This document shows, in pieces, positions 1 through 59,637 of a stretch of 59,637 bases of DNA. Position 1 is the first letter of the stretch; each line of letters begins with the position of its first letter. The stretch is from an uncultured Clostridia bacterium (GTDB lineage Bacteria > Bacillota > Clostridia > Lachnospirales > Lachnospiraceae), in contig CANDNA010000021.1 of assembly GCA_947385955.1 (NCBI GenBank), forward strand, positions 1 to 59,637. The letters run 5' to 3'. The notes below the pieces were generated by a model. It was not told the origin of the DNA and did no database searches. It saw only the letters and a list, made by a program, of their open reading frames with translations. The position numbers were made by a program, and so were the translations under genes.

Positions 1-67
1 GAGAAGGTTGTGGAATGATTTCAATGTTCGGTTTTGAGGGTATGGAGGGAAGAAGTATCTGTGTATG

Positions 68-96
68 AGAGCGTCATAAAAAGACGTTCTTTTTTT
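68..96 (+). terminator. Rho-independent terminator of an upstream gene
   Basis: An 8-bp stem (68-75 with 83-90, one G-T pair) with a 7-base A-rich loop is followed by six T. It closes a transcription unit whose coding part lies left of the window. All three forward frames stop within the first 68 bases, so the upstream product cannot be named. Confidence 0.7.
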
Positions 97-165
97 ATGT
101 GCAGGGAAGAGCCATCTCCGACAGCCCGGGCATGAAAAAAGTATGGAAATATTGTCTATTGGATA

Positions 166-194
166 TATATTTTTTGAAAAATATATGCTATAAT
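166..194 (+). promoter_or_regulatory. Probable sigma-A promoter for cheV (extended -10)
   Basis: A perfect TATAAT at 189-194 has the extended TGC just upstream (186-188). The matching -35 position (166-171) is only AT-rich, so the promoter would rely on the extended -10. The surrounding 140-195 stretch is strongly AT-rich. It lies about 90 bases before the chosen cheV start. Confidence 0.5.
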
Positions 195-283
195 AAAGAC
201 GCGCATTGTTGTGCAGATGAATCAGCAGCCTGATGGTTGGCGACATCATAAATCGGGGTGTTATACGTGGAGAGGTGAAGGGC

Positions 284-1177
284 ATGGATACAAAAATATT
301 GTTGGAAAATGGAACAAATGAGCTGGAAGTATTGGAGTTTACACTGGACGGGAATTTATACGGGATCAATGTTGCAAAGATACGTGAAATTATCAATTAT
401 CAGGAGGTAACACCGGTACCGAATGCACATCCCAGTATTGAAGGAATTTTTATGCCGCGTGACAAAATGATAACGGCGATTGATTTAAAGAACTGTCTGC
501 AGAGAGGGCAGTCCAAGCCAGGCGGATTATTTATTGTAACGAATTTCAATAAGCTGGACATTGCGTTCCATGTCGATTCTGTAATCGGAATACATAGAGT
601 ATCATGGAAAGATATTATTAAGCCGGGTGCTACCGTATCAACGCCTGAAGATGGAGTCTCCACAGGAATTATCAAATTTAATAATAAACTGATTATTATA
701 CTTGATTTTGAAAAGATCGTGACAGACATCAATCCTGAGACCGGATTGAAAGTTACCGATATAGAAGCTCTGGGAGAACGGAAGCGGAATGATGTGCCGA
801 TTTTGATTGCAGAGGATTCTGCCCTGCTGAATAAGCTGATTGTGGACTCTCTCAGAAAAGCGGGATATCACAATCTGATTCGTACCGAAAATGGCCAGCA
901 GGCATGGGATGTAATCAAAGAGTGCAGGGAAGAAGGCACTCTGGAGGAGCATGTGAAGTGTGTGATTACGGATATTGAGATGCCTCTGATGGATGGTCAC
1001 AGATTGACAAAACTGATTAAAGACCATGAGGATACCAGTAATATTCCGGTGATTATTTTCTCATCCCTTGTTAACGAAGAGATGAGAAAGAAGGGGGAAG
1101 CATTGGGAGCAGATGCACAGCTTTCCAAACCGGAGATCGGAAATCTGGTAAAAGTGATTGACGGACTGGTGAAATAG
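284..1177 (+). CDS. cheV: CheV chemotaxis coupling protein (CheW domain + receiver)
   Basis: CheV proteins couple chemoreceptors to the CheA kinase and use a phosphorylatable receiver for adaptation. The 297-residue product has an N-terminal CheW-like domain (about 8-160, with NVAKIREII and VTPVPNAHPSIEG) and a C-terminal receiver domain (about 172-297) with the acidic pair after ILIAED, the acceptor aspartate D230 in TDIEMPLMDG and the conserved lysine K282 in LSKPE, so it should be phosphorylatable. The ATG at 284 is chosen because GAGAGGTGA precedes it at good spacing; an in-frame start at 233 lacks such a site. It sits alone between a promoter and a terminator. No flagellar operon or cheA is in the window, so whether it serves motility or another receptor array is open. 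Confidence 0.9.
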   Translation: MDTKILLENGTNELEVLEFTLDGNLYGINVAKIREIINYQEVTPVPNAHPSIEGIFMPRDKMITAIDLKNCLQRGQSKPGGLFIVTNFNKLDIAFHVDSVIGIHRVSWKDIIKPGATVSTPEDGVSTGIIKFNNKLIIILDFEKIVTDINPETGLKVTDIEALGERKRNDVPILIAEDSALLNKLIVDSLRKAGYHNLIRTENGQQAWDVIKECREEGTLEEHVKCVITDIEMPLMDGHRLTKLIKDHEDTSNIPVIIFSSLVNEEMRKKGEALGADAQLSKPEIGNLVKVIDGLVK

Positions 1178-1187
1178 ACAGACGGTT

Positions 1188-1216
1188 TAAGCCGGGAGAA
1201 TTCCCGGCTTATTTTT
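1188..1216 (+). terminator. Rho-independent terminator after cheV
   Basis: A GC-rich 10-bp stem (AAGCCGGGA paired with TCCCGGCTT plus a closing T-A) and a short GAA-containing loop are followed by five T. Confidence 0.85.
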
Positions 1217-1259
1217 AAGATATAAAGAAATGCAAAGGCTTTTGGCGGAGAGATGGAAG

Positions 1260-1760
1260 ATGCAGAAAAAAATAACCTTATTGTTGGAAAAAATGGAACA
1301 TGCCGATCTTATATTAATCGGTATCGGTGAGACATTCGCTTCTGAGAAATCTCTGGAATATGTGGAAGCAGCATATCGGAATCTGGCAAAAATGCTGGAA
1401 GGAAAAAATTATTTTGTGATCACCACCTGTACAGACCGGAAAATTGAAAGTGTGGGACTGAAAAAGGAGCGTGTGGTATGTCCCTTGCTGGAAGAAAGTG
1501 ATCAGGAAACGGTCTGGGACATTTATCTGAAATGGCTGCAGGGGACACTGCATAAAAAGCTATTGGTACTGGAACTGGGGGTCGGGCTGCGTTACCCGGA
1601 TCTGATTCGTTTTCCTTTTGAAAAGACTGTATTTTATAATCAAAGGGCGGAGCTGATCCGGATACATGATAAATTGTTTCAGCTTCCGGTGGAGTTGAAA
1701 GGCAGAGGAATATCTGTTGAGGAAAATGCAGCCCGGCTGTTTGCCTGTGCTGAAAACTGA
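1260..1760 (+). CDS. Shortened Sir2-like (NAD-dependent deacylase family-like) protein
   Basis: The 166-residue product resembles the Firmicutes Sir2 proteins of the macrodomain-linked type in order and spacing of several blocks: ADLILIGIGETFA replaces the NAD-binding GAGLS loop, YFVITTCTDRKIESVGL corresponds to the usual VITTNTDHQFQKAGF block, and LLVLELGVGLRYPDLIRFPF matches the ELGVG-P-IIKYPF block near the end. The GAGxS loop, the asparagine and histidine of the TN-DH core and the zinc-ribbon cysteines are absent, and the protein is about 100 residues short. It is probably a non-catalytic or highly diverged member. ATG 1260 is preferred because GGAGAG precedes it; 1230 and 1293 are alternatives. 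The family call is from memory of motifs and is moderate. Confidence 0.6.
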   Translation: MQKKITLLLEKMEHADLILIGIGETFASEKSLEYVEAAYRNLAKMLEGKNYFVITTCTDRKIESVGLKKERVVCPLLEESDQETVWDIYLKWLQGTLHKKLLVLELGVGLRYPDLIRFPFEKTVFYNQRAELIRIHDKLFQLPVELKGRGISVEENAARLFACAEN

Positions 1761-1769
1761 GAAAAGTAT

Positions 1770-1797
1770 TTGAATGAAAATCAGAATGTGATATACT
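1770..1797 (+). promoter_or_regulatory. Probable sigma-A promoter for the 1833-5958 genes
   Basis: TTGAAT (1770-1775) and TATACT (1792-1797) are separated by 16 bases and lie 36 bases upstream of the next start. No terminator is visible between the genes that follow, so it could drive the downstream his genes as well. Confidence 0.6.
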
Positions 1798-1832
1798 TGG
1801 CGTAGAAAGTGTAAATGGAGCGGAGGAAGTCC

Positions 1833-3872
1833 ATGAGTTCAAATGAGGATTATCTGGATAGCTTATTGCGGTCAGTGAGCGGAGAAGGCGCTTCCGGCGG
1901 TGAAATGCCGGAGAGGCAGGCCGATGGCCGGAATAAAGAAAGTGATGTTACTAAGGGAACGGGTTCCAATGGGCCGGAAGCCGCATCTATGGCGGATTTG
2001 CCGGAAGAGGATGGCCTGGATTTGGAGGAACTGGAATTTCCGGAACTGGCCAGGCTTTTTGACGAGGAGTCGGATGAGGCAGAACCGGAAGAAACTCAGC
2101 CGATAGAGGAGCCGATATCTTTGTCCGAACCGGAAATGCCGGCAGAGCCGGAACCGGAAGAGATACCGGAGGGGCCGGAGGATTTGGCGGTTTTGCCGGA
2201 AACAGACACGGAGTCAGGGGAAACGATCCTTCTGTCGGATACAGAGACAGAAGAACCGGCGCTTTTGCCGGAAACAGAATCAGGGGAGTCAGATATGTCC
2301 GGGGAGCCGGATTCACTTTTGTCTGCAGACGGTATGGAAGAAGAGATGCTACTTTCGGATTTGGAAGCGGGAGTGGATGGCGCAGGGCTTTTGGCGGATG
2401 TGGATCTGGGTGAAGAGGGTATGCCGGATCTGGATATAGCAGATTTGGAAGCACTGATGGCGCCGGAGGAAGCCGGAGATGGGGACGGCCCGGGAGCATT
2501 GCCGGAATCGTCAGGGATCATGGGTTTGATGGATCCTATTGATGAGGACAGTGAGCTGGCAGAAATCAGTGAAATGTTGAGTATGTCGGATGGCGGCCAG
2601 GCTCTGGATGATGACGATGACGATATGAAGAGCCTGATGGAAAGTTTTTCGGGCAGCGGAGCGGAACCGGAAGAAAACACAGTTGCTGCAGAGCCGGAAG
2701 AAATACCGGATGAGGCGGCCGAAGAACGAAAGGGACTGTTCGGTAGAAAGAAGAAAAGGGATAAAAAAGAAAAAAAGCAGAAGGATTCTCCGGAGACAGG
2801 TGCGGCTGAAAAAAGTCCGGGACTGTTTAAAAAGCTGTTTGCGTTCTTCCTGGACGAGGAGGAATTTGATGAGACTGATGATGAAAAGGGACAGTTGGAT
2901 CTTTCACAGGAAAATATTGCAATTTTAGAGGGGCTGGATAAAGACAGCGAAAAGCCTAAAAAGAAAATCAAGAAGCCGAAAGAGAAAAAACCAAAGGAAA
3001 AGAAACCCAAACAAAAGAAGCCCAAGGAGAAAAAACCCAAAAAGGAAAAGAAACCCAAGCCGAAAAAGGAGAAAAAGCCGAAGGAGCCAAAAGAACCGGA
3101 AAAGCCGTTGAAGCCTATCGGGAAGAAAAAGATTATCACCACTGTATTCCTGGCACTGACAGTATTTGGGATGATTATGCTGTTTACTTCTTATATTCCC
3201 GGCATCATAGAACGTCAGGAAGCAGAGAAAGCCTTTCAAAGCGGGGATTATCAGAAAACTTATGATCTTCTGGTGACAAAAAAAGTAAAGGGAAAGGATG
3301 AGAAAATATTGCGTGGCGCTACGCTTTGCCTGCAAATGGAACGCAAGCTGGAGTCCTATGAAAACTTTGGAAAACTGGAAGGAATGGAAATAGAACGGCT
3401 CCATGCGCTGATCAGTGGTGTGGACAAATACCGGAAGATACGGGAAGAGGCAGAGCAATATGGGGTCGGAGAACCCGTCATGAACAGCTATCTGGATATT
3501 CTGGGGATTCTTCAGTCGGAGTATGGCATTTCCGAAGAAACGGCACAGGAGCTTGCTCTGATTATGGACAGTGTGACCTATACCAAAGAACTGAAGCGGG
3601 CATTGGGTCAGGAAGTCATTGATTTTCCGCCAAGAGACAGTGAGACAGAACCACCGGTAACAGAAGAGCCGGATTTGCCTGTAGAGAATGTGGTTTTGCC
3701 GGAGGCAGAGGATCAGGGCGAAGTGCCGGAAACAGAAGCGAATGAATGGAATGATCTGGAGGATGGGATTTTGACAGAGCAGGAATCTGAAGAAGGCACA
3801 GGTGAAGGAATGGAGCCGGATGGGACGGCAGCGGACGGTTTACAGAATGTGGATGAGATGACAGGGGAGTAA
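1833..3872 (+). CDS. Single-pass membrane protein with acidic and Lys/Pro-rich disordered N-half
   Basis: I do not recognise a named family. The 679-residue product has four visible zones: residues 1-300 are very rich in Glu, Pro, Asp and Leu with repeated EPEEIPE- and LLPETE-like phrases; about 370-425 is a Lys/Pro repeat (units such as KKPKEKKPK); about 433-457 is one hydrophobic segment (TVFLALTVFGMIMLF); and the rest is a probable helical, TPR-like extracytoplasmic region (AFQSGDYQKTYDLL) ending in another acidic tail. The layout implies a large disordered cytoplasmic part and a small outer domain. ATG 1833 has GGAGG at good distance; 1815 lacks one. The stop lies 4 bases before hisH, so the genes are likely co-transcribed, though no link to histidine synthesis is evident. 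Confidence 0.75.
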   Translation: MSSNEDYLDSLLRSVSGEGASGGEMPERQADGRNKESDVTKGTGSNGPEAASMADLPEEDGLDLEELEFPELARLFDEESDEAEPEETQPIEEPISLSEPEMPAEPEPEEIPEGPEDLAVLPETDTESGETILLSDTETEEPALLPETESGESDMSGEPDSLLSADGMEEEMLLSDLEAGVDGAGLLADVDLGEEGMPDLDIADLEALMAPEEAGDGDGPGALPESSGIMGLMDPIDEDSELAEISEMLSMSDGGQALDDDDDDMKSLMESFSGSGAEPEENTVAAEPEEIPDEAAEERKGLFGRKKKRDKKEKKQKDSPETGAAEKSPGLFKKLFAFFLDEEEFDETDDEKGQLDLSQENIAILEGLDKDSEKPKKKIKKPKEKKPKEKKPKQKKPKEKKPKKEKKPKPKKEKKPKEPKEPEKPLKPIGKKKIITTVFLALTVFGMIMLFTSYIPGIIERQEAEKAFQSGDYQKTYDLLVTKKVKGKDEKILRGATLCLQMERKLESYENFGKLEGMEIERLHALISGVDKYRKIREEAEQYGVGEPVMNSYLDILGILQSEYGISEETAQELALIMDSVTYTKELKRALGQEVIDFPPRDSETEPPVTEEPDLPVENVVLPEAEDQGEVPETEANEWNDLEDGILTEQESEEGTGEGMEPDGTAADGLQNVDEMTGE

Positions 3873-3876
3873 GCCA

Positions 3877-4482
3877 ATGGTAGCGATTATCGACTATGAT
3901 GCGGGCAATATCAGAAGCGTGGAAAAGGCATTGCGGTTTCTTGGGGAAGAAACCTGTATTACAAGAGACAGACATATGATCCGGAAGGCGGATCGGGTGA
4001 TTCTGCCAGGTGTGGGCGCTTTTGGAGAAGCTATGAAAAAGCTGCATAGTTATGATCTGGTGACGGTGATACAGGAAGTGGCAGACAGCGGGAAACCGTT
4101 TCTCGGAATCTGTCTGGGCCTGCAGCTTTTATTCGAATCCAGTGAAGAAAGTAAGGGTGAGAAGGGGCTTGGTATTCTGCCGGGCCGGATTGTCCGTTTC
4201 CCGGAATCATCAGAGTGTAAGGTTCCTCATGTGGGCTGGAATTCTCTGCAGTTTCCGCAGCCGGGCCGACTGTTTCGGGGGATTGAGGAAGGGGCCTATG
4301 TCTATTTTGTGCATTCCTATTATCTCCAGGCACAGCAGGAAGAGATTGTGAAGGCAACGACACAATATGGAGTCCGGGTACACGCTGCTGTGGAAAAGGA
4401 CAATATTTTTGCCTGTCAGTTTCATCCGGAAAAAAGCTCAGAAGCAGGTCTTACGATTCTGAAAAATTTTATGGCTGTTTAA
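3877..4482 (+). CDS. hisH: Imidazole glycerol phosphate synthase, glutaminase subunit HisH
   Basis: HisH releases ammonia from glutamine for HisF in histidine synthesis. The 201-residue protein starts with the family's VAIIDYDAGNIRSVEKAL block, has PGVGAFGEAM for the oxyanion region, the nucleophile C79 in GICLGLQLLF, and the His-Glu pair H183/E185 in CQFHPEKSS. Length is normal. It is followed 15 bases later by hisF, the partner subunit. No other his genes are present, so only the synthase step is encoded here. Confidence 0.97.
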   Translation: MVAIIDYDAGNIRSVEKALRFLGEETCITRDRHMIRKADRVILPGVGAFGEAMKKLHSYDLVTVIQEVADSGKPFLGICLGLQLLFESSEESKGEKGLGILPGRIVRFPESSECKVPHVGWNSLQFPQPGRLFRGIEEGAYVYFVHSYYLQAQQEEIVKATTQYGVRVHAAVEKDNIFACQFHPEKSSEAGLTILKNFMAV

Positions 4483-4497
4483 ACGGGAGGAAACAGG

Positions 4498-5259
4498 ATG
4501 CATACGAAAAGAATCATCCCCTGTCTGGATGTGAACGGCGGAAGAGTAGTAAAGGGCGTTAACTTTGTGAATCTCAGAGATGCCGGGGATCCGGTGGAAA
4601 TTGCCGGGGCATATGATAAAGCAGGGGCGGATGAGCTGGTCTTTCTGGACATTACGGCTTCCAGTGATGCCAGGGATACCGTTGTTGATATGGTACGCAG
4701 AGTGGCGGAAAAGGTGTTTATTCCGTTTACCGTAGGCGGAGGGATCCGTACGGTAGAGGATTTTAAGACTATTTTGCGGGAAGGCGCGGATAAAATTTCG
4801 ATTAATTCGGCAGCCATCAACAGGCCGGAGCTGATCTGTGAGGCAGCGGACCGGTTTGGCAGTCAATGTGTGGTGGTGGCAATAGATGCCAGAAAGCGGG
4901 CCGACGGCTTGGGATGGAATGTTTATCAAAACGGAGGAAGAATTGATACCGGACTGGACGCCCTTGACTGGGCGGTCAGAGTAAATGAGCTGGGAGCCGG
5001 AGAAATATTGCTGACCAGTATGGATTGTGATGGTACCAAAGCCGGATATGATCTGGAATTAACCAAAGCTGTGGCAGAGCGGGTGTCCATACCGGTGATC
5101 GCTTCCGGCGGTGCAGGAAACAGGGAGCATTTTTACGATGCCCTGACCACTGGCGGAGCGGATGCGGCGCTGGCTGCTTCTCTGTTTCATTATAAAGAAC
5201 TGGAGATTATGGATGTAAAGAACTATTTGAACAGCAGACAAGTTTCTGTGAGATTGTAG
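4498..5259 (+). CDS. hisF: Imidazole glycerol phosphate synthase, cyclase subunit HisF
   Basis: HisF is the TIM-barrel cyclase that uses HisH-derived ammonia to make imidazole glycerol phosphate and AICAR. The 253-residue product shows the catalytic aspartates D11 ([15 protein letters not shown]) and D130 (VVVAIDARK), and the phosphate-binding VGGGIRT and IASGGAG loops. A GGGAGG ribosome site lies just upstream of ATG 4498. Full length with no defect seen. Confidence 0.97.
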
Positions 5260-5277
5260 AGACAGGAGACAAAAGAG

Positions 5278-5958
5278 ATGGCACCGATTTCAAATGACTG
5301 GCTAGAACCTTTAAAAGGAGAGTTTTCCAAACCGTATTACAGGAAGCTGCATGAGAAGGTATTGGAGGAATACAATACCAGAAAGATTTTTCCGGCAGCG
5401 GATGATATTTTCAATGCGTTTCATTTGACGCCTCTGCATGAGGTAAAGGTGGTGATACTGGGGCAGGATCCTTATCATGGAGATGGACAGGCACACGGTC
5501 TGTGCTTTTCCGTCCGTCCGGAGGTGGATATTCCCCCATCTCTTGTCAATATTTATCAGGAGCTGCACGATGATCTGGGATGTGATATTCCGGATAACGG
5601 ATATCTGGTTAAATGGGCAAAACAAGGGGTATTGATGCTCAATACAGTGCTGACAGTACGTGCTCACGCTGCCAATTCCCACAGGGGCATTGGCTGGGAA
5701 GAATTTACGGATGCGGCGATCCGTGCTGTGGATACCCAGGACAGGCCTGTTGTTTTTATTCTCTGGGGGAAACCTGCTCAGATGAAAAAGAAAATGCTGC
5801 ACAATCCAAAGCATTTGATTCTGGAAGCGCCTCATCCAAGCCCTTTGTCTGCATACAGGGGATTTTTCGGAAGCAAACCTTTCAGTAAGACCAATGCATT
5901 TCTGAAGGAAAACGGACTGGAAGAGATTGACTGGCAGATAGAAAATGTGAAACAATAA
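5278..5958 (+). CDS. ung: Uracil-DNA glycosylase, family 1
   Basis: Ung removes uracil from DNA to start base-excision repair. The 226-residue protein has the catalytic block VILGQDPYHGDGQAHG with D64 as the water-activating residue, the FSV strand, the MLNTVLTV block, and the C-terminal DNA-intercalation loop HPSPLSAYRGFFG. It follows hisF by 18 bases with a GAGACAAAAGAG leader, consistent with read-through from the his genes. Complete and typical in length. Confidence 0.97.
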   Translation: MAPISNDWLEPLKGEFSKPYYRKLHEKVLEEYNTRKIFPAADDIFNAFHLTPLHEVKVVILGQDPYHGDGQAHGLCFSVRPEVDIPPSLVNIYQELHDDLGCDIPDNGYLVKWAKQGVLMLNTVLTVRAHAANSHRGIGWEEFTDAAIRAVDTQDRPVVFILWGKPAQMKKKMLHNPKHLILEAPHPSPLSAYRGFFGSKPFSKTNAFLKENGLEEIDWQIENVKQ

Positions 5959-5985
5959 AAGAGTGTTCTCTTTTCAAAAAAAGAT

Positions 5986-6014
5986 TTGCAAAATAGGACA
6001 GAATATGATATTAT
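5986..6014 (+). promoter_or_regulatory. Probable promoter of tRNA-Leu
   Basis: TTGCAA (5986-5991) and TATTAT (6009-6014) have 17-base spacing and lie 15 bases before the mature tRNA. An overlapping TATAAT at 6012-6017 would have 20-base spacing and is less likely to be the used -10. Confidence 0.6.
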
Positions 6015-6028
6015 AATATCTGTTCTGA

Positions 6029-6111
6029 GCAGGAGTGGCGGAATGGCAGACGCATCAGACTCAAAATCTGACGTAGGTGACTATGTGTGGGTTCAAGTCC
6101 CATCTCCTGCA
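6029..6111 (+). tRNA. tRNA-Leu (anticodon CAA)
   Basis: A 7-bp acceptor stem pairs GCAGGAG (6029-6035) with CTCCTGC (6104-6110), leaving A as discriminator. The D arm contains TGGCGGAATGG; the anticodon stem CAGA/TCTG encloses the loop CTCAAAA, giving anticodon CAA; a long variable arm and a GGTTCAAGTCC T-loop follow. The long variable arm is as expected for a class II tRNA. CCA is not encoded. It would read UUG codons. Confidence 0.95.
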
Positions 6112-6123
6112 TTTTTTATTTAG

Positions 6124-6172
6124 AGCCGTAAATTCAAGGTTTTCCAGGAAAATCGAGGATTTACGGCTTTTT
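6124..6172 (+). terminator. Rho-independent terminator after tRNA-Leu
   Basis: AGCCGTAAAT (6124-6133) pairs perfectly with ATTTACGGCT (6159-6168), with an inner TTTTCC/GGAAAA helix, and is followed by T-rich sequence. It closes the tRNA unit. Confidence 0.8.
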
Positions 6173-6307
6173 GTTGCCGTGATTTTGCAATCTATGTGAG
6201 TGCTGATTCTATTGTATTTATCGATAGGGATTGCAAAGGCTGATTGCAGCCCGTCCCTAAAGTTACTATAATGAGGGAAATACAGAGTAGGAGAGGGGCG
6301 AGTAATC

Positions 6308-6454
6308 ATGGGGGTGACTATACCATCATGGCTGAATTTCGAAGCTGAAAAAGCAGGAGTGAATTTTTCAGCAGTATTGACAGCAGCGCTCAAAAGCGAG
6401 TTAAAAATTCAAAGCAGACAGAAGAATAGCCTGCAAATAAAAAGTCAAGGCTAA
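6308..6454 (+). pseudogene. C-terminal remnant of a HicB-family antitoxin
   Basis: The 48-codon frame reads MGVTIPSWLNFEAEKAG then VNFSAVLTAALKSEL, which is the C-terminal ribbon-helix-helix of HicB antitoxins (normally about 130 residues). The N-terminal partial-RNaseH-fold half is missing: upstream in frame a stop appears at 6272. No HicA toxin is next to it. It sits just behind tRNA-Leu, a common integration site, and probably marks a decayed mobile segment. Confidence 0.65.
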
Positions 6455-6491
6455 ATGAAAGAACAGTGAAAATTTTTGCGGAAATCCTCTC

Positions 6492-6520
6492 TTGTTTTCC
6501 CGATATCTGCGGGCTATAAT
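6492..6520 (+). promoter_or_regulatory. Sigma-A promoter for the NifX-like/Mrp genes
   Basis: TTGTTT (6492-6497) and a perfect TATAAT (6515-6520) with 17-base spacing lie 58 bases upstream of the ATG at 6579. Confidence 0.7.
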
Positions 6521-6578
6521 GTTATTATTCTGATGGAAGAATCAGGAAGAGACAAAGACCAGAAAGGAAGCAGAAACT

Positions 6579-6992
6579 ATGAAAATTGCGGTCACATATG
6601 AAAACGGTACTATATTTCAGCATTTTGGACATGCAGAGCAGTTTAAAGTGTACGATACGGAAGAAGGAAAGATTGTAAATACACAGGTGGTAAATACAGA
6701 GGGAAGTGGTCATGGTGCTTTGGCCGGACTGCTTTCTGATCTGCAGGTGGAAACATTGATCTGCGGAGGGATTGGTGCAGGGGCGCAGACTGCATTGGCG
6801 GAAGCCGGGATACAGCTTTACGGGGGTGTTTCCGGCAGTGCGGATGAAGCGGTGAACGCACTGTTGGAAGGAACACTGAGCTATCAGCCGGATGTCCGTT
6901 GCGATCATCATGATCATGGGGATCATGGAGAAGGACATCAGTGCGGCGCCGAAAAGCATGGCTGCGGAGGGAGAGGAGGCGCTTGTCAGTGA
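6579..6992 (+). CDS. NifX/NafY-type iron-molybdenum cofactor-binding-like protein
   Basis: The 137-residue protein belongs to the dinitrogenase cofactor-binding fold (NifB/NifX/NafY C-terminal type): MKIAVTYENGTIFQHFGHAEQF opens the fold (shown in full only to its conserved HFGH), then the LICGGIGAGAQTALAEAGI loop and SADEAV. A tail from about residue 107 is rich in His and Cys and likely binds metal. In anaerobes without nitrogenase such proteins accompany Mrp ATPases and are thought to handle iron-sulfur clusters. Its stop overlaps the GTG start of the Mrp gene, implying translational coupling. Confidence 0.85.
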   Translation: MKIAVTYENGTIFQHFGHAEQFKVYDTEEGKIVNTQVVNTEGSGHGALAGLLSDLQVETLICGGIGAGAQTALAEAGIQLYGGVSGSADEAVNALLEGTLSYQPDVRCDHHDHGDHGEGHQCGAEKHGCGGRGGACQ

Positions 6993-7846
6993 ATGAGGCC
7001 GGAAACTGTTCCCATAATTGTAAGGAATGCGGAAGCGACTGCGGAGAACGCAGGGAACCGCAAAGCCTGCTTGAAAAACCCAATGCAAAGTCCCATATAA
7101 AACGGGTAATCGGGGTTGTAAGTGGGAAAGGTGGTGTGGGAAAGTCACTGGTAACTTCTCTGTTGGCTTCTTCTATGCAGAAAAAGGGATATCATTGTGC
7201 GATTCTGGACGGGGATATTACCGGGCCGTCTATTCCGCGTATCTTTGGGATCAGCCGGAGAGCGGCCGGCAGTGAGGCAGGCATATTGCCTGTAAAGACA
7301 CAGAACGGAATTTCGGTGATGTCGGTTAATCTGCTTCTGGAACAGGATACCGATCCGGTGATATGGCGCGGGCCATTGATTGCAGGGATGGTAAAGCAAT
7401 TCTGGTCAGAGGTATGCTGGGGTGAAGTGGACTATATGTTTGTGGATATGCCTCCGGGAACCGGGGATGTCCCTTTGACGGTTTTTCAGTCTCTTCCGGT
7501 GGATGGTATTGTCGTGGTGACTTCTCCGCAGGAATTGGTGGGAATGATTGTAGGCAAAGCAGTAAAAATGGCGGAAATGCTCCATATTCCGGTGTTGGGA
7601 ATCGTAGAGAATATGGCTTATTTTGAATGTCCCTCCTGCCATGACAGGCATTTCATATTCGGAAACAGCCATATCGAAGCACTGGCGGCTCAGTATGGCA
7701 TTGGTAAAACTGTGCAGATCCCCATAGATCCGATGCTGGCTTTGGCCTGTGACCAGGGAAGCATTGCAGAGTTTGATGCGTCCTGGCTGCCGGTGCTGAC
7801 AGACATCGGTATGATAAAGGAGGATGGGAATATTGAGTCAAGGTGA
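6989..7846 (+). CDS. Mrp/NBP35-type P-loop ATPase, iron-sulfur cluster carrier
   Basis: Mrp/ApbC ATPases carry and transfer Fe-S clusters. The 285-residue product has an N-terminal Cys cluster (CSHNCKECGSDC) like the NBP35 ferredoxin-like segment, the deviant Walker A GKGGVGKS at about 45-53, the GDITGPSIPRIFG block, DMPPGTGDVPLT as Walker B, and the paired Cys of ECPSC near 225 that bind the bridging cluster. I choose GTG 6989: it overlaps the upstream stop as GTGA and has GAGAGGAGG 8 bases away, whereas an in-frame ATG at 6941 lies deep inside the upstream gene without a ribosome site. Works with the NifX-like partner. Confidence 0.92.
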   Translation: MNEAGNCSHNCKECGSDCGERREPQSLLEKPNAKSHIKRVIGVVSGKGGVGKSLVTSLLASSMQKKGYHCAILDGDITGPSIPRIFGISRRAAGSEAGILPVKTQNGISVMSVNLLLEQDTDPVIWRGPLIAGMVKQFWSEVCWGEVDYMFVDMPPGTGDVPLTVFQSLPVDGIVVVTSPQELVGMIVGKAVKMAEMLHIPVLGIVENMAYFECPSCHDRHFIFGNSHIEALAAQYGIGKTVQIPIDPMLALACDQGSIAEFDASWLPVLTDIGMIKEDGNIESR

Positions 7847-8351
7847 AAGGATGCCAGAACCGGAAGAAATAGTCCTTGCTTCATCTGTCCATGCCATCCG
7901 GGATGAAGTTTATGGAGACGGGGACAGCAGATATCATATTTCCTTTTGCGTGAATGATGCTTTTAAAGAGGCCAGATCCCATGCAGGAGAAGTGGAAATG
8001 CTGAGTACCTATGCACCTTTGGAGGACTACGGGAGAGAAGGTACAGTTCCGTATCTGGCAGTCCAGTCTGACGATGTCGTCTATTGTGCTGTGGAAGAAT
8101 TTAAAGAAAACGGCACATTTACAGGAGCAACAGAACTGACACCTCTTTCCGGGAAATTTTATTTTAAAGCCAGGATGGAATATTATGAAGATATGATGTA
8201 TTTTTATGGAATGGATCGTTGCGACGGCTTCTGGGAGAATGCCGGCCTTTGCATGGTTTACCCGAAAGCATATGCAGGTACAGAAAATGAAATAAAATGT
8301 ATGCATGTACTTGATGAAGCAGCAGGAAGCTATTGTGAAGAAAAAAGATAG
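7833..8351 (+). CDS. Conserved protein of unknown function downstream of Mrp
   Basis: I do not recognise the family. The 172-residue product is soluble and acidic, without signal peptide or membrane segment; visible blocks are YHISFCVNDAFKEAR, TVPYLAVQSDDVVYCAVEEF and ELTPLSGKFYFKARMEYYE, a mixed alpha/beta pattern. TTG 7833 is the likely start because AAGGAGG ends 9 bases before it, inside the end of the Mrp gene; ATG 7824 directly touches that site and ATG 7851 is the other option. The overlap with mrp suggests co-expression. About 246 bases follow with only a weak inverted repeat (8429-8435 with 8469-8475). Confidence 0.7.
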   Translation: MSQGERMPEPEEIVLASSVHAIRDEVYGDGDSRYHISFCVNDAFKEARSHAGEVEMLSTYAPLEDYGREGTVPYLAVQSDDVVYCAVEEFKENGTFTGATELTPLSGKFYFKARMEYYEDMMYFYGMDRCDGFWENAGLCMVYPKAYAGTENEIKCMHVLDEAAGSYCEEKR

Positions 8352-8597
8352 TGTGTCAGGAAAAATGCCTGCCCCTTTTTACAGAAATGCAGTAAATAAA
8401 TCAGGTATCCCTGAAAACACCACGTGTGCATGGACAAAGGCAGACCGGACTCACATACCCCGGAAGCCGTCCATGTAAGCATCAGAAGTTGGCAGATGCA
8501 ATGTGGGCAATCGGTCTTGGCTGCCGCCCGAAACAAAAACCAGGTTACATTGGATGAATACTGTTAAATCAAAAGGCGCAGCAGGGAGGTGTGAAAG

Positions 8598-9308
8598 ATG
8601 CGGAGATTATCCGTCAAAAAAATCGGGCTTCTGCTTTTGGCCTGCCTGCTGCCTTTCTCTCTTACGGGCTGCGACTTTCGTGTTATGTCCAGACGGGAAG
8701 TGGAAGAATATCTGGAGAAAAGGTATCACCAGGAGTTTGAGGTGCTTTCATCTGCGTCTGTGACCGAGGACTATTATGAGGATGTATGGCGGGCCGGGCT
8801 TTATGTGGTATCCCCCAAAAATGACCCTGAAACGCAATTTTTTGTATTCAACACTGTTGAGGGAGAGAGTTTTGGGGCGCCGGGTTTTTCCAACAGATTA
8901 ACAGACACCTATTCTCTTGATATTTTCGGCAAAGCATTTGAAATGCGGGCGGCTGATACAGAGGTGGAATATTCGTTCGATTACTTTTATCCCGTCAGGT
9001 CATCATCCGTCTACTATTCTGATTTGTATGTGAACATCGAACCGGTTTCTTCGGAAAATCTGGAGACAGTGTGTGAGGCATTGTCCCAGGCCTACGCAGA
9101 TACATTTGAGAAAGTTCAGGTTATACCCTCCGGGGTGTCTGTTATGCTCACATACAGGGAGTCTGCATGGCCAGACGATAAATCATGTTTCATAAGGATT
9201 GGTTGTTATGAATTATCGACAAAGGTTGATACAAGCCCCGAAGCTATCGAAGAATATATTTTGAATGAGGTGAACCGGTATGAATCTGCCCATGTTCCTG
9301 CAAAATGA
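8598..9308 (+). CDS. Predicted lipoprotein, function unknown
   Basis: The N-terminus MRRLSVKKIGLLLLACLLPF followed by SLTGC is a lipoprotein signal peptide with C25 as the lipidated cysteine, so the 236-residue product should be anchored on the outer face of the membrane. The mature part is mostly beta/alpha and contains EVEEYLEKRYHQEFEVLS, a block common to small clostridial lipoproteins, but I cannot name a family. GGAGGTGTGAAAG precedes the ATG. It and the following gene differ from neighbours in having no recognised partners. Confidence 0.75.
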   Translation: MRRLSVKKIGLLLLACLLPFSLTGCDFRVMSRREVEEYLEKRYHQEFEVLSSASVTEDYYEDVWRAGLYVVSPKNDPETQFFVFNTVEGESFGAPGFSNRLTDTYSLDIFGKAFEMRAADTEVEYSFDYFYPVRSSSVYYSDLYVNIEPVSSENLETVCEALSQAYADTFEKVQVIPSGVSVMLTYRESAWPDDKSCFIRIGCYELSTKVDTSPEAIEEYILNEVNRYESAHVPAK

Positions 9309-9367
9309 TTGCAAAACAGACGAATCAACACCGTAACATTTTCTGATTGCAAAGCGAGAAGATCATA

Positions 9368-9994
9368 ATGGGATACATATTTTCTGTAGAAGAAGCCACT
9401 CAAAAATTTTTTATAAAACTTTCTGAAGCAACAGGCTGGAAGTATTTGAAAAGCAGGCAGTGTATGAAAAAGACGGTTAAAGATTTGGTTTTTGAAATAG
9501 ATTTTTTCTTATCAAAATGGAATCTTTCACATCAAAGGGTTGAAGTAAGCGCCGAGTTTAGGCTGTGGTGCAAAAGCTATGGGAAGTTGCCTGTAAACAA
9601 TGTGATTGCAATGATGCCATTTTGTACGTCTGACGGCGAAGCCTGGTATGACATTTCTACCGGGGAAAAACTTCTCTCTGCTTTTGATGAGTTAAATCGC
9701 AGGATACAGCAGTCGGCAGGCAGCTTGTGTGTACAATTTGAACAGGATTATCTCGGGGCAGTGGAAAGCCTGTTTCGGGATCATTTTGATGAATATCATG
9801 TATATTTGGATTTTATCGCAGATAAGCTCGGTATGTCATCTGCCATACGGGAAAAGGCCCGGGAAATATATGACAGCCTTTCCGATGATATGCGGCGGCA
9901 GGTATTGGCATATCAAAACGGAGCAAGAAACAGTTCTTGGATGCTCAACAGAAGCAATTTGAAATATATTGTCGATCACAATCTGATAAACTGA
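9368..9994 (+). CDS. Hypothetical protein, possibly DUF4304-like
   Basis: The 208-residue product is soluble. Its first 100 residues (FFIKLSEATGWKYLKSRQC, KKTVKDLVFEIDFFLSKWN, EFRLWCKSYG) look like proteins annotated as DUF4304-like, a family of unknown role; that link is from memory and weak. The rest is helical. ATG 9368 is used; the ribosome site (GCGAGAAG) is modest. No promoter or terminator is clear on either side. The roughly 150 bases after its stop look like noncoding sequence. Confidence 0.6.
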   Translation: MGYIFSVEEATQKFFIKLSEATGWKYLKSRQCMKKTVKDLVFEIDFFLSKWNLSHQRVEVSAEFRLWCKSYGKLPVNNVIAMMPFCTSDGEAWYDISTGEKLLSAFDELNRRIQQSAGSLCVQFEQDYLGAVESLFRDHFDEYHVYLDFIADKLGMSSAIREKAREIYDSLSDDMRRQVLAYQNGARNSSWMLNRSNLKYIVDHNLIN

Positions 9995-10144
9995 TTTTCG
10001 GGCGGCTTTCTGTCTGTTGCAAAATGCCCTATGTGGATGGTCGCGGGAACTGATGTGAAGATTGTGAGCCAGAACCCGGGACATATTTTTACCACTTTAT
10101 ACTGAGTGCATACAATACAAACAAATGTTTGTAAAGAAAAATAC

Positions 10145-10173
10145 TTGACACCTGTATACAGATACGTTATGAT
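10145..10173 (+). promoter_or_regulatory. Strong sigma-A promoter for ylxM-ffh and the translation cluster
   Basis: A perfect TTGACA (10145-10150) and TATGAT (10168-10173) are separated by exactly 17 bases, 33 bases before the ylxM start. It is the only good promoter before the run of closely packed genes that continues through rplS. Confidence 0.85.
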
Positions 10174-10206
10174 AGAGCAGGTGTCCGGGGAGAACAGGAG
10201 AAGGAT

Positions 10207-10563
10207 ATGGAAAAAATCGTAGAACAGGGAATTTTATATGATTTTTACGGAGAACTTCTGACCGGGCATCAGAGACAGATTTATGAGGACGCTGTTTATC
10301 ATGATCTGTCCCTGAGTGAAATTGCTGAGGCGAACGGCATCAGCAGGCAGGGTGTACATGATCTTTTGAAACGATGTGACAGGACATTGGCCGAATATGA
10401 AAATAAGCTCCATCTGGTAGAGAAATTTTCCTGTATCAAACAGAAGGTAGAGGAAATTGAGAAGCTCACCGGCCAGGACGGAAAATTTACAGGGCCGGAG
10501 GATGGCGGATGGGCGCTGCGGCAGGCAGGCAGGCTGGCACGGGAAATCTTAGAGGAATTGTAG
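10207..10563 (+). CDS. ylxM: YlxM/p13-family DNA-binding protein (UPF0122)
   Basis: YlxM is a small helix-turn-helix protein nearly always encoded in front of ffh and thought to modulate the signal recognition particle operon. The 118-residue product shows the typical LLTGHQRQIYEDAVYHDLSL then SEIAEANGISRQGVHDLLKR helix-turn-helix. Its stop is immediately followed by the ffh ATG with no gap. Length is usual. Confidence 0.92.
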   Translation: MEKIVEQGILYDFYGELLTGHQRQIYEDAVYHDLSLSEIAEANGISRQGVHDLLKRCDRTLAEYENKLHLVEKFSCIKQKVEEIEKLTGQDGKFTGPEDGGWALRQAGRLAREILEEL

Positions 10564-11919
10564 ATGGCATTTGAGAGCTTAACGGATAAATTGCAGAATG
10601 TATTTAAAAAGCTGCGGAGTAAGGGACGTTTAACCGAAGAGGATGTCAAAGCAGCTCTGAAAGAAGTCAGGATGGCACTGCTGGAAGCCGATGTAAATTT
10701 CAGAGTGGTCAAGCAGTTTGTCAAATCTGTGGAAGAACGTGCCATTGGCGCGGATGTGATGAATGGCCTGAACCCGGGACAGATGGTGATTAAGATTGTC
10801 AATGAAGAAATGATTGCTCTGATGGGTTCCGAAACGACAGAAATACAGCTCCAGCCGGGAAAAGCCGTTACCGTGATTATGATGTGCGGCCTGCAGGGCG
10901 CCGGTAAGACCACTACTACGGCTAAAATAGCAGGAAAGCTGAAGAAAAAAGGAAAAAAGCCTTTGCTGGTAGCCTGTGATATTTACAGACCGGCGGCGAT
11001 CAAACAGCTTCAGGTCAATGGAGAAAAGCAGGAAGTGGATGTATTTTCCATGGGAGAGAATCAGAGACCTGTGGACATTGCAAAAGCGTCGCTGGAACAT
11101 GCGGCAAAATTCGGTCACAATGTAGTGATATTGGATACGGCCGGTCGGCTGCATATTGATGAAGAGATGATGGAAGAGCTGCAGGAAATTAAGGCCAATG
11201 TGGAGGTTCATCAGTCCCTTCTTGTAGTGGATGCCATGACCGGACAGGATGCCGTGAATGTGGCAAAGGATTTCAATGATAAAGTAGGGATAGACGGTGT
11301 GATCCTGTCCAAAATGGACGGTGATTCCAGAGGCGGTGCAGCACTTTCTGTCAAAGCTGTTACCGGAAAACCGATTTTATATGTGGGTATGGGTGAGAAG
11401 CTGTCAGATTTGGAACAGTTTTATCCGGACCGGATGGCAGGACGTATCCTGGGAATGGGGGATGTGCTTTCCCTGATTGAAAAGGCACAGAGTACCATCG
11501 ATATAGATGGGGACAAAGAGAAAGAAATGGCTTCCCGTTTCAAAAAGGGAAAGTTTGATTTTGAAGATTACCTGGAGAGTATGTCCCAGATGAAAAAAAT
11601 GGGCGGTATTTCCAGTCTGTTGTCCATGATGCCTGGTATGGGTGGTGGAAAGCTGGGAGATGTGGAATCGCTGGTGGATGAGGGGCAGTTGGCCCGTATG
11701 GAAGCCATCGTGTTGTCCATGACAAAAGAAGAGAGAAAAGATCCCAAACTGTTGAATCCCAGCCGTAAGCATCGGATTGCAAAGGGTGCGGGAGTGGACA
11801 TCAGCGTGGTCAATCGTTTTGTGAAGCAGTTTGAGCAGTCCCAGAAGATGATGAAGCAGCTTCCGGGTATGATGGGTGGTTTTGGTAGCAAAAAGGGAAA
11901 ATTCAAATTCCCTTTTTAG
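10564..11919 (+). CDS. ffh: Signal recognition particle protein Ffh
   Basis: Ffh binds SRP RNA and signal sequences of nascent membrane proteins and docks with FtsY through its GTPase. The 451-residue protein has the N domain (about 1-95), the G domain with GLQGAGKTTTTAKIA, the DTAGRLHIDEEMM switch and SKMDGDSRGGAALS guanine loop, and a Met-rich M domain (about 300-451, MSQMKKMGGISSLLSMMPGM). Normal length. The 4.5S/SRP RNA is not in the window. Confidence 0.98.
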   Translation: MAFESLTDKLQNVFKKLRSKGRLTEEDVKAALKEVRMALLEADVNFRVVKQFVKSVEERAIGADVMNGLNPGQMVIKIVNEEMIALMGSETTEIQLQPGKAVTVIMMCGLQGAGKTTTTAKIAGKLKKKGKKPLLVACDIYRPAAIKQLQVNGEKQEVDVFSMGENQRPVDIAKASLEHAAKFGHNVVILDTAGRLHIDEEMMEELQEIKANVEVHQSLLVVDAMTGQDAVNVAKDFNDKVGIDGVILSKMDGDSRGGAALSVKAVTGKPILYVGMGEKLSDLEQFYPDRMAGRILGMGDVLSLIEKAQSTIDIDGDKEKEMASRFKKGKFDFEDYLESMSQMKKMGGISSLLSMMPGMGGGKLGDVESLVDEGQLARMEAIVLSMTKEERKDPKLLNPSRKHRIAKGAGVDISVVNRFVKQFEQSQKMMKQLPGMMGGFGSKKGKFKFPF

Positions 11920-11984
11920 ATACAAATACAAGCAGTAAGGGAATATCCCTTTCAATGATGAAATGATTTCGGAGGTGAAAGAAC

Positions 11985-12230
11985 ATGGCAGTAAAAATCA
12001 GATTAAAAAGAATGGGACAGAAGAAGGCTCCTTTTTATAGAATCGTCGTTGCAGATTCCCGTTCTCCCAGAGATGGAAGATTCATTGAGGAAATCGGAAC
12101 CCTGGATCCGATGACAGAGCCCAGTACATTTAAGGTAAATGAAGAGCTGGCCAGAAAATGGCTTGCAAACGGAGCACAGCCCACGGAAGCAGTTAGCAGG
12201 ATTTTTAAGAAAGCAGGGATTGAGAAATAA
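11985..12230 (+). CDS. rpsP: 30S ribosomal protein S16
   Basis: An 81-residue S16 with the family start [20 protein letters not shown] and the [20 protein letters not shown] block. GGAGGTGAAAGAAC precedes the ATG. Position between ffh and the KH protein is the standard Firmicutes order. Confidence 0.98.
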
Positions 12231-12281
12231 AGGCTTGTGAGCATTCTGCACCTGATGCAGACGGGCTTCCGGAGGTTGAGT

Positions 12282-12509
12282 ATGAAAGAATTGGTTGAAG
12301 TAATTGCAAAGGCGCTTGTGGACCATCCGGATGAAGTTGTTGTAACACAAAAAGAAAACGGTAAAAATATTACTGTGGAACTTCATGTGGCAGCATCTGA
12401 TATGGGTAAGGTGATTGGCAAACAAGGCAGAATTGCAAAGGCAATCCGCTCTGTTGTAAAAGCAGCATCATCAAAAGACAATAAGAAAGTGGATGTAGAG
12501 ATCATCTGA
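12282..12509 (+). CDS. khpA: KH-domain RNA-binding protein KhpA (YlqC)
   Basis: A 75-residue single-KH protein. MKELVEVIAKALVDHPDEV opens it and the GKVIGKQGRIAKAIR segment is the RNA-binding GxxG loop. In other Firmicutes KhpA pairs with KhpB to bind many RNAs and affect cell division. ATG 12282 is selected because GGAGGTTGAGT lies just before it; the in-frame start at 12237 has no site. Confidence 0.95.
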   Translation: MKELVEVIAKALVDHPDEVVVTQKENGKNITVELHVAASDMGKVIGKQGRIAKAIRSVVKAASSKDNKKVDVEII

Positions 12510-12584
12510 CAGACAGGGGCGATTCGCAGGGAGTCGCCCCTGTCCTGCTTTCGGAAGAATATGTCTGTGGATAAGGAGAGAGAA

Positions 12585-13094
12585 ATGGAAAAACTGTTAA
12601 AGGTGGGGGCGATCACTTCCACACATGGAATACGGGGGGAAGTAAAGGTGTTTCCCATGACGGATGATGCGGGGCGTTTCCGGAATTGCAGGGAACTGAT
12701 CGTGGATACAGGATGGGAGAAAAAAGTTCTGGAAGTGGAAACCGTTAAGTTTTTCAAACAGTTTGTGATACTGAAGTTTAAAGGATATGATACGATCAAC
12801 GATATAGAAGGGTTCAAAGGCAGGGAGCTGTATGTAACAAGAGAAAATGCAGTGCCTCTGGAAAAAGATGAGTATTTTATCGCGGATCTGATCGGATTGT
12901 CCGTGTGGGATGAAAACCGGGAAAAAATAGGTGTTCTGCAGGATGTGATTGAAACAGGGGCAAACGACGTATACAGTGTACTGACACAGGAGGGCGGAGA
13001 AATTCTGATTCCGGCGATCAGGGACTGTATTCTGGATGTGGATTTGGAAGGCGGCCGGATGTCTGTTCATATTCTGCCGGGACTGTTGGACTGA
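12585..13094 (+). CDS. rimM: 16S rRNA processing/assembly protein RimM
   Basis: RimM aids maturation of the 30S head by binding S19. The 169-residue product has the N-terminal barrel (LLKVGAITSTHGIRGEVKV) and the PRC-like C-terminal domain (EYFIADLIGLSVWDENREKI, ILIPAIRDCILDVDLEGGRM). ATG 12585 follows AAGGAGAGAGAA; 12561 is less likely. Upstream, between khpA and rimM, a GGCGATTC-containing inverted repeat with GACAGGGGCG/CGCCCCTGTC (about 12513-12544) could be an attenuator. Confidence 0.95.
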   Translation: MEKLLKVGAITSTHGIRGEVKVFPMTDDAGRFRNCRELIVDTGWEKKVLEVETVKFFKQFVILKFKGYDTINDIEGFKGRELYVTRENAVPLEKDEYFIADLIGLSVWDENREKIGVLQDVIETGANDVYSVLTQEGGEILIPAIRDCILDVDLEGGRMSVHILPGLLD

Positions 13095-13112
13095 AGTAGT
13101 GGGAGAGTAAGG

Positions 13113-13817
13113 ATGAAATTTCATATTCTGACCCTGTTTCCCGAAATGACAGATACCTGTCTGCATGCAAGCATACTGGGAAGAGCGGCCCGGAGCGGCT
13201 GTGTTTCTTTTCATACGGTGAACATCAGGGACTATACCACCAATAAGCATAAAAAAGTGGATGATTATACTTATGGAGGCGGTGCAGGTATGCTGATGCA
13301 GGCACAGCCTGTTTATGATGCCTGGAATTCTGTACAAAGTGGGAGTGAAGCCAGAATCCGTACGATCTATGTGACGCCTCAGGGACGTACCTTTACCCAG
13401 GAACTTGCGCAGGAGCTTTCACGGGAAGCGGAACTGATTTTTCTTTGCGGACATTATGAAGGCATTGATGAGCGGGTGTTGGAAGAAGTGGCGACAGATT
13501 TTGTCTCTGTCGGAGATTATGTACTGACCGGAGGAGAACTGCCGGCACTGGTGATGGTGGATGCCATAGCCAGACTGGTACCCGGCGTGCTGCACAATGA
13601 AAATTCTGCGGAAACCGAGAGTTTTCAGAATGGCCTGTTGGAATATCCTCAATATTCCCGTCCGCCCGTCTGGCATGACAAAGAGGTACCGGAGGTACTT
13701 TTATCCGGCAATCATAAAAAAATCGCCCAGTGGAGACTGGAGCAGTCCATCAGACGGACACAACAGAGAAGGCCTGATCTTTACGAACAGTATATGAAAA
13801 AAAACTTGCAATCCTGA
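13113..13817 (+). CDS. trmD: tRNA (guanine37-N1)-methyltransferase TrmD
   Basis: TrmD methylates G37 next to the anticodon to prevent frameshifting. The 234-residue knotted SPOUT protein shows FHILTLFPEM, DDYTYGGGAGMLMQ, LCGHYEGIDERVLEE and the AdoMet-binding SVGDYVLTGGELPALVMVD. It ends with the usual YEQYMKKNL. Typical length and position. Confidence 0.97.
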   Translation: MKFHILTLFPEMTDTCLHASILGRAARSGCVSFHTVNIRDYTTNKHKKVDDYTYGGGAGMLMQAQPVYDAWNSVQSGSEARIRTIYVTPQGRTFTQELAQELSREAELIFLCGHYEGIDERVLEEVATDFVSVGDYVLTGGELPALVMVDAIARLVPGVLHNENSAETESFQNGLLEYPQYSRPPVWHDKEVPEVLLSGNHKKIAQWRLEQSIRRTQQRRPDLYEQYMKKNLQS

Positions 13818-13909
13818 AAAAGATATGATACATTATTAATGTTGCGAAGGTGAGATGGTCCTCTGTTGCAAAGTGCATTAAGAACGTCTGATGATACAAG
13901 GAGGCACAC

Positions 13910-14257
13910 ATGAACGATATTATTAAAAGCATTGAAGAAGAACAGCTTAAGCCCGAAATTCAGGAGTTTTGCGTGGGCGATACCGTTAAGGTATATGGTA
14001 AGATCAAGGAAGGCAACCGGGAAAGAGTACAGGTTTTTGAAGGTACCGTGCTGAAACGCCAGGGCGGAAGCAGCAGAGAGACATTTACAGTCAGGAAAAC
14101 TTCCAATGGCGTAGGCGTGGAAAAGACATGGCCCCTGCATTCACCCAATGTAGAGAAAATCGAAGTGGTAAGAAGAGGTAAGGTAAGACGTGCAAAACTG
14201 TTCTACCTGAGAAAGCGCACCGGTAAGAAGGCAAAGGTAAAAGAACTGGTAAAATAA
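13910..14257 (+). CDS. rplS: 50S ribosomal protein L19
   Basis: A 115-residue L19 with the [20 protein letters not shown] block and [18 protein letters not shown] near the end. GGAGGCACAC precedes the ATG. The 92-base leader between trmD and rplS may carry an L19 autoregulatory leader of the kind known in Firmicutes, but I cannot draw a convincing fold, so it is not listed as a feature. Confidence 0.97.
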
Positions 14258-14269
14258 GGAAACAAGAAC

Positions 14270-14306
14270 AGGGCAGCTGCACAAGTAGTTGCCCTATGTT
14301 TTTTTC
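14270..14306 (+). terminator. Rho-independent terminator after rplS
   Basis: AGGGCAGCT (14270-14278) pairs with AGTTGCCCT (14287-14295) with one G-T, followed by ATG and seven T. Confidence 0.8.
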
Positions 14307-14326
14307 AGGCAGGCAATGAGCCGTGC

Positions 14327-14624
14327 GAATCCTACAGATGACAATGCGGCTGCTTGCAGACGGAATTGGCAGATGTAGGATTCATAGGGCGAAGCCCGTG
14401 AGCGAAGGAGCGAAAGCTCCTGAGCGGAGCACGGCGGAGTGGATGCGAACACAGAGCAATGCGGCTGCTTGCAGACGGAATTGGCAGATGTAGGATTCAT
14501 AGGGCGAAGCCCGTGAGCGAAGGAGCGAAAGCTCCTGAGCGGAGCACGGCGGAGTGGATGCGAACACAGAGCAATGCGGCTGCTTGCAGACGGAATTGGC
14601 AGATGTAGGATTCATAGGGCGAAG
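14327..14624. repeat. Structured 115-bp tandem repeat (2.5 copies)
   Basis: A 115-bp unit starts at 14342, 14457 and 14572; the first two copies are essentially identical and the third stops after about 53 bases (14624). Each full unit carries GGAGC-GAAA-GCTCC (14407-14420 and 14522-14535), a perfect stem capped by a GNRA-type tetraloop, nested in an outer CCGTG/CACGG pairing. At the left edge GAATCCTACA (14327-14336) is an inverted copy of TGTAGGATTC (14374-14383). Long frames on the minus strand through it are produced by the repeat itself. It fills the 395-base gap between rplS and lepB. Confidence 0.9.
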
Positions 14625-14652
14625 TACGATACAACCACCTGTGAGGTAATAA

Positions 14653-15237
14653 ATGAGCAAAAGACAGGGACTGAGTTTTTATCATAAAAAAAAGAAAATA
14701 AGCAGTACAGCCATCAGGGAAATTGCGGAATGGTTTTTTCTTGTGTTTACGGCTGTTTTGATTGCGGCAGTTCTTGTATTTTCTGTGGGAATGCGGACAA
14801 GTGTGATCGGCGTTTCTATGGAACCGGGGCTGTATAACGGACAGGAAATTCTGATCAATCACTTTCTGTACAAGATCGTTTCTCCCAAGCGTGGGGATGT
14901 GATTGTGTTTTTGCCCAATGGCAACCAGAATACACACTATTATGTGAAGCGTGTGGTGGGCCTGCCCGGAGAAACGGTGCAGATCAAGGATGAACGGCTG
15001 TATATCAACGGGGTTCTGGCAGAAGAGGACGAGGTGTATGATAAGATGGCGGACGCAGGGATTGCGGAGAATGAAATCCTGTTGGGTATAGATGAGTATT
15101 TTGTACTGGGTGACAACCGGAATAACAGCGAGGACAGTCGTTCCGGCAATATCGGGCCGGTGAAGCGTGAAAATATAACCGGAAAAGCCTGGTTTCATAT
15201 GGCGTCTTCCGGAAGCGGTATGGGCTTTATCAAATAA
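14653..15237 (+). CDS. lepB: Signal peptidase I (first copy)
   Basis: Type I signal peptidases remove signal peptides outside the membrane with a Ser-Lys dyad. The 194-residue product has one N-terminal membrane segment (about 27-46, WFFLVFTAVLIAAVLVF), the serine S55 in GVSMEPGLYNG, the lysine K99 in YYVKRVVGLPGE, and the box-E motif LGDNRNNSEDSR. ATG 14653 follows a GTGAGG site at the end of the repeat array. It is one of two such enzymes here, separated only by rbgA. Confidence 0.95.
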   Translation: MSKRQGLSFYHKKKKISSTAIREIAEWFFLVFTAVLIAAVLVFSVGMRTSVIGVSMEPGLYNGQEILINHFLYKIVSPKRGDVIVFLPNGNQNTHYYVKRVVGLPGETVQIKDERLYINGVLAEEDEVYDKMADAGIAENEILLGIDEYFVLGDNRNNSEDSRSGNIGPVKRENITGKAWFHMASSGSGMGFIK

Positions 15238-15252
15238 AGGAGGGACAACGAT

Positions 15253-16092
15253 ATGAATTATCAATGGTATCCCGGTCATATGACAAAAGCCAAACGTATG
15301 ATGCAGGAAAACCTGATGCTGATTGATCTGATGATAGAGCTGGTGGATGCCAGAATCCCTCTGAGCAGCAGGAATCCGGATATTGATGAGCTGGGCAGGA
15401 ATAAATCCAGACTGATCCTGTTGAATAAATCGGATCTGGCGGATGCCTCTGTAAACAGAGAATGGATGGAATATTTTAAAGAACAGGGGATTCATGCTGT
15501 GGAAGTAAATTCCAGATCCGGGGCAGGCGTTAAGTCGATCCAGGGAGTGGTACGGGAAGCCTGCAGAGATAAGATAGAGCGTGACAGGAAAAGGGGGATC
15601 CTGAACCGTCCCATCCGTGCGATGGTGGCGGGGATTCCCAATGTGGGAAAGTCCACCTTTATCAATACGTTTGCAGGCAAGGCATGTACCAAAACGGGGA
15701 ATAAGCCGGGGGTGACAAAGGGGAAGCAGTGGATCCGTCTGCATAAGAGCCTGGAACTGCTGGATACGCCCGGGATTCTCTGGCCTAAATTTGAGGATCA
15801 GCAGGCAGGGATGCGTCTGGCCTGGATTGGTTCCATGAATGATGAAATCCTGCAGATTGAGGAATTGGCCCTGGAACTGATCGGATATCTGCGGACCGCT
15901 TATGGAGGTATATTAAACAGTCGTTTTGGAATAGAAGAAAACGGAGAGAATTTTGAGATTTTGACGGAAATCTGCATCAGGCGCAGATGCTTTCTGAAGG
16001 GAGAAGAGCCGGACTTGCGGAAGGCATCTTCCATGCTGCTGGAGGAATTCAGGAGCGGAAAGCTGGGGAGAATCAGTCTGGAAAGACCATAG
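15253..16092 (+). CDS. rbgA: Ribosome biogenesis GTPase RbgA (YlqF)
   Basis: RbgA is a circularly permuted GTPase for late 50S assembly. In the 279-residue product the motif order is permuted: LLNKSDLAD (G4) comes before GIPNVGKSTFINTFAGK (G1), then TKGKQW (G2) and LLDTPGILWPKFED (G3). It begins with the family signature YQWYPGHMTKAKRMM. An AAAGGAGGG site precedes the ATG. Located between the two signal peptidase genes and rnhB, as in related genomes. Confidence 0.97.
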   Translation: MNYQWYPGHMTKAKRMMQENLMLIDLMIELVDARIPLSSRNPDIDELGRNKSRLILLNKSDLADASVNREWMEYFKEQGIHAVEVNSRSGAGVKSIQGVVREACRDKIERDRKRGILNRPIRAMVAGIPNVGKSTFINTFAGKACTKTGNKPGVTKGKQWIRLHKSLELLDTPGILWPKFEDQQAGMRLAWIGSMNDEILQIEELALELIGYLRTAYGGILNSRFGIEENGENFEILTEICIRRRCFLKGEEPDLRKASSMLLEEFRSGKLGRISLERP

Positions 16093-16106
16093 CAGGGGGC
16101 ATAGGG

Positions 16107-16646
16107 ATGAAAAAGATTATCAGGGAACTGTTGGATACGAGCCTGTATTTGCTGATTGTGCTGGCACTGACTTATCTTGTGATTACTTTTGTGGGACAGC
16201 GGACAGAGGTAAGCGGAAGCTCAATGGAAACCACACTCAGCAATGAGGACAATCTGATCGTAGATAAGATTACGTATCGGTTTCATGATCCGCAGCGGTT
16301 TGATATAATTGTATTTCCATTTCAGTATGAGGAGGATACCTACTATATCAAACGAATTATTGGGATGCCCGGGGAAACGGTGCAGATTGACGGAGAAGGT
16401 AATATTTATATCAATGATGAATTGCTGGAGGAGTCTTATGGCAGGGAGGTAATGGAATCTCCCGGACGGGCTTTTGAAAAAATCACACTGGCGGAGGATG
16501 AATATTTTGTGCTGGGGGATAACCGGAACCACAGTTCTGACAGCAGGGATCCCAGCGTGGGAAATATCAGGAGACAGAACATTATCGGACGGGCCTGGAT
16601 CAGGATCTGGCCTTTGCGTAAGTTCGGTGTCTTACGGCATCAGTAA
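16107..16646 (+). CDS. lepB: Signal peptidase I (second copy)
   Basis: A 179-residue type I signal peptidase with one N-terminal membrane segment (about 11-28), catalytic S39 in GSSMETTL, K82 in YYIKRIIGMPGE and the LGDNRNHSSDSRDPS box. It differs clearly from the copy at 14653, so it is an old paralogue, not a recent duplication. ATG 16107 follows GCAGGGGGCATAGGG, 14 bases after the rbgA stop; frames starting earlier overlap rbgA and are not credible. Confidence 0.95.
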   Translation: MKKIIRELLDTSLYLLIVLALTYLVITFVGQRTEVSGSSMETTLSNEDNLIVDKITYRFHDPQRFDIIVFPFQYEEDTYYIKRIIGMPGETVQIDGEGNIYINDELLEESYGREVMESPGRAFEKITLAEDEYFVLGDNRNHSSDSRDPSVGNIRRQNIIGRAWIRIWPLRKFGVLRHQ

Positions 16647-16658
16647 AGGACTATGGTA

Positions 16659-17423
16659 ATGGAAAAAACAATCAGAGAGATACAGAAGGAAATGCAGGCA
16701 GCCACAATGGAAGAGCTGCCTGCTTTTATAAAAATGTATGAAACGGACGGGCGTGCAGGAGTAAGGGCTCTGGCTGATAAAGCGGAAAAACGGCTGGCGG
16801 CCTACGAAAAAGAATGCATGCGGATACAAAAGATGCAGGTCTATGAAAACCGGTATGCCGCCTGCCATTTTATCTGCGGGGTGGATGAGGCAGGCCGGGG
16901 ACCGCTGGCAGGTCCGGTGGTGGCAGGGGCCGTGATTCTTCCCAGGAACTGTCAGATTCTGTATCTGAATGATTCCAAGCAGCTTACGGCTAAAAAAAGA
17001 GAAGAATTGTACGATATAATAAGAGAGAAGGCTGTTTGTATTGGGGTGGGAATCATTGGACCTGAGAGGATTGATGAGATCAATATACTTCAGGCAACCT
17101 ATGAGGCGATGCGTCAGGCATTGGCGGAACTTTCCGTAAAACCGAATATCCTGCTGAATGATGCGGTGACGATTCCAAAGGTGGGGATTTCGCAGGTCCC
17201 CATCATCAAAGGGGATGCCAAAAGTGTTTCCATTGCGGCAGCCAGTATCATAGCCAAAGTGACCAGAGACAAAATTATGACAGAGTATGACGGGCAGTAT
17301 CCGGGCTATGGATTTGCTTCCAACAAAGGCTACGGCTCCGGGGAACACATTGCGGCGCTGAAATCTCTGGGACCAAGCCCGATACACAGACGGAGTTTTA
17401 TCAAAAATTTTATGGAATCATAA
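16659..17423 (+). CDS. rnhB: Ribonuclease HII
   Basis: RNase HII cuts RNA of RNA/DNA hybrids and misincorporated ribonucleotides. The 254-residue product has an N-terminal helical extension of about 70 residues as in other Firmicutes, then GVDEAGRGPLAGPVVAGAV with the Asp-Glu metal ligands, LNDSKQLTAKKRE with the third acidic residue, and ASIIAKVTRD. ATG 16659 is placed 8 bases after AAAGGA; ATG 16653 is too close. Confidence 0.96.
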   Translation: MEKTIREIQKEMQAATMEELPAFIKMYETDGRAGVRALADKAEKRLAAYEKECMRIQKMQVYENRYAACHFICGVDEAGRGPLAGPVVAGAVILPRNCQILYLNDSKQLTAKKREELYDIIREKAVCIGVGIIGPERIDEINILQATYEAMRQALAELSVKPNILLNDAVTIPKVGISQVPIIKGDAKSVSIAAASIIAKVTRDKIMTEYDGQYPGYGFASNKGYGSGEHIAALKSLGPSPIHRRSFIKNFMES

Positions 17424-17443
17424 GTGAGTAAACAGGAGAAGCT

Positions 17444-19186
17444 ATGGCGTTTCATTTAGCAGGACTTTTTCACAGCAGTACACCGGACCCGGTTGCAGCC
17501 TCTTCTTCCGGGGCGAGAACGGAATATGCAGGGCGGAGCGCAGGAGACAGTCAGGCACGGGGACTGGTACCGGGCCAGACAGTCAGCGGGGAAGTGGTTG
17601 ACCGCAAAGGTGATGAGATACAGATCCGGATTGCAAAGGATACGGTAATTCATGCAAGAATGGAGAAAGAGATTCAGACGAGTACGGGACAGAATGTGAC
17701 GTTTCAGATTCGTTCCAATGCTTCCGGCATGATCGCGCTACGGCCTTTGTTTCATAATATGGCACAGGAAAATACGGCCCTGCGGGCTCTTTCTCAGGCC
17801 GGGATCCAGGCCAACGGGAAAAGTATGCAGATGGTATTCTCCATGATGCAGGAAGGCATGTCCATTGACAAAGGTTCCCTGCAGGAAATGTACAGACAGG
17901 TAGTGGATATGCCGGAGGCGGATATTCCTTCGATTGTGCAGATGAACCGGCTGCAGATCCCGGTGACGCCGGAAAATTTGCAGCAGTTTACGGCGTATAA
18001 AAATTACGAGCATCAACTGATTTCTTCTTTTGCCCAGGTGGCAGAGGAGATTCCGCAGGCTGTTGCGGAGTTGTTTGCATCCGGAGATGGGCAGGAGGGT
18101 GTGGCCCTGATGAACAGACTGCTGTCCATATTCGGTGAGGGTGGGGAAGCCGCTACGGATATGACAGAAGTGTCAGAAATGATGCAGGCAACGGACGGGA
18201 CAAAGGAAGCGCAGGCCGGGCAGAGTCAGACAGAGGCCGGAGGCCGTGTGGTGATTGCCGAAGAGGCCCAGGGTGCTGTTTCGGATGTGATAGCAGAAGC
18301 GCTGACAGCGCCGGAAGAAGGGGAAACGGCAGTGCAGGCAGGACGTCAGGAGGCGGCGGATACAAAGATCGGGGAGAGCGGACAGATCCCGGAGGAGGAC
18401 CGGGCTTCTCTGGCAGAGCTTTTGAAACAGGCCGGAGGCAGTCCGGAGATGGCAAAAGCGCTGCTGGAAGGCCGGATGGGGCAGGAAGAACTGTATCGGG
18501 CCGTGCAGGAGCTGGGGCATCAGGCGCAGGGCAGACGGGCACAGGAAGCGGTCAAAGAGCTGTTTGTCTCCAAAGGCTTTCAGAAAGTGCTGCAGAACCG
18601 GATGACAAATCAGTGGATGCTTACCACTCCGGAAGCGGTGGAAAAGAAGGAAGTGGAAAAGCTGTATGAGCGGTTAAGGGAGCAGACCAGACAGCTTGCA
18701 CAGGCGCTGTCAGGTACCAAAGCGGATTCTCCTCTGTATAAAAGCGTACAGAACATCCGGGAGAATGTGGATTTTATGAACCAGTTGAACCAGATGTATG
18801 CATATGTACAGCTTCCGCTGAAGTTCAGAGGGGAAAATGCCCATGGAGATTTGTATGTTTATACCAACAAAAAGAATCTGGCCCAAAAAGACGGCAATGT
18901 AAGTGCATTTCTGCATCTGGATATGGAACATTTGGGAATGGTGGATGTCTATGTGGCTATGGAGCAGGGCAAGATCAATACCAATTTTTATCTGGCAGAT
19001 GAAGAAAGTCTGGATTTGCTGGAGCAGAATATAGACAGTCTGACACGGAGACTGACAGAGAAGGGATATCGGGCGGATGCAAAACTGATGTTGAGAGAAG
19101 AGGCCGGTAATGTGATGGAGGAAATGATCCAATCAGATAAGAACATCAGTATGATCAGTGAATTGTCTTTTGATGTAAGGGCATAA
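17444..19186 (+). CDS. FliK-like protein (YlqG family)
   Basis: The 580-residue product matches the YlqG type found next to rnhB in Firmicutes. The C-terminal 130 residues (GDLYVYTNKKNLAQKDG, LHLDMEHLGMVDVYVAMEQG, INTNFYLADEESLDLLEQ) form the domain seen in flagellar hook-length control proteins; the middle is Gln/Glu/Ala-rich and low in complexity. Its partner directly downstream resembles the FlhB cytoplasmic tail, the natural ligand of FliK. No flagellar export genes are nearby, so the pair may have another function. Naming is by context and domain resemblance. Confidence 0.8.
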   Translation: MAFHLAGLFHSSTPDPVAASSSGARTEYAGRSAGDSQARGLVPGQTVSGEVVDRKGDEIQIRIAKDTVIHARMEKEIQTSTGQNVTFQIRSNASGMIALRPLFHNMAQENTALRALSQAGIQANGKSMQMVFSMMQEGMSIDKGSLQEMYRQVVDMPEADIPSIVQMNRLQIPVTPENLQQFTAYKNYEHQLISSFAQVAEEIPQAVAELFASGDGQEGVALMNRLLSIFGEGGEAATDMTEVSEMMQATDGTKEAQAGQSQTEAGGRVVIAEEAQGAVSDVIAEALTAPEEGETAVQAGRQEAADTKIGESGQIPEEDRASLAELLKQAGGSPEMAKALLEGRMGQEELYRAVQELGHQAQGRRAQEAVKELFVSKGFQKVLQNRMTNQWMLTTPEAVEKKEVEKLYERLREQTRQLAQALSGTKADSPLYKSVQNIRENVDFMNQLNQMYAYVQLPLKFRGENAHGDLYVYTNKKNLAQKDGNVSAFLHLDMEHLGMVDVYVAMEQGKINTNFYLADEESLDLLEQNIDSLTRRLTEKGYRADAKLMLREEAGNVMEEMIQSDKNISMISELSFDVRA

Positions 19187-19196
19187 GGAGAGGGAT

Positions 19197-19481
19197 ATGG
19201 GCGGTAAACAGGAAAAACCCAAACAGGCCATTGCGCTTTCCTACGATCCGAGTGACAACGCACCCCGGGTGGTGGCGAGCGGACGAGGGGCGCTGGCGGA
19301 ACGTATCATTGAAAAGGCGCAGGAAACCAATGTGCCGGTACATGAGGACAGTAAGCTGGCAGATACATTGTCCCGGCTGGAAATCGGTGATGCCATACCA
19401 CCGGAACTGTATGAGGCAGTGGCGGAAATACTGGTATTTGTAGATGCTATGGATAAGATCAGAGCCAAGATGAAGAAATAG
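19197..19481 (+). CDS. FlhB C-terminal-domain homologue (YlqH family)
   Basis: A 94-residue soluble protein equal to the cytoplasmic tail of the export switch protein FlhB: AIALSYDPSDNAPRVVASG, then RIIEKAQETNVPVHEDSKLA and IPPELYEAVAEILVF. FlhB tails carry an NPTH self-cleavage site; here the matching position reads DPSD, so autocleavage is not expected. It starts 10 bases after the FliK-like gene with an AAGGAGAGGG site. Likely partners with that product. Confidence 0.88.
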   Translation: MGGKQEKPKQAIALSYDPSDNAPRVVASGRGALAERIIEKAQETNVPVHEDSKLADTLSRLEIGDAIPPELYEAVAEILVFVDAMDKIRAKMKK

Positions 19482-19498
19482 CGCGGGGCAGCAAAGGA

Positions 19499-19879
19499 TT
19501 GGGAGCCGGATTGAAAGAAACAGAAAACAGACGCAGCCTGGGCAGACGGGGAGAAGAAGAAGCCGCCCGTTATCTGGCCGGACAGGGCATGAAGATTCTG
19601 GAACGGAATTTTGTAAGCAGGCAGGGTGAAATTGACATAATAGGATACCACAGGGACTGTCTGGTCTTTGTGGAGGTCAAGTACAGAAGAAGCGAACGAA
19701 CAGGGACACCGGAAAGTGCCGTTACACTGCAGAAAACAAGAAAAATATACAGAGCAGCGGATTACTACCGGTATCTTCATCATTATGGGGAGGATGAAGC
19801 CTTCCGCTATGATGTGGTGGCAATCAGCAGGGAAGAAATCAGATGGTATCAGAATGCTTTTGAGCACAGATACCGGTAA
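19499..19879 (+). CDS. YraN-family endonuclease-like protein (UPF0102)
   Basis: The product of about 126 residues has the restriction-endonuclease-like fold of YraN: LGRRGEEEAARYLAGQGMKI, RQGEIDIIGYHRDCLVFVEVKYR with the D-ExK catalytic pattern, and AFRYDVVAI. Its role in cells is uncertain. Start choice is open: TTG 19499 directly touches AAAGGA, while TTG 19511 has GGGAG five bases before it and is the better site. Confidence 0.88.
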   Translation: MGAGLKETENRRSLGRRGEEEAARYLAGQGMKILERNFVSRQGEIDIIGYHRDCLVFVEVKYRRSERTGTPESAVTLQKTRKIYRAADYYRYLHHYGEDEAFRYDVVAISREEIRWYQNAFEHRYR

Positions 19880-19897
19880 GGCAGACAGGAGGTCAGA

Positions 19898-20785
19898 ATG
19901 CAGATGCGGATCAACAGGAAAGCAGTGGAAACAGAAGACAGGGTGCAGATCAGTCAAAGCGGTGAGCTGGTTTATCTGAGATTTCCGGCACTGTCGGAAA
20001 CCGGTATTGCAGAACATCTGTTCAGTACCCGACTGGGAGGAGTCAGTGAAGGGTATCTGGGCAGTATGAATCTGAGCTATACGAGAGGGGACAAAAAAGA
20101 AAATGTGGATGAAAATTTCCGGCGGATTGCTGACATACTGGGGAAAGACGTGGCGGATTTTGTATGCACCGATCAGACACACACAGCCAATGTAAGACGG
20201 ATCACTTGGGCAGACAGAGGAAAGGGTATTGTCAGAGAGCGGGATTATCAGGATGTGGATGGGATGATCACCAACGAGCCGGGCATTGTGTTGTCGGCTT
20301 TTTTTGCGGATTGTGTTCCTTTGTTTTTTGTGGATCCGGTCAGAAAGGCCATTGGACTGTCCCACTCGGGCTGGAAGGGGACTGTGGGAAAAATAGGGAA
20401 AGTGACTGTGGAAGCTATGGGAAAGCAGTTTGGAAGCAGGCCGGAGGATCTGGTGGCTGCCATCGGCCCGTCTATTTGCGGAGACTGTTATGAAGTGGGA
20501 GAAGATGTGGCAGAACAGTTCCGGACAGCTTTTACAGAAAGCGGGAAAACAGGTGAAGAGAACGGACGGCCTTTGCTGAAAAAGAAAGGGGGCGGCAAAT
20601 ATCTGCTGGATCTGTGGGAAGCCAACAGGCGGGTATTTCGGGAGGCAGGAATCCTTTCGGAGCATATCAGCATGACAGACCTGTGCACCTGCTGCAATCC
20701 GGAGTTTCTGTTTTCGCATCGGGCTTCTCAGGGGAAAAGAGGTAATCTGGGAGCTTTTCTGATGCTGAAAGAATCAGTAATTTAA
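19898..20785 (+). CDS. pgeF: Purine nucleoside phosphorylase-like laccase-domain protein PgeF (YlmD)
   Basis: This family (once called multicopper polyphenol oxidoreductase) binds zinc and acts on purine nucleosides; the E. coli member also edits peptidoglycan precursors. The 295-residue product has STRLGGVSEGYLGSMNLSY, CTDQTHTANVRRI, the FADCVPLFF motif, GLSHSGWKGTVGKI with the metal-binding His, and ICGDCYEVGEDV plus DLCTCCNPEFLFSHRA at the end. GGAGGT precedes ATG 19898. It ends the cluster that started at ylxM. Confidence 0.93.
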   Translation: MQMRINRKAVETEDRVQISQSGELVYLRFPALSETGIAEHLFSTRLGGVSEGYLGSMNLSYTRGDKKENVDENFRRIADILGKDVADFVCTDQTHTANVRRITWADRGKGIVRERDYQDVDGMITNEPGIVLSAFFADCVPLFFVDPVRKAIGLSHSGWKGTVGKIGKVTVEAMGKQFGSRPEDLVAAIGPSICGDCYEVGEDVAEQFRTAFTESGKTGEENGRPLLKKKGGGKYLLDLWEANRRVFREAGILSEHISMTDLCTCCNPEFLFSHRASQGKRGNLGAFLMLKESVI

Positions 20786-20876
20786 GAAAATTTTAAGCAA
20801 AATAGGAATATGGTCTTAATGAGCATTTGATACGATAGGTATGGAATCGGAAATAACAGAACAACGGAGAGCGGAT

Positions 20877-21575
20877 ATGGCAAATATTTTGGTATGTGAT
20901 GATGACAGGGCGATTGTGGATGCAATTGAGATTTATCTGGTGCAGGAGGGCTACCAGGTGTACAAGGCTTATGACGGTGTGGAAGCCATCAGGATACTGG
21001 ACGGGGAGGAAATCCATTTATTGATTATGGATGTGATGATGCCCAGACTGGATGGCATTCATGCCGTTTTGCAGATTCGGGAAAAATACAGCATTCCTAT
21101 CATCATGCTTTCGGCGAAATCAGAAGATGCGGATAAGATTCTGGGCCTGAATATCGGTGCAGACGATTATGTGACCAAACCTTTCAATCCGCTGGAGCTG
21201 ACAGCACGAGTCAAGTCTCAGCTCCGCAGGTATACAAAGCTGGGCAGTATCGGTACCGGGGAAGATGCGGAGCAGGTATACCGGTCCGGAGGGCTGGTTA
21301 TGAATGATGCCACAAAAGAAGTGACAGTGGACGATGAGCCGGTCAAACTTACGCCGATTGAATACAATATTCTGCTTTTGCTTGTAAAAAATCAGGGCAA
21401 GGTATTTTCCATCAGCCAGATTTATGAAAATATCTGGAACGAAGAAGCCATTGGGGCGGACAATACGGTTGCGGTGCATATCCGGCACATCCGGGAAAAA
21501 ATCGAGATCAATCCCAAAGAACCCCGCTATCTGAAGGTGGTATGGGGTGTGGGCTACAAGGTGGACAAGCAATGA
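20877..21575 (+). CDS. OmpR-family response regulator
   Basis: A 232-residue regulator: receiver domain with the acidic pair in VCDDDRAIVDAIEIYL, the phospho-accepting D52 in LLIMDVMMPRLDG, and the TKPF lysine, then a winged-helix DNA-binding domain (KLTPIEYNILLLLVKNQG, VAVHIRHIREKIE, VVWGVGYK). All phosphorylation residues are intact. ATG 20877 follows GGAGAGCGG. The histidine kinase starts 43 bases downstream, forming a pair of the VanR/VanS size class. Confidence 0.95.
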   Translation: MANILVCDDDRAIVDAIEIYLVQEGYQVYKAYDGVEAIRILDGEEIHLLIMDVMMPRLDGIHAVLQIREKYSIPIIMLSAKSEDADKILGLNIGADDYVTKPFNPLELTARVKSQLRRYTKLGSIGTGEDAEQVYRSGGLVMNDATKEVTVDDEPVKLTPIEYNILLLLVKNQGKVFSISQIYENIWNEEAIGADNTVAVHIRHIREKIEINPKEPRYLKVVWGVGYKVDKQ

Positions 21576-21617
21576 TACAGCCTTGTGCTTACGGGATACG
21601 GAAAGGGAGGAATGGCT

Positions 21618-24131
21618 ATGAAAATAAGCAAATATGGTAAAAGCGTCAGATTTGCGGTTGCGGCTGCGGAAGTGATGCTTGCCACTTTCTGTGTGGTCTG
21701 TATTGGAATTGTGTCCTGCAATGCTGTGATCAGTGTGCCGAATCGTACCAATACGATGCATGTAAATTATTATATCAGCCCGTTTTCCAAAACAGCAGCT
21801 TTTGAAGATTCGGATGTATTCAATGATATGGTATATGACAGTATGAATGATATTGTCCGTTACTGTGTGATCCGCGGGCAGTTGGAAACGGATGGGAAGT
21901 TTGATGAAGATAAGGAAATTGATATTGAACAGTTTGCCAGACATTTTGAAGAAGTACCGGTCACGGAAACCAGCATCTGTTATCGGCTGGGAGATCTGAT
22001 TCAGTGGGGACAGTCAGAATCGCCGGTAACGCTGAAGGAATATTCCTATGAGGAAGTGGAACAGATGATTGCACAGGCCCACGAAGACGAGGGATTTGTG
22101 GGGGAGGCGGATGGAAGAATCATCTGGTCTTATACAGATCTGGAAACAGGGGCCATACTGGAAGAAGAGATTACCGTACAGGAAACAGAAAAGTCAGGTG
22201 ATGCTGCAGCCGCCTATGAGGCAGCGGAAGAGGGGCGGTTTGTGTCTCTGCCGGTGGAACGATATCTGCCGGTAGACGGCAAATCCATACTTGCCCATGT
22301 GGGCAGTGTGGAGGAGCTGGAAGAAATGGTGTTTTATCTGGGGGAAACGGTGCATATGCTGCAGGACAATTATAAATCCTACAGAAAGTACCGGGATTAC
22401 TTTGACAAGTCAGAAACCAACTTTTATTACTATGTATTCAAAGAAGATGGTGCGGATACGGAAGTTTATACCAATGCACAGGAATTGATGAGCGTGAAGG
22501 GTAAGGAAGCAGCACAGTTGCAGTTCGCATCTATGGGACGCTATCTCAGTTTTCAGCCTGCGGATTTTACTTATGAAACCAATACATCTATCCGGGAAGA
22601 ACAGGTGCGGAATATCTGGAACGGTTATCGATACGCATATCCGGATGATACTTCCATCTATATCGGGATTGATACCGCCTTTTCAAAGGCAGATATGTTT
22701 CAGAGCGCAGAAGAAAGTTATCGTATGGCGGCTCCGGGCTATCTTTTTATTCTGCTCAGTATTTTCTGTGGGATCGGCACTCTTGTTTTGTTCGGCATTA
22801 TGACTCGTATGGCAGGAAAAAAACAGGGGACAGAGGGGATTACACTGCTCTGGTTTGACAGGTGGCATACGGAAATTGCCGGGACGGCTGCCATAGGGAT
22901 AACGGGAGCGCTGTTCTGTATGACAGGAGTAGTGGTCAGTGAATTGTATTGGGGCAGTGGTGACAGGGAGCGTATGCTGGTGGCACTGATTCTGGGAACG
23001 GCGCTGACTGTCAGTAGTTTTCTGTTTTTCTGGCTCAGTCTTGTCAGAAGGATAAAATCAGGGACATTCTGGAAAAATTTTCTGATTTACCGTATTTTTC
23101 TGAAATGCAAACATATGATTCTGGCTATCTATGATGACAGCAGAATCGTGGTGCGTGTATGGGTGCCTTATCTTTTGTTTGTGGGAGCCAATGCAGTACT
23201 GATCGGAGCAGGGGGTGTATATCTGGCCTTTTTTCTGGATATTCCGGTAGGTATTTTTCTGTACAGGAGTAATAAAATACGCAAGCGGATTCTGGAAGGG
23301 ATCGGAAACATACGGGACGGAAATCTGGACTATCAGATCAATACGGAACGGATGCACGGTGATAACCGGATTCTGGCAGAGGCGGTCAACGGTATCGGGA
23401 ACGGCATCCGCCAGGCAGTGGAAACAAGCGTAAAAGACGAACGGATGAAGGCCGATCTGATTACCAATGTGTCTCATGACATTAAGACTCCTCTGACATC
23501 TATTATCAATTATGTGGATCTGATCAAGCGGGAGCCGGTAGAAAATGAAAAAATCAAACGATATCTGGAGGTACTTGACAGCAAATCCCAGAGACTGAAA
23601 CAGCTTACGGAAGATCTGGTGGAAGTATCCAAAATTTCTTCCGGTAATATTGTACTCCAGTGTGAAAATCTGAATCTGGTGGAATTGATGAATCAGACCA
23701 TTGGGGAGTTTTCCGAAAGATTTGAGGAAAAGGGACTGCAGGTGATTGCCAGCATGGAGGAACGGCCCCTGTTGATCTATGCGGATTCCAGGCGTATCTG
23801 GCGGGTGATGGAGAATCTTTTCAACAATGTCTGCAAATATGCGATGGAACATACCAGAGTGTATGTGGAATTAAAAGCGCTGCAGGAAGAAAAAGGGTCG
23901 GACCGGGTATGGCTTTCGGTTAAGAATATTTCCGAACAGCCTCTGCGGATCGGGGTGGAAGACTTAACGGAACGTTTTATCCGGGGAGATGTGGCCCGCT
24001 CCACCGAAGGGAGCGGACTGGGGCTGTCCATTGCCAAAAATCTGACAGAACTGCAAAAGGGACGGTTTGAAATTATATCGGACGGAGATTTATTTAAGGT
24101 TGTGATTACCTTTCCACTTGTGGTATCCTGA
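21618..24131 (+). CDS. Membrane sensor histidine kinase
   Basis: The 837-residue protein has an N-terminal membrane helix (about 12-34), a long external sensor region (about 35-370) with Glu/Asp-rich stretches, then several hydrophobic segments (about 375-400, 425-445, 460-485, 520-550) before the kinase core. His620 in NVSHDIKTPLTSIINYVDLI is the phosphorylated residue; the ATPase part has VMENLFNNVCKYA as N-box and GSGLGLSIAKNL as G2-box, while G1 reads EDLTERFIRGD. Multiple central membrane helices are unusual; a typical kinase has two. ATG 21618 is 7 bases after GGGAGG. The cognate regulator is directly upstream. Confidence 0.93.
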   Translation: MKISKYGKSVRFAVAAAEVMLATFCVVCIGIVSCNAVISVPNRTNTMHVNYYISPFSKTAAFEDSDVFNDMVYDSMNDIVRYCVIRGQLETDGKFDEDKEIDIEQFARHFEEVPVTETSICYRLGDLIQWGQSESPVTLKEYSYEEVEQMIAQAHEDEGFVGEADGRIIWSYTDLETGAILEEEITVQETEKSGDAAAAYEAAEEGRFVSLPVERYLPVDGKSILAHVGSVEELEEMVFYLGETVHMLQDNYKSYRKYRDYFDKSETNFYYYVFKEDGADTEVYTNAQELMSVKGKEAAQLQFASMGRYLSFQPADFTYETNTSIREEQVRNIWNGYRYAYPDDTSIYIGIDTAFSKADMFQSAEESYRMAAPGYLFILLSIFCGIGTLVLFGIMTRMAGKKQGTEGITLLWFDRWHTEIAGTAAIGITGALFCMTGVVVSELYWGSGDRERMLVALILGTALTVSSFLFFWLSLVRRIKSGTFWKNFLIYRIFLKCKHMILAIYDDSRIVVRVWVPYLLFVGANAVLIGAGGVYLAFFLDIPVGIFLYRSNKIRKRILEGIGNIRDGNLDYQINTERMHGDNRILAEAVNGIGNGIRQAVETSVKDERMKADLITNVSHDIKTPLTSIINYVDLIKREPVENEKIKRYLEVLDSKSQRLKQLTEDLVEVSKISSGNIVLQCENLNLVELMNQTIGEFSERFEEKGLQVIASMEERPLLIYADSRRIWRVMENLFNNVCKYAMEHTRVYVELKALQEEKGSDRVWLSVKNISEQPLRIGVEDLTERFIRGDVARSTEGSGLGLSIAKNLTELQKGRFEIISDGDLFKVVITFPLVVS

Positions 24132-24151
24132 AAAGAAAAGGGGTGCGTTAC

Positions 24152-25276
24152 ATGGGAAAAAAAGTAGTGATAGCAGGTCATATCTGTGTGGACATGACTC
24201 CGTCCATACCCGGTGAGAAGGTGTCCAGCCTGCATGAGATCATAGCGCCGGGCAAGCTGATTACGGCGGGAGATATTACGATCAGTACGGGAGGGGCAGT
24301 GGCCAATACGGGTCTTGCCATGAAAATACTGGGTGCAGATGCCACATTGATGGGAAAGATCGGAAAGGACGAGTTTGGAGAGATGGTGTGCCGGGTGCTC
24401 CGGCAGTACGGCTGTGAGGACAGTATGATTGTCTCTGAAGAGGCAGGCACTTCGTATTCCATTATTCTGGCTATTCCTGGTATTGACCGTATCGTGTTCC
24501 ACAATCCGGGGGCCAATGATATTTTCTGCCTGGAAGATCTGGATCTGGATCGGATCCGGGAGGCAGAGCTGTTTCATTTCGGCTATCCGCCGATTATGAA
24601 ATCCATGTATGAGGCAGGCGGGGCAGAGTTGGTACGGATGTTCCGGATGGTTTCCGAAATGGGTGTGCTGATTTCGCTGGATATGGCTATGGTACAGGAA
24701 CAGACAGAAGCGGGCCGTGCAGACTGGCCGAAGATCATACAGACAGTACTGCCTTATACAGATTTTTTTGTACCCAGTGTGGAAGAGCTGCTCATGATGC
24801 TGGATCGGGAAAAATATCACAGGATACTGGAAAAAAGCGGCGGCAGGGATATTACGGAAGTCATTTCACTGGAAGAGGATGTAAAGCCCCTGGCACAGCG
24901 CTGTATAGATATGGGGGCAGGCTGTGTTTTGATTAAATGCGGCGCCCCTGGCCTGTACTATCGGACAGCGGGAGAAGAATTTGCCGGGATGTTATCGGAC
25001 CGGACCGGACATGACCGCAGCGACTGGGCGGGGCAGGAAGGCTTTGAGAGCAGTTATGTGCCTGGCAGGATACGCTCTGCCATCGGAGCGGGAGATACGA
25101 CCATAGGCGCATTTCTGACAGCCATGCTGGACGGATATCCTCTGAAACGGTGTCTGCAGCTTGCTGTTGCCACCGGCGCTTCCTGCGTGGAGACATACGA
25201 TGCCCTCAGCGGGCTGAAGAGCTTTGGGGAACTGGAAGTGCGGATTGACAGCGGCTGGGAAAAGAACCGGCGGTGA
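24152..25276 (+). CDS. PfkB-family carbohydrate kinase
   Basis: The 374-residue product has the ribokinase fold: VVIAGHICVDMTPSIPG, the GGAVANTGLAMKILGADATL block of the sugar pocket, GKDEFGEMV, and the anion hole GAGDTTIGAFLTAML with the catalytic aspartate. It is longer than most ribokinases because of an insertion around 270-300. The substrate is not readable from sequence; the neighbouring two-component genes give no hint. ATG 24152 follows AAAAGGGG. Confidence 0.88.
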   Translation: MGKKVVIAGHICVDMTPSIPGEKVSSLHEIIAPGKLITAGDITISTGGAVANTGLAMKILGADATLMGKIGKDEFGEMVCRVLRQYGCEDSMIVSEEAGTSYSIILAIPGIDRIVFHNPGANDIFCLEDLDLDRIREAELFHFGYPPIMKSMYEAGGAELVRMFRMVSEMGVLISLDMAMVQEQTEAGRADWPKIIQTVLPYTDFFVPSVEELLMMLDREKYHRILEKSGGRDITEVISLEEDVKPLAQRCIDMGAGCVLIKCGAPGLYYRTAGEEFAGMLSDRTGHDRSDWAGQEGFESSYVPGRIRSAIGAGDTTIGAFLTAMLDGYPLKRCLQLAVATGASCVETYDALSGLKSFGELEVRIDSGWEKNRR

Positions 25277-25332
25277 TCTTTCAAGAACAAAGAACGGGGC
25301 AGGAAGGGTCCATCTGCCCCTGTGCATATAGA

Positions 25333-25376
25333 AAAACAGAGTATGCATCCTTTCAGGATGCATACTCTGTTTTTGT
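25333..25376. terminator. Bidirectional terminator between the PfkB-type gene and prs
   Basis: An 18-bp perfect stem (core ACAGAGTATGCATCC with its complement, loop TTTCA at 25351-25355) is flanked by A on the left and T on the right, so it can stop transcription from both convergent genes. Confidence 0.9.
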
Positions 25377-25410
25377 CTGGCTCACTGTTATCAGTATGGG
25401 AAAAAAACTG

Positions 25411-26598
25411 TTACAGGGAAATTTCTTCCCGCAAATTGTATTTTCTGAGAATGGTCTGTATTTTTTCCGTGGGGGTCATAACATTGTTGAGTGAGCTGTC
25501 ATGATTGGAAAAATCTATGATAGAGGCCAGAAACTTACTCATGTCTGCTTCCAGGAAATAGGGTTTGTTCCGGATTTCCGGCGGCAGATAGCAGAGATTG
25601 GTAATAACGGCTCTGTCAAAATAACAATGTTCATATGCGTAATCAAATTTTTTCAGCCCGTTTGTGAACAGGCCAAAGGTGGTACAGAGAAAGACCCGTT
25701 TGGCGTTCATCTGTTTTAACTGTTTGGCGGTTTCCAGAATACTGTCACCGGAAGCAATCATATCGTCGATAACAAACACATCCTTACCGTCGATCCGGTC
25801 TCCCAGAAATTCATGGGCAACGATAGGGTTTTTACCGCCGATAATGGTGGAATAGTCCCGGCGCTTATAAAACATACCGGTGTCAATGCCGAGAACCCCG
25901 GAAAAATAGACGGCACGGGTCAGTCCGCCCTCATCCGGGCTGATTACCACCGTATGTTCTTTGTCAATCATCAGATCCGGTACATTCCTAAGGAGGGCAC
26001 GCAGAAACTGATAATGAGATGTAAAATTGTCAAAACCGGCCAGTGGGACTGCGTTCTGGACACGGGGATCATGGGCATCAAAAGTAACGATGTTGGAAAC
26101 ACCCATTGCATACAGCTCTTCCAGTGCAATGGCACAGTCCAGGGATTCCCGGCCGGCCCGTTTATGCTGCCTGCCTTCATACAGAAAGGGCATAATCACA
26201 TTAATGCGGTGGGCTTTTCCTGCTGCAGCGGCGATCACCCGTTTCAGATCCTGATAGTGGTCATCCGGGGACATATGGTTGGTATAGCCGTTTACCTGGT
26301 AAGTCATACTGTGATTGCATACATCCACCAGGATATAGAGATCCTTTCCCCGGACACTTTCATAAAAGATTCCCTTTCCCTCTCCGGAACCGAAGCGGGG
26401 GCATTCCATGCTGCACAGATAGCTGCTTTCTGTATAGCCGTGAAAGGCAGGATCGTTTTTCAGGGAATGGTGTATGTTTTGGCGGTATTCCACAAGATAA
26501 TCGTTGACCCTGCGGCCCAGAGCCTCCGCAGACTGCATGGCAACCAGCTTCAGTGGAGCCACGGGAAGAGCTGACTCCAGTTCTTTGACGTTCGGCAT
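25411..26598 (-). CDS. prs: Ribose-phosphate pyrophosphokinase (long form)
   Basis: PRPP synthase makes phosphoribosyl pyrophosphate for nucleotides, histidine and tryptophan. The 395-residue product carries the flexible-loop/ATP region (INVIMPFLYEGRQHKRAG), the VVISPDEGGLTRAVYFSG block and the PRPP-binding VFVIDDMIASGDSILETAK. It is about 80 residues longer than the usual 315, mainly through an N-terminal section and the insert around 60-105. This long clade is common in Clostridia. ATG 26598 follows TTTGGAGGTCGTT. Confidence 0.93.
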   Translation of the reverse strand: MPNVKELESALPVAPLKLVAMQSAEALGRRVNDYLVEYRQNIHHSLKNDPAFHGYTESSYLCSMECPRFGSGEGKGIFYESVRGKDLYILVDVCNHSMTYQVNGYTNHMSPDDHYQDLKRVIAAAAGKAHRINVIMPFLYEGRQHKRAGRESLDCAIALEELYAMGVSNIVTFDAHDPRVQNAVPLAGFDNFTSHYQFLRALLRNVPDLMIDKEHTVVISPDEGGLTRAVYFSGVLGIDTGMFYKRRDYSTIIGGKNPIVAHEFLGDRIDGKDVFVIDDMIASGDSILETAKQLKQMNAKRVFLCTTFGLFTNGLKKFDYAYEHCYFDRAVITNLCYLPPEIRNKPYFLEADMSKFLASIIDFSNHDSSLNNVMTPTEKIQTILRKYNLREEISL

Positions 26599-26644
26599 AA
26601 CGACCTCCAAAAAGTGACATAATTCAAAAAGTGTTCCCATAATT

Positions 26645-26673
26645 TTTATAACATTATGTTAGTGACACGTCAA
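26645..26673 (-). promoter_or_regulatory. Sigma-A promoter of prs
   Basis: Read on the minus strand: TTGACG (26668-26673) and TATAAA (26645-26650) with 17-base spacing, about 46 bases before the prs start. Its -35 abuts that of the divergent promoter. Confidence 0.8.
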
Positions 26674-26690
26674 GGAAATTCTAGTAAAAT
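26662..26690 (+). promoter_or_regulatory. Sigma-A promoter of the DUF512 gene
   Basis: GTGACA (26662-26667) and TAAAAT (26685-26690) with 17-base spacing, 36 bases before the ATG. The -35 box ends exactly where the prs -35 begins. Confidence 0.7.
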
Positions 26691-26725
26691 GGAAAATATA
26701 GGGTAGCTGGAAAGGAATTATCGGC

Positions 26726-28108
26726 ATGAAGAAAAAAGGACATGAGATCAAAGCCGTTTTGGAGGGAAGTATCGCTCAGGAAATGGAAATGGAGCCGGGA
26801 GATGTGCTGCTGGCAATCAACGGGCAGGAAATCACAGATATATTTGATTACCAGTACGCTGTTATGGATGAGCAGATCGAAGTTTTGATCCAAAAGCCCT
26901 CAGGGGAGGAATGGCTGTTGGAAATTGACAAAGACTATGAGGAAGATCTGGGTGTGGAATTTGCCAATGGTCTGATGGACGAATATCGCTCCTGTCATAA
27001 CAAATGTATTTTCTGCTTTATAGACCAGATGCCGAAAGGGATGCGGGAAACGCTGTATTTTAAAGACGATGATTCCAGGCTTTCCTTTCTGCAGGGCAAT
27101 TATGTAACGCTGACCAATATGTCGGAGCATGATATCGACAGAATCATCCGTTATCGTCTTTCTCCGATCAATATATCGTTTCAGACTACCAATCCAGAGC
27201 TGCGCTGTAAGATGCTGCACAACCGGTTTGCCGGAGATGCGCTCGCCTGGGTGGACAGGCTGTATGAGGGCGGCATCGGGATGAACGGCCAGATCGTGCT
27301 GTGTAAGGGGATCAATGACGGGGCGGAGCTGGAGCGGAGCATCCGGGATCTGACAAAGTATATTCCGGTGCTGGAAAGTGTGTCGGTGGTTCCGGTGGGA
27401 CTGTCCAGATACCGGGAGGGGCTGTATCCCCTGGAACCTTTTAACAGAGAAGATGCGCTTGCCGTACTGGATATGGTGCACACCTGGCAGGAGAGGCTGT
27501 ATGCCCGGCACGGACTGCATTTTATCCATGCCAGTGATGAATGGTATATTCTGGCCGGACTGCCGCTGCCGGAAGAGCAGCGTTATGACGGATATCCCCA
27601 GTTGGAAAATGGTGTGGGTATGCTCAGACTGCAGGAGGAAGAGTTCCGGACGGCTTTGGAAGAATTAGAGGAACAAAAGAAGCAAAACCGGGCGGGACAT
27701 CAGAAAGGCGGTGCGGATCTGAAAGAGGGACGGATGCGCAGCGTATCCGTTGCCACCGGGCTGTTGGCATATGCGCATATAAAGGATATGGCGGATCGGC
27801 TTATGAAGTGTTTTCCCCATCTGACCATCAGGGTCTATGCTGTGCGTAATGATTTTTTCGGAGAGCAGATTACAGTTTCCGGCCTTTTGACCGGCGGTGA
27901 TATCATACGGCAGCTAAGCGGCAGGGAACTGGGCGAAGCATTGTTTCTGCCGCAGAATGTGCTGCGCAGCGGGGAAAGGGTTTTCCTGGACGATGTTACG
28001 CTGGACCAGCTTGGCGGCGCTTTACAAACCAGGGTAAATATTGTAAAATCAAGCGGACGCGATTTTGCGTGGAAGATGCTGGGACTGGAAGAATCCGGTA
28101 AGCTATAA
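26726..28108 (+). CDS. DUF512 radical-SAM/PDZ-like iron-sulfur protein
   Basis: The 460-residue protein has an N-terminal PDZ-like segment (EIKAVLEGSIAQEMEMEPGD), a CHNKCIFCFIDQMP cysteine cluster (Cx3Cx2C, radical-SAM type), GNYVTLTNMSEHDIDRI, and the C-terminal DUF512 domain with SVATGLLAYAHI and TVSGLLTGGDI. The molecular function of the family is not established. It begins a cluster with der, plsY and gpsA, separated by 9 bases from der; this order is frequent in Clostridia and suggests a housekeeping role. Confidence 0.93.
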   Translation: MKKKGHEIKAVLEGSIAQEMEMEPGDVLLAINGQEITDIFDYQYAVMDEQIEVLIQKPSGEEWLLEIDKDYEEDLGVEFANGLMDEYRSCHNKCIFCFIDQMPKGMRETLYFKDDDSRLSFLQGNYVTLTNMSEHDIDRIIRYRLSPINISFQTTNPELRCKMLHNRFAGDALAWVDRLYEGGIGMNGQIVLCKGINDGAELERSIRDLTKYIPVLESVSVVPVGLSRYREGLYPLEPFNREDALAVLDMVHTWQERLYARHGLHFIHASDEWYILAGLPLPEEQRYDGYPQLENGVGMLRLQEEEFRTALEELEEQKKQNRAGHQKGGADLKEGRMRSVSVATGLLAYAHIKDMADRLMKCFPHLTIRVYAVRNDFFGEQITVSGLLTGGDIIRQLSGRELGEALFLPQNVLRSGERVFLDDVTLDQLGGALQTRVNIVKSSGRDFAWKMLGLEESGKL

Positions 28109-28117
28109 GGAGAAGAT

Positions 28118-29452
28118 ATGGGTAACTCAAAAAGAAAGCCTGTTGTTGCAGTGGTGGGCAGGCCCAATGTGGGAAAATCCACATTGTTCAATGCGCTGGC
28201 TGGTGAGATGATTTCTATCGTAAAGGATACGCCGGGGATTACAAGAGACCGGATCTATGCGGATGTCACATGGCTGGATAAAACATTCACGCTGATTGAT
28301 ACGGGCGGTATCGAACCGGACAGCAGGGATGTGATTTTATCTCAGATGCGGGAACAGGCAATGATTGCTATGGATACGGCAGATGTGATCCTGTTCATGG
28401 TGGATGTGCGTCAGGGACTGCAGGATGCGGATTCCAAGGTGGCTGATCTGCTGCGGCGTTCACAAAAGCCGGTGATCCTGGTGGTAAATAAAACGGACGA
28501 TTTTGGGAAACTGATGCCGGATGTATACGAATTTTATAATCTGGGGATCGGGGATCCGGTTCCGGTTTCGGCAGCGGGACGGCTGGGTATCGGAGAACTG
28601 CTGGACCGGGTGATTTCCTATTTCCCGGAAGATACCGGAGAAGAAGAGGAGGATAGCAGACCCAAAATCGCTATTGTGGGTAAGCCAAACGTGGGGAAAT
28701 CTTCTATTATCAACAGGCTGATAGGGGAAAACCGGGTGATCGTATCCGAGGTTGCCGGTACGACCCGGGATGCTGTGGATACAGAGGTGGTCCGTAACGG
28801 CAGGGAATATGTGCTGATTGACACGGCCGGATTGCGCCGGAAGAATAAGATCAAAGAAGAACTGGAGCGGTATATGATTATCCGTACTGTGGGTGCGGTG
28901 GAGCGGGCGGATGTGGCAGTGCTTGTGATTGATGCCAGGGAAGGCGTGACCGAGCAGGATGCAAAAATCGCGGGAATTGCCCATGAGCGGGGCAAGGGTG
29001 TGATCATTGCGGTGAATAAGTGGGATGCCATTGAAAAAGATGACAAAACCATTTATAAGCATACCAACAGGATCCGGGAGGTACTTTCCTATATGCCCTA
29101 TGCGGAAATGATATTTATTTCCGCTGTCACAGGGCAGAGGCTTGGCAAACTGTTTGATCTGATTGATATGGTCATTGAAAATCATGCGATGCGGGTGGCC
29201 ACGGGGGTGCTCAATGAGATTATGGCAGAGGCTGTGGCGCTGCAGCAGCCGCCGTCGGATAAGGGCAGACGTCTGAAACTTTATTATATTACGCAGGTAT
29301 CGGTTAAGCCGCCTACGTTTGTAATCTTTGTCAATGACAAAGAACTGATGCATTTTTCTTATACCAGATACATTGAAAATAAAATACGGGAAGCATTCGG
29401 ATTCCGGGGAACACCTCTTCGGTTTATCGTCAGAGAAAGGAAGGATAACTAG
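28118..29452 (+). CDS. der: Ribosome-associated double GTPase Der (EngA)
   Basis: Der has two tandem GTPase domains and acts in 50S assembly. The 444-residue product shows domain 1 with GRPNVGKSTLFNAL, DTGGIE and VNKTD, domain 2 with GKPNVGKSSIINRL, DTAGLRRKNKI and VNKWD, and the C-terminal KH-like domain ending FGFRGTPLRFIVRER. Its stop touches the plsY start. Complete. Confidence 0.98.
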   Translation: MGNSKRKPVVAVVGRPNVGKSTLFNALAGEMISIVKDTPGITRDRIYADVTWLDKTFTLIDTGGIEPDSRDVILSQMREQAMIAMDTADVILFMVDVRQGLQDADSKVADLLRRSQKPVILVVNKTDDFGKLMPDVYEFYNLGIGDPVPVSAAGRLGIGELLDRVISYFPEDTGEEEEDSRPKIAIVGKPNVGKSSIINRLIGENRVIVSEVAGTTRDAVDTEVVRNGREYVLIDTAGLRRKNKIKEELERYMIIRTVGAVERADVAVLVIDAREGVTEQDAKIAGIAHERGKGVIIAVNKWDAIEKDDKTIYKHTNRIREVLSYMPYAEMIFISAVTGQRLGKLFDLIDMVIENHAMRVATGVLNEIMAEAVALQQPPSDKGRRLKLYYITQVSVKPPTFVIFVNDKELMHFSYTRYIENKIREAFGFRGTPLRFIVRERKDN

Positions 29453-30100
29453 ATGGAACGAATGATTTGTCTGCTGATCGGTTATGCGCTGGGAAATTTT
29501 CAGACCGCTTATATCTACGGAAGGATGCATGGGGTGGATATACGGCAGATGGGAAGCGGCAATGCGGGAACTACCAATACCCTGCGGGTGTTTGGAGCCA
29601 AAGCCGGCCTGCTGGTTTTTGTGGGGGATGTCCTGAAATGTGCCATAGCCGTAGTACTGGCAAGGGTGCTGTTTGGCCAAAGCCGTCCGGATATTCAGTA
29701 TCTTCTGATGCTGTATGCGGCAGCCGGCGCTATCCTGGGACATAATTTCCCCTGCTATCTGGGATTTCGGGGCGGGAAAGGAATCGCTGCTACGGCAGGA
29801 TTGATTGCGGCGTTTCATCCCCTGTTTATTCCGGTGGGGATTGTATTGTTTTTTTCTGTGTTTATTACCACCCATTATGTGTCTCTGGGTTCGCTTCTGG
29901 TGTATGCCGGTTTTATGACACAGCTTGTGATTATGGGACAGATGGGAATGTTCGGGATGGAGCAGGCGGCTCTGCTGGAGCTTTATGCCGTAGGCGCTTT
30001 TCTGACGATTATGGCGTATGTGAAGCACAGGGCCAATATTATGCGTCTTATCAGAGGAGAAGAAAGAAAGACGTATCTTTCCAAAAAAAATCAGGTTTAA
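29453..30100 (+). CDS. plsY: Glycerol-3-phosphate acyltransferase PlsY
   Basis: PlsY transfers acyl groups from acyl phosphate to glycerol-3-phosphate in the membrane. The 215-residue protein has several membrane helices and the three family loops: IRQMGSGNAGTTNTLR, LGHNFPCYLGFRGGKGIA and the C-terminal VKHRANIMRLIRGEE. It starts directly after der and precedes gpsA, which supplies its substrate, so the neighbours form the start of phospholipid synthesis. Confidence 0.97.
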   Translation: MERMICLLIGYALGNFQTAYIYGRMHGVDIRQMGSGNAGTTNTLRVFGAKAGLLVFVGDVLKCAIAVVLARVLFGQSRPDIQYLLMLYAAAGAILGHNFPCYLGFRGGKGIAATAGLIAAFHPLFIPVGIVLFFSVFITTHYVSLGSLLVYAGFMTQLVIMGQMGMFGMEQAALLELYAVGAFLTIMAYVKHRANIMRLIRGEERKTYLSKKNQV

Positions 30101-30115
30101 AAGGACAGGGAGGGC

Positions 30116-31132
30116 ATGAATATGACATCAATTGGTGTAATCGGAGCAGGAAGCTGGGGAACCGCACTGGCGCTTTTGCTCTATCATAACGGACATAAGG
30201 TGACACTCTGGTCCGCGCTGGAGGACGAGGTGACACTGCTTCAGACGAAACGGGAAAATCCGGATAAGCTGCCCGGTGTAAAGCTGCCGGAGGATATGAC
30301 AGTGACATCTGATCTGCAGGAGGCCGTTGAAGGGATGGATATGCTGGTTCTGGCAGTGCCTTCTCCCTTTGTGCGCAGTACGGCACAGCGGATGAAAACG
30401 CTGGTAAGCCAGGAACAGATCATTGTGAATGTGGCCAAAGGAATTGAAGAATCTTCCCTGATGACCCTGTCTCAGGTGATCCGGGAAGAAATCCCCCAGG
30501 CCAGAGTTGCAGTGATGTCAGGGCCTTCCCATGCGGAGGAAGTGGGAAAGGGGATTCCCACCACCATTGTAGTGGGCGCCAAAAGCAGAAAGACGGCGGA
30601 GTATGTACAGGGGATTTTTATGAGCGAGGTATTCCGTGTGTATACAAGCCCGGATGTACTGGGGATTGAACTGGGTGCAGCCCTGAAAAATGTGGTGGCG
30701 CTGGCAGCAGGGATTGCGGACGGACTGGGCTATGGAGACAATACCAAAGCGGCTCTGATTACGAGGGGGATCGCAGAGATTGCAAGGCTGGGTACGGCTA
30801 TGGGAGGAAAGGTGGAAACCTTTGCCGGGCTTTCCGGTATCGGGGATCTGATTGTCACCTGCGCCAGCATGCATTCCAGAAACAGGCGGGCCGGTATCCT
30901 GATCGGAAAGGGCAGCAGTTATGAGGAAGCCATGCAGGAAGTAAAGATGGTGGTGGAAGGTGTCCACTGTGCCAGGGCGGCGCTTTTGCTGGCTGAGAAA
31001 TATCATGTTGCACTGCCCATTATTGAGCAGGTGAATGAAGTGCTGTTTCATGGAAAGCGGGCGGATGAGGCGGTAAAGGATCTGATGCTGCGGGACAAAA
31101 AGATAGAAAATTCGGATATTCCCTGGGAATAA
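30116..31132 (+). CDS. gpsA: Glycerol-3-phosphate dehydrogenase (NAD(P)+) GpsA
   Basis: GpsA reduces dihydroxyacetone phosphate to sn-glycerol-3-phosphate. The 338-residue product has the Rossmann GVIGAGSWGTALALLLY, NVAKGIEESSL, SGPSHAEEV, the catalytic-lysine region GAALKNVVALAAGIADGLGYG, and TFAGLSGIGDLIVTC. A GGGAGGGC site precedes the ATG. ATG 30122 two codons in is also possible. Confidence 0.97.
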   Translation: MNMTSIGVIGAGSWGTALALLLYHNGHKVTLWSALEDEVTLLQTKRENPDKLPGVKLPEDMTVTSDLQEAVEGMDMLVLAVPSPFVRSTAQRMKTLVSQEQIIVNVAKGIEESSLMTLSQVIREEIPQARVAVMSGPSHAEEVGKGIPTTIVVGAKSRKTAEYVQGIFMSEVFRVYTSPDVLGIELGAALKNVVALAAGIADGLGYGDNTKAALITRGIAEIARLGTAMGGKVETFAGLSGIGDLIVTCASMHSRNRRAGILIGKGSSYEEAMQEVKMVVEGVHCARAALLLAEKYHVALPIIEQVNEVLFHGKRADEAVKDLMLRDKKIENSDIPWE

Positions 31133-31140
31133 AAGGCAGC

Positions 31141-31154
31141 TTCCCGGCCGGGAA
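31141..31154. repeat. Perfect 14-bp palindrome between gpsA and the MoxR gene
   Basis: TTCCCGGCCGGGAA is self-complementary over all 14 bases. It lies 9 bases past the gpsA stop with no T tract, so it looks more like a protein-binding dyad than a terminator; this could be chance. Confidence 0.4.
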
Positions 31155-31179
31155 CCAAAAGCGATAAAAGGAGAAGAGT

Positions 31180-31995
31180 ATGGCGGAAAACAATTTTACG
31201 AGTACAAAAGAATATGTGGCTTCCCAGGAGCTGATGGCCAGTGTGAATGTGGCAATTGCCCTGCAGAAGCCTCTGCTGATCAAGGGAGAACCGGGAACCG
31301 GCAAAACGATGCTGGCGGAAGCGGTGGCCAAATCCCTGGGCAAGCGTCTGATTATCTGGAACATCAAATCCACCACCAAAGCCCAGGATGGTCTGTATGT
31401 ATATGATACGATACAGCGTCTGTATGACGGACAGTTCGGGGAAGAAGGGGTGGATGATATTTCCCGTTATATCAAGCTGGGCAAGCTGGGAGAGGCTTTT
31501 GACAGTGAGGAACAGGTGGTACTGCTGATTGACGAGATCGACAAGGCCGATCTGGAGTTCCCGAACGATCTGCTCTGGGAGCTGGATCAGATGGAATTTT
31601 ACATTCATGAAACGAAACGTACTGTCAGGGCAAAACAGAGGCCCATTGTGATTATCACCTCCAATGCGGAAAAAGAGCTGCCGGATGCATTTCTGCGCAG
31701 ATGTATTTTCCACTATATTGCATTTCCGGATGCTGCGCTGATGGAAGAGATCGTAAAGGTACATTATCCAAAGATCGAAGAGTCGGTTCTGAAAAATGCG
31801 ATGGAAGCATTTTATGATATCCGTTCCATGCGTGATATCCGCAAAAAACCCAGCACTTCTGAGCTGATCGACTGGGTGAATGCTCTGCAGATCAGCGGCA
31901 TTTCGGCAGACAGGATCAGGGCGGAGCTTCCGTTTGTCGGCGTTGTTGTGAAAAAGGATGAGGATTTACAGACCGTGCTCCACCGGGCGGATTAA
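31180..31995 (+). CDS. MoxR-family AAA+ ATPase
   Basis: MoxR ATPases act as chaperones, usually with a von Willebrand A partner. The 271-residue protein has Walker A LLIKGEPGTGKTMLAEAVAK, Walker B LLIDEIDKAD, sensor IITSNAEKELPDAFLRRC and a C-terminal lid (ELIDWVNALQIS). AAAGGAGAAG precedes the ATG. The VWA gene follows 19 bases after, matching the classic MoxR-VWA gene pair. Confidence 0.93.
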   Translation: MAENNFTSTKEYVASQELMASVNVAIALQKPLLIKGEPGTGKTMLAEAVAKSLGKRLIIWNIKSTTKAQDGLYVYDTIQRLYDGQFGEEGVDDISRYIKLGKLGEAFDSEEQVVLLIDEIDKADLEFPNDLLWELDQMEFYIHETKRTVRAKQRPIVIITSNAEKELPDAFLRRCIFHYIAFPDAALMEEIVKVHYPKIEESVLKNAMEAFYDIRSMRDIRKKPSTSELIDWVNALQISGISADRIRAELPFVGVVVKKDEDLQTVLHRAD

Positions 31996-32014
31996 GCGAA
32001 AGAACGGGGGTTGT

Positions 32015-33223
32015 ATGTTTCAGAAATTTTTTGACATATGCAAGGCAAAGGGGCTGAAGATCACGCTGAGTGAATGGCTGACTTTGCAGGAAGCTCTGGA
32101 CAAGGGGCTGGCAGGCAGCTCTCTGACCGGGTTTTATTACCTTTCCCGGATGATTCTGGTAAAGAGTGAAGTGGAATTTGATAAATTCGATATGGCATTC
32201 GAAGAATGCTTTAAAGGTGTGGTGTCGGAAAATGCGCTGACCAGCCAGATGCTCCGCTGGCTCAACAAGGAAGAGATGAACGAACTGCTGCAGATCGAAG
32301 AGAAGCAGTGGCTGAACCAGTTGGAGGAGATCCGGGTGGATAAGGACGATGTGGAACAGAAGTTCAAAGACCGTTTGAAAGATCAGGACAGTGAGCACAA
32401 CGGCGGGAGTTTCTGGATCGGGACGATGGGAAAGACCTCGTTTGGAAATACCGGAGGCAATATCGGCGGTGTGCGCGTGGGCGGCCAGACCGGTTATCAG
32501 TCTGCCTTTGCCGTGATCGGCGACCGGAAGTTCCGGGATTTTCGGGATGACAGAGTGCTGGATAACAGACAGTTTCAGCAGGCCCTGCGGCGTCTGCGCC
32601 AGTTTTCCACCCGCCTGGATATTCCCAAGACAGAGCTGGATATCAACGGCACCATTGACAAGACCTGCAACAATGGAGGATGCCTGCAGATTGTGATGGA
32701 GAAGCCCAGGAAAAATGCAGTGAAGCTGCTGCTTCTGATGGATTCCGGCGGCACTATGATTCCCTATACCAGACTGCTGAATGAGTTGTTTCAGTCGGTA
32801 AATAAGTCCAATCATTACAAAGATGTAAAAGTCTATTATTTTCATAACTGCATTTACAGCCATGTGTATAAGACCCCGGAATGTGAGAACGGTGACTGGA
32901 TTGAGACAGAGTGGATGTTCCGCAATCTGGACAGTGATTATAAAGTGATTATTGTGGGAGATGCGGCGATGGCGCCGGAGGAGCTGTATTCCACCAGCGG
33001 CAATTACAGAGGGCCTAACGGCGGCCTGTCCGGTATGGACTGGCTTTTGCTGATGAAAAAGCACTATAAAAAGATTGTCTGGATGAATCCCAAGATGGCG
33101 CCGGGAAAAGCGCCCTGGAGAGAAGCGGAAACGGCAGTCAAGGAAATCTTTCCTATGTATAAGCTGACTGTGGATGGCCTGAACCGTGCCATGACCGTAT
33201 TGATGACTCAGGCAAAGCGCTAG
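32015..33223 (+). CDS. VWA-domain protein (CoxE-like partner of MoxR)
   Basis: A 402-residue cytoplasmic protein. The C-terminal half (about 225-400) is a von Willebrand A fold with KLLLLMDSGGTMIPY at the metal site (the usual DxSxS reads D-S-G-G-T, so metal binding may be altered) and VIIVGDAAMAPEEL. A Gly-rich bridge (about 145-175) joins it to a helical N-terminal half. ATG 32015 follows GGGGG; frames starting at 31958 overlap the ATPase gene. Expected to be a substrate adaptor for the adjacent ATPase. Confidence 0.88.
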   Translation: MFQKFFDICKAKGLKITLSEWLTLQEALDKGLAGSSLTGFYYLSRMILVKSEVEFDKFDMAFEECFKGVVSENALTSQMLRWLNKEEMNELLQIEEKQWLNQLEEIRVDKDDVEQKFKDRLKDQDSEHNGGSFWIGTMGKTSFGNTGGNIGGVRVGGQTGYQSAFAVIGDRKFRDFRDDRVLDNRQFQQALRRLRQFSTRLDIPKTELDINGTIDKTCNNGGCLQIVMEKPRKNAVKLLLLMDSGGTMIPYTRLLNELFQSVNKSNHYKDVKVYYFHNCIYSHVYKTPECENGDWIETEWMFRNLDSDYKVIIVGDAAMAPEELYSTSGNYRGPNGGLSGMDWLLLMKKHYKKIVWMNPKMAPGKAPWREAETAVKEIFPMYKLTVDGLNRAMTVLMTQAKR

Positions 33224-33260
33224 ACTGCCCGGCATGGAGTAAAAGAATGCTCCGGATTCG

Positions 33261-33290
33261 GTCATAAATCAGATTCCCCTTTCATACATT
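33261..33290 (+). promoter_or_regulatory. Sigma-E-type (mother-cell sporulation) promoter of spoIVA
   Basis: GTCATAAA (33261-33268) and TCATACATT (33282-33290) with a 13-base gap fit the known sigma-E pattern (GKMATATT, about 13-15 bases, KCATACAMT). It is 26 bases before spoIVA, a gene controlled by sigma-E in Bacillus and Clostridia. Confidence 0.85.
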
Positions 33291-33316
33291 ACAGTAAGTA
33301 TGGAAGGGGTCATTTT

Positions 33317-34798
33317 ATGGATGCAAAACAGGAATATGATTTATACAACGATATAAAATTCCGGTGCGGCGGTGAGATATATCTCGGCGTGGTGGGACCT
33401 GTGCGGACCGGAAAGTCTACTTTTATCAAAAGATTTATGGATTTGATGGTACTGCCTTATATGACGGATGAACATGCCAGAACACGGGCGCAGGATGAAC
33501 TGCCCCAGAGTTCCGGCGGCAGGACGATTACCACAACGGAGCCTAAGTTTATTCCCAAAGAAGCGGCCGGTGTGACTTTAAGCGGCGGCGTGGATGTGCG
33601 GGTGCGGTTGATTGACTGTGTGGGATATATGGTGGACGGCGCAGTGGGACACATGGAAGAAGATACGGAACGGATGGTGAAAACCCCCTGGTTTGAGAAG
33701 GAGATTCCGTTTACCCAGGCTGCGGAGATCGGGACCAGAAAGGTGATCAGCGAGCACTCCACCATAGGTATCGTAGTGACAACGGACGGCAGTTTCGGAG
33801 AGCTGCCCAGAGAAAATTACATAGAAGCAGAAGAAAGAACCGTCGGAGAGCTGAAAAAACTGAAAAAGCCCTTTGTTGTACTTTTGAATACGGAAAAGCC
33901 CTATTCGGCGGATGCAAAGAAACAGGCACAGGAGATGACAGAACAATATGGGGTTTCCGTGCTGCCGGTCAATTGCGAACAGTTAAAAGAAAGTGATATT
34001 TATCACATTCTGGAAAATGTATTATATGAGTTCCCGCTTTCCATGATCGAATTTTATCTGCCCAAGTGGGTGGAAATGCTGCCTGTCACCCATCCGCTGA
34101 AGGCAGATATCATAGAGCAGATCAGCAGTCTTGTAAAGGATATGAATACCATCCGGGATGCGATGGAACATCCCGTTGTTTTAAGCAGTGACTATGTAAA
34201 ACGCTGCAAAATGGATGGTATCTGCATGGCAGATGGTACGGTCAAAGTGATACTGGAAGTGGAAGAAGCCTATTATTATCAGATGCTGAGTGATCTGATC
34301 GGAGAGGAAATCACCGGTGAGTACCATCTGATCTCTGTGATGAAAGAACTGGCACAGATGAAGAAGGAGTATGTGAAGGTGCTGCATGCCATTGAATCCG
34401 TCCGGGCCAGAGGGTATGGGGTAGTGACACCGGAACGGGAGGAAATCACCCTTGCCACGCCGGAGGTGATCCGCCACGGTAATAAATTTGGTGTGAAGAT
34501 CAAAGCAGAAAGCCCTTCCATCCATATGATACGTGCCAATATCAAGACAGAAATTGCACCGATTGTGGGAACCCAGCAGCAGGCAGAGGATCTGATCCGT
34601 TATATATCGGATGCCGGCAGTACGGAGGACGGTATCTGGGAAACCAATATCTTTGGGAAAACGGTGGAACAGCTTGTCAATGACGGGATTTCGGGGAAAA
34701 TTTCCATGATCGGAGATGAAAGCCAGGTGAAACTGCAGGAAACCATGCAGAAAATTGTCAATGACTCCAACGGCGGTATGGTCTGTATTATCATTTAG
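33317..34798 (+). CDS. spoIVA: Stage IV sporulation protein A (spore coat morphogenetic ATPase)
   Basis: SpoIVA polymerises on the forespore surface using ATP and forms the base of the spore coat. The 493-residue product opens with the family block DIKFRCGGEIYLGVVGPVRT and Walker A GPVRTGKSTFIKRFM, followed by TTTEPKFIPKEA and the LIDCVGYMVDGAVGHMEED switch. The C-terminal end (GGMVCIII) resembles the hydrophobic end used for coat contact. AAGGGGT precedes the ATG. Direct evidence that the organism forms endospores. Confidence 0.98.
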   Translation: MDAKQEYDLYNDIKFRCGGEIYLGVVGPVRTGKSTFIKRFMDLMVLPYMTDEHARTRAQDELPQSSGGRTITTTEPKFIPKEAAGVTLSGGVDVRVRLIDCVGYMVDGAVGHMEEDTERMVKTPWFEKEIPFTQAAEIGTRKVISEHSTIGIVVTTDGSFGELPRENYIEAEERTVGELKKLKKPFVVLLNTEKPYSADAKKQAQEMTEQYGVSVLPVNCEQLKESDIYHILENVLYEFPLSMIEFYLPKWVEMLPVTHPLKADIIEQISSLVKDMNTIRDAMEHPVVLSSDYVKRCKMDGICMADGTVKVILEVEEAYYYQMLSDLIGEEITGEYHLISVMKELAQMKKEYVKVLHAIESVRARGYGVVTPEREEITLATPEVIRHGNKFGVKIKAESPSIHMIRANIKTEIAPIVGTQQQAEDLIRYISDAGSTEDGIWETNIFGKTVEQLVNDGISGKISMIGDESQVKLQETMQKIVNDSNGGMVCIII

Positions 34799-34847
34799 CA
34801 GATGTCTGGAAGAAAGAAAAACAGGACAGATAGGAAACATAACAGAA

Positions 34848-34886
34848 AAGGCTGCCACAACATTCCTGATCGTGGCAGCCTTATTT
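34848..34886 (+). terminator. Terminator after spoIVA
   Basis: AAGGCTGCCAC (34848-34858) pairs perfectly with GTGGCAGCCTT (34872-34882), then ATTTT. The A-rich left side also lets it act on the minus-strand unit coming from tyrA-aroA. Confidence 0.85.
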
Positions 34887-34910
34887 TGGCAGGGCAGAGT
34901 TTGGTTCCGT

Positions 34911-35495
34911 TTAGCTGTTTGTCATACAGTAATGGGTATAATAGGCAGCCAGGTCACTGCCAAAGACCGGCACCAGGTCGGGATTGGACGCCTGATAGGT
35001 CCATACATTGAAGTCCTCACATCCCTGTCTGCCTTCCTGCATGCCTGCAGTGAGAAAATGTTGGAAAAGCAGGGCAGCATCCGTTCCGTATACGGCAGCC
35101 ACATCCGGATTGGCAGTCGCATAAAATGCCGCATCAAATACAAGGGTGTAATCAACGGCGGGAGCAGATGCCTCCACAGACGGCGTTTCAGGTACTTCAG
35201 GTATTACGGGAACAGCAGGCTGTGGCGGTAACTGGGGCTGTGATACAGGCTCGGATGGCACATCATAAGGGCAGATACCTCCCTCATGAAGATGGGCCGG
35301 ATAGCCGTGATGATAATGGTAGGAACCCAGGCCGCTCTTGTTTTTATAGTCGTGATGGCCGCCATACGCATCTGTCCTTCCGGAATGGGCAGATACGGTA
35401 AGCGTGGTACCAGCGCCGGCGATGCAGGCAAGGGACAGAAACAGCGAAAGGCCGCAGGCTGCCATACGTTTTGTGATGTGTTTTATTTGTTTCAT
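34911..35495 (-). CDS. Secreted YHYH-domain protein
   Basis: The 194-residue product has a signal peptide (about 1-36, SLFLSLACIAGAGTTLTVSA), then the YHYH domain: HSGRTDAYGGHHDYKNKSG and YHYHHGYPAHLHEGGICPY, whose many His and Cys could bind metal. After a Pro-rich linker come two related helical units (FDAAFYATANPDVAAVYG and WTYQASNPDLVPVFG) typical of clostridial surface proteins. GGAGGAATACCC precedes the ATG. It lies just downstream of aroA on the same strand but seems unrelated to aromatic synthesis. Confidence 0.85.
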   Translation of the reverse strand: MKQIKHITKRMAACGLSLFLSLACIAGAGTTLTVSAHSGRTDAYGGHHDYKNKSGLGSYHYHHGYPAHLHEGGICPYDVPSEPVSQPQLPPQPAVPVIPEVPETPSVEASAPAVDYTLVFDAAFYATANPDVAAVYGTDAALLFQHFLTAGMQEGRQGCEDFNVWTYQASNPDLVPVFGSDLAAYYTHYCMTNS

Positions 35496-35522
35496 GGGTA
35501 TTCCTCCTTTGTATTGTGAGTT

Positions 35523-36806
35523 TTATGATTTGCATAAACTGCCCAGATGCTGAAAAAAGCCCGGATAGGAAATAGTCACGCAGTCACTTGCCGGGATATG
35601 GGTTTCTCCTTTGGCGCCAAGCGCTGCCACTGCAAAGCTCATGGCGATCCTGTGGTCGTCATGGGTATCTATCACAGCCCCATGAAGGGGGCGGCCTCCG
35701 CGGATTACCATACCGTCCGGGGTGGCTTCAATATCGCAGCCCATTGCATGCAGATTGGTGACGATGCTGTCGATCCGGTTGGATTCTTTCACCTTCAGCT
35801 CGGCCGCATCCCGGATAACGGTGGTACCGTCGGCAAAGGCGGCCATAACAGCCAGGACCGGCAGTTCGTCAATCAGAGTCGGGATCAGGCTGCCGCCGAT
35901 TTGGGCGCCGTGGAGGGCAGAGGAGCGGATGTGCAGATCGGCAGACGGCTCTCCGTTTCCGGAACGGAGATTTTCCAGAGTGATATCGGCTCCCATCGCT
36001 TCTGCCGCTTTCAGGATACCGTCTCTGGTGGGATTGATGCCCACATTCCGAATCAGGATGTCTGATCCGGGCAGGATGGAACCGGCGGCGATAAAGTAAG
36101 CGGCAGAAGAAATATCCCCGGGTACAGAAATCATCTGTCCGCTCAGAGAGGAGCCGGGCCTTAAAATAGCAGTGGTTCCTTCCGTATGGAGGTCGGCACC
36201 GAAGAGGCGGAGCATGAGCTCGGAATGGTTTCTGCTGAGACAGGGTTCCGTTACTTTTGTGATACCGTCGGCATACAGTCCGGCCAGCAGGATGGCAGAT
36301 TTCACCTGGGCAGATGCTACCTGTGTGGTATAGTGGATACCACGCAGAGGAGAGCCCTGGATCAGCAGAGGGGCGCAGCCGTTATTCTTTTCGCTCCGGA
36401 TATCGGCTCCCATCCGGGACAGCGGCTCTATAATCCGCTTCATGGGACGTTTTTGTATGGAAGCATCTCCGGTCAGGTGCGTGGTAAAATTCTGGGCAGA
36501 AAGGATTCCGGAGATCAGTCTGGCGGTGGTTCCGCTGTTGCCCACATCCAGTGTGGAGGAAGGCGGCTGCAGGCCGTGCAGGCCCCTTCCGTGTACGATC
36601 ACACGGCCTGGCTCCGGTTTTGTGATATCCACACCCAGTTTACGGAAACAGTCTATCGTGGAAAGACAATCGGCGCCCTCCAGAAAATTGGTGATCTCAG
36701 AGGTCCCTTCTGCCAGAGAGGCGAACATAATGCTTCGATGGGAGATGGACTTGTCTCCCGGGACCGATACGGTCCCCTGCAGTTTGGATACTTGATGAAA
36801 TTTCAT
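35523..36806 (-). CDS. aroA: 3-phosphoshikimate 1-carboxyvinyltransferase (EPSP synthase)
   Basis: EPSP synthase joins shikimate-3-phosphate and PEP. The 427-residue product has VPGDKSISHRSIMFASLAEG, LDVGNSGTTARLISGIL, VPGDISSAAYFIAAGSI, the KVKESNRIDS block and DDHRIAMSFAVAALG. It follows tyrA by 45 bases on the minus strand and likely shares its promoter. The glyphosate-related loop here reads LDVGNSGTTARLISG, of the class II-like Gram-positive form; this assignment is tentative. Confidence 0.97.
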   Translation of the reverse strand: MKFHQVSKLQGTVSVPGDKSISHRSIMFASLAEGTSEITNFLEGADCLSTIDCFRKLGVDITKPEPGRVIVHGRGLHGLQPPSSTLDVGNSGTTARLISGILSAQNFTTHLTGDASIQKRPMKRIIEPLSRMGADIRSEKNNGCAPLLIQGSPLRGIHYTTQVASAQVKSAILLAGLYADGITKVTEPCLSRNHSELMLRLFGADLHTEGTTAILRPGSSLSGQMISVPGDISSAAYFIAAGSILPGSDILIRNVGINPTRDGILKAAEAMGADITLENLRSGNGEPSADLHIRSSALHGAQIGGSLIPTLIDELPVLAVMAAFADGTTVIRDAAELKVKESNRIDSIVTNLHAMGCDIEATPDGMVIRGGRPLHGAVIDTHDDHRIAMSFAVAALGAKGETHIPASDCVTISYPGFFQHLGSLCKS

Positions 36807-36851
36807 ACCGTTTTCCTTTCTATTTTGGTTCTCTGTATATTCCTGTTTGAA

Positions 36852-37952
36852 TTATTTCTTTTCATGGATGCCGTATCCCTTACTCCGCAGGATGGAGATG
36901 GCGGAACGCATTCCCTCTTCTTCATAAAATTCAATGCGCAGTACACCCTCTTCCAGCTCCCGGTTATGGGCAATGCCTATGTTTTTAATATTGATACCGT
37001 TCAGAGCCAGAATGGTGGCGATCGATGCCAGTGCCCCCGGTTCGTCGGCGATGTCAATCTGGATGGAAAATACCTTTTTGATAGGGCCGCTGGAGGCTTC
37101 TATAAAGGAATCCCTGTAAATGCGGGCCCGGTCAAAAAAATCATAGATCTCTTCTGCATCGCTGGTCTGTATCTGCCCTCTGATATCCCTCAGGATGCCT
37201 ATGTAACGTTCCAGGAGGGTCAGAATATTTTCCCGGTTGGACAGACAGATCTGCTGCCACATGTCAGAAGAGGAGGAGGCGATACGGGTGATGTCTTTGA
37301 AACCGCCTGCTGCAATCAGTTTCATAATGCCTTCTTCCGAATCAGAGTTTTTGACCAGATTGACAAGAGAGGCTGCTATGACATGGGGAAGATGGCTGAC
37401 CGCTGCTGTCACATAGTCATGTATTTCGCTGGAGAGCACCAGAGGGATGGCCCCGATGGAAAGTACCAGTTCCTGATAGAAGAGGAGTTTTTCTTCTGGA
37501 ACAGACCCTGTGGGAGTCAGGATATAGTAGGCATTTTCCAGAAGCTGCGATTTGGAATTGGCATAGCCGAAGCGTTCGCTGCCGGTCATGGGATGTCCGC
37601 CGATGAACAGATGTTCCAGTCCCAGTGCCGTAATCTGTTTATGGATACCTGTTTTGACACTTCCCACATCGGTCAGGATACAGTCTTTGGGAAGATGGGG
37701 CGCTAAGCGGCGCAGATTTTCGTCATTGCAGGATACCGGCGCACACAGGAACAGAATATCGCAGCGGGAAAAGGTATGATCCGGCTGCGTTGAGATCACA
37801 TCCACGATCCCTTCTTCTCTGGCCATACGAAGGGTATCCTGGCTGGTGTCACAGGCATATATGGTAACTTGTTTCCATTTTTCTTTCAGTGCCCTGGCGA
37901 TAGAGCCGCCGATCAGGCCCAGGCCGATAAAGCCGCAGGAAATTGCTTTCAT
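36852..37952 (-). CDS. tyrA: Prephenate dehydrogenase with C-terminal ACT domain
   Basis: TyrA oxidises prephenate on the way to tyrosine. The 366-residue product has the Rossmann FIGLGLIGGSIARALK, DVGSVKTGIHKQI, GGHPMTGSERFGY with the catalytic His, and HLPHVIAASLVNL. From about 290 an ACT domain (IQIDIADEPGALASIATILA) probably senses tyrosine. It heads the tyrA-aroA unit. Confidence 0.97.
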   Translation of the reverse strand: MKAISCGFIGLGLIGGSIARALKEKWKQVTIYACDTSQDTLRMAREEGIVDVISTQPDHTFSRCDILFLCAPVSCNDENLRRLAPHLPKDCILTDVGSVKTGIHKQITALGLEHLFIGGHPMTGSERFGYANSKSQLLENAYYILTPTGSVPEEKLLFYQELVLSIGAIPLVLSSEIHDYVTAAVSHLPHVIAASLVNLVKNSDSEEGIMKLIAAGGFKDITRIASSSSDMWQQICLSNRENILTLLERYIGILRDIRGQIQTSDAEEIYDFFDRARIYRDSFIEASSGPIKKVFSIQIDIADEPGALASIATILALNGINIKNIGIAHNRELEEGVLRIEFYEEEGMRSAISILRSKGYGIHEKK

Positions 37953-38001
37953 GAGAATCCCTTTCTGGCATCATCATAATAAGCGATGAATGACCATCAA
38001 C

Positions 38002-38030
38002 AATATAGCACGCTGAAGTGTGAACGTCAA
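38002..38030 (-). promoter_or_regulatory. Sigma-A promoter of tyrA-aroA
   Basis: On the minus strand TTGACG (38025-38030) and TATATT (38002-38007) are 17 bases apart and about 50 bases before tyrA. Confidence 0.8.
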
Positions 38031-38089
38031 TGTAGCGGCAAACCGTTTTGTGCCGGAAGAGAAAAGCTGGTGATTCTGTGCAAAATTAC

Positions 38090-38118
38090 TTGTAATTACC
38101 GGTGGAATTTAGTAGAAT
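38090..38118 (+). promoter_or_regulatory. Sigma-A promoter of the EF-G-like gene
   Basis: TTGTAA (38090-38095) and TAGAAT (38113-38118) at 17-base spacing, 83 bases before the chosen start. Confidence 0.65.
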
Positions 38119-38201
38119 ATTCACATGGGGAATGTGAAAGGATCAGTATTCCTGTAAATCTTGGCAGATACCCAAAACAGCATAAATGGAGGGAATTTAA
38201 T

Positions 38202-40292
38202 ATGAATGTTTACACAACTGACAAAATTCGCAACGTAGTATTACTGGGACACGGCGGTGCGGGAAAGACCTCTCTGGCAGAAGCAATGGCATATCTGGCA
38301 GGCCTTACTTCCAGAATGGGAAAGGTGACAGATGGCAATACCGTCAGCGATTTTGGAAAAGAAGAGCAGAAGCGGAAATTTTCCATCAGTACTTCTGTGA
38401 TTCCGTTGGAATGGGAAGGCACCAAGATTAACATTTTAGATACGCCGGGATATTTTGACTTTGTGGGAGAAGTGGAAGAGGCAGTGAGCGCGGCAGACGC
38501 GGCTGTGATTGTGGTTTCCGGTAAGGCCGGCATGGAAGTGGGTACGGAAAAGGCATGGGAGTTGTGTGAAAAATATAAACTGCCCCGTATGGTGTTTGTA
38601 ACGGATATGGATGTGGACAACGCCTCCTACAGACAGGTGGTGGAGGATATGACCGGCAAATATGGGAAAAAGATGGCGCCGTTCCATCTGCCGATCCGTG
38701 AAAATGAGAAATTTGTGGGATATATCAATGTCATCAGTGAGACGGGGCACAGATGGAAGGACAAAGAAGTGGTTGACTGTGAGATTCCGGATTACAGCAA
38801 AGCCAATCTGCAGGTATGCCGGGATACACTGGTGGAATCCGTTGCAGAAACCAGTGAAGAGTTTATGGACCGCTATTTTGCAGGAGAGACATTCTCCGAA
38901 GCTGAGATCCGTGCTGCAGTCCGCCTCAATGTGATGGATGGTACGATTGTGCCGATGTCAATGGGTTCCAATATACTCTGCCAGGGTGTATACACGCTGC
39001 TGGATGATATTGTAAAATATTTCCCCAGCCCGGAAAACAGGGAAATTGCTGGCGTGAATATGAAGAGTAATGAAGTATTCCAGGCGGATTATGATTTTTC
39101 CAAGGCAAAATCTGCCTATATCTTCAAAACGATTGTAGATCCTTTTATCGGCAAATACTCCCTGGTCAAGATCTGTTCAGGTGTATTCAAGTCGGATGAT
39201 GTGATCTATAACCAGGATAAGGATACGGAAGAAAAAGTAGGCAAACTGTATGTGATGCAGGGCAATAAACCCATTGAAGTGTCAGAGCTCCATGCAGGCG
39301 ATCTGGGGGCCATTGCCAAGCTGACTGCGGCAAGGACCGGGGATACCCTGTCCACCAAAGCAGCGCCGATCCGCTATGGCAAGACAGAGATTTCCGTGCC
39401 GTACACCTATATGCGTTATCATGCAAAGAACAAAGGAGACATTGATAAGATTTCCCAGTCTCTGCAGAAGATGATGCACGAAGATCTGACTCTGAAAGCC
39501 GTTAACGACAGCGAGAACAGACAGACGCTGCTTTATGGTATGGGAGATCAGCACCTGGATATCGTGGCAAGCCGGCTTTTGAATGAATATCGGGTGGAAA
39601 TCGAACTTTCCAAGCCGAAGGTAGCGTTCCGTGAAACCATACGGAAGAAATCGGATGTGGAATATAAATATAAGAAACAGTCCGGCGGACATGGACAGTA
39701 CGGCCATGTGAAGATGCGCTTTGAAAGCTCCGGCAATCTGGAGGAGAGCTTTGAGTTCTCCCAGGAAGTAGTAGGCGGCGCCGTTCCCAAAAATTACTTC
39801 CCCGCAGTGGAAAAGGGATTGCAGGAATCGGTGCTCAGAGGACCGCTGGCAGCTTATCCTGTGGTGGGTGTAAAGGCTGTTTTATATGACGGTTCCTATC
39901 ATCCGGTGGATTCCTCCGAGATGGCTTTCAAGATGGCCACCATTCAGGCATTTAAAAAGGGATTTATGGAGGCGCAGCCTATTTTACTTGAGCCCATCGC
40001 TTCCCTGAAGGTCACGGTTCCGGATCAGTACACCGGTGATATTATGGGTGACCTGAACAAACGCAGAGGCCGGGTGCTGGGGATGAACCCTACGGCAGGC
40101 GGCAAGCAGATAATAGAAGCGGACATTCCTATGACAGGTCTGTTTGGCTATTGTACGGACCTGCGTTCCATGACAGGAGGCCGGGGTGTATATTCCTACG
40201 AATTTGCACGTTATGAGCAGGCGCCTTCTGATGTACAGGAAAAAGAAGTGGCAGAAAGAGCAGCCAAAGTGGCAGAGAACGCAGATCTGTAA
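38202..40292 (+). CDS. EF-G-like translational GTPase (second-type EF-G)
   Basis: A 696-residue protein with the full EF-G domain order. It has G1 GHGGAGKTSLAEAMAYLAG, G3 DTPGYFDFVGEVEEAV, the domain III/IV blocks GDQHLDIVASRL and SGGHGQYGHVKMRFE, and the end GRGVYSYEFARYEQAP. The guanine-specificity box expected as NKxD reads TDMD (in MVFVTDMDVDNASY), so nucleotide choice may be changed. This marks it as the EF-G paralogue group, not the housekeeping fusA beside rpsG/rpsL. Start 38202 follows GGAGGGAATTTAAT. Role unknown; may act in ribosome recycling or rescue. Confidence 0.9.
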   Translation: MNVYTTDKIRNVVLLGHGGAGKTSLAEAMAYLAGLTSRMGKVTDGNTVSDFGKEEQKRKFSISTSVIPLEWEGTKINILDTPGYFDFVGEVEEAVSAADAAVIVVSGKAGMEVGTEKAWELCEKYKLPRMVFVTDMDVDNASYRQVVEDMTGKYGKKMAPFHLPIRENEKFVGYINVISETGHRWKDKEVVDCEIPDYSKANLQVCRDTLVESVAETSEEFMDRYFAGETFSEAEIRAAVRLNVMDGTIVPMSMGSNILCQGVYTLLDDIVKYFPSPENREIAGVNMKSNEVFQADYDFSKAKSAYIFKTIVDPFIGKYSLVKICSGVFKSDDVIYNQDKDTEEKVGKLYVMQGNKPIEVSELHAGDLGAIAKLTAARTGDTLSTKAAPIRYGKTEISVPYTYMRYHAKNKGDIDKISQSLQKMMHEDLTLKAVNDSENRQTLLYGMGDQHLDIVASRLLNEYRVEIELSKPKVAFRETIRKKSDVEYKYKKQSGGHGQYGHVKMRFESSGNLEESFEFSQEVVGGAVPKNYFPAVEKGLQESVLRGPLAAYPVVGVKAVLYDGSYHPVDSSEMAFKMATIQAFKKGFMEAQPILLEPIASLKVTVPDQYTGDIMGDLNKRRGRVLGMNPTAGGKQIIEADIPMTGLFGYCTDLRSMTGGRGVYSYEFARYEQAPSDVQEKEVAERAAKVAENADL

Positions 40293-40311
40293 TACCGGGA
40301 GCGAACGCGTA

Positions 40312-40355
40312 AAACAACAGAAAGTGCGCTGCGCGGACTTTCTGTTATCATGAAT
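40312..40355 (-). repeat. Dispersed palindromic element, copy 1
   Basis: AACAGAAAGT (40316-40325) and ACTTTCTGTT (40337-40346) form a perfect 10-bp stem around GC-rich GCGCTGCGCGG, with ATCATGAAT attached. Its reverse complement is almost identical to the elements at 47414 and 54016, including the flanking ATTCATGA. It may double as a terminator for the EF-G-like gene. Confidence 0.85.
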
Positions 40356-40362
40356 CAGATGT

Positions 40363-40410
40363 CCGGGGAAAAGAAGCAGAGGGACTTCTTTTCCCCGGCT
40401 TTCTGTTGTT
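40363..40410 (+). terminator. Terminator after the EF-G-like gene
   Basis: A 14-bp perfect stem (CCGGGGAAAAGAAG, 40363-40376, with 40385-40398), 8-base loop, then a T-rich but interrupted tract. Confidence 0.75.
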
Positions 40411-40505
40411 CCCTGTTTTAAGAATTATTTTAGAAACAGATTCGGGAATATGTAGTATAATTTTCCACATACTAAATGACATAAGAGTAAGAAGGATGGC
40501 AGTGT

Positions 40506-42143
40506 ATGAAAAAGATAACAAGGAACTTGATCTTCATGGCAGCAGGTATTTTGACAGCAGGGATTTTATACTATATTTATCTGCCGGCAGTCAATATCCA
40601 TTCGGCAAACTTCTGGTTTTTTGTGATGGGTCTGCTGGTGGTCTGTATGCTGATTTACGGGGTGAAAAAGACCGGCCGGCAGTTCTGGCTGTCGGACGGG
40701 AGGCATCTGCGCCTGAATCTGGACTTTAAAGAGCTGAAGGGGCTGAAGTATATGGGGATTTTGCTGATTGCGGTATTTGCCATATATCTTCTGGGCAGTA
40801 TTCTTTCTTCACCGATTGTCAATGCAGAAAAATATCAGCAGCTTCTGACGATAGAAGAGCGTAATTTTACGGATGATGTAAAGGAGGCGGATTATAATAC
40901 GATACCGCTTCTGGACAAGGGGTCTGCGGCGCTTCTGGGAAACCGGAAGATGGGCAGTCTTGTGGATATGGTATCTCAGTTTGAAGTGAGCAATGACTAT
41001 ACACAGATCAATTATCAGGGGAAACCGGTACGGGTAACCCCCCTGTCCTATGCCAGTCCCATCAAATGGCTGACCAATCACAGAACGGGTATTCCGGCTT
41101 ATATTCTGATTGACATGGCAACACAGGATACACAATGTGTGAAACTGCCGGAAGGGATCAGATATTCCAAATCCGAATATTTTAACCGGAATCTGTACCG
41201 GCATCTGCGGTTCCGCTACCCCACTTATATATTTGACGATCAGCTTTTCTTTGAGATTGATGAGGAAGGGACGCCTTATTGGGTATGTCCGGTGAAAAAG
41301 TTCAATATCGGCCTGTTCGGAGGGCAGACAGTGGGAAATGTGGTGCTCTGCAATGCGGTGACAGGAGAATGTGTGGACTATCCGGTGGAGGATGTGCCTC
41401 AGTGGGTGGATAAGGTATATTCTGCAGAGCTTCTGACCCGGCTGTATGACTATTCGGGTATTCTCAAACATGGCTTTTTTAACAGTGTACTGGGACAGCG
41501 TGACTGCCTCCAGTCTACCAACGGATACAATTATATTGCGCTGGAGGACGATGTATGGGTATATTCCGGAGTGACATCTGTCAGCGGGGATCAGTCCAAT
41601 GTGGGTTTTGTGCTGATGAATCAACGTACGATGGAAACAAGGTTTTATAAAGTAGAAGGGGCTATTGAGGATTCAGCTATGTCGTCGGCAGAAGGACAGG
41701 TACAGAATCTGGGATATGTGGCCACGTTCCCGCTGCTTTTGAATATAGCGGACGAACCTACTTATTTTATGGCGCTTAAGGATGCTTCCGGCCTGGTGAA
41801 AAAATATGCTATGGTGAATGTACAAAAATATCAGTGGGTGGCTATTGGCGATACCATACAGGAATGTGAAAAAAGTTATAGTGAACTTTTGAATACAAAC
41901 GGGATTGTCAGCCAGAATGCGGATCGGGTGAAATCCGTTTCGGGCAGGATAGAGGCCATTGCCCCGGTGGTGATTGAGGGAACCACACACTATTATGTAT
42001 GTCTGACGGGGACAGAGGATATCTTTGATGTGGATCTGTCAGAGGAAGCGCTGCTGGGAATCATCCGTTATCGGGAAGGAGAGCAGATTACGCTGGGCTA
42101 TATGGAAGGATACGGGCTTCACAGTGTGAAGGAGATCCGCTGA
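40506..42143 (+). CDS. Membrane protein with large extracytoplasmic domain, unknown function
   Basis: The 545-residue product has three hydrophobic segments in the first 105 residues (about 8-27, 36-53, 80-99) and then a 440-residue external part. Blocks such as TPLSYASPIKWLTNHRTGIP, RYPTYIFDDQLFFEIDEEG and GYNYIALEDDVWVYSGVTS recur, as I recall, in unnamed clostridial proteins sometimes mislabelled Tat-signal proteins; no twin-arginine motif is present. An extended -10 TATAAT at 40456-40461 lies 45 bases upstream of the start. No neighbours suggest a pathway. Confidence 0.75.
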   Translation: MKKITRNLIFMAAGILTAGILYYIYLPAVNIHSANFWFFVMGLLVVCMLIYGVKKTGRQFWLSDGRHLRLNLDFKELKGLKYMGILLIAVFAIYLLGSILSSPIVNAEKYQQLLTIEERNFTDDVKEADYNTIPLLDKGSAALLGNRKMGSLVDMVSQFEVSNDYTQINYQGKPVRVTPLSYASPIKWLTNHRTGIPAYILIDMATQDTQCVKLPEGIRYSKSEYFNRNLYRHLRFRYPTYIFDDQLFFEIDEEGTPYWVCPVKKFNIGLFGGQTVGNVVLCNAVTGECVDYPVEDVPQWVDKVYSAELLTRLYDYSGILKHGFFNSVLGQRDCLQSTNGYNYIALEDDVWVYSGVTSVSGDQSNVGFVLMNQRTMETRFYKVEGAIEDSAMSSAEGQVQNLGYVATFPLLLNIADEPTYFMALKDASGLVKKYAMVNVQKYQWVAIGDTIQECEKSYSELLNTNGIVSQNADRVKSVSGRIEAIAPVVIEGTTHYYVCLTGTEDIFDVDLSEEALLGIIRYREGEQITLGYMEGYGLHSVKEIR

Positions 42144-42198
42144 GCAGATCAGCAGGAAATGCTGGCAGGATTTACCTTTCGGGAATGGGCGGCTGCGG

Positions 42199-42227
42199 TT
42201 GACAAAATCTGATAAACTACGTAAACT
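42199..42227 (+). promoter_or_regulatory. Sigma-A promoter of the 42261 gene
   Basis: A perfect TTGACA (42199-42204) and TAAACT (42222-42227) at 17-base spacing, 34 bases before the ATG. Confidence 0.8.
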
Positions 42228-42260
42228 AAAATCAGGAATTGTCTGGAAAGGAGAGATTGC

Positions 42261-43295
42261 ATGGGGAAAACTGGGAGAAAAATAGTGGCAATGGCATTGG
42301 CTCTTGCCGTATGCCTGACAGGCTTTTTACCGATGACTGTAAAGGCTAAGGTACCGGAGGTGAGACATACACCGGACTGGACCAAATCTTCTGAAGTGTG
42401 GCAGGTAAATGAAGGGGTTACGGCTTATATTAAGGACGGGGTACTGTATTTTGAGGGGAATGGTGTGATTCCCGACTATACCAATGATAATCTGGCAGAG
42501 CGTCCGTGGCATACTTCTATTTTCGGTACAGTTGTGGTAGGGGCAGGTATTACGGATATCGGGACGAGAGCTTTTGCAGAGTTTAAAAATTTACGGTATT
42601 TCTTTATTCCGAGTACCACCTTTATTTCCAACAGTACGGTATTTCACAAAATTGACAGCAAACCGGTCATCCGTATCCAGGGGAGCGAAGAAGCCACCAG
42701 GATGATCGGAAATAAGATACCATATACCAGTCTTGACAGTTGGGCTGCTGTTGCCCAGAGTACCTCTTATAATACACTCTATGTAGTGGACGATGGCGCT
42801 GTGAAGGCCGCTTTCCGGCAGAAAACGTATCCCAATATTGAGCGGGTATACAGTGCGGACAATCCGGATATTGATCAGCCCACCAAGCTGAGAGAGAATG
42901 ACGGAGAACAGCTTCAGCCCTTTACTTCACCGCTGCGGTTTGCACCGGGATATGAGATGACAGGGAGAGCAGTCACCTCCAGAATCATCAAACCGGGTGT
43001 GGAGTATCTGAATGTGATTGCCTGGTATCTGAACAATACGTATCCTGATTATACCTATGGGCAGACCTATTCCAACATGGTAACAATGGGCGATCAGGTG
43101 TATGAGGAGTTTGACGGGATGAAGCAGTATCAGCTTCAGATTCCGGCAGGGATGCAGAGTCCGGGCAGAGAATTTAAGGTGATCCAGATCGTAAACGGAC
43201 AGCCCACGGTGCTGGAAGATCTGGACAGTTCTGATACGACTGTTACCTTTGCCACCAGCCGGGGCAGTTTCCATTACAGTATTATTTACAGATAA
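42261..43295 (+). CDS. Secreted BspA-like leucine-rich-repeat protein (short)
   Basis: A 344-residue exported protein with a clear signal peptide (about 1-30, IVAMALALAVCLTGFLPMTV). The segment GAGITDIGTRAFAEFKNLRY with FIPSTTF is one unit of the BspA/LRR_5 type found in large gut surface proteins such as the one at 48959. The remainder is beta-rich and no sortase motif or membrane anchor is seen, so it should be released. GGAGAGATTGC precedes the ATG. Confidence 0.75.
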   Translation: MGKTGRKIVAMALALAVCLTGFLPMTVKAKVPEVRHTPDWTKSSEVWQVNEGVTAYIKDGVLYFEGNGVIPDYTNDNLAERPWHTSIFGTVVVGAGITDIGTRAFAEFKNLRYFFIPSTTFISNSTVFHKIDSKPVIRIQGSEEATRMIGNKIPYTSLDSWAAVAQSTSYNTLYVVDDGAVKAAFRQKTYPNIERVYSADNPDIDQPTKLRENDGEQLQPFTSPLRFAPGYEMTGRAVTSRIIKPGVEYLNVIAWYLNNTYPDYTYGQTYSNMVTMGDQVYEEFDGMKQYQLQIPAGMQSPGREFKVIQIVNGQPTVLEDLDSSDTTVTFATSRGSFHYSIIYR

Positions 43296-43398
43296 AATCA
43301 GTAAAACGCAGCAAAAAAGCAGTCGAAAGATCATGAATAAAAAGAAGACAGCATATGCTCTGGCCGCCGGTCATTGTGTATGCTGTTTGTTTTGTTGT

Positions 43399-43435
43399 TT
43401 CCCTGCTTTGCCGGAGAATCCGGCAAAGCAGGGAA
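43399..43435. terminator. Perfect 16-bp hairpin before leuS
   Basis: TTCCCTGCTTTGCCGG (43399-43414) pairs perfectly with 43420-43435 around a 5-base AGAAT loop. There is no T tract on the plus side and A-rich sequence follows, so it is an atypical terminator for the preceding gene. It ends 7 bases before the leuS -35 box. Confidence 0.55.
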
Positions 43436-43442
43436 GATATAC

Positions 43443-43471
43443 TTGACAATCCTTTTAGGGAAAATTAAAAT
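43443..43471 (+). promoter_or_regulatory. Sigma-A promoter of leuS
   Basis: TTGACA (43443-43448) and TAAAAT (43466-43471) with 17-base spacing. The transcript would start only about 18 bases before the ATG, leaving no room for a T-box leader. Confidence 0.85.
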
Positions 43472-43495
43472 GAGAGAAGCTAGGAGGAATGGAAA

Positions 43496-45910
43496 ATGGC
43501 AATACCTTACAATCACAGAGAAATAGAAGAAAAATGGAGAAAGGAATGGGAAGCGCATCCGGTTAACATAGATGACGGAAAGAAACCGAAATACTATTGT
43601 CTGGACATGTTCCCTTATCCTTCCGGAAAAGGGCTGCATGTGGGACATTGGAGAGGGTATGTGATTTCCGATGTCTGGAGCCGTTACAAGATGCTGAACG
43701 GGGGACACTATATTATTCATCCGATGGGATGGGATGCATTCGGGCTTCCGGCAGAGAATTTTGCCATTAAGATGGGAGTGCATCCGGCAAAGTCCACGGC
43801 AGAGAATATTGCGAATATCAAATCGCAGATCAATCAGATTGCAGCTTTGTATGACTGGGATATGGAAGTCAATACCACGGATCCGGAATTTTACAGATGG
43901 ACCCAGTGGATTTTTGTAAAGATGTTTCAGGAAGGTCTTGCCTATGAAAAAGAGATGCCGATCAACTGGTGTCCTTCCTGTAAGACCGGCCTTGCCAATG
44001 AAGAGGTGGTGAACGGCAAGTGTGAACGCTGCAATTCGGATGTGACCAAAAAGAATCTGAAGCAGTGGATGCTGAAAATCACGAAATATGCCGACCGGCT
44101 GCTGGCGGATCTGGACAAACTGGACTGGCCGGAAAAAGTAAAGAAAATGCAGGCGGACTGGATCGGCAAATCCTACGGTGCGGAAGTGGATTTCCCGGTA
44201 GAGGGAAAAGAGGAGAAAATTACAGTATATACCACCAGGCCGGATACGCTGTATGGAGCTACCTTTATGGTATTGGCGCCGGAGCATGCGATGGCGGCCG
44301 CTCTGTCAGTGCCGGAGACAAAGGATGCGGTGGAGCGGTATATCTACGAGGCTTCCCTGAAATCCAATGTGGACAGACTGCAGGACAAGGAAAAAACAGG
44401 CGTGTTTACCGGCAGCTATGCCATCAATCCGTTAAACGGCGCCAGAGTACCCATCTGGCTGTCGGATTATGTACTGGCTGACTATGGTACAGGGGCCATT
44501 ATGTGTGTGCCTGCCCATGATGACAGAGATTTTGAGTTTGCAAAGAAATTTCAGATCCCTATTGTACAGGTGATTGCCAAAGACGGAAAAGAAATCGAGA
44601 ATATGACAGAGGCGTATACGGAAGCCAGCGGGGTGATGATCAATTCCGGAGAATGGAACGGGATGGAAAGCGCCGTTTTGAAAAAAGAAGCGCCTGTGAT
44701 GATAGAAAAGCGGGGACTTGGCAGAAAAACGGTAAATTACAAGCTGCGTGACTGGGTATTTTCCAGACAGCGTTACTGGGGTGAGCCGATTCCCATTATA
44801 CATTGTCCCAAATGCGGCTGTGTACCGGTGCCTGAGGAAGAACTGCCTCTGCTGCTTCCGGAAGTGGAATCTTATCAGCCTACAGGTACGGGAGAGTCAC
44901 CGCTGGCCGCGATCGAAGAATGGGTCAATACCACATGCCCTGTCTGTGGCGAACCGGCCAGACGGGAAACCAATACCATGCCCCAGTGGGCAGGCTCTTC
45001 CTGGTATTTCCTGCGTTATGTGGACAATAAAAATGACAAAGAGCTGGTAAGCAGAGAAAAAGCGGACAAATATCTGCCGGTGGATATGTACATCGGTGGT
45101 GTGGAGCATGCGGTACTGCATCTTCTCTATTCCAGATTTTATACGAAATTTCTCCACGATATCGGTGTCATAGATTTTGACGAACCTTTTGTAAAACTGT
45201 TCAATCAGGGGATGATCACCGGTAAGAACGGCGTCAAGATGGCAAAATCCAAAGGGAATGTGGTATCTCCCGATGATCTGGTGCGGGATTACGGCTGTGA
45301 CTCCCTGCGGATTTATGAGCTGTTTGTAGGTCCTCCGGAACTGGATTCCGAGTGGGATGACAGGGGGATTGACGGGGTATACCGTTTCCTGACAAGGCTG
45401 TGGAAGCTGGTGCTGGATCATAAAGATACACAGACAAAGGCATCTAAGGAAATGCTGAAAGTCCGGAACCGGATGATTCACGACATTACCCAGCGTCTGG
45501 AGAATTTCAGTTTAAATACGGTGATTTCCGGCTTTATGGAATATAACAATAAAATGATCGAGATGGCCAGAACAGAGGGCATTGACCGGGAAACATTAAA
45601 GACGGTTGTGGTGCTGCTGGCGCCGTTTGCACCGCACATCAGTGAGGAGCTTTGGAGAGCGCTGGGAGAAGAAACTTCCGTATTCCATGCCACATGGCCT
45701 GAAGCAGACAAAGAAGCTATGGCAGATACGGAAAAGGAAGTGGCTGTGCAGATCAACGGAAAAACAAGAGCGGTTATCAGAATACCGGCTGACAGTACCA
45801 GAGAAGAAGCCATTGCCGCAGGCAAAGAGGCTTTGGGGAACAGGCTGAGCGGCAATGTGGTCAAAGAGGTTTATGTGCCGGGAAGAATCATCAATATTGT
45901 GATGAAGTAG
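43496..45910 (+). CDS. leuS: Leucyl-tRNA synthetase
   Basis: An 804-residue class I synthetase. The HIGH box reads GLHVGHWRGY after FPYPSGK, a CP1 editing domain (about 220-400, TTRPDTLYGATFMVLAPEHA) is present, the zinc-type Cys pairs (CPKCGC, CPVCGE) and the MPQWAGSSWYFLRY block follow, and the KMSKS box is KMAKSKGN. The anticodon-binding and C-terminal domains are complete (GKTRAVIRIPADS). GGAGGAATGGAAA precedes the ATG. Confidence 0.98.
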   Translation: MAIPYNHREIEEKWRKEWEAHPVNIDDGKKPKYYCLDMFPYPSGKGLHVGHWRGYVISDVWSRYKMLNGGHYIIHPMGWDAFGLPAENFAIKMGVHPAKSTAENIANIKSQINQIAALYDWDMEVNTTDPEFYRWTQWIFVKMFQEGLAYEKEMPINWCPSCKTGLANEEVVNGKCERCNSDVTKKNLKQWMLKITKYADRLLADLDKLDWPEKVKKMQADWIGKSYGAEVDFPVEGKEEKITVYTTRPDTLYGATFMVLAPEHAMAAALSVPETKDAVERYIYEASLKSNVDRLQDKEKTGVFTGSYAINPLNGARVPIWLSDYVLADYGTGAIMCVPAHDDRDFEFAKKFQIPIVQVIAKDGKEIENMTEAYTEASGVMINSGEWNGMESAVLKKEAPVMIEKRGLGRKTVNYKLRDWVFSRQRYWGEPIPIIHCPKCGCVPVPEEELPLLLPEVESYQPTGTGESPLAAIEEWVNTTCPVCGEPARRETNTMPQWAGSSWYFLRYVDNKNDKELVSREKADKYLPVDMYIGGVEHAVLHLLYSRFYTKFLHDIGVIDFDEPFVKLFNQGMITGKNGVKMAKSKGNVVSPDDLVRDYGCDSLRIYELFVGPPELDSEWDDRGIDGVYRFLTRLWKLVLDHKDTQTKASKEMLKVRNRMIHDITQRLENFSLNTVISGFMEYNNKMIEMARTEGIDRETLKTVVVLLAPFAPHISEELWRALGEETSVFHATWPEADKEAMADTEKEVAVQINGKTRAVIRIPADSTREEAIAAGKEALGNRLSGNVVKEVYVPGRIINIVMK

Positions 45911-45930
45911 AGATATGGGAGAGGGGAGCA

Positions 45931-46584
45931 ATGAGGAATGGCAAAGAGGTTATTTTACTGGTGGAAGGCAATGCGGATGTCCTGAATGCCGAGAAGGCTT
46001 TGCTGGAAGAAAACCATTATGAGATCATAACAGCCGAGGATGGTAAGGCGGCTCTGGATTATGTAAAAGACGATCCCTATGATATTGATCTGGTGCTCTC
46101 TGCACTGGATATTCCGGTGATCAGTGGGCTGGAAATGCTGAAACTTCTGAAGCTGTCGCAGCGTATGAAAGATGTTCCTGTGGTGATTATCATGCCGATG
46201 GAACGGGAGGAAGAACAGACAGAGGTTATGGACAATGGAGCGGAGGATATTATTCTGTATCCTTTTGACAGCAGGGTAGTCGTAAACCGGGTCCATAATA
46301 TACTGGTATCCAGAAAACATCCGGGCTGCGTGAATATGATGGAAGAACTTGCTGCCAGGGAGCTGAACCAGTGCATTGACAGCCTGGGTATCTGCAAATG
46401 CAGGCAATGCAGGAAAGATGTGCTTACACTGGCTCTGAACCGTTTAAAGCCCCGCTATGTTTCCTCCGAGAAAGGTAAGCTCTTGTCGGCGCTGGATCAG
46501 ATGTCCTATGACCATATGCCGGAATTGCTCCGGGCGTTGACGGAAGGTGCAGAGATTGTAAAAAAGAATCCAAGACATTTATGA
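45931..46584 (+). CDS. Pseudo-receiver + ComFB-domain fusion protein
   Basis: The 217-residue product joins two domains. Residues about 5-122 have the receiver fold (VILLVEGNADVLNAEKALL, IITAEDGKAALDYV), but the acidic pair reads EG, the phospho-acceptor Asp is Ala (DLVLSALDIPVISG) and the lysine before PF is Tyr, so it cannot be phosphorylated. Residues about 130-217 match ComFB (NMMEELAARELNQCIDSLG, CKCRQCRKDVLTLALNRLKP, ending KKNPRH), a family whose cyanobacterial members bind cyclic di-nucleotides. GGGAGAGGGGAG precedes the ATG, 20 bases after leuS. Confidence 0.85.
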   Translation: MRNGKEVILLVEGNADVLNAEKALLEENHYEIITAEDGKAALDYVKDDPYDIDLVLSALDIPVISGLEMLKLLKLSQRMKDVPVVIIMPMEREEEQTEVMDNGAEDIILYPFDSRVVVNRVHNILVSRKHPGCVNMMEELAARELNQCIDSLGICKCRQCRKDVLTLALNRLKPRYVSSEKGKLLSALDQMSYDHMPELLRALTEGAEIVKKNPRHL

Positions 46585-46596
46585 TGATACCAACGT

Positions 46597-46630
46597 AAAA
46601 AAAGCAGAAAAGGGGACTTTTCTGCTTTTT
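46597..46630. terminator. Bidirectional terminator between converging genes
   Basis: AAAAAGCAGAAAAG (46599-46612) pairs perfectly with CTTTTCTGCTTTTT (46617-46630) around GGGA. A and T flanks make it usable on both strands; the minus-strand gene ends right at its edge. Confidence 0.9.
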
Positions 46631-46906
46631 CTAGCTTTTCTGACGCATGAGTCTGGCGATTTTATCCATGCGGGCGATTTCCTCTTCGGTGCTGTGCTTT
46701 TTGACAACTGAGATAATCAGATCCATTTCTTCTTTGGAAAAGGAGATCGAATTGTCCTTTCCACGTTTGGAAAGTGTCATAAGAAAGGGCAGCAGTTCTT
46801 TCGGTGAAAGTTTATTCCCTTCAAACACCATCATCTGCAGAAAATCAAGTTTGGCCCTGTCGATGCCTGTCAGGGCGGGATCTTTCATCCATTCGGGTTC
46901 ATTCAT
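46631..46906 (-). CDS. Small conserved protein of unknown function
   Basis: A 91-residue helical, charged protein (DRAKLDFLQMMVFEGNKLS, PKELLPFLMTLSKRGKDNSI, FSKEEMDLIISVVKKHSTEE). No family name recognised. It overlaps the end of the upstream gene by 8 bases with GGAGG inside that gene, so the two are translationally coupled and probably functional partners. Confidence 0.75.
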   Translation of the reverse strand: MNEPEWMKDPALTGIDRAKLDFLQMMVFEGNKLSPKELLPFLMTLSKRGKDNSISFSKEEMDLIISVVKKHSTEEEIARMDKIARLMRQKS

Positions 46907-47390
46907 GGCTCATTCCTCCTTTTAACAGTTCCATGATTGCCTGCTGTTCCGGGCCCAGCATAGACAACAGCGTGTCGATATCCGGCATTTGCATGCCTTT
47001 TCCATCAGGATGGCCGTCCTCCGGGGCGGAGTCCGACATGGCCTGCACCATTTCCATCATTTCCATCATGCTCCGAAGGTTTTCCATTGAGGCCATAAGC
47101 TGTTCAAACTGCTGCAGCTTTTTTTTCTGAGCTTCAGTGCAATAGGGCATCAGGGCAGGCAGGACGTTCCGGATATCCTGTTCCTGCTGCTGCGTGTTGC
47201 CCAACAGACAGTGGGAATGGGTTTCAAAATAGGAAATGGTATATTGCAGTTCCTGATATTTTATATAAATGGCAAGATATTTCTGCATGGAACGGTCAAA
47301 ACATGGCAGGAGAGTTTTCATAATCTGTATCTGATTTGTGGTGAACAGCATATCGAACGCCGCTACATTGTCCTGCTCTTTTTCGTCCAT
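46899..47390 (-). CDS. Helical conserved protein of unknown function
   Basis: A 163-residue, mainly helical protein (FTTNQIQIMKTLLPCFDRSM, KYLAIYIKYQELQYTISYFE) with a Met-rich central helix (MASMENLRSMMEMMEMVQAM) and a C-terminal LLSMLGPEQQAIMELLKGG segment. No signal peptide and no known domain. A helical filament or complex component is possible. It is first in a two-gene minus-strand unit. Confidence 0.75.
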   Translation of the reverse strand: MDEKEQDNVAAFDMLFTTNQIQIMKTLLPCFDRSMQKYLAIYIKYQELQYTISYFETHSHCLLGNTQQQEQDIRNVLPALMPYCTEAQKKKLQQFEQLMASMENLRSMMEMMEMVQAMSDSAPEDGHPDGKGMQMPDIDTLLSMLGPEQQAIMELLKGGMSHE

Positions 47391-47413
47391 AGGAATATCT
47401 CTCCATTGTTATT

Positions 47414-47457
47414 ATTCATGACAATAGAAAGTTCGCACAGCGTGCTTTCTATTGTTA
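47414..47457 (+). repeat. Dispersed palindromic element, copy 2
   Basis: ATTCATG followed by ACAATAGAAAG (47421-47431), GC-rich centre, and CTTTCTATTGT (47445-47455). Arms perfect over 11 bp. Compared with copy 3 the centre differs at a few positions while pairing is kept. It lies upstream of the 47390 gene start, not at a gene end, so a plain terminator role is unlikely. Confidence 0.85.
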
Positions 47458-47492
47458 AGACTTATGCCGCAGGGGCAGAAGATATGCGGAAA

Positions 47493-47518
47493 AAAGGGGC
47501 AGCGGATGCCGCCCCTTT
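47493..47518 (-). terminator. Terminator of the Cys/Gly-rich gene (minus strand)
   Basis: On the minus strand AAAGGGGCGGC, a GGATGC-type loop region and the complementary arm are followed by six T. Position about 97 bases past the stop of the 47863-47615 gene. Confidence 0.8.
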
Positions 47519-47614
47519 CCATGTTTGACAGGAAACAGTTCCGGCTTTCCTGCATCGGACTATAACTGTCCATAGGATCCAGAACGGCTCTTTTTGAAGA
47601 ATTGATCAGACAGA

Positions 47615-47863
47615 TCAGCAGCAGCAGAGCAGAATCAGGATCCAGAGAATGTTGCTGTTACATCCGCATCCGCACCCACATCCGTCATTGTTTCCGCCGC
47701 CGCAGATATTGAAGCTGCCGCATCCGCAGTTCATGCCACCGCCGAAGCCGCCGTTGCCGCACAGGCAGAATAAAATGATGATCCAAAGGAAGTTGCCGCA
47801 TCCGCCGCAGTCATTGGAAGGAGCATTGTTGCATCCACAGGAAGTAGCTGTTAAGTCGCTCAT
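47615..47863 (-). CDS. Cys/Gly-rich spore-type small protein (HCB protein 13-like)
   Basis: An 82-residue protein in which Cys and Gly dominate (SCGCNNAPSNDCGGCGNFLW, GCGCGCGCNSNILW) with two short hydrophobic stretches (WIIILFCLCG, ILWILILLCCC). Such products are often annotated as chorion class high-cysteine HCB proteins. Spore localisation is inferred from composition and the sigma-K-like promoter. ATG 47863 has TTTGGAGGCTTTT before it; the TTG at 47875 is part of that site. Confidence 0.75.
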   Translation of the reverse strand: MSDLTATSCGCNNAPSNDCGGCGNFLWIIILFCLCGNGGFGGGMNCGCGSFNICGGGNNDGCGCGCGCNSNILWILILLCCC

Positions 47864-47891
47864 AAAAGCCTCCAAAAGTTTATTTATGGTT

Positions 47892-47918
47892 TATACTATG
47901 TGCAGGGGCTTGCCTTGT
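47892..47918 (-). promoter_or_regulatory. Candidate sigma-K promoter of the Cys/Gly-rich gene
   Basis: On the minus strand CATAGTATA (47892-47900) fits the sigma-K -10 consensus CATANNNTA exactly, and an AC (47917-47918) lies 16 bases upstream where the short -35 is expected. The start codon is 29 bases downstream. Confidence 0.6.
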
Positions 47919-47978
47919 TTCTGGAAAAAAAGAAAAAATTTCCCTATCGTGCAAAAGTACTAATTGTTGACAAAGGGC

Positions 47979-48006
47979 TTGCATTTCTCACAAGATATTG
48001 TAAAAT
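47979..48006 (+). promoter_or_regulatory. Sigma-A promoter of the sortase/surface-protein genes
   Basis: TTGCAT (47979-47984) and TAAAAT (48001-48006) with 16-base spacing, about 58 bases before the sortase start. A perfect TTGACA at 47967-47972 has no matching -10. Confidence 0.55.
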
Positions 48007-48063
48007 ATAGAATATATGGAATAAAGGATACTGGAAAATAATGTGCAGGAGGAGATGCGCAGA

Positions 48064-48930
48064 TTGGCGAAAAAAAGTTTGAAAAAGCTGGCCGCCGAGT
48101 ATCATCTGGAAGAATACGATGAAGAGATGCAGAAAGCCATCCTTCTTCAGCTTAAGCGAAGGGCCGGAAGAAGGAAGCTGATCACACTGTTGTGTACAGT
48201 ACTGGCCATAGGCAGCCTGGGATATTTTACCGGGTATTATTATCTGGCGGACCGGTCAGGGAATCAGTTTGAAGAGCTGTCGGAACTGAAAGACAAAGAG
48301 CCGGTAAACAGGAGACAGACTGCAAAGGCAGCAAAGGAAGAAGAGGTTCCGGAGATACTGGATGAATATAAAAATTTATATATTAAGAACAGAAGTATAA
48401 TAGGATGGCTGAAAATTGACGATACAAATATAAACTATCCTGTGATGCAGTCAAAGGATTCGGAATATTACCTGACACACAACTTTAATCAGGAATATGA
48501 CAGGAATGGTTCTATTTTTATGGATCCGGCCTGTGATGTGCTGAAGCCCAGCACCAATCTGATTCTTTACGGGCATCATATGCGGTCCGGCAATATGTTC
48601 GGAGATCTGGATAAGTATGAATCAAGGGAATATATGGAGGAACATGCCACAATTGAATTTGATACTCTGTATGAAAAGGGCACCTGGAAGGTTATGTATG
48701 TATTCCGGGATAAACTGCGTCAGGATACAGAGATTACCTTTAAGTATTATCAGTTCATTGAAGCCAATTCAGCAGAGGAGTTTGCGTCCAATATGAATGC
48801 AATGGCGCAGATGTCTTTTTATGATACGGGGGTAAAGGCATCTTACGGCGATCAGCTGCTGACATTGTCCACATGTGACAGCAGGGAAGAGGACGGCAGG
48901 TTTGTCGTAGTGGCAAAGCGTGTGGAGTAA
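48064..48930 (+). CDS. srtB: Class B sortase
   Basis: Sortases attach surface proteins to the cell wall. The 289-residue product has a membrane anchor (about 35-60, LITLLCTVLAIGSLGYFTGY), the class B blocks IIGWLKIDDTNINYPVMQ and YYLTHNFNQEYDRNGSIFMD, catalytic H171 in LYGHHMRSGNMFGDL, C271 in LSTCDS and R279 in GRFVVVAKR. Start: TTG 48064 stands 9 bases after GGAGGAG; ATG 48055 would touch that site and GTG 48043 has none. A large protein with an SPQTG sorting motif follows 28 bases later. Confidence 0.93.
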   Translation: MAKKSLKKLAAEYHLEEYDEEMQKAILLQLKRRAGRRKLITLLCTVLAIGSLGYFTGYYYLADRSGNQFEELSELKDKEPVNRRQTAKAAKEEEVPEILDEYKNLYIKNRSIIGWLKIDDTNINYPVMQSKDSEYYLTHNFNQEYDRNGSIFMDPACDVLKPSTNLILYGHHMRSGNMFGDLDKYESREYMEEHATIEFDTLYEKGTWKVMYVFRDKLRQDTEITFKYYQFIEANSAEEFASNMNAMAQMSFYDTGVKASYGDQLLTLSTCDSREEDGRFVVVAKRVE

Positions 48931-48958
48931 GGGCATGTTTCAGAGGAGAGCGAATAAA

Positions 48959-51900
48959 ATGGCAAAGACAGAAAAAAAGAAAAACAGAAAACTGCGCAGG
49001 CGGATACGTCGTACTACGGCAGTTGTTATGCTGATTACGTCGATTATTGTGGCGGCGATCCCGGTGCCTGAAAATGCAGCGGCTCCGCGGGCGGTGGAGA
49101 AAGATCCGGTTACCGGTGAGATTACCAAAGTGGTCAGAAATCCGGAAGAATATGCCTATGATTATAATATTGGCGCTGACGGTCAGGCAACGGCCAGTCC
49201 GTCAGGTGTGGCCATCGGTCAGTATACGGGTACCGATGGCAAGGTATTGGATACGACCAAGCCGGGAGATTATGTTCTGAATTCCGAACTGTTCCCTGGC
49301 TACAAGCTTGACAAGGTGGCTGATCCGGCTGATAAAGGCTATACAGTGCTGGAGGTTAACGGAGGCTGGTCATATCAGTGGCAGTTTGAGTATTATCCCA
49401 ATGGCAGCGGCGCCAATAATATCACCATTTCCAAATACAATGCCACTTATCCTTCTGAGGAAGTCAATCTGCGGAGAAATATCCCTACGGCGTATGCCCA
49501 GTATGATGAAGACGATATTTTAGACTATAAAGATGATCTGAAGAACGGGCCCGATGTGGTTTTGCTGAATCCCACGGACGGAGATTATCAGTTTTTTGAA
49601 AAGTGGTTTAAGACAGAATATGACACTTATGTAAAAGAGTACAATGCTGCTGCGGCTGCAAATCCGCCTTCTTATCCCACCCATTCTTTCAGTATGAAAA
49701 ATTTATCGGATGAAGCGGTATACGAGTATTTTTGCTGCCAGAATTCCACTCCGCCTGCTCTGACAGGAAACAGGTCCAGTCTGAAAGGATGTACGCTTGT
49801 CAGAGTGGAGTTCCCGAAAGATGACGGAAGCCCTTCTGACTGGAAATATATTCCCAGATGGATTCAGGAGGATAACCCTTATCCGGATACCGGTATCCAG
49901 AAGGACAGCAACGGCTTTATCTGTGGTAGTTTTGTGGCTCCTGTATATGCCATCGGCAATGGGGCGTTTACGGATGTAAAGAATGTTAAGACTATTTATC
50001 TGCCGGAATCCCTTAAGTTTATCGGAGATAAGGCATTTGTAGGCTGTTCCAACATGCAGCGGTTTGAAGCCAACAACCTGGCTGCCGTTGGGAATGCGGC
50101 ATTCAAAGGATGTTCCGCACTGGATACTTTTGTGGTGCAGAACCCGATGGAGCGGATTGGTGCGGAAGCGTTTTACAGGACCGGCCTGCAGGAATTTAAT
50201 ATCACTTCCAGTATTTCCCTGATTGGTCCGGGCGCATTTGCCGAGTGCCAGAATCTTTCCAAACTGAGCTTTTCTCCTGGCGTACATACCAGTGCCTGCG
50301 AGATTGGGAAATATGCTTTTTATAATTGTACCGGGTTAAAAGAGATATCCTGGGGAAATAACAGCAGCAATGTAAAGAGTCTGGGGTATGCTGCCTTTGC
50401 CATGCAGGCAGGCGGGGATTCCCTGCAGGAGTTCCAGTTCCCCGAGATTGCCAGCGGAGATGATCTGGGTGATTATTGCCTTGCCGGACGCAGCAATCTG
50501 AAAAAGGTGACAATGCCTTCGGAGCGGTTTGGCAGAAATGCGGATGTGAAACTTCCCAGCGGTCTGTTTATGGATTGTTTCAGTCTGGAGCAGGTGGTTT
50601 TCCCGGATGACGGTTCTTATTCCTGCGGAAGGATTACTTTTGAAGAGGATTTGTTTTATGAAGTGTCCAATCCCGACTTTTATGTCAGGGGGCCGGAACT
50701 GAAAAATGCAGGCAATATCCGTTCGGAAGCGGATCCCCGTATGTCAACGTGGAGTGCGATATCCATTGCTCATGAAGGGAAAACCGGCATTCCTTATGTA
50801 TATAACAGGAACGGTACAGATTATTTTGAAATCTGTCAGGACAATATGATTATGCTGATTGACGGAAACGGAAAACTTTCGTCCTGTTCGTTCCATCCCA
50901 GTATCAGAGAAAATCCGGATAAAAAGAAGAATCTGGCCGGAAATCTGACCATTCCCGCTGAAGTTGCAGGAACACCGGTAAGAGTGGTGGCGAAAGACAG
51001 CTTTGGCGACGGGAATGAACCGAATGATATTAAGAAATATATTAAGAGCCTGACGTTCCCGGATGACGGAGAACTGACTACGATTGAGGACGGGGTATTC
51101 GAAGGCTGTCCCAAGCTGGAGAAAGTCGTAATCGGCAATACGATGAAAGACATCGGAGCCAATGCATTTGCCAACTGCGGTACTGATATTGATGCGCCCA
51201 GCAGTGTGGTACTGGAAGTGGTATTCCATTCTCCCAAAGGAGGCGACTATGCCTCATTTAAGATTGGCCAGGATGCCTTTACCACAGGCGGAGAGCCGAT
51301 GATTTTCAGCGGTGATATTGTAAAAGGGTATGCACCCTTTGAGCATGCCATGAATCCGTCCACAAAGATCACTGAGGATGGGCTTCGTGTCTGCTATAAA
51401 TCGTTAAGTCCGCAGAATCTTATCGTAATGCAGAACAATGCGGAAAACGGAATCGGAGCAACCAATGCACCCACACTGGTGGCATATCCTCACTATGAAG
51501 ATGTGGATACGGACAATGCAGACTATATTGCCTCCATTGAGAAAGCATTTTATGACCAGTACGGAGTTGACCGGTATGATGAGGAGCGGAAAAAGTATAA
51601 TGATGCCATAGCAGCAGGCCAGTCAAAGGAGGATCTGGAAAAGGAAGGCATCTATGGTCCCTGGATTGTGGCAGAGTATGATGCGGACGGCAATAAGATA
51701 AAACCCGGATACTTTGATGATTATCCGTACAGTCTTCTGGATTCCTATGAAAATAACGGCAATCCGGAATATATGAGGCCGTGGAAACAGATTACGGCTC
51801 CCGGTATTGAAATTGTGGAAGCCACTTTGAAAATTGATATTCCGGAAGGAATTACATCGATTGATGCGGCAGATTATTTTGACAATACGCTGTACAACGG

Positions 51901-54013
51901 TATGTGCATTTCCAGTTATACGTGCCTGCAGAATGCAAGAAACAAATATATGAAGGTGGATGACGGCACGGAAGAAAATGTGGTCAAGGGTCTGTTCAGC
52001 GGATGGCTGGAAGAGCCGGAACTGGATGATACAAAGCAGCAGTTTAAAAAGGGGAATGACTATATCCAGAGTGTAACCATGCACAGTGTGGCTTATCTGC
52101 CGGATTATGCATTTGATAACTGCGAAAATCTGGAGTCCGTTTCACTGGGAGCGGGGATGAAGGATATCGGTACGGCGCCTTTCAGAGGATGTACCAAGCT
52201 GACCGGTGTAGGCGGCAATGAGAAGTTTATCGGAGAAAACGGCATTGTATATTCTGTCAATGCAGACGGCAAATACATCATTGAAGAGTGTCTGCCGGCA
52301 AGAGGTTCTCTGGTGGGTTCTCCGGCAGTCAATACGGAAAACGACCCGCTGCTTGCCAAAGTGGGATATCTTAAGGAAGGGGCGTTTGAGGACTGTGATG
52401 AAATTTCAGAGGTGGATCTGTCAGGAACGGACGGTGTGGATACGATTCCCCAGAAAACATTCCGGGATTGTGAACATCTGACCAGCGTCATCCTGCCTGA
52501 ATCGGTACATTCCATTCAGGATGAGGCATTTGCCAATATTGATCGTGCTACTGTGGAGATCAGAGGCCGTGAAGTGGACATCGCTACCAATGCTTTTGAA
52601 CATTTGCCCACGGTTACGATTTATACGCACAGGGACAGTGCCGCCGCGAGATATGCGGATTATCATCAGATCAATCTGAAACTGATGGAGGAGACCCATA
52701 AGGTCACTTTTGTGGACTATGACGGGACTGTGCTGGGAATAGAGTTTGTGGATGACGGGAAAGATGCGGTCCCGCCGCAGAATCCGGAGAGGAACGGATA
52801 CCGTTTTACCGGCTGGAGCGGAAGCTATCAGAGTGTGTATGAGGATCGGACCATAATCGCACAGTATATACCAAATACAGGAGATCCGGCAGATCCCAAT
52901 AACCCGAATAATAAACCTGGCGGCGACGGCAGCGGCGGGAATGGGAACAACGGAAATAACAGCAACAATAACAACAGCAATAACAGCAACAACAGTTCCA
53001 GCAGCAGTGATGATGATGACGATGACGACGATGATGATGACGACGATGACGATGATGAGATCCATACCGTAACAGTCATCAACGGAATGGGAAGCGGACG
53101 CTACAGAGAGGGCCGTACCGTAACCATTACGGCCAATCCGGCTCCGGAGGGACAGAGTTTTCATTACTGGACAACAGAATCCGAGAATGTGGTTCTGGCC
53201 AATGCACAGAATTCCACCACTACCTTTACGATGCCTGATAACCGGGTGACGGTAACTGCCAATTACAAAGAGGGTACCGGCGGCAGCGGCACCACATACA
53301 GTACGACAGCGCCTGTTGTCAGCACTGGCGGCGGCAATGGCTCCGGAGGCGGCAGCGGTTCGGGAGATGGCAGCGGTACCGGCACAGACGGTACCGGTGA
53401 TGGCACCACTACGGTATCTGATGGATTGCCTGGCGGCAATACCAGAGTGGTGATTTCCAAACCTGGTATTTCCAATACCGGTGTGGCATCTGCGACAGTA
53501 GAAGGTTCAGACGACGACTTTGTGGTGATGATTACACAGAGTGATATAGCAGAGCAGGAGGTACAGAACGCATTGCTGAAGGAATTTGGAAGTCTGGACA
53601 ATATTGTCTATACGGCAATGGACATTTCCCTGTATGATTCTACGGGAACAGTGCCGATATCGGATGTATCAGGACTCCGGGTGAATATTACCATGCCGCT
53701 TCCTGATGCACAGATCAGTTATGGCGGCAACAACAGGGCTGCAGGCGTTGTGGACGGCAGTCTGGATAAGCTGGATGCAAGATATAATACCATTAACGGT
53801 GTAGACTGTATTACCTTTACAGCAACACACTTTTCGCCCTATACAATCTATGTGGATACGGCAAACCTGACAGCGTCAACGGATATGTCTCCGCAGACAG
53901 GTGATCCGATTCACCCGAAATGGTTTCTGGCATTGGGGCTTGCCTGCCTCTCTGTACTCCTGTTTATGAAACGGGATGAAAAGCCAAGAGCCAAAGCAAA
54001 AGCAGCAGTATAA
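48959..54013 (+). CDS. Large BspA-like leucine-rich surface protein with SPQTG sorting signal
   Basis: The 1684-residue product has a signal peptide (about 17-45), leucine-rich BspA/LRR_5 repeats (about 315-740 and 1035-1220; units like IGDKAFVGCSNMQRFE), a Listeria-Bacteroides-type repeat (about 1248-1305, FTGWSGSYQSVYEDRTIIAQ), an Asn/Ser-rich then 16-Asp stretch (about 1351-1366), a divergent InlB-like repeat (about 1367-1437), a Gly/Ser spacer, and at 1644 the sorting motif SPQTGD, a hydrophobic helix and a Lys/Arg-rich tail. SPxTG is a motif used by class B sortases such as that of C. difficile, and a sortase B gene is directly upstream. ATG 48959 follows GGAGAG at 9 bases. Confidence 0.9.
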   Translation: MAKTEKKKNRKLRRRIRRTTAVVMLITSIIVAAIPVPENAAAPRAVEKDPVTGEITKVVRNPEEYAYDYNIGADGQATASPSGVAIGQYTGTDGKVLDTTKPGDYVLNSELFPGYKLDKVADPADKGYTVLEVNGGWSYQWQFEYYPNGSGANNITISKYNATYPSEEVNLRRNIPTAYAQYDEDDILDYKDDLKNGPDVVLLNPTDGDYQFFEKWFKTEYDTYVKEYNAAAAANPPSYPTHSFSMKNLSDEAVYEYFCCQNSTPPALTGNRSSLKGCTLVRVEFPKDDGSPSDWKYIPRWIQEDNPYPDTGIQKDSNGFICGSFVAPVYAIGNGAFTDVKNVKTIYLPESLKFIGDKAFVGCSNMQRFEANNLAAVGNAAFKGCSALDTFVVQNPMERIGAEAFYRTGLQEFNITSSISLIGPGAFAECQNLSKLSFSPGVHTSACEIGKYAFYNCTGLKEISWGNNSSNVKSLGYAAFAMQAGGDSLQEFQFPEIASGDDLGDYCLAGRSNLKKVTMPSERFGRNADVKLPSGLFMDCFSLEQVVFPDDGSYSCGRITFEEDLFYEVSNPDFYVRGPELKNAGNIRSEADPRMSTWSAISIAHEGKTGIPYVYNRNGTDYFEICQDNMIMLIDGNGKLSSCSFHPSIRENPDKKKNLAGNLTIPAEVAGTPVRVVAKDSFGDGNEPNDIKKYIKSLTFPDDGELTTIEDGVFEGCPKLEKVVIGNTMKDIGANAFANCGTDIDAPSSVVLEVVFHSPKGGDYASFKIGQDAFTTGGEPMIFSGDIVKGYAPFEHAMNPSTKITEDGLRVCYKSLSPQNLIVMQNNAENGIGATNAPTLVAYPHYEDVDTDNADYIASIEKAFYDQYGVDRYDEERKKYNDAIAAGQSKEDLEKEGIYGPWIVAEYDADGNKIKPGYFDDYPYSLLDSYENNGNPEYMRPWKQITAPGIEIVEATLKIDIPEGITSIDAADYFDNTLYNGMCISSYTCLQNARNKYMKVDDGTEENVVKGLFSGWLEEPELDDTKQQFKKGNDYIQSVTMHSVAYLPDYAFDNCENLESVSLGAGMKDIGTAPFRGCTKLTGVGGNEKFIGENGIVYSVNADGKYIIEECLPARGSLVGSPAVNTENDPLLAKVGYLKEGAFEDCDEISEVDLSGTDGVDTIPQKTFRDCEHLTSVILPESVHSIQDEAFANIDRATVEIRGREVDIATNAFEHLPTVTIYTHRDSAAARYADYHQINLKLMEETHKVTFVDYDGTVLGIEFVDDGKDAVPPQNPERNGYRFTGWSGSYQSVYEDRTIIAQYIPNTGDPADPNNPNNKPGGDGSGGNGNNGNNSNNNNSNNSNNSSSSSDDDDDDDDDDDDDDDDEIHTVTVINGMGSGRYREGRTVTITANPAPEGQSFHYWTTESENVVLANAQNSTTTFTMPDNRVTVTANYKEGTGGSGTTYSTTAPVVSTGGGNGSGGGSGSGDGSGTGTDGTGDGTTTVSDGLPGGNTRVVISKPGISNTGVASATVEGSDDDFVVMITQSDIAEQEVQNALLKEFGSLDNIVYTAMDISLYDSTGTVPISDVSGLRVNITMPLPDAQISYGGNNRAAGVVDGSLDKLDARYNTINGVDCITFTATHFSPYTIYVDTANLTASTDMSPQTGDPIHPKWFLALGLACLSVLLFMKRDEKPRAKAKAAV

Positions 54014-54015
54014 TG

Positions 54016-54060
54016 ATTCATGACAATAGAAAGTCCGCGCAGCGCACTTTCTATTGTTTT
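54016..54060 (+). repeat. Dispersed palindromic element, copy 3
   Basis: ATTCATG, ACAATAGAAAGT (54023-54034), CCGCGCAGCGC centre, ACTTTCTATTGT (54046-54057), TTT. Nearly identical to the reverse complement of copy 1. It begins 3 bases after the surface-protein stop and could serve as its first terminator. Confidence 0.85.
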
Positions 54061-54073
54061 ATGAACAATCCAG

Positions 54074-54112
54074 AAGAACCCCGCCAGTGATAATGAAGGC
54101 AGGGTTCTTTTA
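54074..54112. terminator. Bidirectional terminator between the surface protein and the BFD-like gene
   Basis: AAGAACCC-C-GCC (54074-54085) pairs with GGC-A-GGGTTCTT (54098-54109) and is followed by T. Confidence 0.75.
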
Positions 54113-54137
54113 GCTTGCTGTAAGACGGGAAGATATG

Positions 54138-54320
54138 TTATTTTTCAGAAGTAAATTCTTCCACAAGCCGTTTTACATCATCCAGACAGGCACCACATAC
54201 AGTGCCGGCTCCGGTTGCTTCCTGTACTTCTTCCAGTGTGGTTGCCCCGCCGTCAACAGCTTCCTTGATCATACCGTTGGTCACACTCATACAACTGCAT
54301 ACAATTTTATTTAAATCCAT
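54138..54320 (-). CDS. BFD-like [2Fe-2S]-binding small protein
   Basis: A 60-residue protein with IVCSCMSVTNGMIKEAVDGG and GTVCGACLDDVKRLVEE. Cys 8, 10, 42 and 45 give the Cx1C-x31-Cx2C pattern of bacterioferritin-associated ferredoxin and NirB/NifU-type [2Fe-2S] domains. Stand-alone copies are common in Clostridia; partner unknown. ATG 54320 has GAAAGGATGG upstream; the longer frame lacks a site. Confidence 0.88.
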   Translation of the reverse strand: MDLNKIVCSCMSVTNGMIKEAVDGGATTLEEVQEATGAGTVCGACLDDVKRLVEEFTSEK

Positions 54321-54463
54321 ATTGCACCATCCTTTCTGCGCTTTATTATTTACGGACAGGGAAAATTTATGCAAATATTTTCTGACATTTTCCGACAAAA
54401 TCAATCCATAAGCAACAAAACAGGGCGTTTTGCATAGGATAATAAAAAAGCCGGGAGATTATT

Positions 54464-54736
54464 TTGTTACGAGTAAGAAAACAGGTATATTGCAGCGACA
54501 GATATACCGGAAAAGGAATCACAGTAGCGATTCTGGATACCGGAATTTCCCGGCATCCGGATTTCGGCAGCCGCATCCTGGGGTTTACGGATTTTGTCAA
54601 TGGCAGGGTGGGGCTGTATGATGATGATACGCATGGGACCCATGTGTATGTCAGAAAACACAAGATTGAGAAATGTGAAATGGGGACAAGTCTGGTATGT
54701 ATCAGGCTTGTTTTACATTGTAACATGATGAGATAA
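54464..54736 (+). pseudogene. Subtilase (S8) gene fragment cut after HGTH
   Basis: The first 60 residues match the start of a clostridial subtilisin-like protease: YTGKGITVAILDTGISRHPD with the catalytic Asp and DDDTHGTHV with the catalytic His. Directly after HGTHV, where AG(I/L) should follow, the sequence changes to an unrelated stretch that stops 30 codons later; the Asn and Ser regions are absent, so it cannot be active. The TTG start at 54464 has GGGAG 6 bases upstream. The break at about 54646 marks the left edge of foreign DNA. Confidence 0.75.
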
Positions 54737-54744
54737 GAGAAGCA

Positions 54745-55647
54745 ATGAGAAAGCTGAAAACAGAGGTCATTCACAATCTGATAGCGGCCCATCCAACCAG
54801 TGCGGAGGTGGATTTTATCGTATGGCTTTCCAGATACCAGAATGACGCAGGGATGGTCAGAGGAGTCTACTATAAATCCGTCTGTAAAGACCTGCAGATA
54901 GCGCCCCAGAGCTTCTACAACGTGATCAGAAGCCTGGAGGAAAAAGAAATCATAAAGGTAAGCAAGGACAATGCTTACTTTGGCGATTGGGATATCGAGA
55001 TCATGGGGAATGATTTTTCAAAGGCATCCCTGCGCCCGGGGAAGGCGGCAGAAAATTACCTGGATATGGGGAAGGATGTATTCTATGATCCGGATTTCTT
55101 TGCCCTGAAGGCAAACGAAAAGCTGATGACAATGCTTTATATGATCTATGGCAGCGCTGGCAGCGGCCGTTACCATATCGGGACTCAGAACTTTTTTGAA
55201 AAGTATACGGGCCTTTTCCGGGTAAAAAAGCGTGCCCTGCAGAACTATCTGAACAGGATCCGGAAATTCTTTTCCATTGGCGTGAAGGACAGACAGTTCT
55301 GGATCAGGCCCCTGCAGAAAAGCCAGGGCAGAGAGAGCGGCCATACAGACAGATCAGAACGGGCAAAGCAGATCGCGGGAAGCCTCTGCAGAAGATTCCG
55401 CCTGGAAAATCCCGTACAGGCCCTTTCGGCCATCCGGGAACTGGTAGAGCAATATACTTATAATATCAGTGCAGATTTGGAACCGGTCTTTATGGAAAGC
55501 ATCAAAGACCTGCTGAGCAGGAGGAACGGCTCTGCAAACCCGCGCAGATGGAAAAGGAGGGAGATCAACAAAAAATTCCTGCACAAAATCTTTCTGGAGC
55601 ACCTTCCGAAAGAAGCGCTTTCACAGGGAATGATATCGCCTGTCTGA
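54745..55647 (+). CDS. Winged-helix-like protein of unknown function
   Basis: A 300-residue basic, soluble protein. The N-terminal region (KTEVIHNLIAAHPTSAEVDF, KSVCKDLQIAPQSFYNVIRS, LEEKEIIKVSKDNAYFGDWD) looks like a winged helix-turn-helix, and the whole layout resembles plasmid-type replication initiators, but I cannot name a family. The C-terminus is Arg/Lys-rich. It lies at the presumed edge of accessory DNA, followed 11 bases later by hairpin repeats. An imperfect dyad ACAAGTCTG/CAGGCTTGT lies just upstream (54686-54711). Confidence 0.65.
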   Translation: MRKLKTEVIHNLIAAHPTSAEVDFIVWLSRYQNDAGMVRGVYYKSVCKDLQIAPQSFYNVIRSLEEKEIIKVSKDNAYFGDWDIEIMGNDFSKASLRPGKAAENYLDMGKDVFYDPDFFALKANEKLMTMLYMIYGSAGSGRYHIGTQNFFEKYTGLFRVKKRALQNYLNRIRKFFSIGVKDRQFWIRPLQKSQGRESGHTDRSERAKQIAGSLCRRFRLENPVQALSAIRELVEQYTYNISADLEPVFMESIKDLLSRRNGSANPRRWKRREINKKFLHKIFLEHLPKEALSQGMISPV

Positions 55648-55657
55648 CCGGCTTTTT

Positions 55658-55777
55658 ATAACCTGTCACCAGCCGCCAGGCTGCTGACCTGCGCGCACAT
55701 CAGTGCGCTTCCTTATGATAACCTGTCACCAGCCGTGAGGCTGCTGACCTGCGCGCACATCAGTGCGCTTCCTTATC
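55658..55777. repeat. Two-copy 60-bp tandem repeat with paired hairpins
   Basis: A 60-bp unit starts at 55658 and 55718. Each unit holds two hairpins: CAGCC-loop-GGCTG and GCGCAC-ATCA-GTGCGC. The first loop differs between copies (GCCA versus GTGA) while the stem is unchanged. A short piece of the unit start (ATAACCTGTC) recurs near 58745. Confidence 0.85.
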
Positions 55778-55812
55778 ATACCATAAATTTGATATTTTCA
55801 GATCAGAAGAAC

Positions 55813-55839
55813 ACAGAGCCTGGCAGCTCTGTTTTTTTA
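55813..55839 (+). terminator. Rho-independent terminator
   Basis: ACAGAGC (55813-55819), loop CTGGCA, GCTCTGT (55826-55832), then seven T. It would end transcription from the 54745 gene past the repeats. Confidence 0.85.
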
Positions 55840-56347
55840 TTGTCATGAAATTGCAGGAGCCGGTTTCACTGTGGATAAAAATGAGCTTTGTTCTAATTTT
55901 ACAACATAAAAGAGAAGAGGCAGATTCCAGTTTTGCAACACAGAAAAAGAAAGCATTCCAGATTTACAGCAAAGTCAGCAAAATAATTCTAAAAACAGGA
56001 CAGAAAACAGGGGACAGCATTCCAAAATCATGCATGTATGAAACGTAAGAAAACACAGGAATTATGGGAGTTTCAGATCAAAAACGGAGGGGAGCATATT
56101 TTCTCTCCTATATTGGTTTTATAAATTGCCATCCTGGCAATATACTTCAGCTGCGCAGGGCGCTTTGAAAGCAAGTTTCACCTGTTACAAAGACAATCTT
56201 TCTTGTCCCCGGATATTTTTTCCCCTATAATATGTTTAGATAATGGATAAGGAGAGATGGGGGAGATTATACGGGAGGAAACAAAAAGACCGGAAAGTAG
56301 AAGCAAGTTTTACAGTACCTGTATGGAAGCGATAGTGGGAGGCGACT
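55840..56347. other. Gene-poor AT-rich stretch before the STAND ATPase
   Basis: No convincing gene. A possible 67-codon frame at 55845-56048 is Lys-rich with no ribosome site and is not credited. The stretch 56205-56245 is AT-rich with TATAATATG (56226-56234), a plausible -10 for the next gene, but no good -35 is seen at 17 bases. Confidence 0.5.
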
Positions 56348-58598
56348 ATGTGGAAGTGGATAAAAAAACAGGGAACTAAAATCATAAATAAATTGTTTTT
56401 TACAAATATAGGCGGGGATTATGTCGGCCGGGATAAGATTGTACATGAGCATTACGAATATAAAGAGAAGGTGTTTGAAAACCTTACCCCGATGGCCGAT
56501 GCAAAACCGGTCTGGTACTTTACAGGTCGGGAAACGGAACTTGACAGCCTGCGTAAGGGGATTGGCCAGGGTGAGAAAGCGGTGCTTGTCAGCGGGATGG
56601 GAGGGATCGGCAAGACACAGATCTGCAGGACCCTGTACCAGGAATATCTGACCGGGAAAGGGAAGGGGCTGTTCAGCCACATCGGGTATTTTACCTATGA
56701 TACAGATTTAGGGACGACACTTGTAAACGGGATGGGGATCCATATTTCTTCAGATGAGGAGGAGAACCGGGAGGCGGCATGGGGAAAACTGTATGACGTA
56801 TCCAGGACAGGCCGTCTTTTGCTGTTTGTGGATAACTTTAACAACTCCCTCCAGGCTGATCCGGATATGGAACGGCTATGCAGGCTGCAGGGGGCGCTGG
56901 TGGTCAGCTCCAGGAGAAAATCCCTGGGGGATTTTCTGAAACCTTATCCAATCGGCTTTTTGTCGATGGAGGAATGCCGGAAAATCTATGAAAAGATACA
57001 GAAAGAGGGCGGGAGAATCGTCCATGAGGAAGAAACAGGGAGCCTTTGTTATATCATTGAAAAGCTGGCCGGGTTCCATACGATTACGGTTGAGTTCCTT
57101 TCTTTCCTGGCCAGGACAAAGCACTGGGATGCTGACAGGCTGAGGCAGGAGCTGGAGCAGAAAGGATTCCGCCTGCAGTTCCATAAAGATGGAGAGAAGG
57201 CAAAAAATATCCAGGAATCTTATGAAGCATTGTATGATTTGTCGGAGCTGTCAGAAGGGGAGAAGAATATCCTGGAGGCATTTTCTGTATTCCCGTATCT
57301 GCCCTTAGATTTTGAAACACTGAACCGGTGGCTTTTGAAGGATGCCGGGGCCGGTGAAGAGGATGATATCATTGAGGGCCTGTATCAGAAGGGGTGGCTG
57401 CAGTTCTTTGGGGAGCAGGACAGTTATGCGATGCACCCGGTGTTTGCAAAGTTTATTTATGATAAGTGTAAGCCTGCGGCAGAGGGGCATATGGGGATGA
57501 TAGAGGCATGTGAGGATGATATCAGGATACCGAAGGATGGATATGTGTTGGAATGTCAGAAATATCTGCCATTTGCAATGGAATTGATGAATAAGATAAA
57601 GATAGACGAAGGGGAGGTATGGAGAGGGTTTTCAGGGCATATAGCGAAGTCGCTTAGTTATGCAGGAATGTATAAAAGTGCCGAGAGGATTTATGAAGAA
57701 ATCAAAAGGAACTGTGAGGGAGAGTTGGGGGAGAGGCATCCGGATACGGAGGGCAGTTATAATAATCTGGCCTATGTATATGTCCGACAGGGAAAGTATA
57801 GGGAAGCGGAAGAATTATTCAGGAAGGCGCTGAAGATAAGAGAAGAAATAGTGAGAGAGAGACATCCGGGTACAGCGAGCAGTTATGATAATCAGGCATC
57901 TTTATATGCCATCCAGGGAAAATATAAGAAAGCGGAAGAATTATACAGGAAAGCACTGGAGATAAGAAAAGAAATAGTGGGAGAGAGACATCCGGATACA
58001 GCGAGCAGTTATAATAATCTGGCATCTTTATATGCCAGCCAGGAAAAATATAAGGAAGCGGAAGAATTATACAGGAAAGCACTGAAGATAAGAGAAGAAA
58101 TGCAGGGGGAGAGGCATCCGGATACGGAGGGCAGTTATAATAATCTGGCCTATGTATATGCCATCCAGGGGAAGTATAAGGAAGCGGAAGAATTATACAG
58201 GAAGGCGCTGAAGATAAGTGGAGAAATACTGGGGGAGAGACATCTGTCTACTGCGGACAGTTATGATAATCTAGCCTATGTATATGATAGCCAAGGAAAG
58301 TATAAGGAAGCGGAAGAATTATATAGAAAGGCACTGAAAATAAGAGAAGAAATGCAGGGGGGGGAGGCATCCGGATACAGCGTTTAGTTATCATAATCTG
58401 GCCTATGTATATGCCAGCCAGGGAAGGTATAAGGAAGCGGAAGAATTATATACCAAAGCATTAAAAATAAGTGAAGATATGTTAGGAAAAAACCATCCAA
58501 CTACCGCAATTTTCACTAAGAATCTGGCATCTTTGTATCAAAGGCAGGGAAGGCATGAGGAAGCGGAAAAATTACTTCAGAGAATCCCGGAGATTTAA
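56348..58598 (+). pseudogene. NB-ARC/STAND ATPase with TPR sensor, frame broken at a G8 tract
   Basis: The frame from ATG 56348 (GGGAGG upstream) encodes 679 residues and stops at 58387. The N-terminus has NIGGDYVGRDKI, a short motif often seen in bacterial STAND proteins, then Walker A GMGGIGKTQ (about 83-91), Walker B LLLFVDNFNN (about 161) and LVVSSRR. From about 435 come TPRs with a 42-residue (126-bp) period (NNLAYVYVRQGKYREAEELF). At 58357-58364 eight G replace a seven-base segment of sister repeats, a +1 shift. In the next frame about 76 further codons continue two TPR units to a stop at 58596. Intact, it would be about 750 residues, of the type found in immunity systems. May be phase-variable, decayed or a sequencing error. 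Confidence 0.85.
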
Positions 58599-58636
58599 CA
58601 AAGGAAACAGGCGTACAAGAGAATAATAGGTAGGTC

Positions 58637-58682
58637 AGAAGCCTTGCTTTTCCAATGTTTCTGGAAAATCAAGGCTTCTTTA
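58637..58682 (+). terminator. Terminator after the STAND ATPase gene
   Basis: AGAAGCCTTGCTTTTCCA (58637-58654) pairs with 58662-58679 with one mismatch, followed by TT. The remaining gap to 58986 holds a stray TATAAT near 58770 and the dinJ promoter; nothing else seen. Confidence 0.75.
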
Positions 58683-58928
58683 ATATGTATTGAAACCTGT
58701 GCTGAGTGGCCAGTATGGAATAGAAGATCCGCTTTTTGTTTTATGATAACCTGTCTTTCTGCAATATGCTATAATGCCCCTCCTTTCTTCTTGGTAACAT
58801 TGACAGCAGGTTTTTAGCATTGGTTTTGCATAACAACAGAAGCAGGTTACAGATCAGAAAAGCGAGCCTGCAGGATGCGGATTTTTTACACTCAAAGTGT
58901 ATCCTGAAACAGTTTTTCGTGCAAAGTA

Positions 58929-58956
58929 TTGTATTTTTGTGCAGATAATATATGAT
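58929..58956 (+). promoter_or_regulatory. Candidate promoter of the dinJ gene
   Basis: TTGTAT (58929-58934) and TATGAT (58951-58956) with 16-base spacing, 30 bases before the start. In such systems the antitoxin usually binds its own promoter; no clear operator repeat is visible. Confidence 0.5.
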
Positions 58957-58986
58957 ATGAGCACTGACAAGAAGGGAGATGGTTGT

Positions 58987-59265
58987 ATGGCTGGTTCTAC
59001 TACGAATATCAGTATCCGTATGGATTCGGATTTGAAAACACAGGCCGATGCTTTGTTTTGGGAACTTGGCATGAGCTTATCCACAGCATTTAATATCTTT
59101 GTTCGTCAATCCCTCCGGGAGGGGAGGATTCCTTTTGACATTTCTTTGAATCAACCCAACAGGGAAACCATTGCGGCTATGCTAGAAGTGGAAAGGATTG
59201 CAAAAGATCCGTCTGTGAAGGGATATACAGATTTGGATGAATTATTTGCAGATTTAAAGTCATGA
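58987..59265 (+). CDS. dinJ: RelB/DinJ-family antitoxin (orphan)
   Basis: A 92-residue ribbon-helix-helix antitoxin: STTNISIRMDSDLKTQADAL, FWELGMSLSTAFNIFVRQSL and the C-terminal toxin-binding part ending KGYTDLDELFADLKS. The usual YafQ/RelE toxin should start in the overlapping ATGA at 59262, but that frame gives only 31 codons with no toxin features. So the antitoxin stands alone. AAGGGAGATGGTTGT precedes ATG 58987. Confidence 0.9.
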   Translation: MAGSTTNISIRMDSDLKTQADALFWELGMSLSTAFNIFVRQSLREGRIPFDISLNQPNRETIAAMLEVERIAKDPSVKGYTDLDELFADLKS

Positions 59266-59337
59266 GAAAAACAAAAAGAAATCCGTCGTCTGAGAAACGA
59301 AAACGAATTTTTGAAGAGGCAAGCGTTTTTTTGCTGA
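59266..59337 (+). pseudogene. IS3-family OrfA C-terminal remnant
   Basis: Directly after the dinJ stop and in the same frame, 23 codons read EKQKEIRRLRNENEFLKRQA, then FFC and a stop. The EIRRLRNENEFLK heptads are the leucine-zipper-like end of IS3-family transposase OrfA. Neither the helix-turn-helix part nor OrfB is present. It probably replaced the toxin gene. Confidence 0.65.
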
Positions 59338-59431
59338 CAGCTGTCAACCACCTATAGAAGGCAGAGAATGATGTTCCTTGCCATAAAAACTGATCAAGGG
59401 GGAAATTTTTTTCTATTGCCGGATGTTAAAC

Positions 59432-59460
59432 GTGACACGGCAGGCATTTTTTTGTATAAT
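59432..59460 (+). promoter_or_regulatory. Sigma-A promoter of the last gene
   Basis: GTGACA (59432-59437) and a perfect TATAAT (59455-59460) with 17-base spacing, 67 bases before the GTG start. Confidence 0.7.
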
Positions 59461-59527
59461 TAAAGTGTGGCAGGAGCAGGCTATATCGTATCTTGTACCA
59501 CAGATTTTTAGAAATCGAGGTGTTAAA

Positions 59528-59637
59528 GTGCAGGATGATGCAAAACAGATAGAGGAAGTCATGGCAAAGCGTACCGCTAAAAACAGCGTATTCCTTGACC
59601 TTTTTCAAAACAAGAGTTATCTGCTAAAGCTGTATAA
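59528..59637 (+). CDS. Rpn/PD-(D/E)XK transposase-like protein, 5' part only
   Basis: Only 36 codons lie in the window. The block AKRTAKNSVFLDLFQNKSYL then LKLY is the typical start of the Lachnospiraceae PD-(D/E)XK nuclease family transposase proteins (Rpn-like, recombination-promoting). The nuclease residues are beyond the edge. GTG 59528 has CGAGGTG 7 bases upstream. Fits the mobile character of this end. Confidence 0.7.
   Translation, partial: MQDDAKQIEEVMAKRTAKNSVFLDLFQNKSYLLKLY

What the first reader, a model, noticed from the sequence alone, without database searches (positions are those of the whole stretch)
56348..58598. STAND ATPase with TPR repeats switched off by a G8 homopolymer
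The gene has an NB-ARC-type ATPase core, the GDYVGRDK motif and near-identical 126-bp TPR units. At 58357-58364 eight G replace the seven-base GGGGGAG seen in a sister repeat, shifting the frame and truncating the protein; about 76 codons of good TPR sequence continue in the shifted frame. A G-run of this length is prone to slippage, so the gene could be ON/OFF phase-variable. It lies in accessory DNA next to a broken toxin-antitoxin locus and IS debris, as expected for a defence-type gene. No separate effector domain is visible.
Basis: partly seen in the sequence, partly recalled or inferred. Interest (0 to 1): 0.8.

Follow-up and report, generated by a model that had tools for sequence, protein, structure and literature searches.

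The report
Decayed bacterial NLR missing its partner
A broken copy of a bacterial immune-receptor-like gene turns out to belong to a two-gene system in which a tiny membrane protein (or a TIR-domain protein) and the receptor carry the same short matching motif, which looks like a prion-style signalling link in gut bacteria; the on/off switch that was suspected is not supported.

Summary
The G8 run at 58357-58364 and the frame loss are real. The gene is a STAND/NB-ARC-like ATPase with kinesin-light-chain-like TPRs. The G8 tract is not above chance, and of 35 NLR stretches scanned only the window's has a G run of 7 or more, so phase variation is not supported. The copy is decayed rather than switched.

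The missing effector is a separate gene just upstream. Two other loci in the same genome have an open 59-66-aa gene (one predicted membrane helix) whose C-terminus repeats the receptor's N-terminal motif. In the window a 150-bp gap relative to one of them leaves only the motif.

Of 31 close relatives (18 titled Lachnospiraceae, two Akkermansia), 18 have the tiny gene, 8 a TIR gene carrying the motif, 4 a domain fused to the receptor, 1 is unassigned. Effector and receptor motifs match within loci more than by shuffle (p=5e-5), although within the tiny-gene class this does not survive control for receptor kinship. The tiny gene is under purifying selection and matched no protein-family library.

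Best reading: a variant of bacterial amyloid-signalling (BASS) NLR/effector pairs with a new minimal membrane effector. Amyloid formation, killing and anti-phage function are inferred, not shown.

The parts
56203..56231 (+). sigma-70-like promoter (TTGTCC-17-TATAAT) ahead of the effector relic; the same stretch is present ahead of the open effector gene on contig C14
   Evidence: consensus scan; alignment with C14 (consensus match only)
56259..56300 (+). relic of the upstream effector gene: only the C-terminal motif GGDYTGGNKKTGK and stop remain; start codon, membrane helix and linker are gone (150-bp gap relative to C14, near 56261)
56335..56379 (+). second, possibly older motif relic VGGDYVEVDKKTGN-stop in another frame, overlapping the NLR start by 32 bp, as effector genes do in other loci
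   Evidence: overlaps of 23-32 bp in 15 of 17 loci
56348..58387 (+). NLR-like STAND ATPase with TPRs, truncated (679 aa)
56414..56437 (+). receptor-side motif GDYVGRDK
56471..57130 (+). block with no mismatch to the C8 paralogue (11 blocks of 60 bp), flanked by diverged ends: gene conversion or collapsed assembly repeat
56594..56617 (+). P-loop GMGGIGKT
   Evidence: invariant in the 6 rows of A3
57726..58450 (+). 126-bp TPR array (5.7 copies); nearest solved relatives by sequence are kinesin light chain TPRs
58357..58364 (+). G8 run at which the frame is lost
58362..58598 (+). remaining TPR sequence in the other frame, ending in a stop
58990..59265 (+). RelB-type antitoxin; partner toxin frame broken just downstream (neighbour, not part of the system)

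Best explanation
The window holds a decayed copy of a two-gene receptor/effector system. The intact form is: (1) a 59-73-aa protein with one N-terminal predicted membrane helix and a C-terminal motif of about 20 residues; (2) an overlapping or following NLR whose N-terminus carries the same motif, then a STAND/NB-ARC-like ATPase and a TPR sensor. Proposed mechanism: the TPR array senses a ligand (inferred, probably phage- or element-derived); the ATPase oligomerises (inferred from the STAND class); the clustered N-terminal motifs template the matching motif of the effector (motif pairing shown; templating inferred; amyloid-like form inferred from resemblance); the clustered membrane helices damage the membrane, or in sister systems TIR domains are activated, and the cell dies or stops growing (inferred). 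In the window copy the effector gene is reduced to its motif and the NLR frame is lost at a G8 run. A complete open pair lies on contig C8, and parts of a third on C14 and the end of C8.
For: Small genes upstream of the NLR with matching motifs on C14 and C8 in the same genome and in same-genus G008. Among 31 close relatives: tiny gene 18, TIR gene 8, fused domain 4, unassigned 1. Motif match within loci against shuffles: n=27 pairs, 38.4 vs 26.4, p=5e-5; within effector class, 24 pairs after dropping 3 near-duplicates, p=5e-5. Partial Mantel controlling for receptor-core identity r=0.39, p=2e-4, n=24. The residue after the motif G tracks effector type on both sides (Fisher 4e-6 and 9e-6; 25 of 27 partners agree; no control for kinship). 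Effector type needs 7 changes on the receptor tree, at least 3 forced by supported branches, for example L060 (TIR) beside L059/L061 (tiny gene), all from one assembly. Tiny gene: pN/pS 0.20 in the helix part, pN<pS in 153 of 153 pairs of 18 genes; best 19-residue hydropathy 1.85-2.44 in 19 members of the family, 1.27 in L130. A distant viral-contig pair (L130/L131) has a 59-aa putative membrane protein and NLR sharing KQNQKxGxNSxxIQVxG, like the BASS3-like peptide AEB69175_5_29 whose FTIR spectrum is called typical of aggregates (PMC8086366 passages). Some more distant cyanobacterial relatives pair the NLR with larger upstream proteins, one a caspase-fold protein, sharing other motifs.
Against: No experiment shows amyloid, toxicity or defence. 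Within the tiny-gene class alone the motif match does not survive control for receptor relatedness (partial r=0.04, p=0.29, n=18; without the window's genus r=0.11, p=0.18, n=15), and the TIR class alone is borderline (p=0.053, n=6). In local alignment a receptor's own effector is the best-scoring in only 2 of 17 loci. The system is rare in samples: 1 of 391 genomes of the class (the own genome only) has a tiny gene at E<=1e-4. One relative (L046) has the receptor motif but no tiny gene directly upstream, and L065's effector lacks a clear motif. The four tiny proteins scanned have no Pfam match, so none to RHIM or EAD models. The BASS1-10 models could not be tested (paper not held).
Confidence: 0.6

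Rival explanations
1. Phase-variable contingency gene: the G8 tract slips and switches the receptor on and off.
For: A G run of eight within an otherwise open TPR array; one relative (L067) has lost its frame at an A7 run.
Against: Tract below chance expectation (1 vs 4.84); no G run of 7 or more in the other 34 NLR stretches scanned; the effector gene of this copy is deleted, so switching the receptor would not give a working pair in cis.
Confidence: 0.07
2. Assembly artefact: near-identical copies were partly collapsed, and the window joins the 5' end of one copy to the TPR end of another, or the G8 itself is a read or assembly error.
For: No mismatch to the C8 copy over 56471-57130; contigs C14 and C8 end inside NLR sequence; draft assembly of 53 contigs.
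Against: Outside that block the window copy differs from C8 (about 10% over the whole 2228-bp match) and from C14 (about 5% over two pieces of 914 and 484 bp, 9% over 201 bp), so its two ends are distinct sequences; the effector deletion lies outside the identical block.
Confidence: 0.2
3. The tiny protein is not an executioner but a membrane anchor, inhibitor or antitoxin-like partner of the receptor, and the shared motif is an ordinary docking strand, not an amyloid.
For: A single short helix carries no recognisable toxic domain (no match); no structure or assay was available.
Against: In the same receptor family the same position is taken by TIR proteins, a caspase-fold protein and fused phosphoesterases, which look like effectors; the effector-plus-motif arrangement is that of described amyloid NLR pairs (PMC7889193 passages).
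Confidence: 0.3
4. The truncated window receptor still works, as a short sensor that uses the C14 effector in trans.
For: TPR hit numbers vary widely among relatives; the window receptor's first 35 aa are identical to those of the C14 copy.
Against: The C-terminal end of the array, present in the C8 copy and the C8-end fragment, is lost; the local effector is deleted.
Confidence: 0.12

Closest known systems
BASS / Bell-NLR bacterial amyloid-signalling pairs (Dyrka et al. 2020, not held; seen only through passages of PMC7889193, PMC8086366, PMC12261475)
   Same: Neighbouring or overlapping genes, NLR with a short N-terminal motif, effector with the same motif, more than one effector type (Bell, CHAT, TIR in PMC7889193).
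   Different: Effector here is a 59-73-aa single-helix protein, or a TIR with the motif at its N-terminus; motif is roughly NG/GG-x-Y-x-G-R/G-D/N; [quoted passage not shown] Membership in BASS1-10 not tested.
RHIM / BASS3-like signalling motifs
   Same: C14 effector reads VQIGGDYTGGN, close to the V/I-Q-V/I-G core (the RHIM core is recalled; the BASS3 peptide with VQVGDGN is printed in PMC8086366); the L130 pair resembles the BASS3-like peptide of Methanothrix.
   Different: Most members listed lack the core tetrad; no Pfam match of the four tiny proteins scanned.
HET-S/NWD2 and HELL-type fungal signalosomes
   Same: NLR N-terminal motif and membrane-acting partner with the same motif (PMC7889193 passages).
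   Different: No sequence kinship tested; effector here far smaller (sizes of the fungal ones recalled).
Bacterial STAND/NLR anti-phage proteins (Avs, bNACHT; recalled and seen in listings)
   Same: STAND-type ATPase as switch with a C-terminal sensor.
   Different: PADLOC gives TPR models, a TPR-region hit to PDC-M71B and weak partial hits such as Avs4 (E=0.0022, residues 60-100); the effector acts in trans through a motif.

Membership tests
STAND/NB-ARC NLR-like receptor | P-loop NTPase core of NB-ARC/STAND type | tested here: inconclusive
   P-loop present; NB-ARC 14.7 bits (cut-off 23.5) and AAA_16 29.6 (32.6) for the window; relative L064 passes NB-ARC, 27.5
STAND/NB-ARC NLR-like receptor | C-terminal repeat sensor | tested here: met
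   TPR_10 220.8 bits, TPR_12 199.1 bits; kinesin light chain TPRs in the PDB
BASS-type amyloid NLR/effector pair | effector gene next to or overlapping the NLR gene | tested here: met
   26 of 31 close relatives (18 tiny, 8 TIR), plus the C8 copy and the 5' end of the C14 copy; in the window only relics
BASS-type amyloid NLR/effector pair | same short motif at the NLR N-terminus and on the effector | tested here: met
   27 pairs, shuffle p=5e-5; not shown beyond receptor kinship within the tiny-gene class
BASS-type amyloid NLR/effector pair | match to the BASS1-10 profiles | not tested
   models and the 2020 paper not held
BASS-type amyloid NLR/effector pair | motif forms a seeding-competent amyloid | not testable with these tools
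   needs peptides; only resemblance of L130 to a peptide with an aggregate-type FTIR spectrum
BASS-type amyloid NLR/effector pair | Bell domain effector (other effector types are also described) | tested here: inconclusive
   no Bell model was available to test; the tiny effector is short and has no Pfam match
phase-variable contingency locus | tract over-represented or conserved among relatives | tested here: not met
phase-variable contingency locus | tract length varies in the population | not testable with these tools
   no reads
known anti-phage system in PADLOC | match to a named system over most of its length | tested here: not met
   TPR-region and weak partial hits for the receptors, weak TIR hits (ThsB, SAVED-TIR) for the TIR protein, none for the two tiny proteins

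The most novel reading that the evidence does not exclude
A new family of prion-like signalling motifs runs a swappable NLR alarm in gut bacteria that are not known as filamentous, with an exceptionally small NLR-driven executioner (about 60-70 residues: one membrane helix, a linker and the motif); effector-plus-motif cassettes are exchanged in front of a conserved ATPase core whose TPR sensor diversifies by repeat recombination.
Probability: 0.4. Interest if true: 0.75.

Novelty: new variant of a known kind. Interest (0 to 1): 0.58.

Why it matters
Amyloid-linked NLR pairs have been described mainly in filamentous bacteria and discussed together with multicellularity (PMC7889193 passages). 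The same logic in Lachnospiraceae and Akkermansia, with a minimal membrane partner and repeated effector swapping, would broaden that view and offers a compact test case: short peptides for seeding and one 66-aa gene for toxicity in a laboratory strain. It also shows how a decayed receptor gene can be misread as a switch.

Tried and rejected
Phase variation at the G8 tract: rejected as best reading. A conserved homopolymer among relatives: none found (my first scan had skipped runs in loci without TPR hits). The frame change in L053 lies near a 100-N gap and was dropped. A fused effector in the window gene: none seen. Plasmid and phage records: 5 plasmid records match the window core at 23-26% identity, none close; no match for L055 in phages or for L130 in plasmids. 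Tiny-gene profile across the class: 1 of 391, the own genome. Families: no match for the tiny proteins scanned, four in Pfam, two in NCBIfam, two in PADLOC, three in PHROGs. PDB by sequence for the tiny family at E<=1: nothing. Structure prediction: switched off, so no fold search was made. Papers: searches showed in their listings nothing that names this motif or a tiny membrane partner of an NLR; I read passages of four papers only, and most subscription papers are not in the library, so this is weak evidence of absence. Rows dropped: L061, L074, L056 as near-duplicates in the deduplicated tests; L065 has no usable effector motif and was not paired; L046, L057, L063, L066, L068 have no separate effector pair and were not paired; the viral pairs L124-L131 were not put into the pair tests; L061 and L065 were left out.

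Full report
What is there. The window is the whole of contig C21 of a 53-contig draft. ORF 56348-58387 codes for 679 aa with a P-loop, a weak NB-ARC/AAA_16 match below the Pfam cut-offs and strong TPR matches. The frame is lost at the G8 of 58357-58364, and TPR sequence continues in another frame to 58598. The 126-bp array has 5.7 copies at 84% matches. The TPR part is nearest to kinesin light chain TPRs in the PDB by sequence.

The tract is not a likely switch. One G8 was found where shuffles give 4.84. In 35 NLR stretches (window, C8, C8-end, L018, L045-L075) only the window has a G run of 7 or more, and none a C run of 7 or more. Of 23 relatives with detectable TPRs, 4 showed a frame change; L053 has a 100-N gap, the only gap among the 35, and was set aside, leaving 3 of 22 (L048, L056, L067), one of them at an A7 run. 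Decay by scattered lesions fits better than a conserved switch, though slippage cannot be excluded without reads.

Copies in the same genome. Contig C8 carries an open 791-aa paralogue. Contig C14 begins inside the N-terminus of another copy, and the end of C8 carries the C-terminal part of one; that these two are one gene is inferred. The window and C8 copies have no mismatch over 56471-57130 but differ on both sides, which means recent gene conversion or a collapsed repeat; the joining of the window's two ends is therefore not certain.

The partner gene. Upstream of the C14 receptor a small ORF ends in VQIGGDYTGGNKKTGK, and upstream of the C8 receptor another ends in SVGGDIVGRDKNVGK; both start with ELFNII.GVCS..GLAVS.F.ASKVIK. 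The receptors start with NIGGDYVGRDK and NVSGDYVGRDK. The same kind of pair occurs in same-genus G008. In the window a 150-bp gap relative to C14 leaves only the motif and stop. A further motif relic overlaps the receptor start in another frame, just where effector genes end in other loci (overlap 23-32 bp in 15 of 17 loci; L054 gave 107 from the start chosen, L130 does not overlap).

Relatives. A scan of a collection of 84,980 species genomes with an NLR alignment gave 64 loci; it needs exact matches to short back-translated patterns, so it is a lower bound. 31 (L045-L075) are treated here as close. By title: 18 Lachnospiraceae, 2 Roseburia, 3 Eubacterium, 2 Hungatella, 1 Clostridiaceae, 1 Clostridium, 2 unnamed bacteria, 2 Akkermansia. 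Upstream of the receptor: tiny gene in 18; TIR gene with the motif at its N-terminus in 8 (Pfam TIR_2 met in all seven scanned: L045, L056, L060, L069, L072, L075, and L041, which is the unnamed-genome copy of L064; L074 not scanned); N-terminally fused domain in 4 (L057, L063, L066 calcineurin-like phosphoesterase by eye, Pfam met for L057, the one scanned; L068 unassigned); none recognised in 1 (L046). Six of 12 viral-contig loci repeat the pattern (L124 TIR_2 by Pfam; L125 TIR-like by eye; L126-L129 tiny gene). L129 shows the same tiny gene and receptor start as L051 of E. plexicaudatum. Two more (L130, L131, which look like the same locus) pair a 59-aa putative membrane protein with an NLR through a different, BASS3-like motif; its hydropathy maximum is only 1.27, so its membrane helix is less sure. 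In genome samples the system is rare: 7 of 61 near relatives have any NLR match at E<=0.001, most of them weak; 9 of 397 family genomes have a tiny-profile match at E<=0.01, several weak; 9 of 392 order genomes match the NLR alignment at E<=1e-30; 1 of 391 class genomes has the tiny gene at E<=1e-4. The own genome is counted in each.

Tests of pairing. Within-locus motif similarity exceeds shuffles: all 27 pairs p=5e-5; 24 pairs within class p=5e-5; tiny class 18 p=5e-5; 15 without the window's genus p=3e-4; TIR 6 p=0.053. With receptor-core identity controlled: 24 pairs r=0.39 p=2e-4; without the genus, 21 pairs, r=0.495 p=2e-4; tiny class 18 r=0.04 p=0.29; 15 without the genus r=0.11 p=0.18 (for C14, whose core is missing, the window core stood in). 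So the match of motif to effector type is solid, while finer matching within the tiny class is not shown beyond kinship. In whole local alignment a receptor's own effector ranks first in 2 of 17 loci and in the top three in 10 of 17. The residue after the conserved G is G in 8 of 8 TIR effectors and 7 of 8 of their receptors, but not G (R or H) in 18 of 19 tiny effectors and 19 of 19 of their receptors.

Swapping. On a tree of 33 receptor cores, effector type needs 7 changes for the three labels together; supported branches force at least 3 for the tiny and for the TIR label; many inner branches are weak (15 of 30 open). L060 (TIR) groups with L059 and L061 (tiny), all from one assembly; L056 (TIR) groups with L047 and L049 (tiny).

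The tiny gene looks real: pN/pS 0.20 in the helix part and 0.37 outside the last 12 columns, pN<pS in 153 of 153 pairs of 18 genes (synonymous sites near saturation). No match in Pfam, NCBIfam, PADLOC or PHROGs for the members scanned.

Wider kin. The pairing scan of more distant loci tried 44: 2 gave no NLR ORF, L130 was not scorable by that script, 41 were scored. Six cyanobacterial ones share a motif between the NLR N-terminus and an upstream protein (L091, L099, L101, L102, L104, L106; local scores 50-108, above all 200 shuffles of the best segment, which had been picked as the best of several), one of them caspase-fold (L102), as does L110 of the same order (57). The short proteins of L091, L101, L104 and L106 look like the Bell proteins of the published pairs, by recall of that architecture only. 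Most other loci in that scan showed no clear pairing; L076, L092 and L098 also beat their shuffles but look like composition or short chance matches.

Reading. The anatomy and pairing are shown; oligomerisation, templating, amyloid form, membrane damage and defence are inferred from the STAND class and from described NLR amyloid pairs (PMC7889193, PMC8086366, PMC12261475, passages only). Relaxase and mobilisation genes beside the C8 copy (Pfam Relaxase, NikA-like, MobC), and places in contigs listed as viral, fit a mobile defence or inter-element conflict role. The window copy itself is best called a decayed copy.

Noticed in passing
54464-54736 and L013:1742-3238: Both copies of the element's left flank (winged-helix-like gene 54745-55647 by eye, 95.5% identical DNA on C14) follow subtilase-like genes that look cut short (by eye), in the window right after HGTHV; the element may favour subtilase genes.
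   Followed up: partly
55658-55780: Two 60-bp direct repeats with terminator-like stems, also found at about 90% identity on contig C4 (L015:4326-4467): a dispersed repeat.
   Followed up: partly
58990-59357: RelB antitoxin open, partner toxin frame broken after a few codons; an open RelB/YafQ pair (Pfam) lies beside the C8-end copy (L012:10375-10964).
   Followed up: partly
L012:4568-6821: Relaxase and mobilisation genes (Pfam Relaxase, NikA-like, MobC) just beyond the open receptor copy, suggesting an integrative mobilisable element.
   Followed up: partly
L057, L063, L066, L068: Calcineurin-like phosphoesterase fused to the N-terminus of the same receptor family (Pfam for L057, the others by eye), with the motif region weakened; L068 has another fused N-terminal domain with no Pfam match above cut-off and no motif.
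   Followed up: partly
48043-54013: Sortase-like gene followed by a 1697-aa surface-protein-like ORF with LRR-like repeats and a long Asp run (by eye).
   Followed up: no
L067:5093-5099: Receptor frame of a locus titled uncultured Hungatella is lost at an A7 run.
   Followed up: yes
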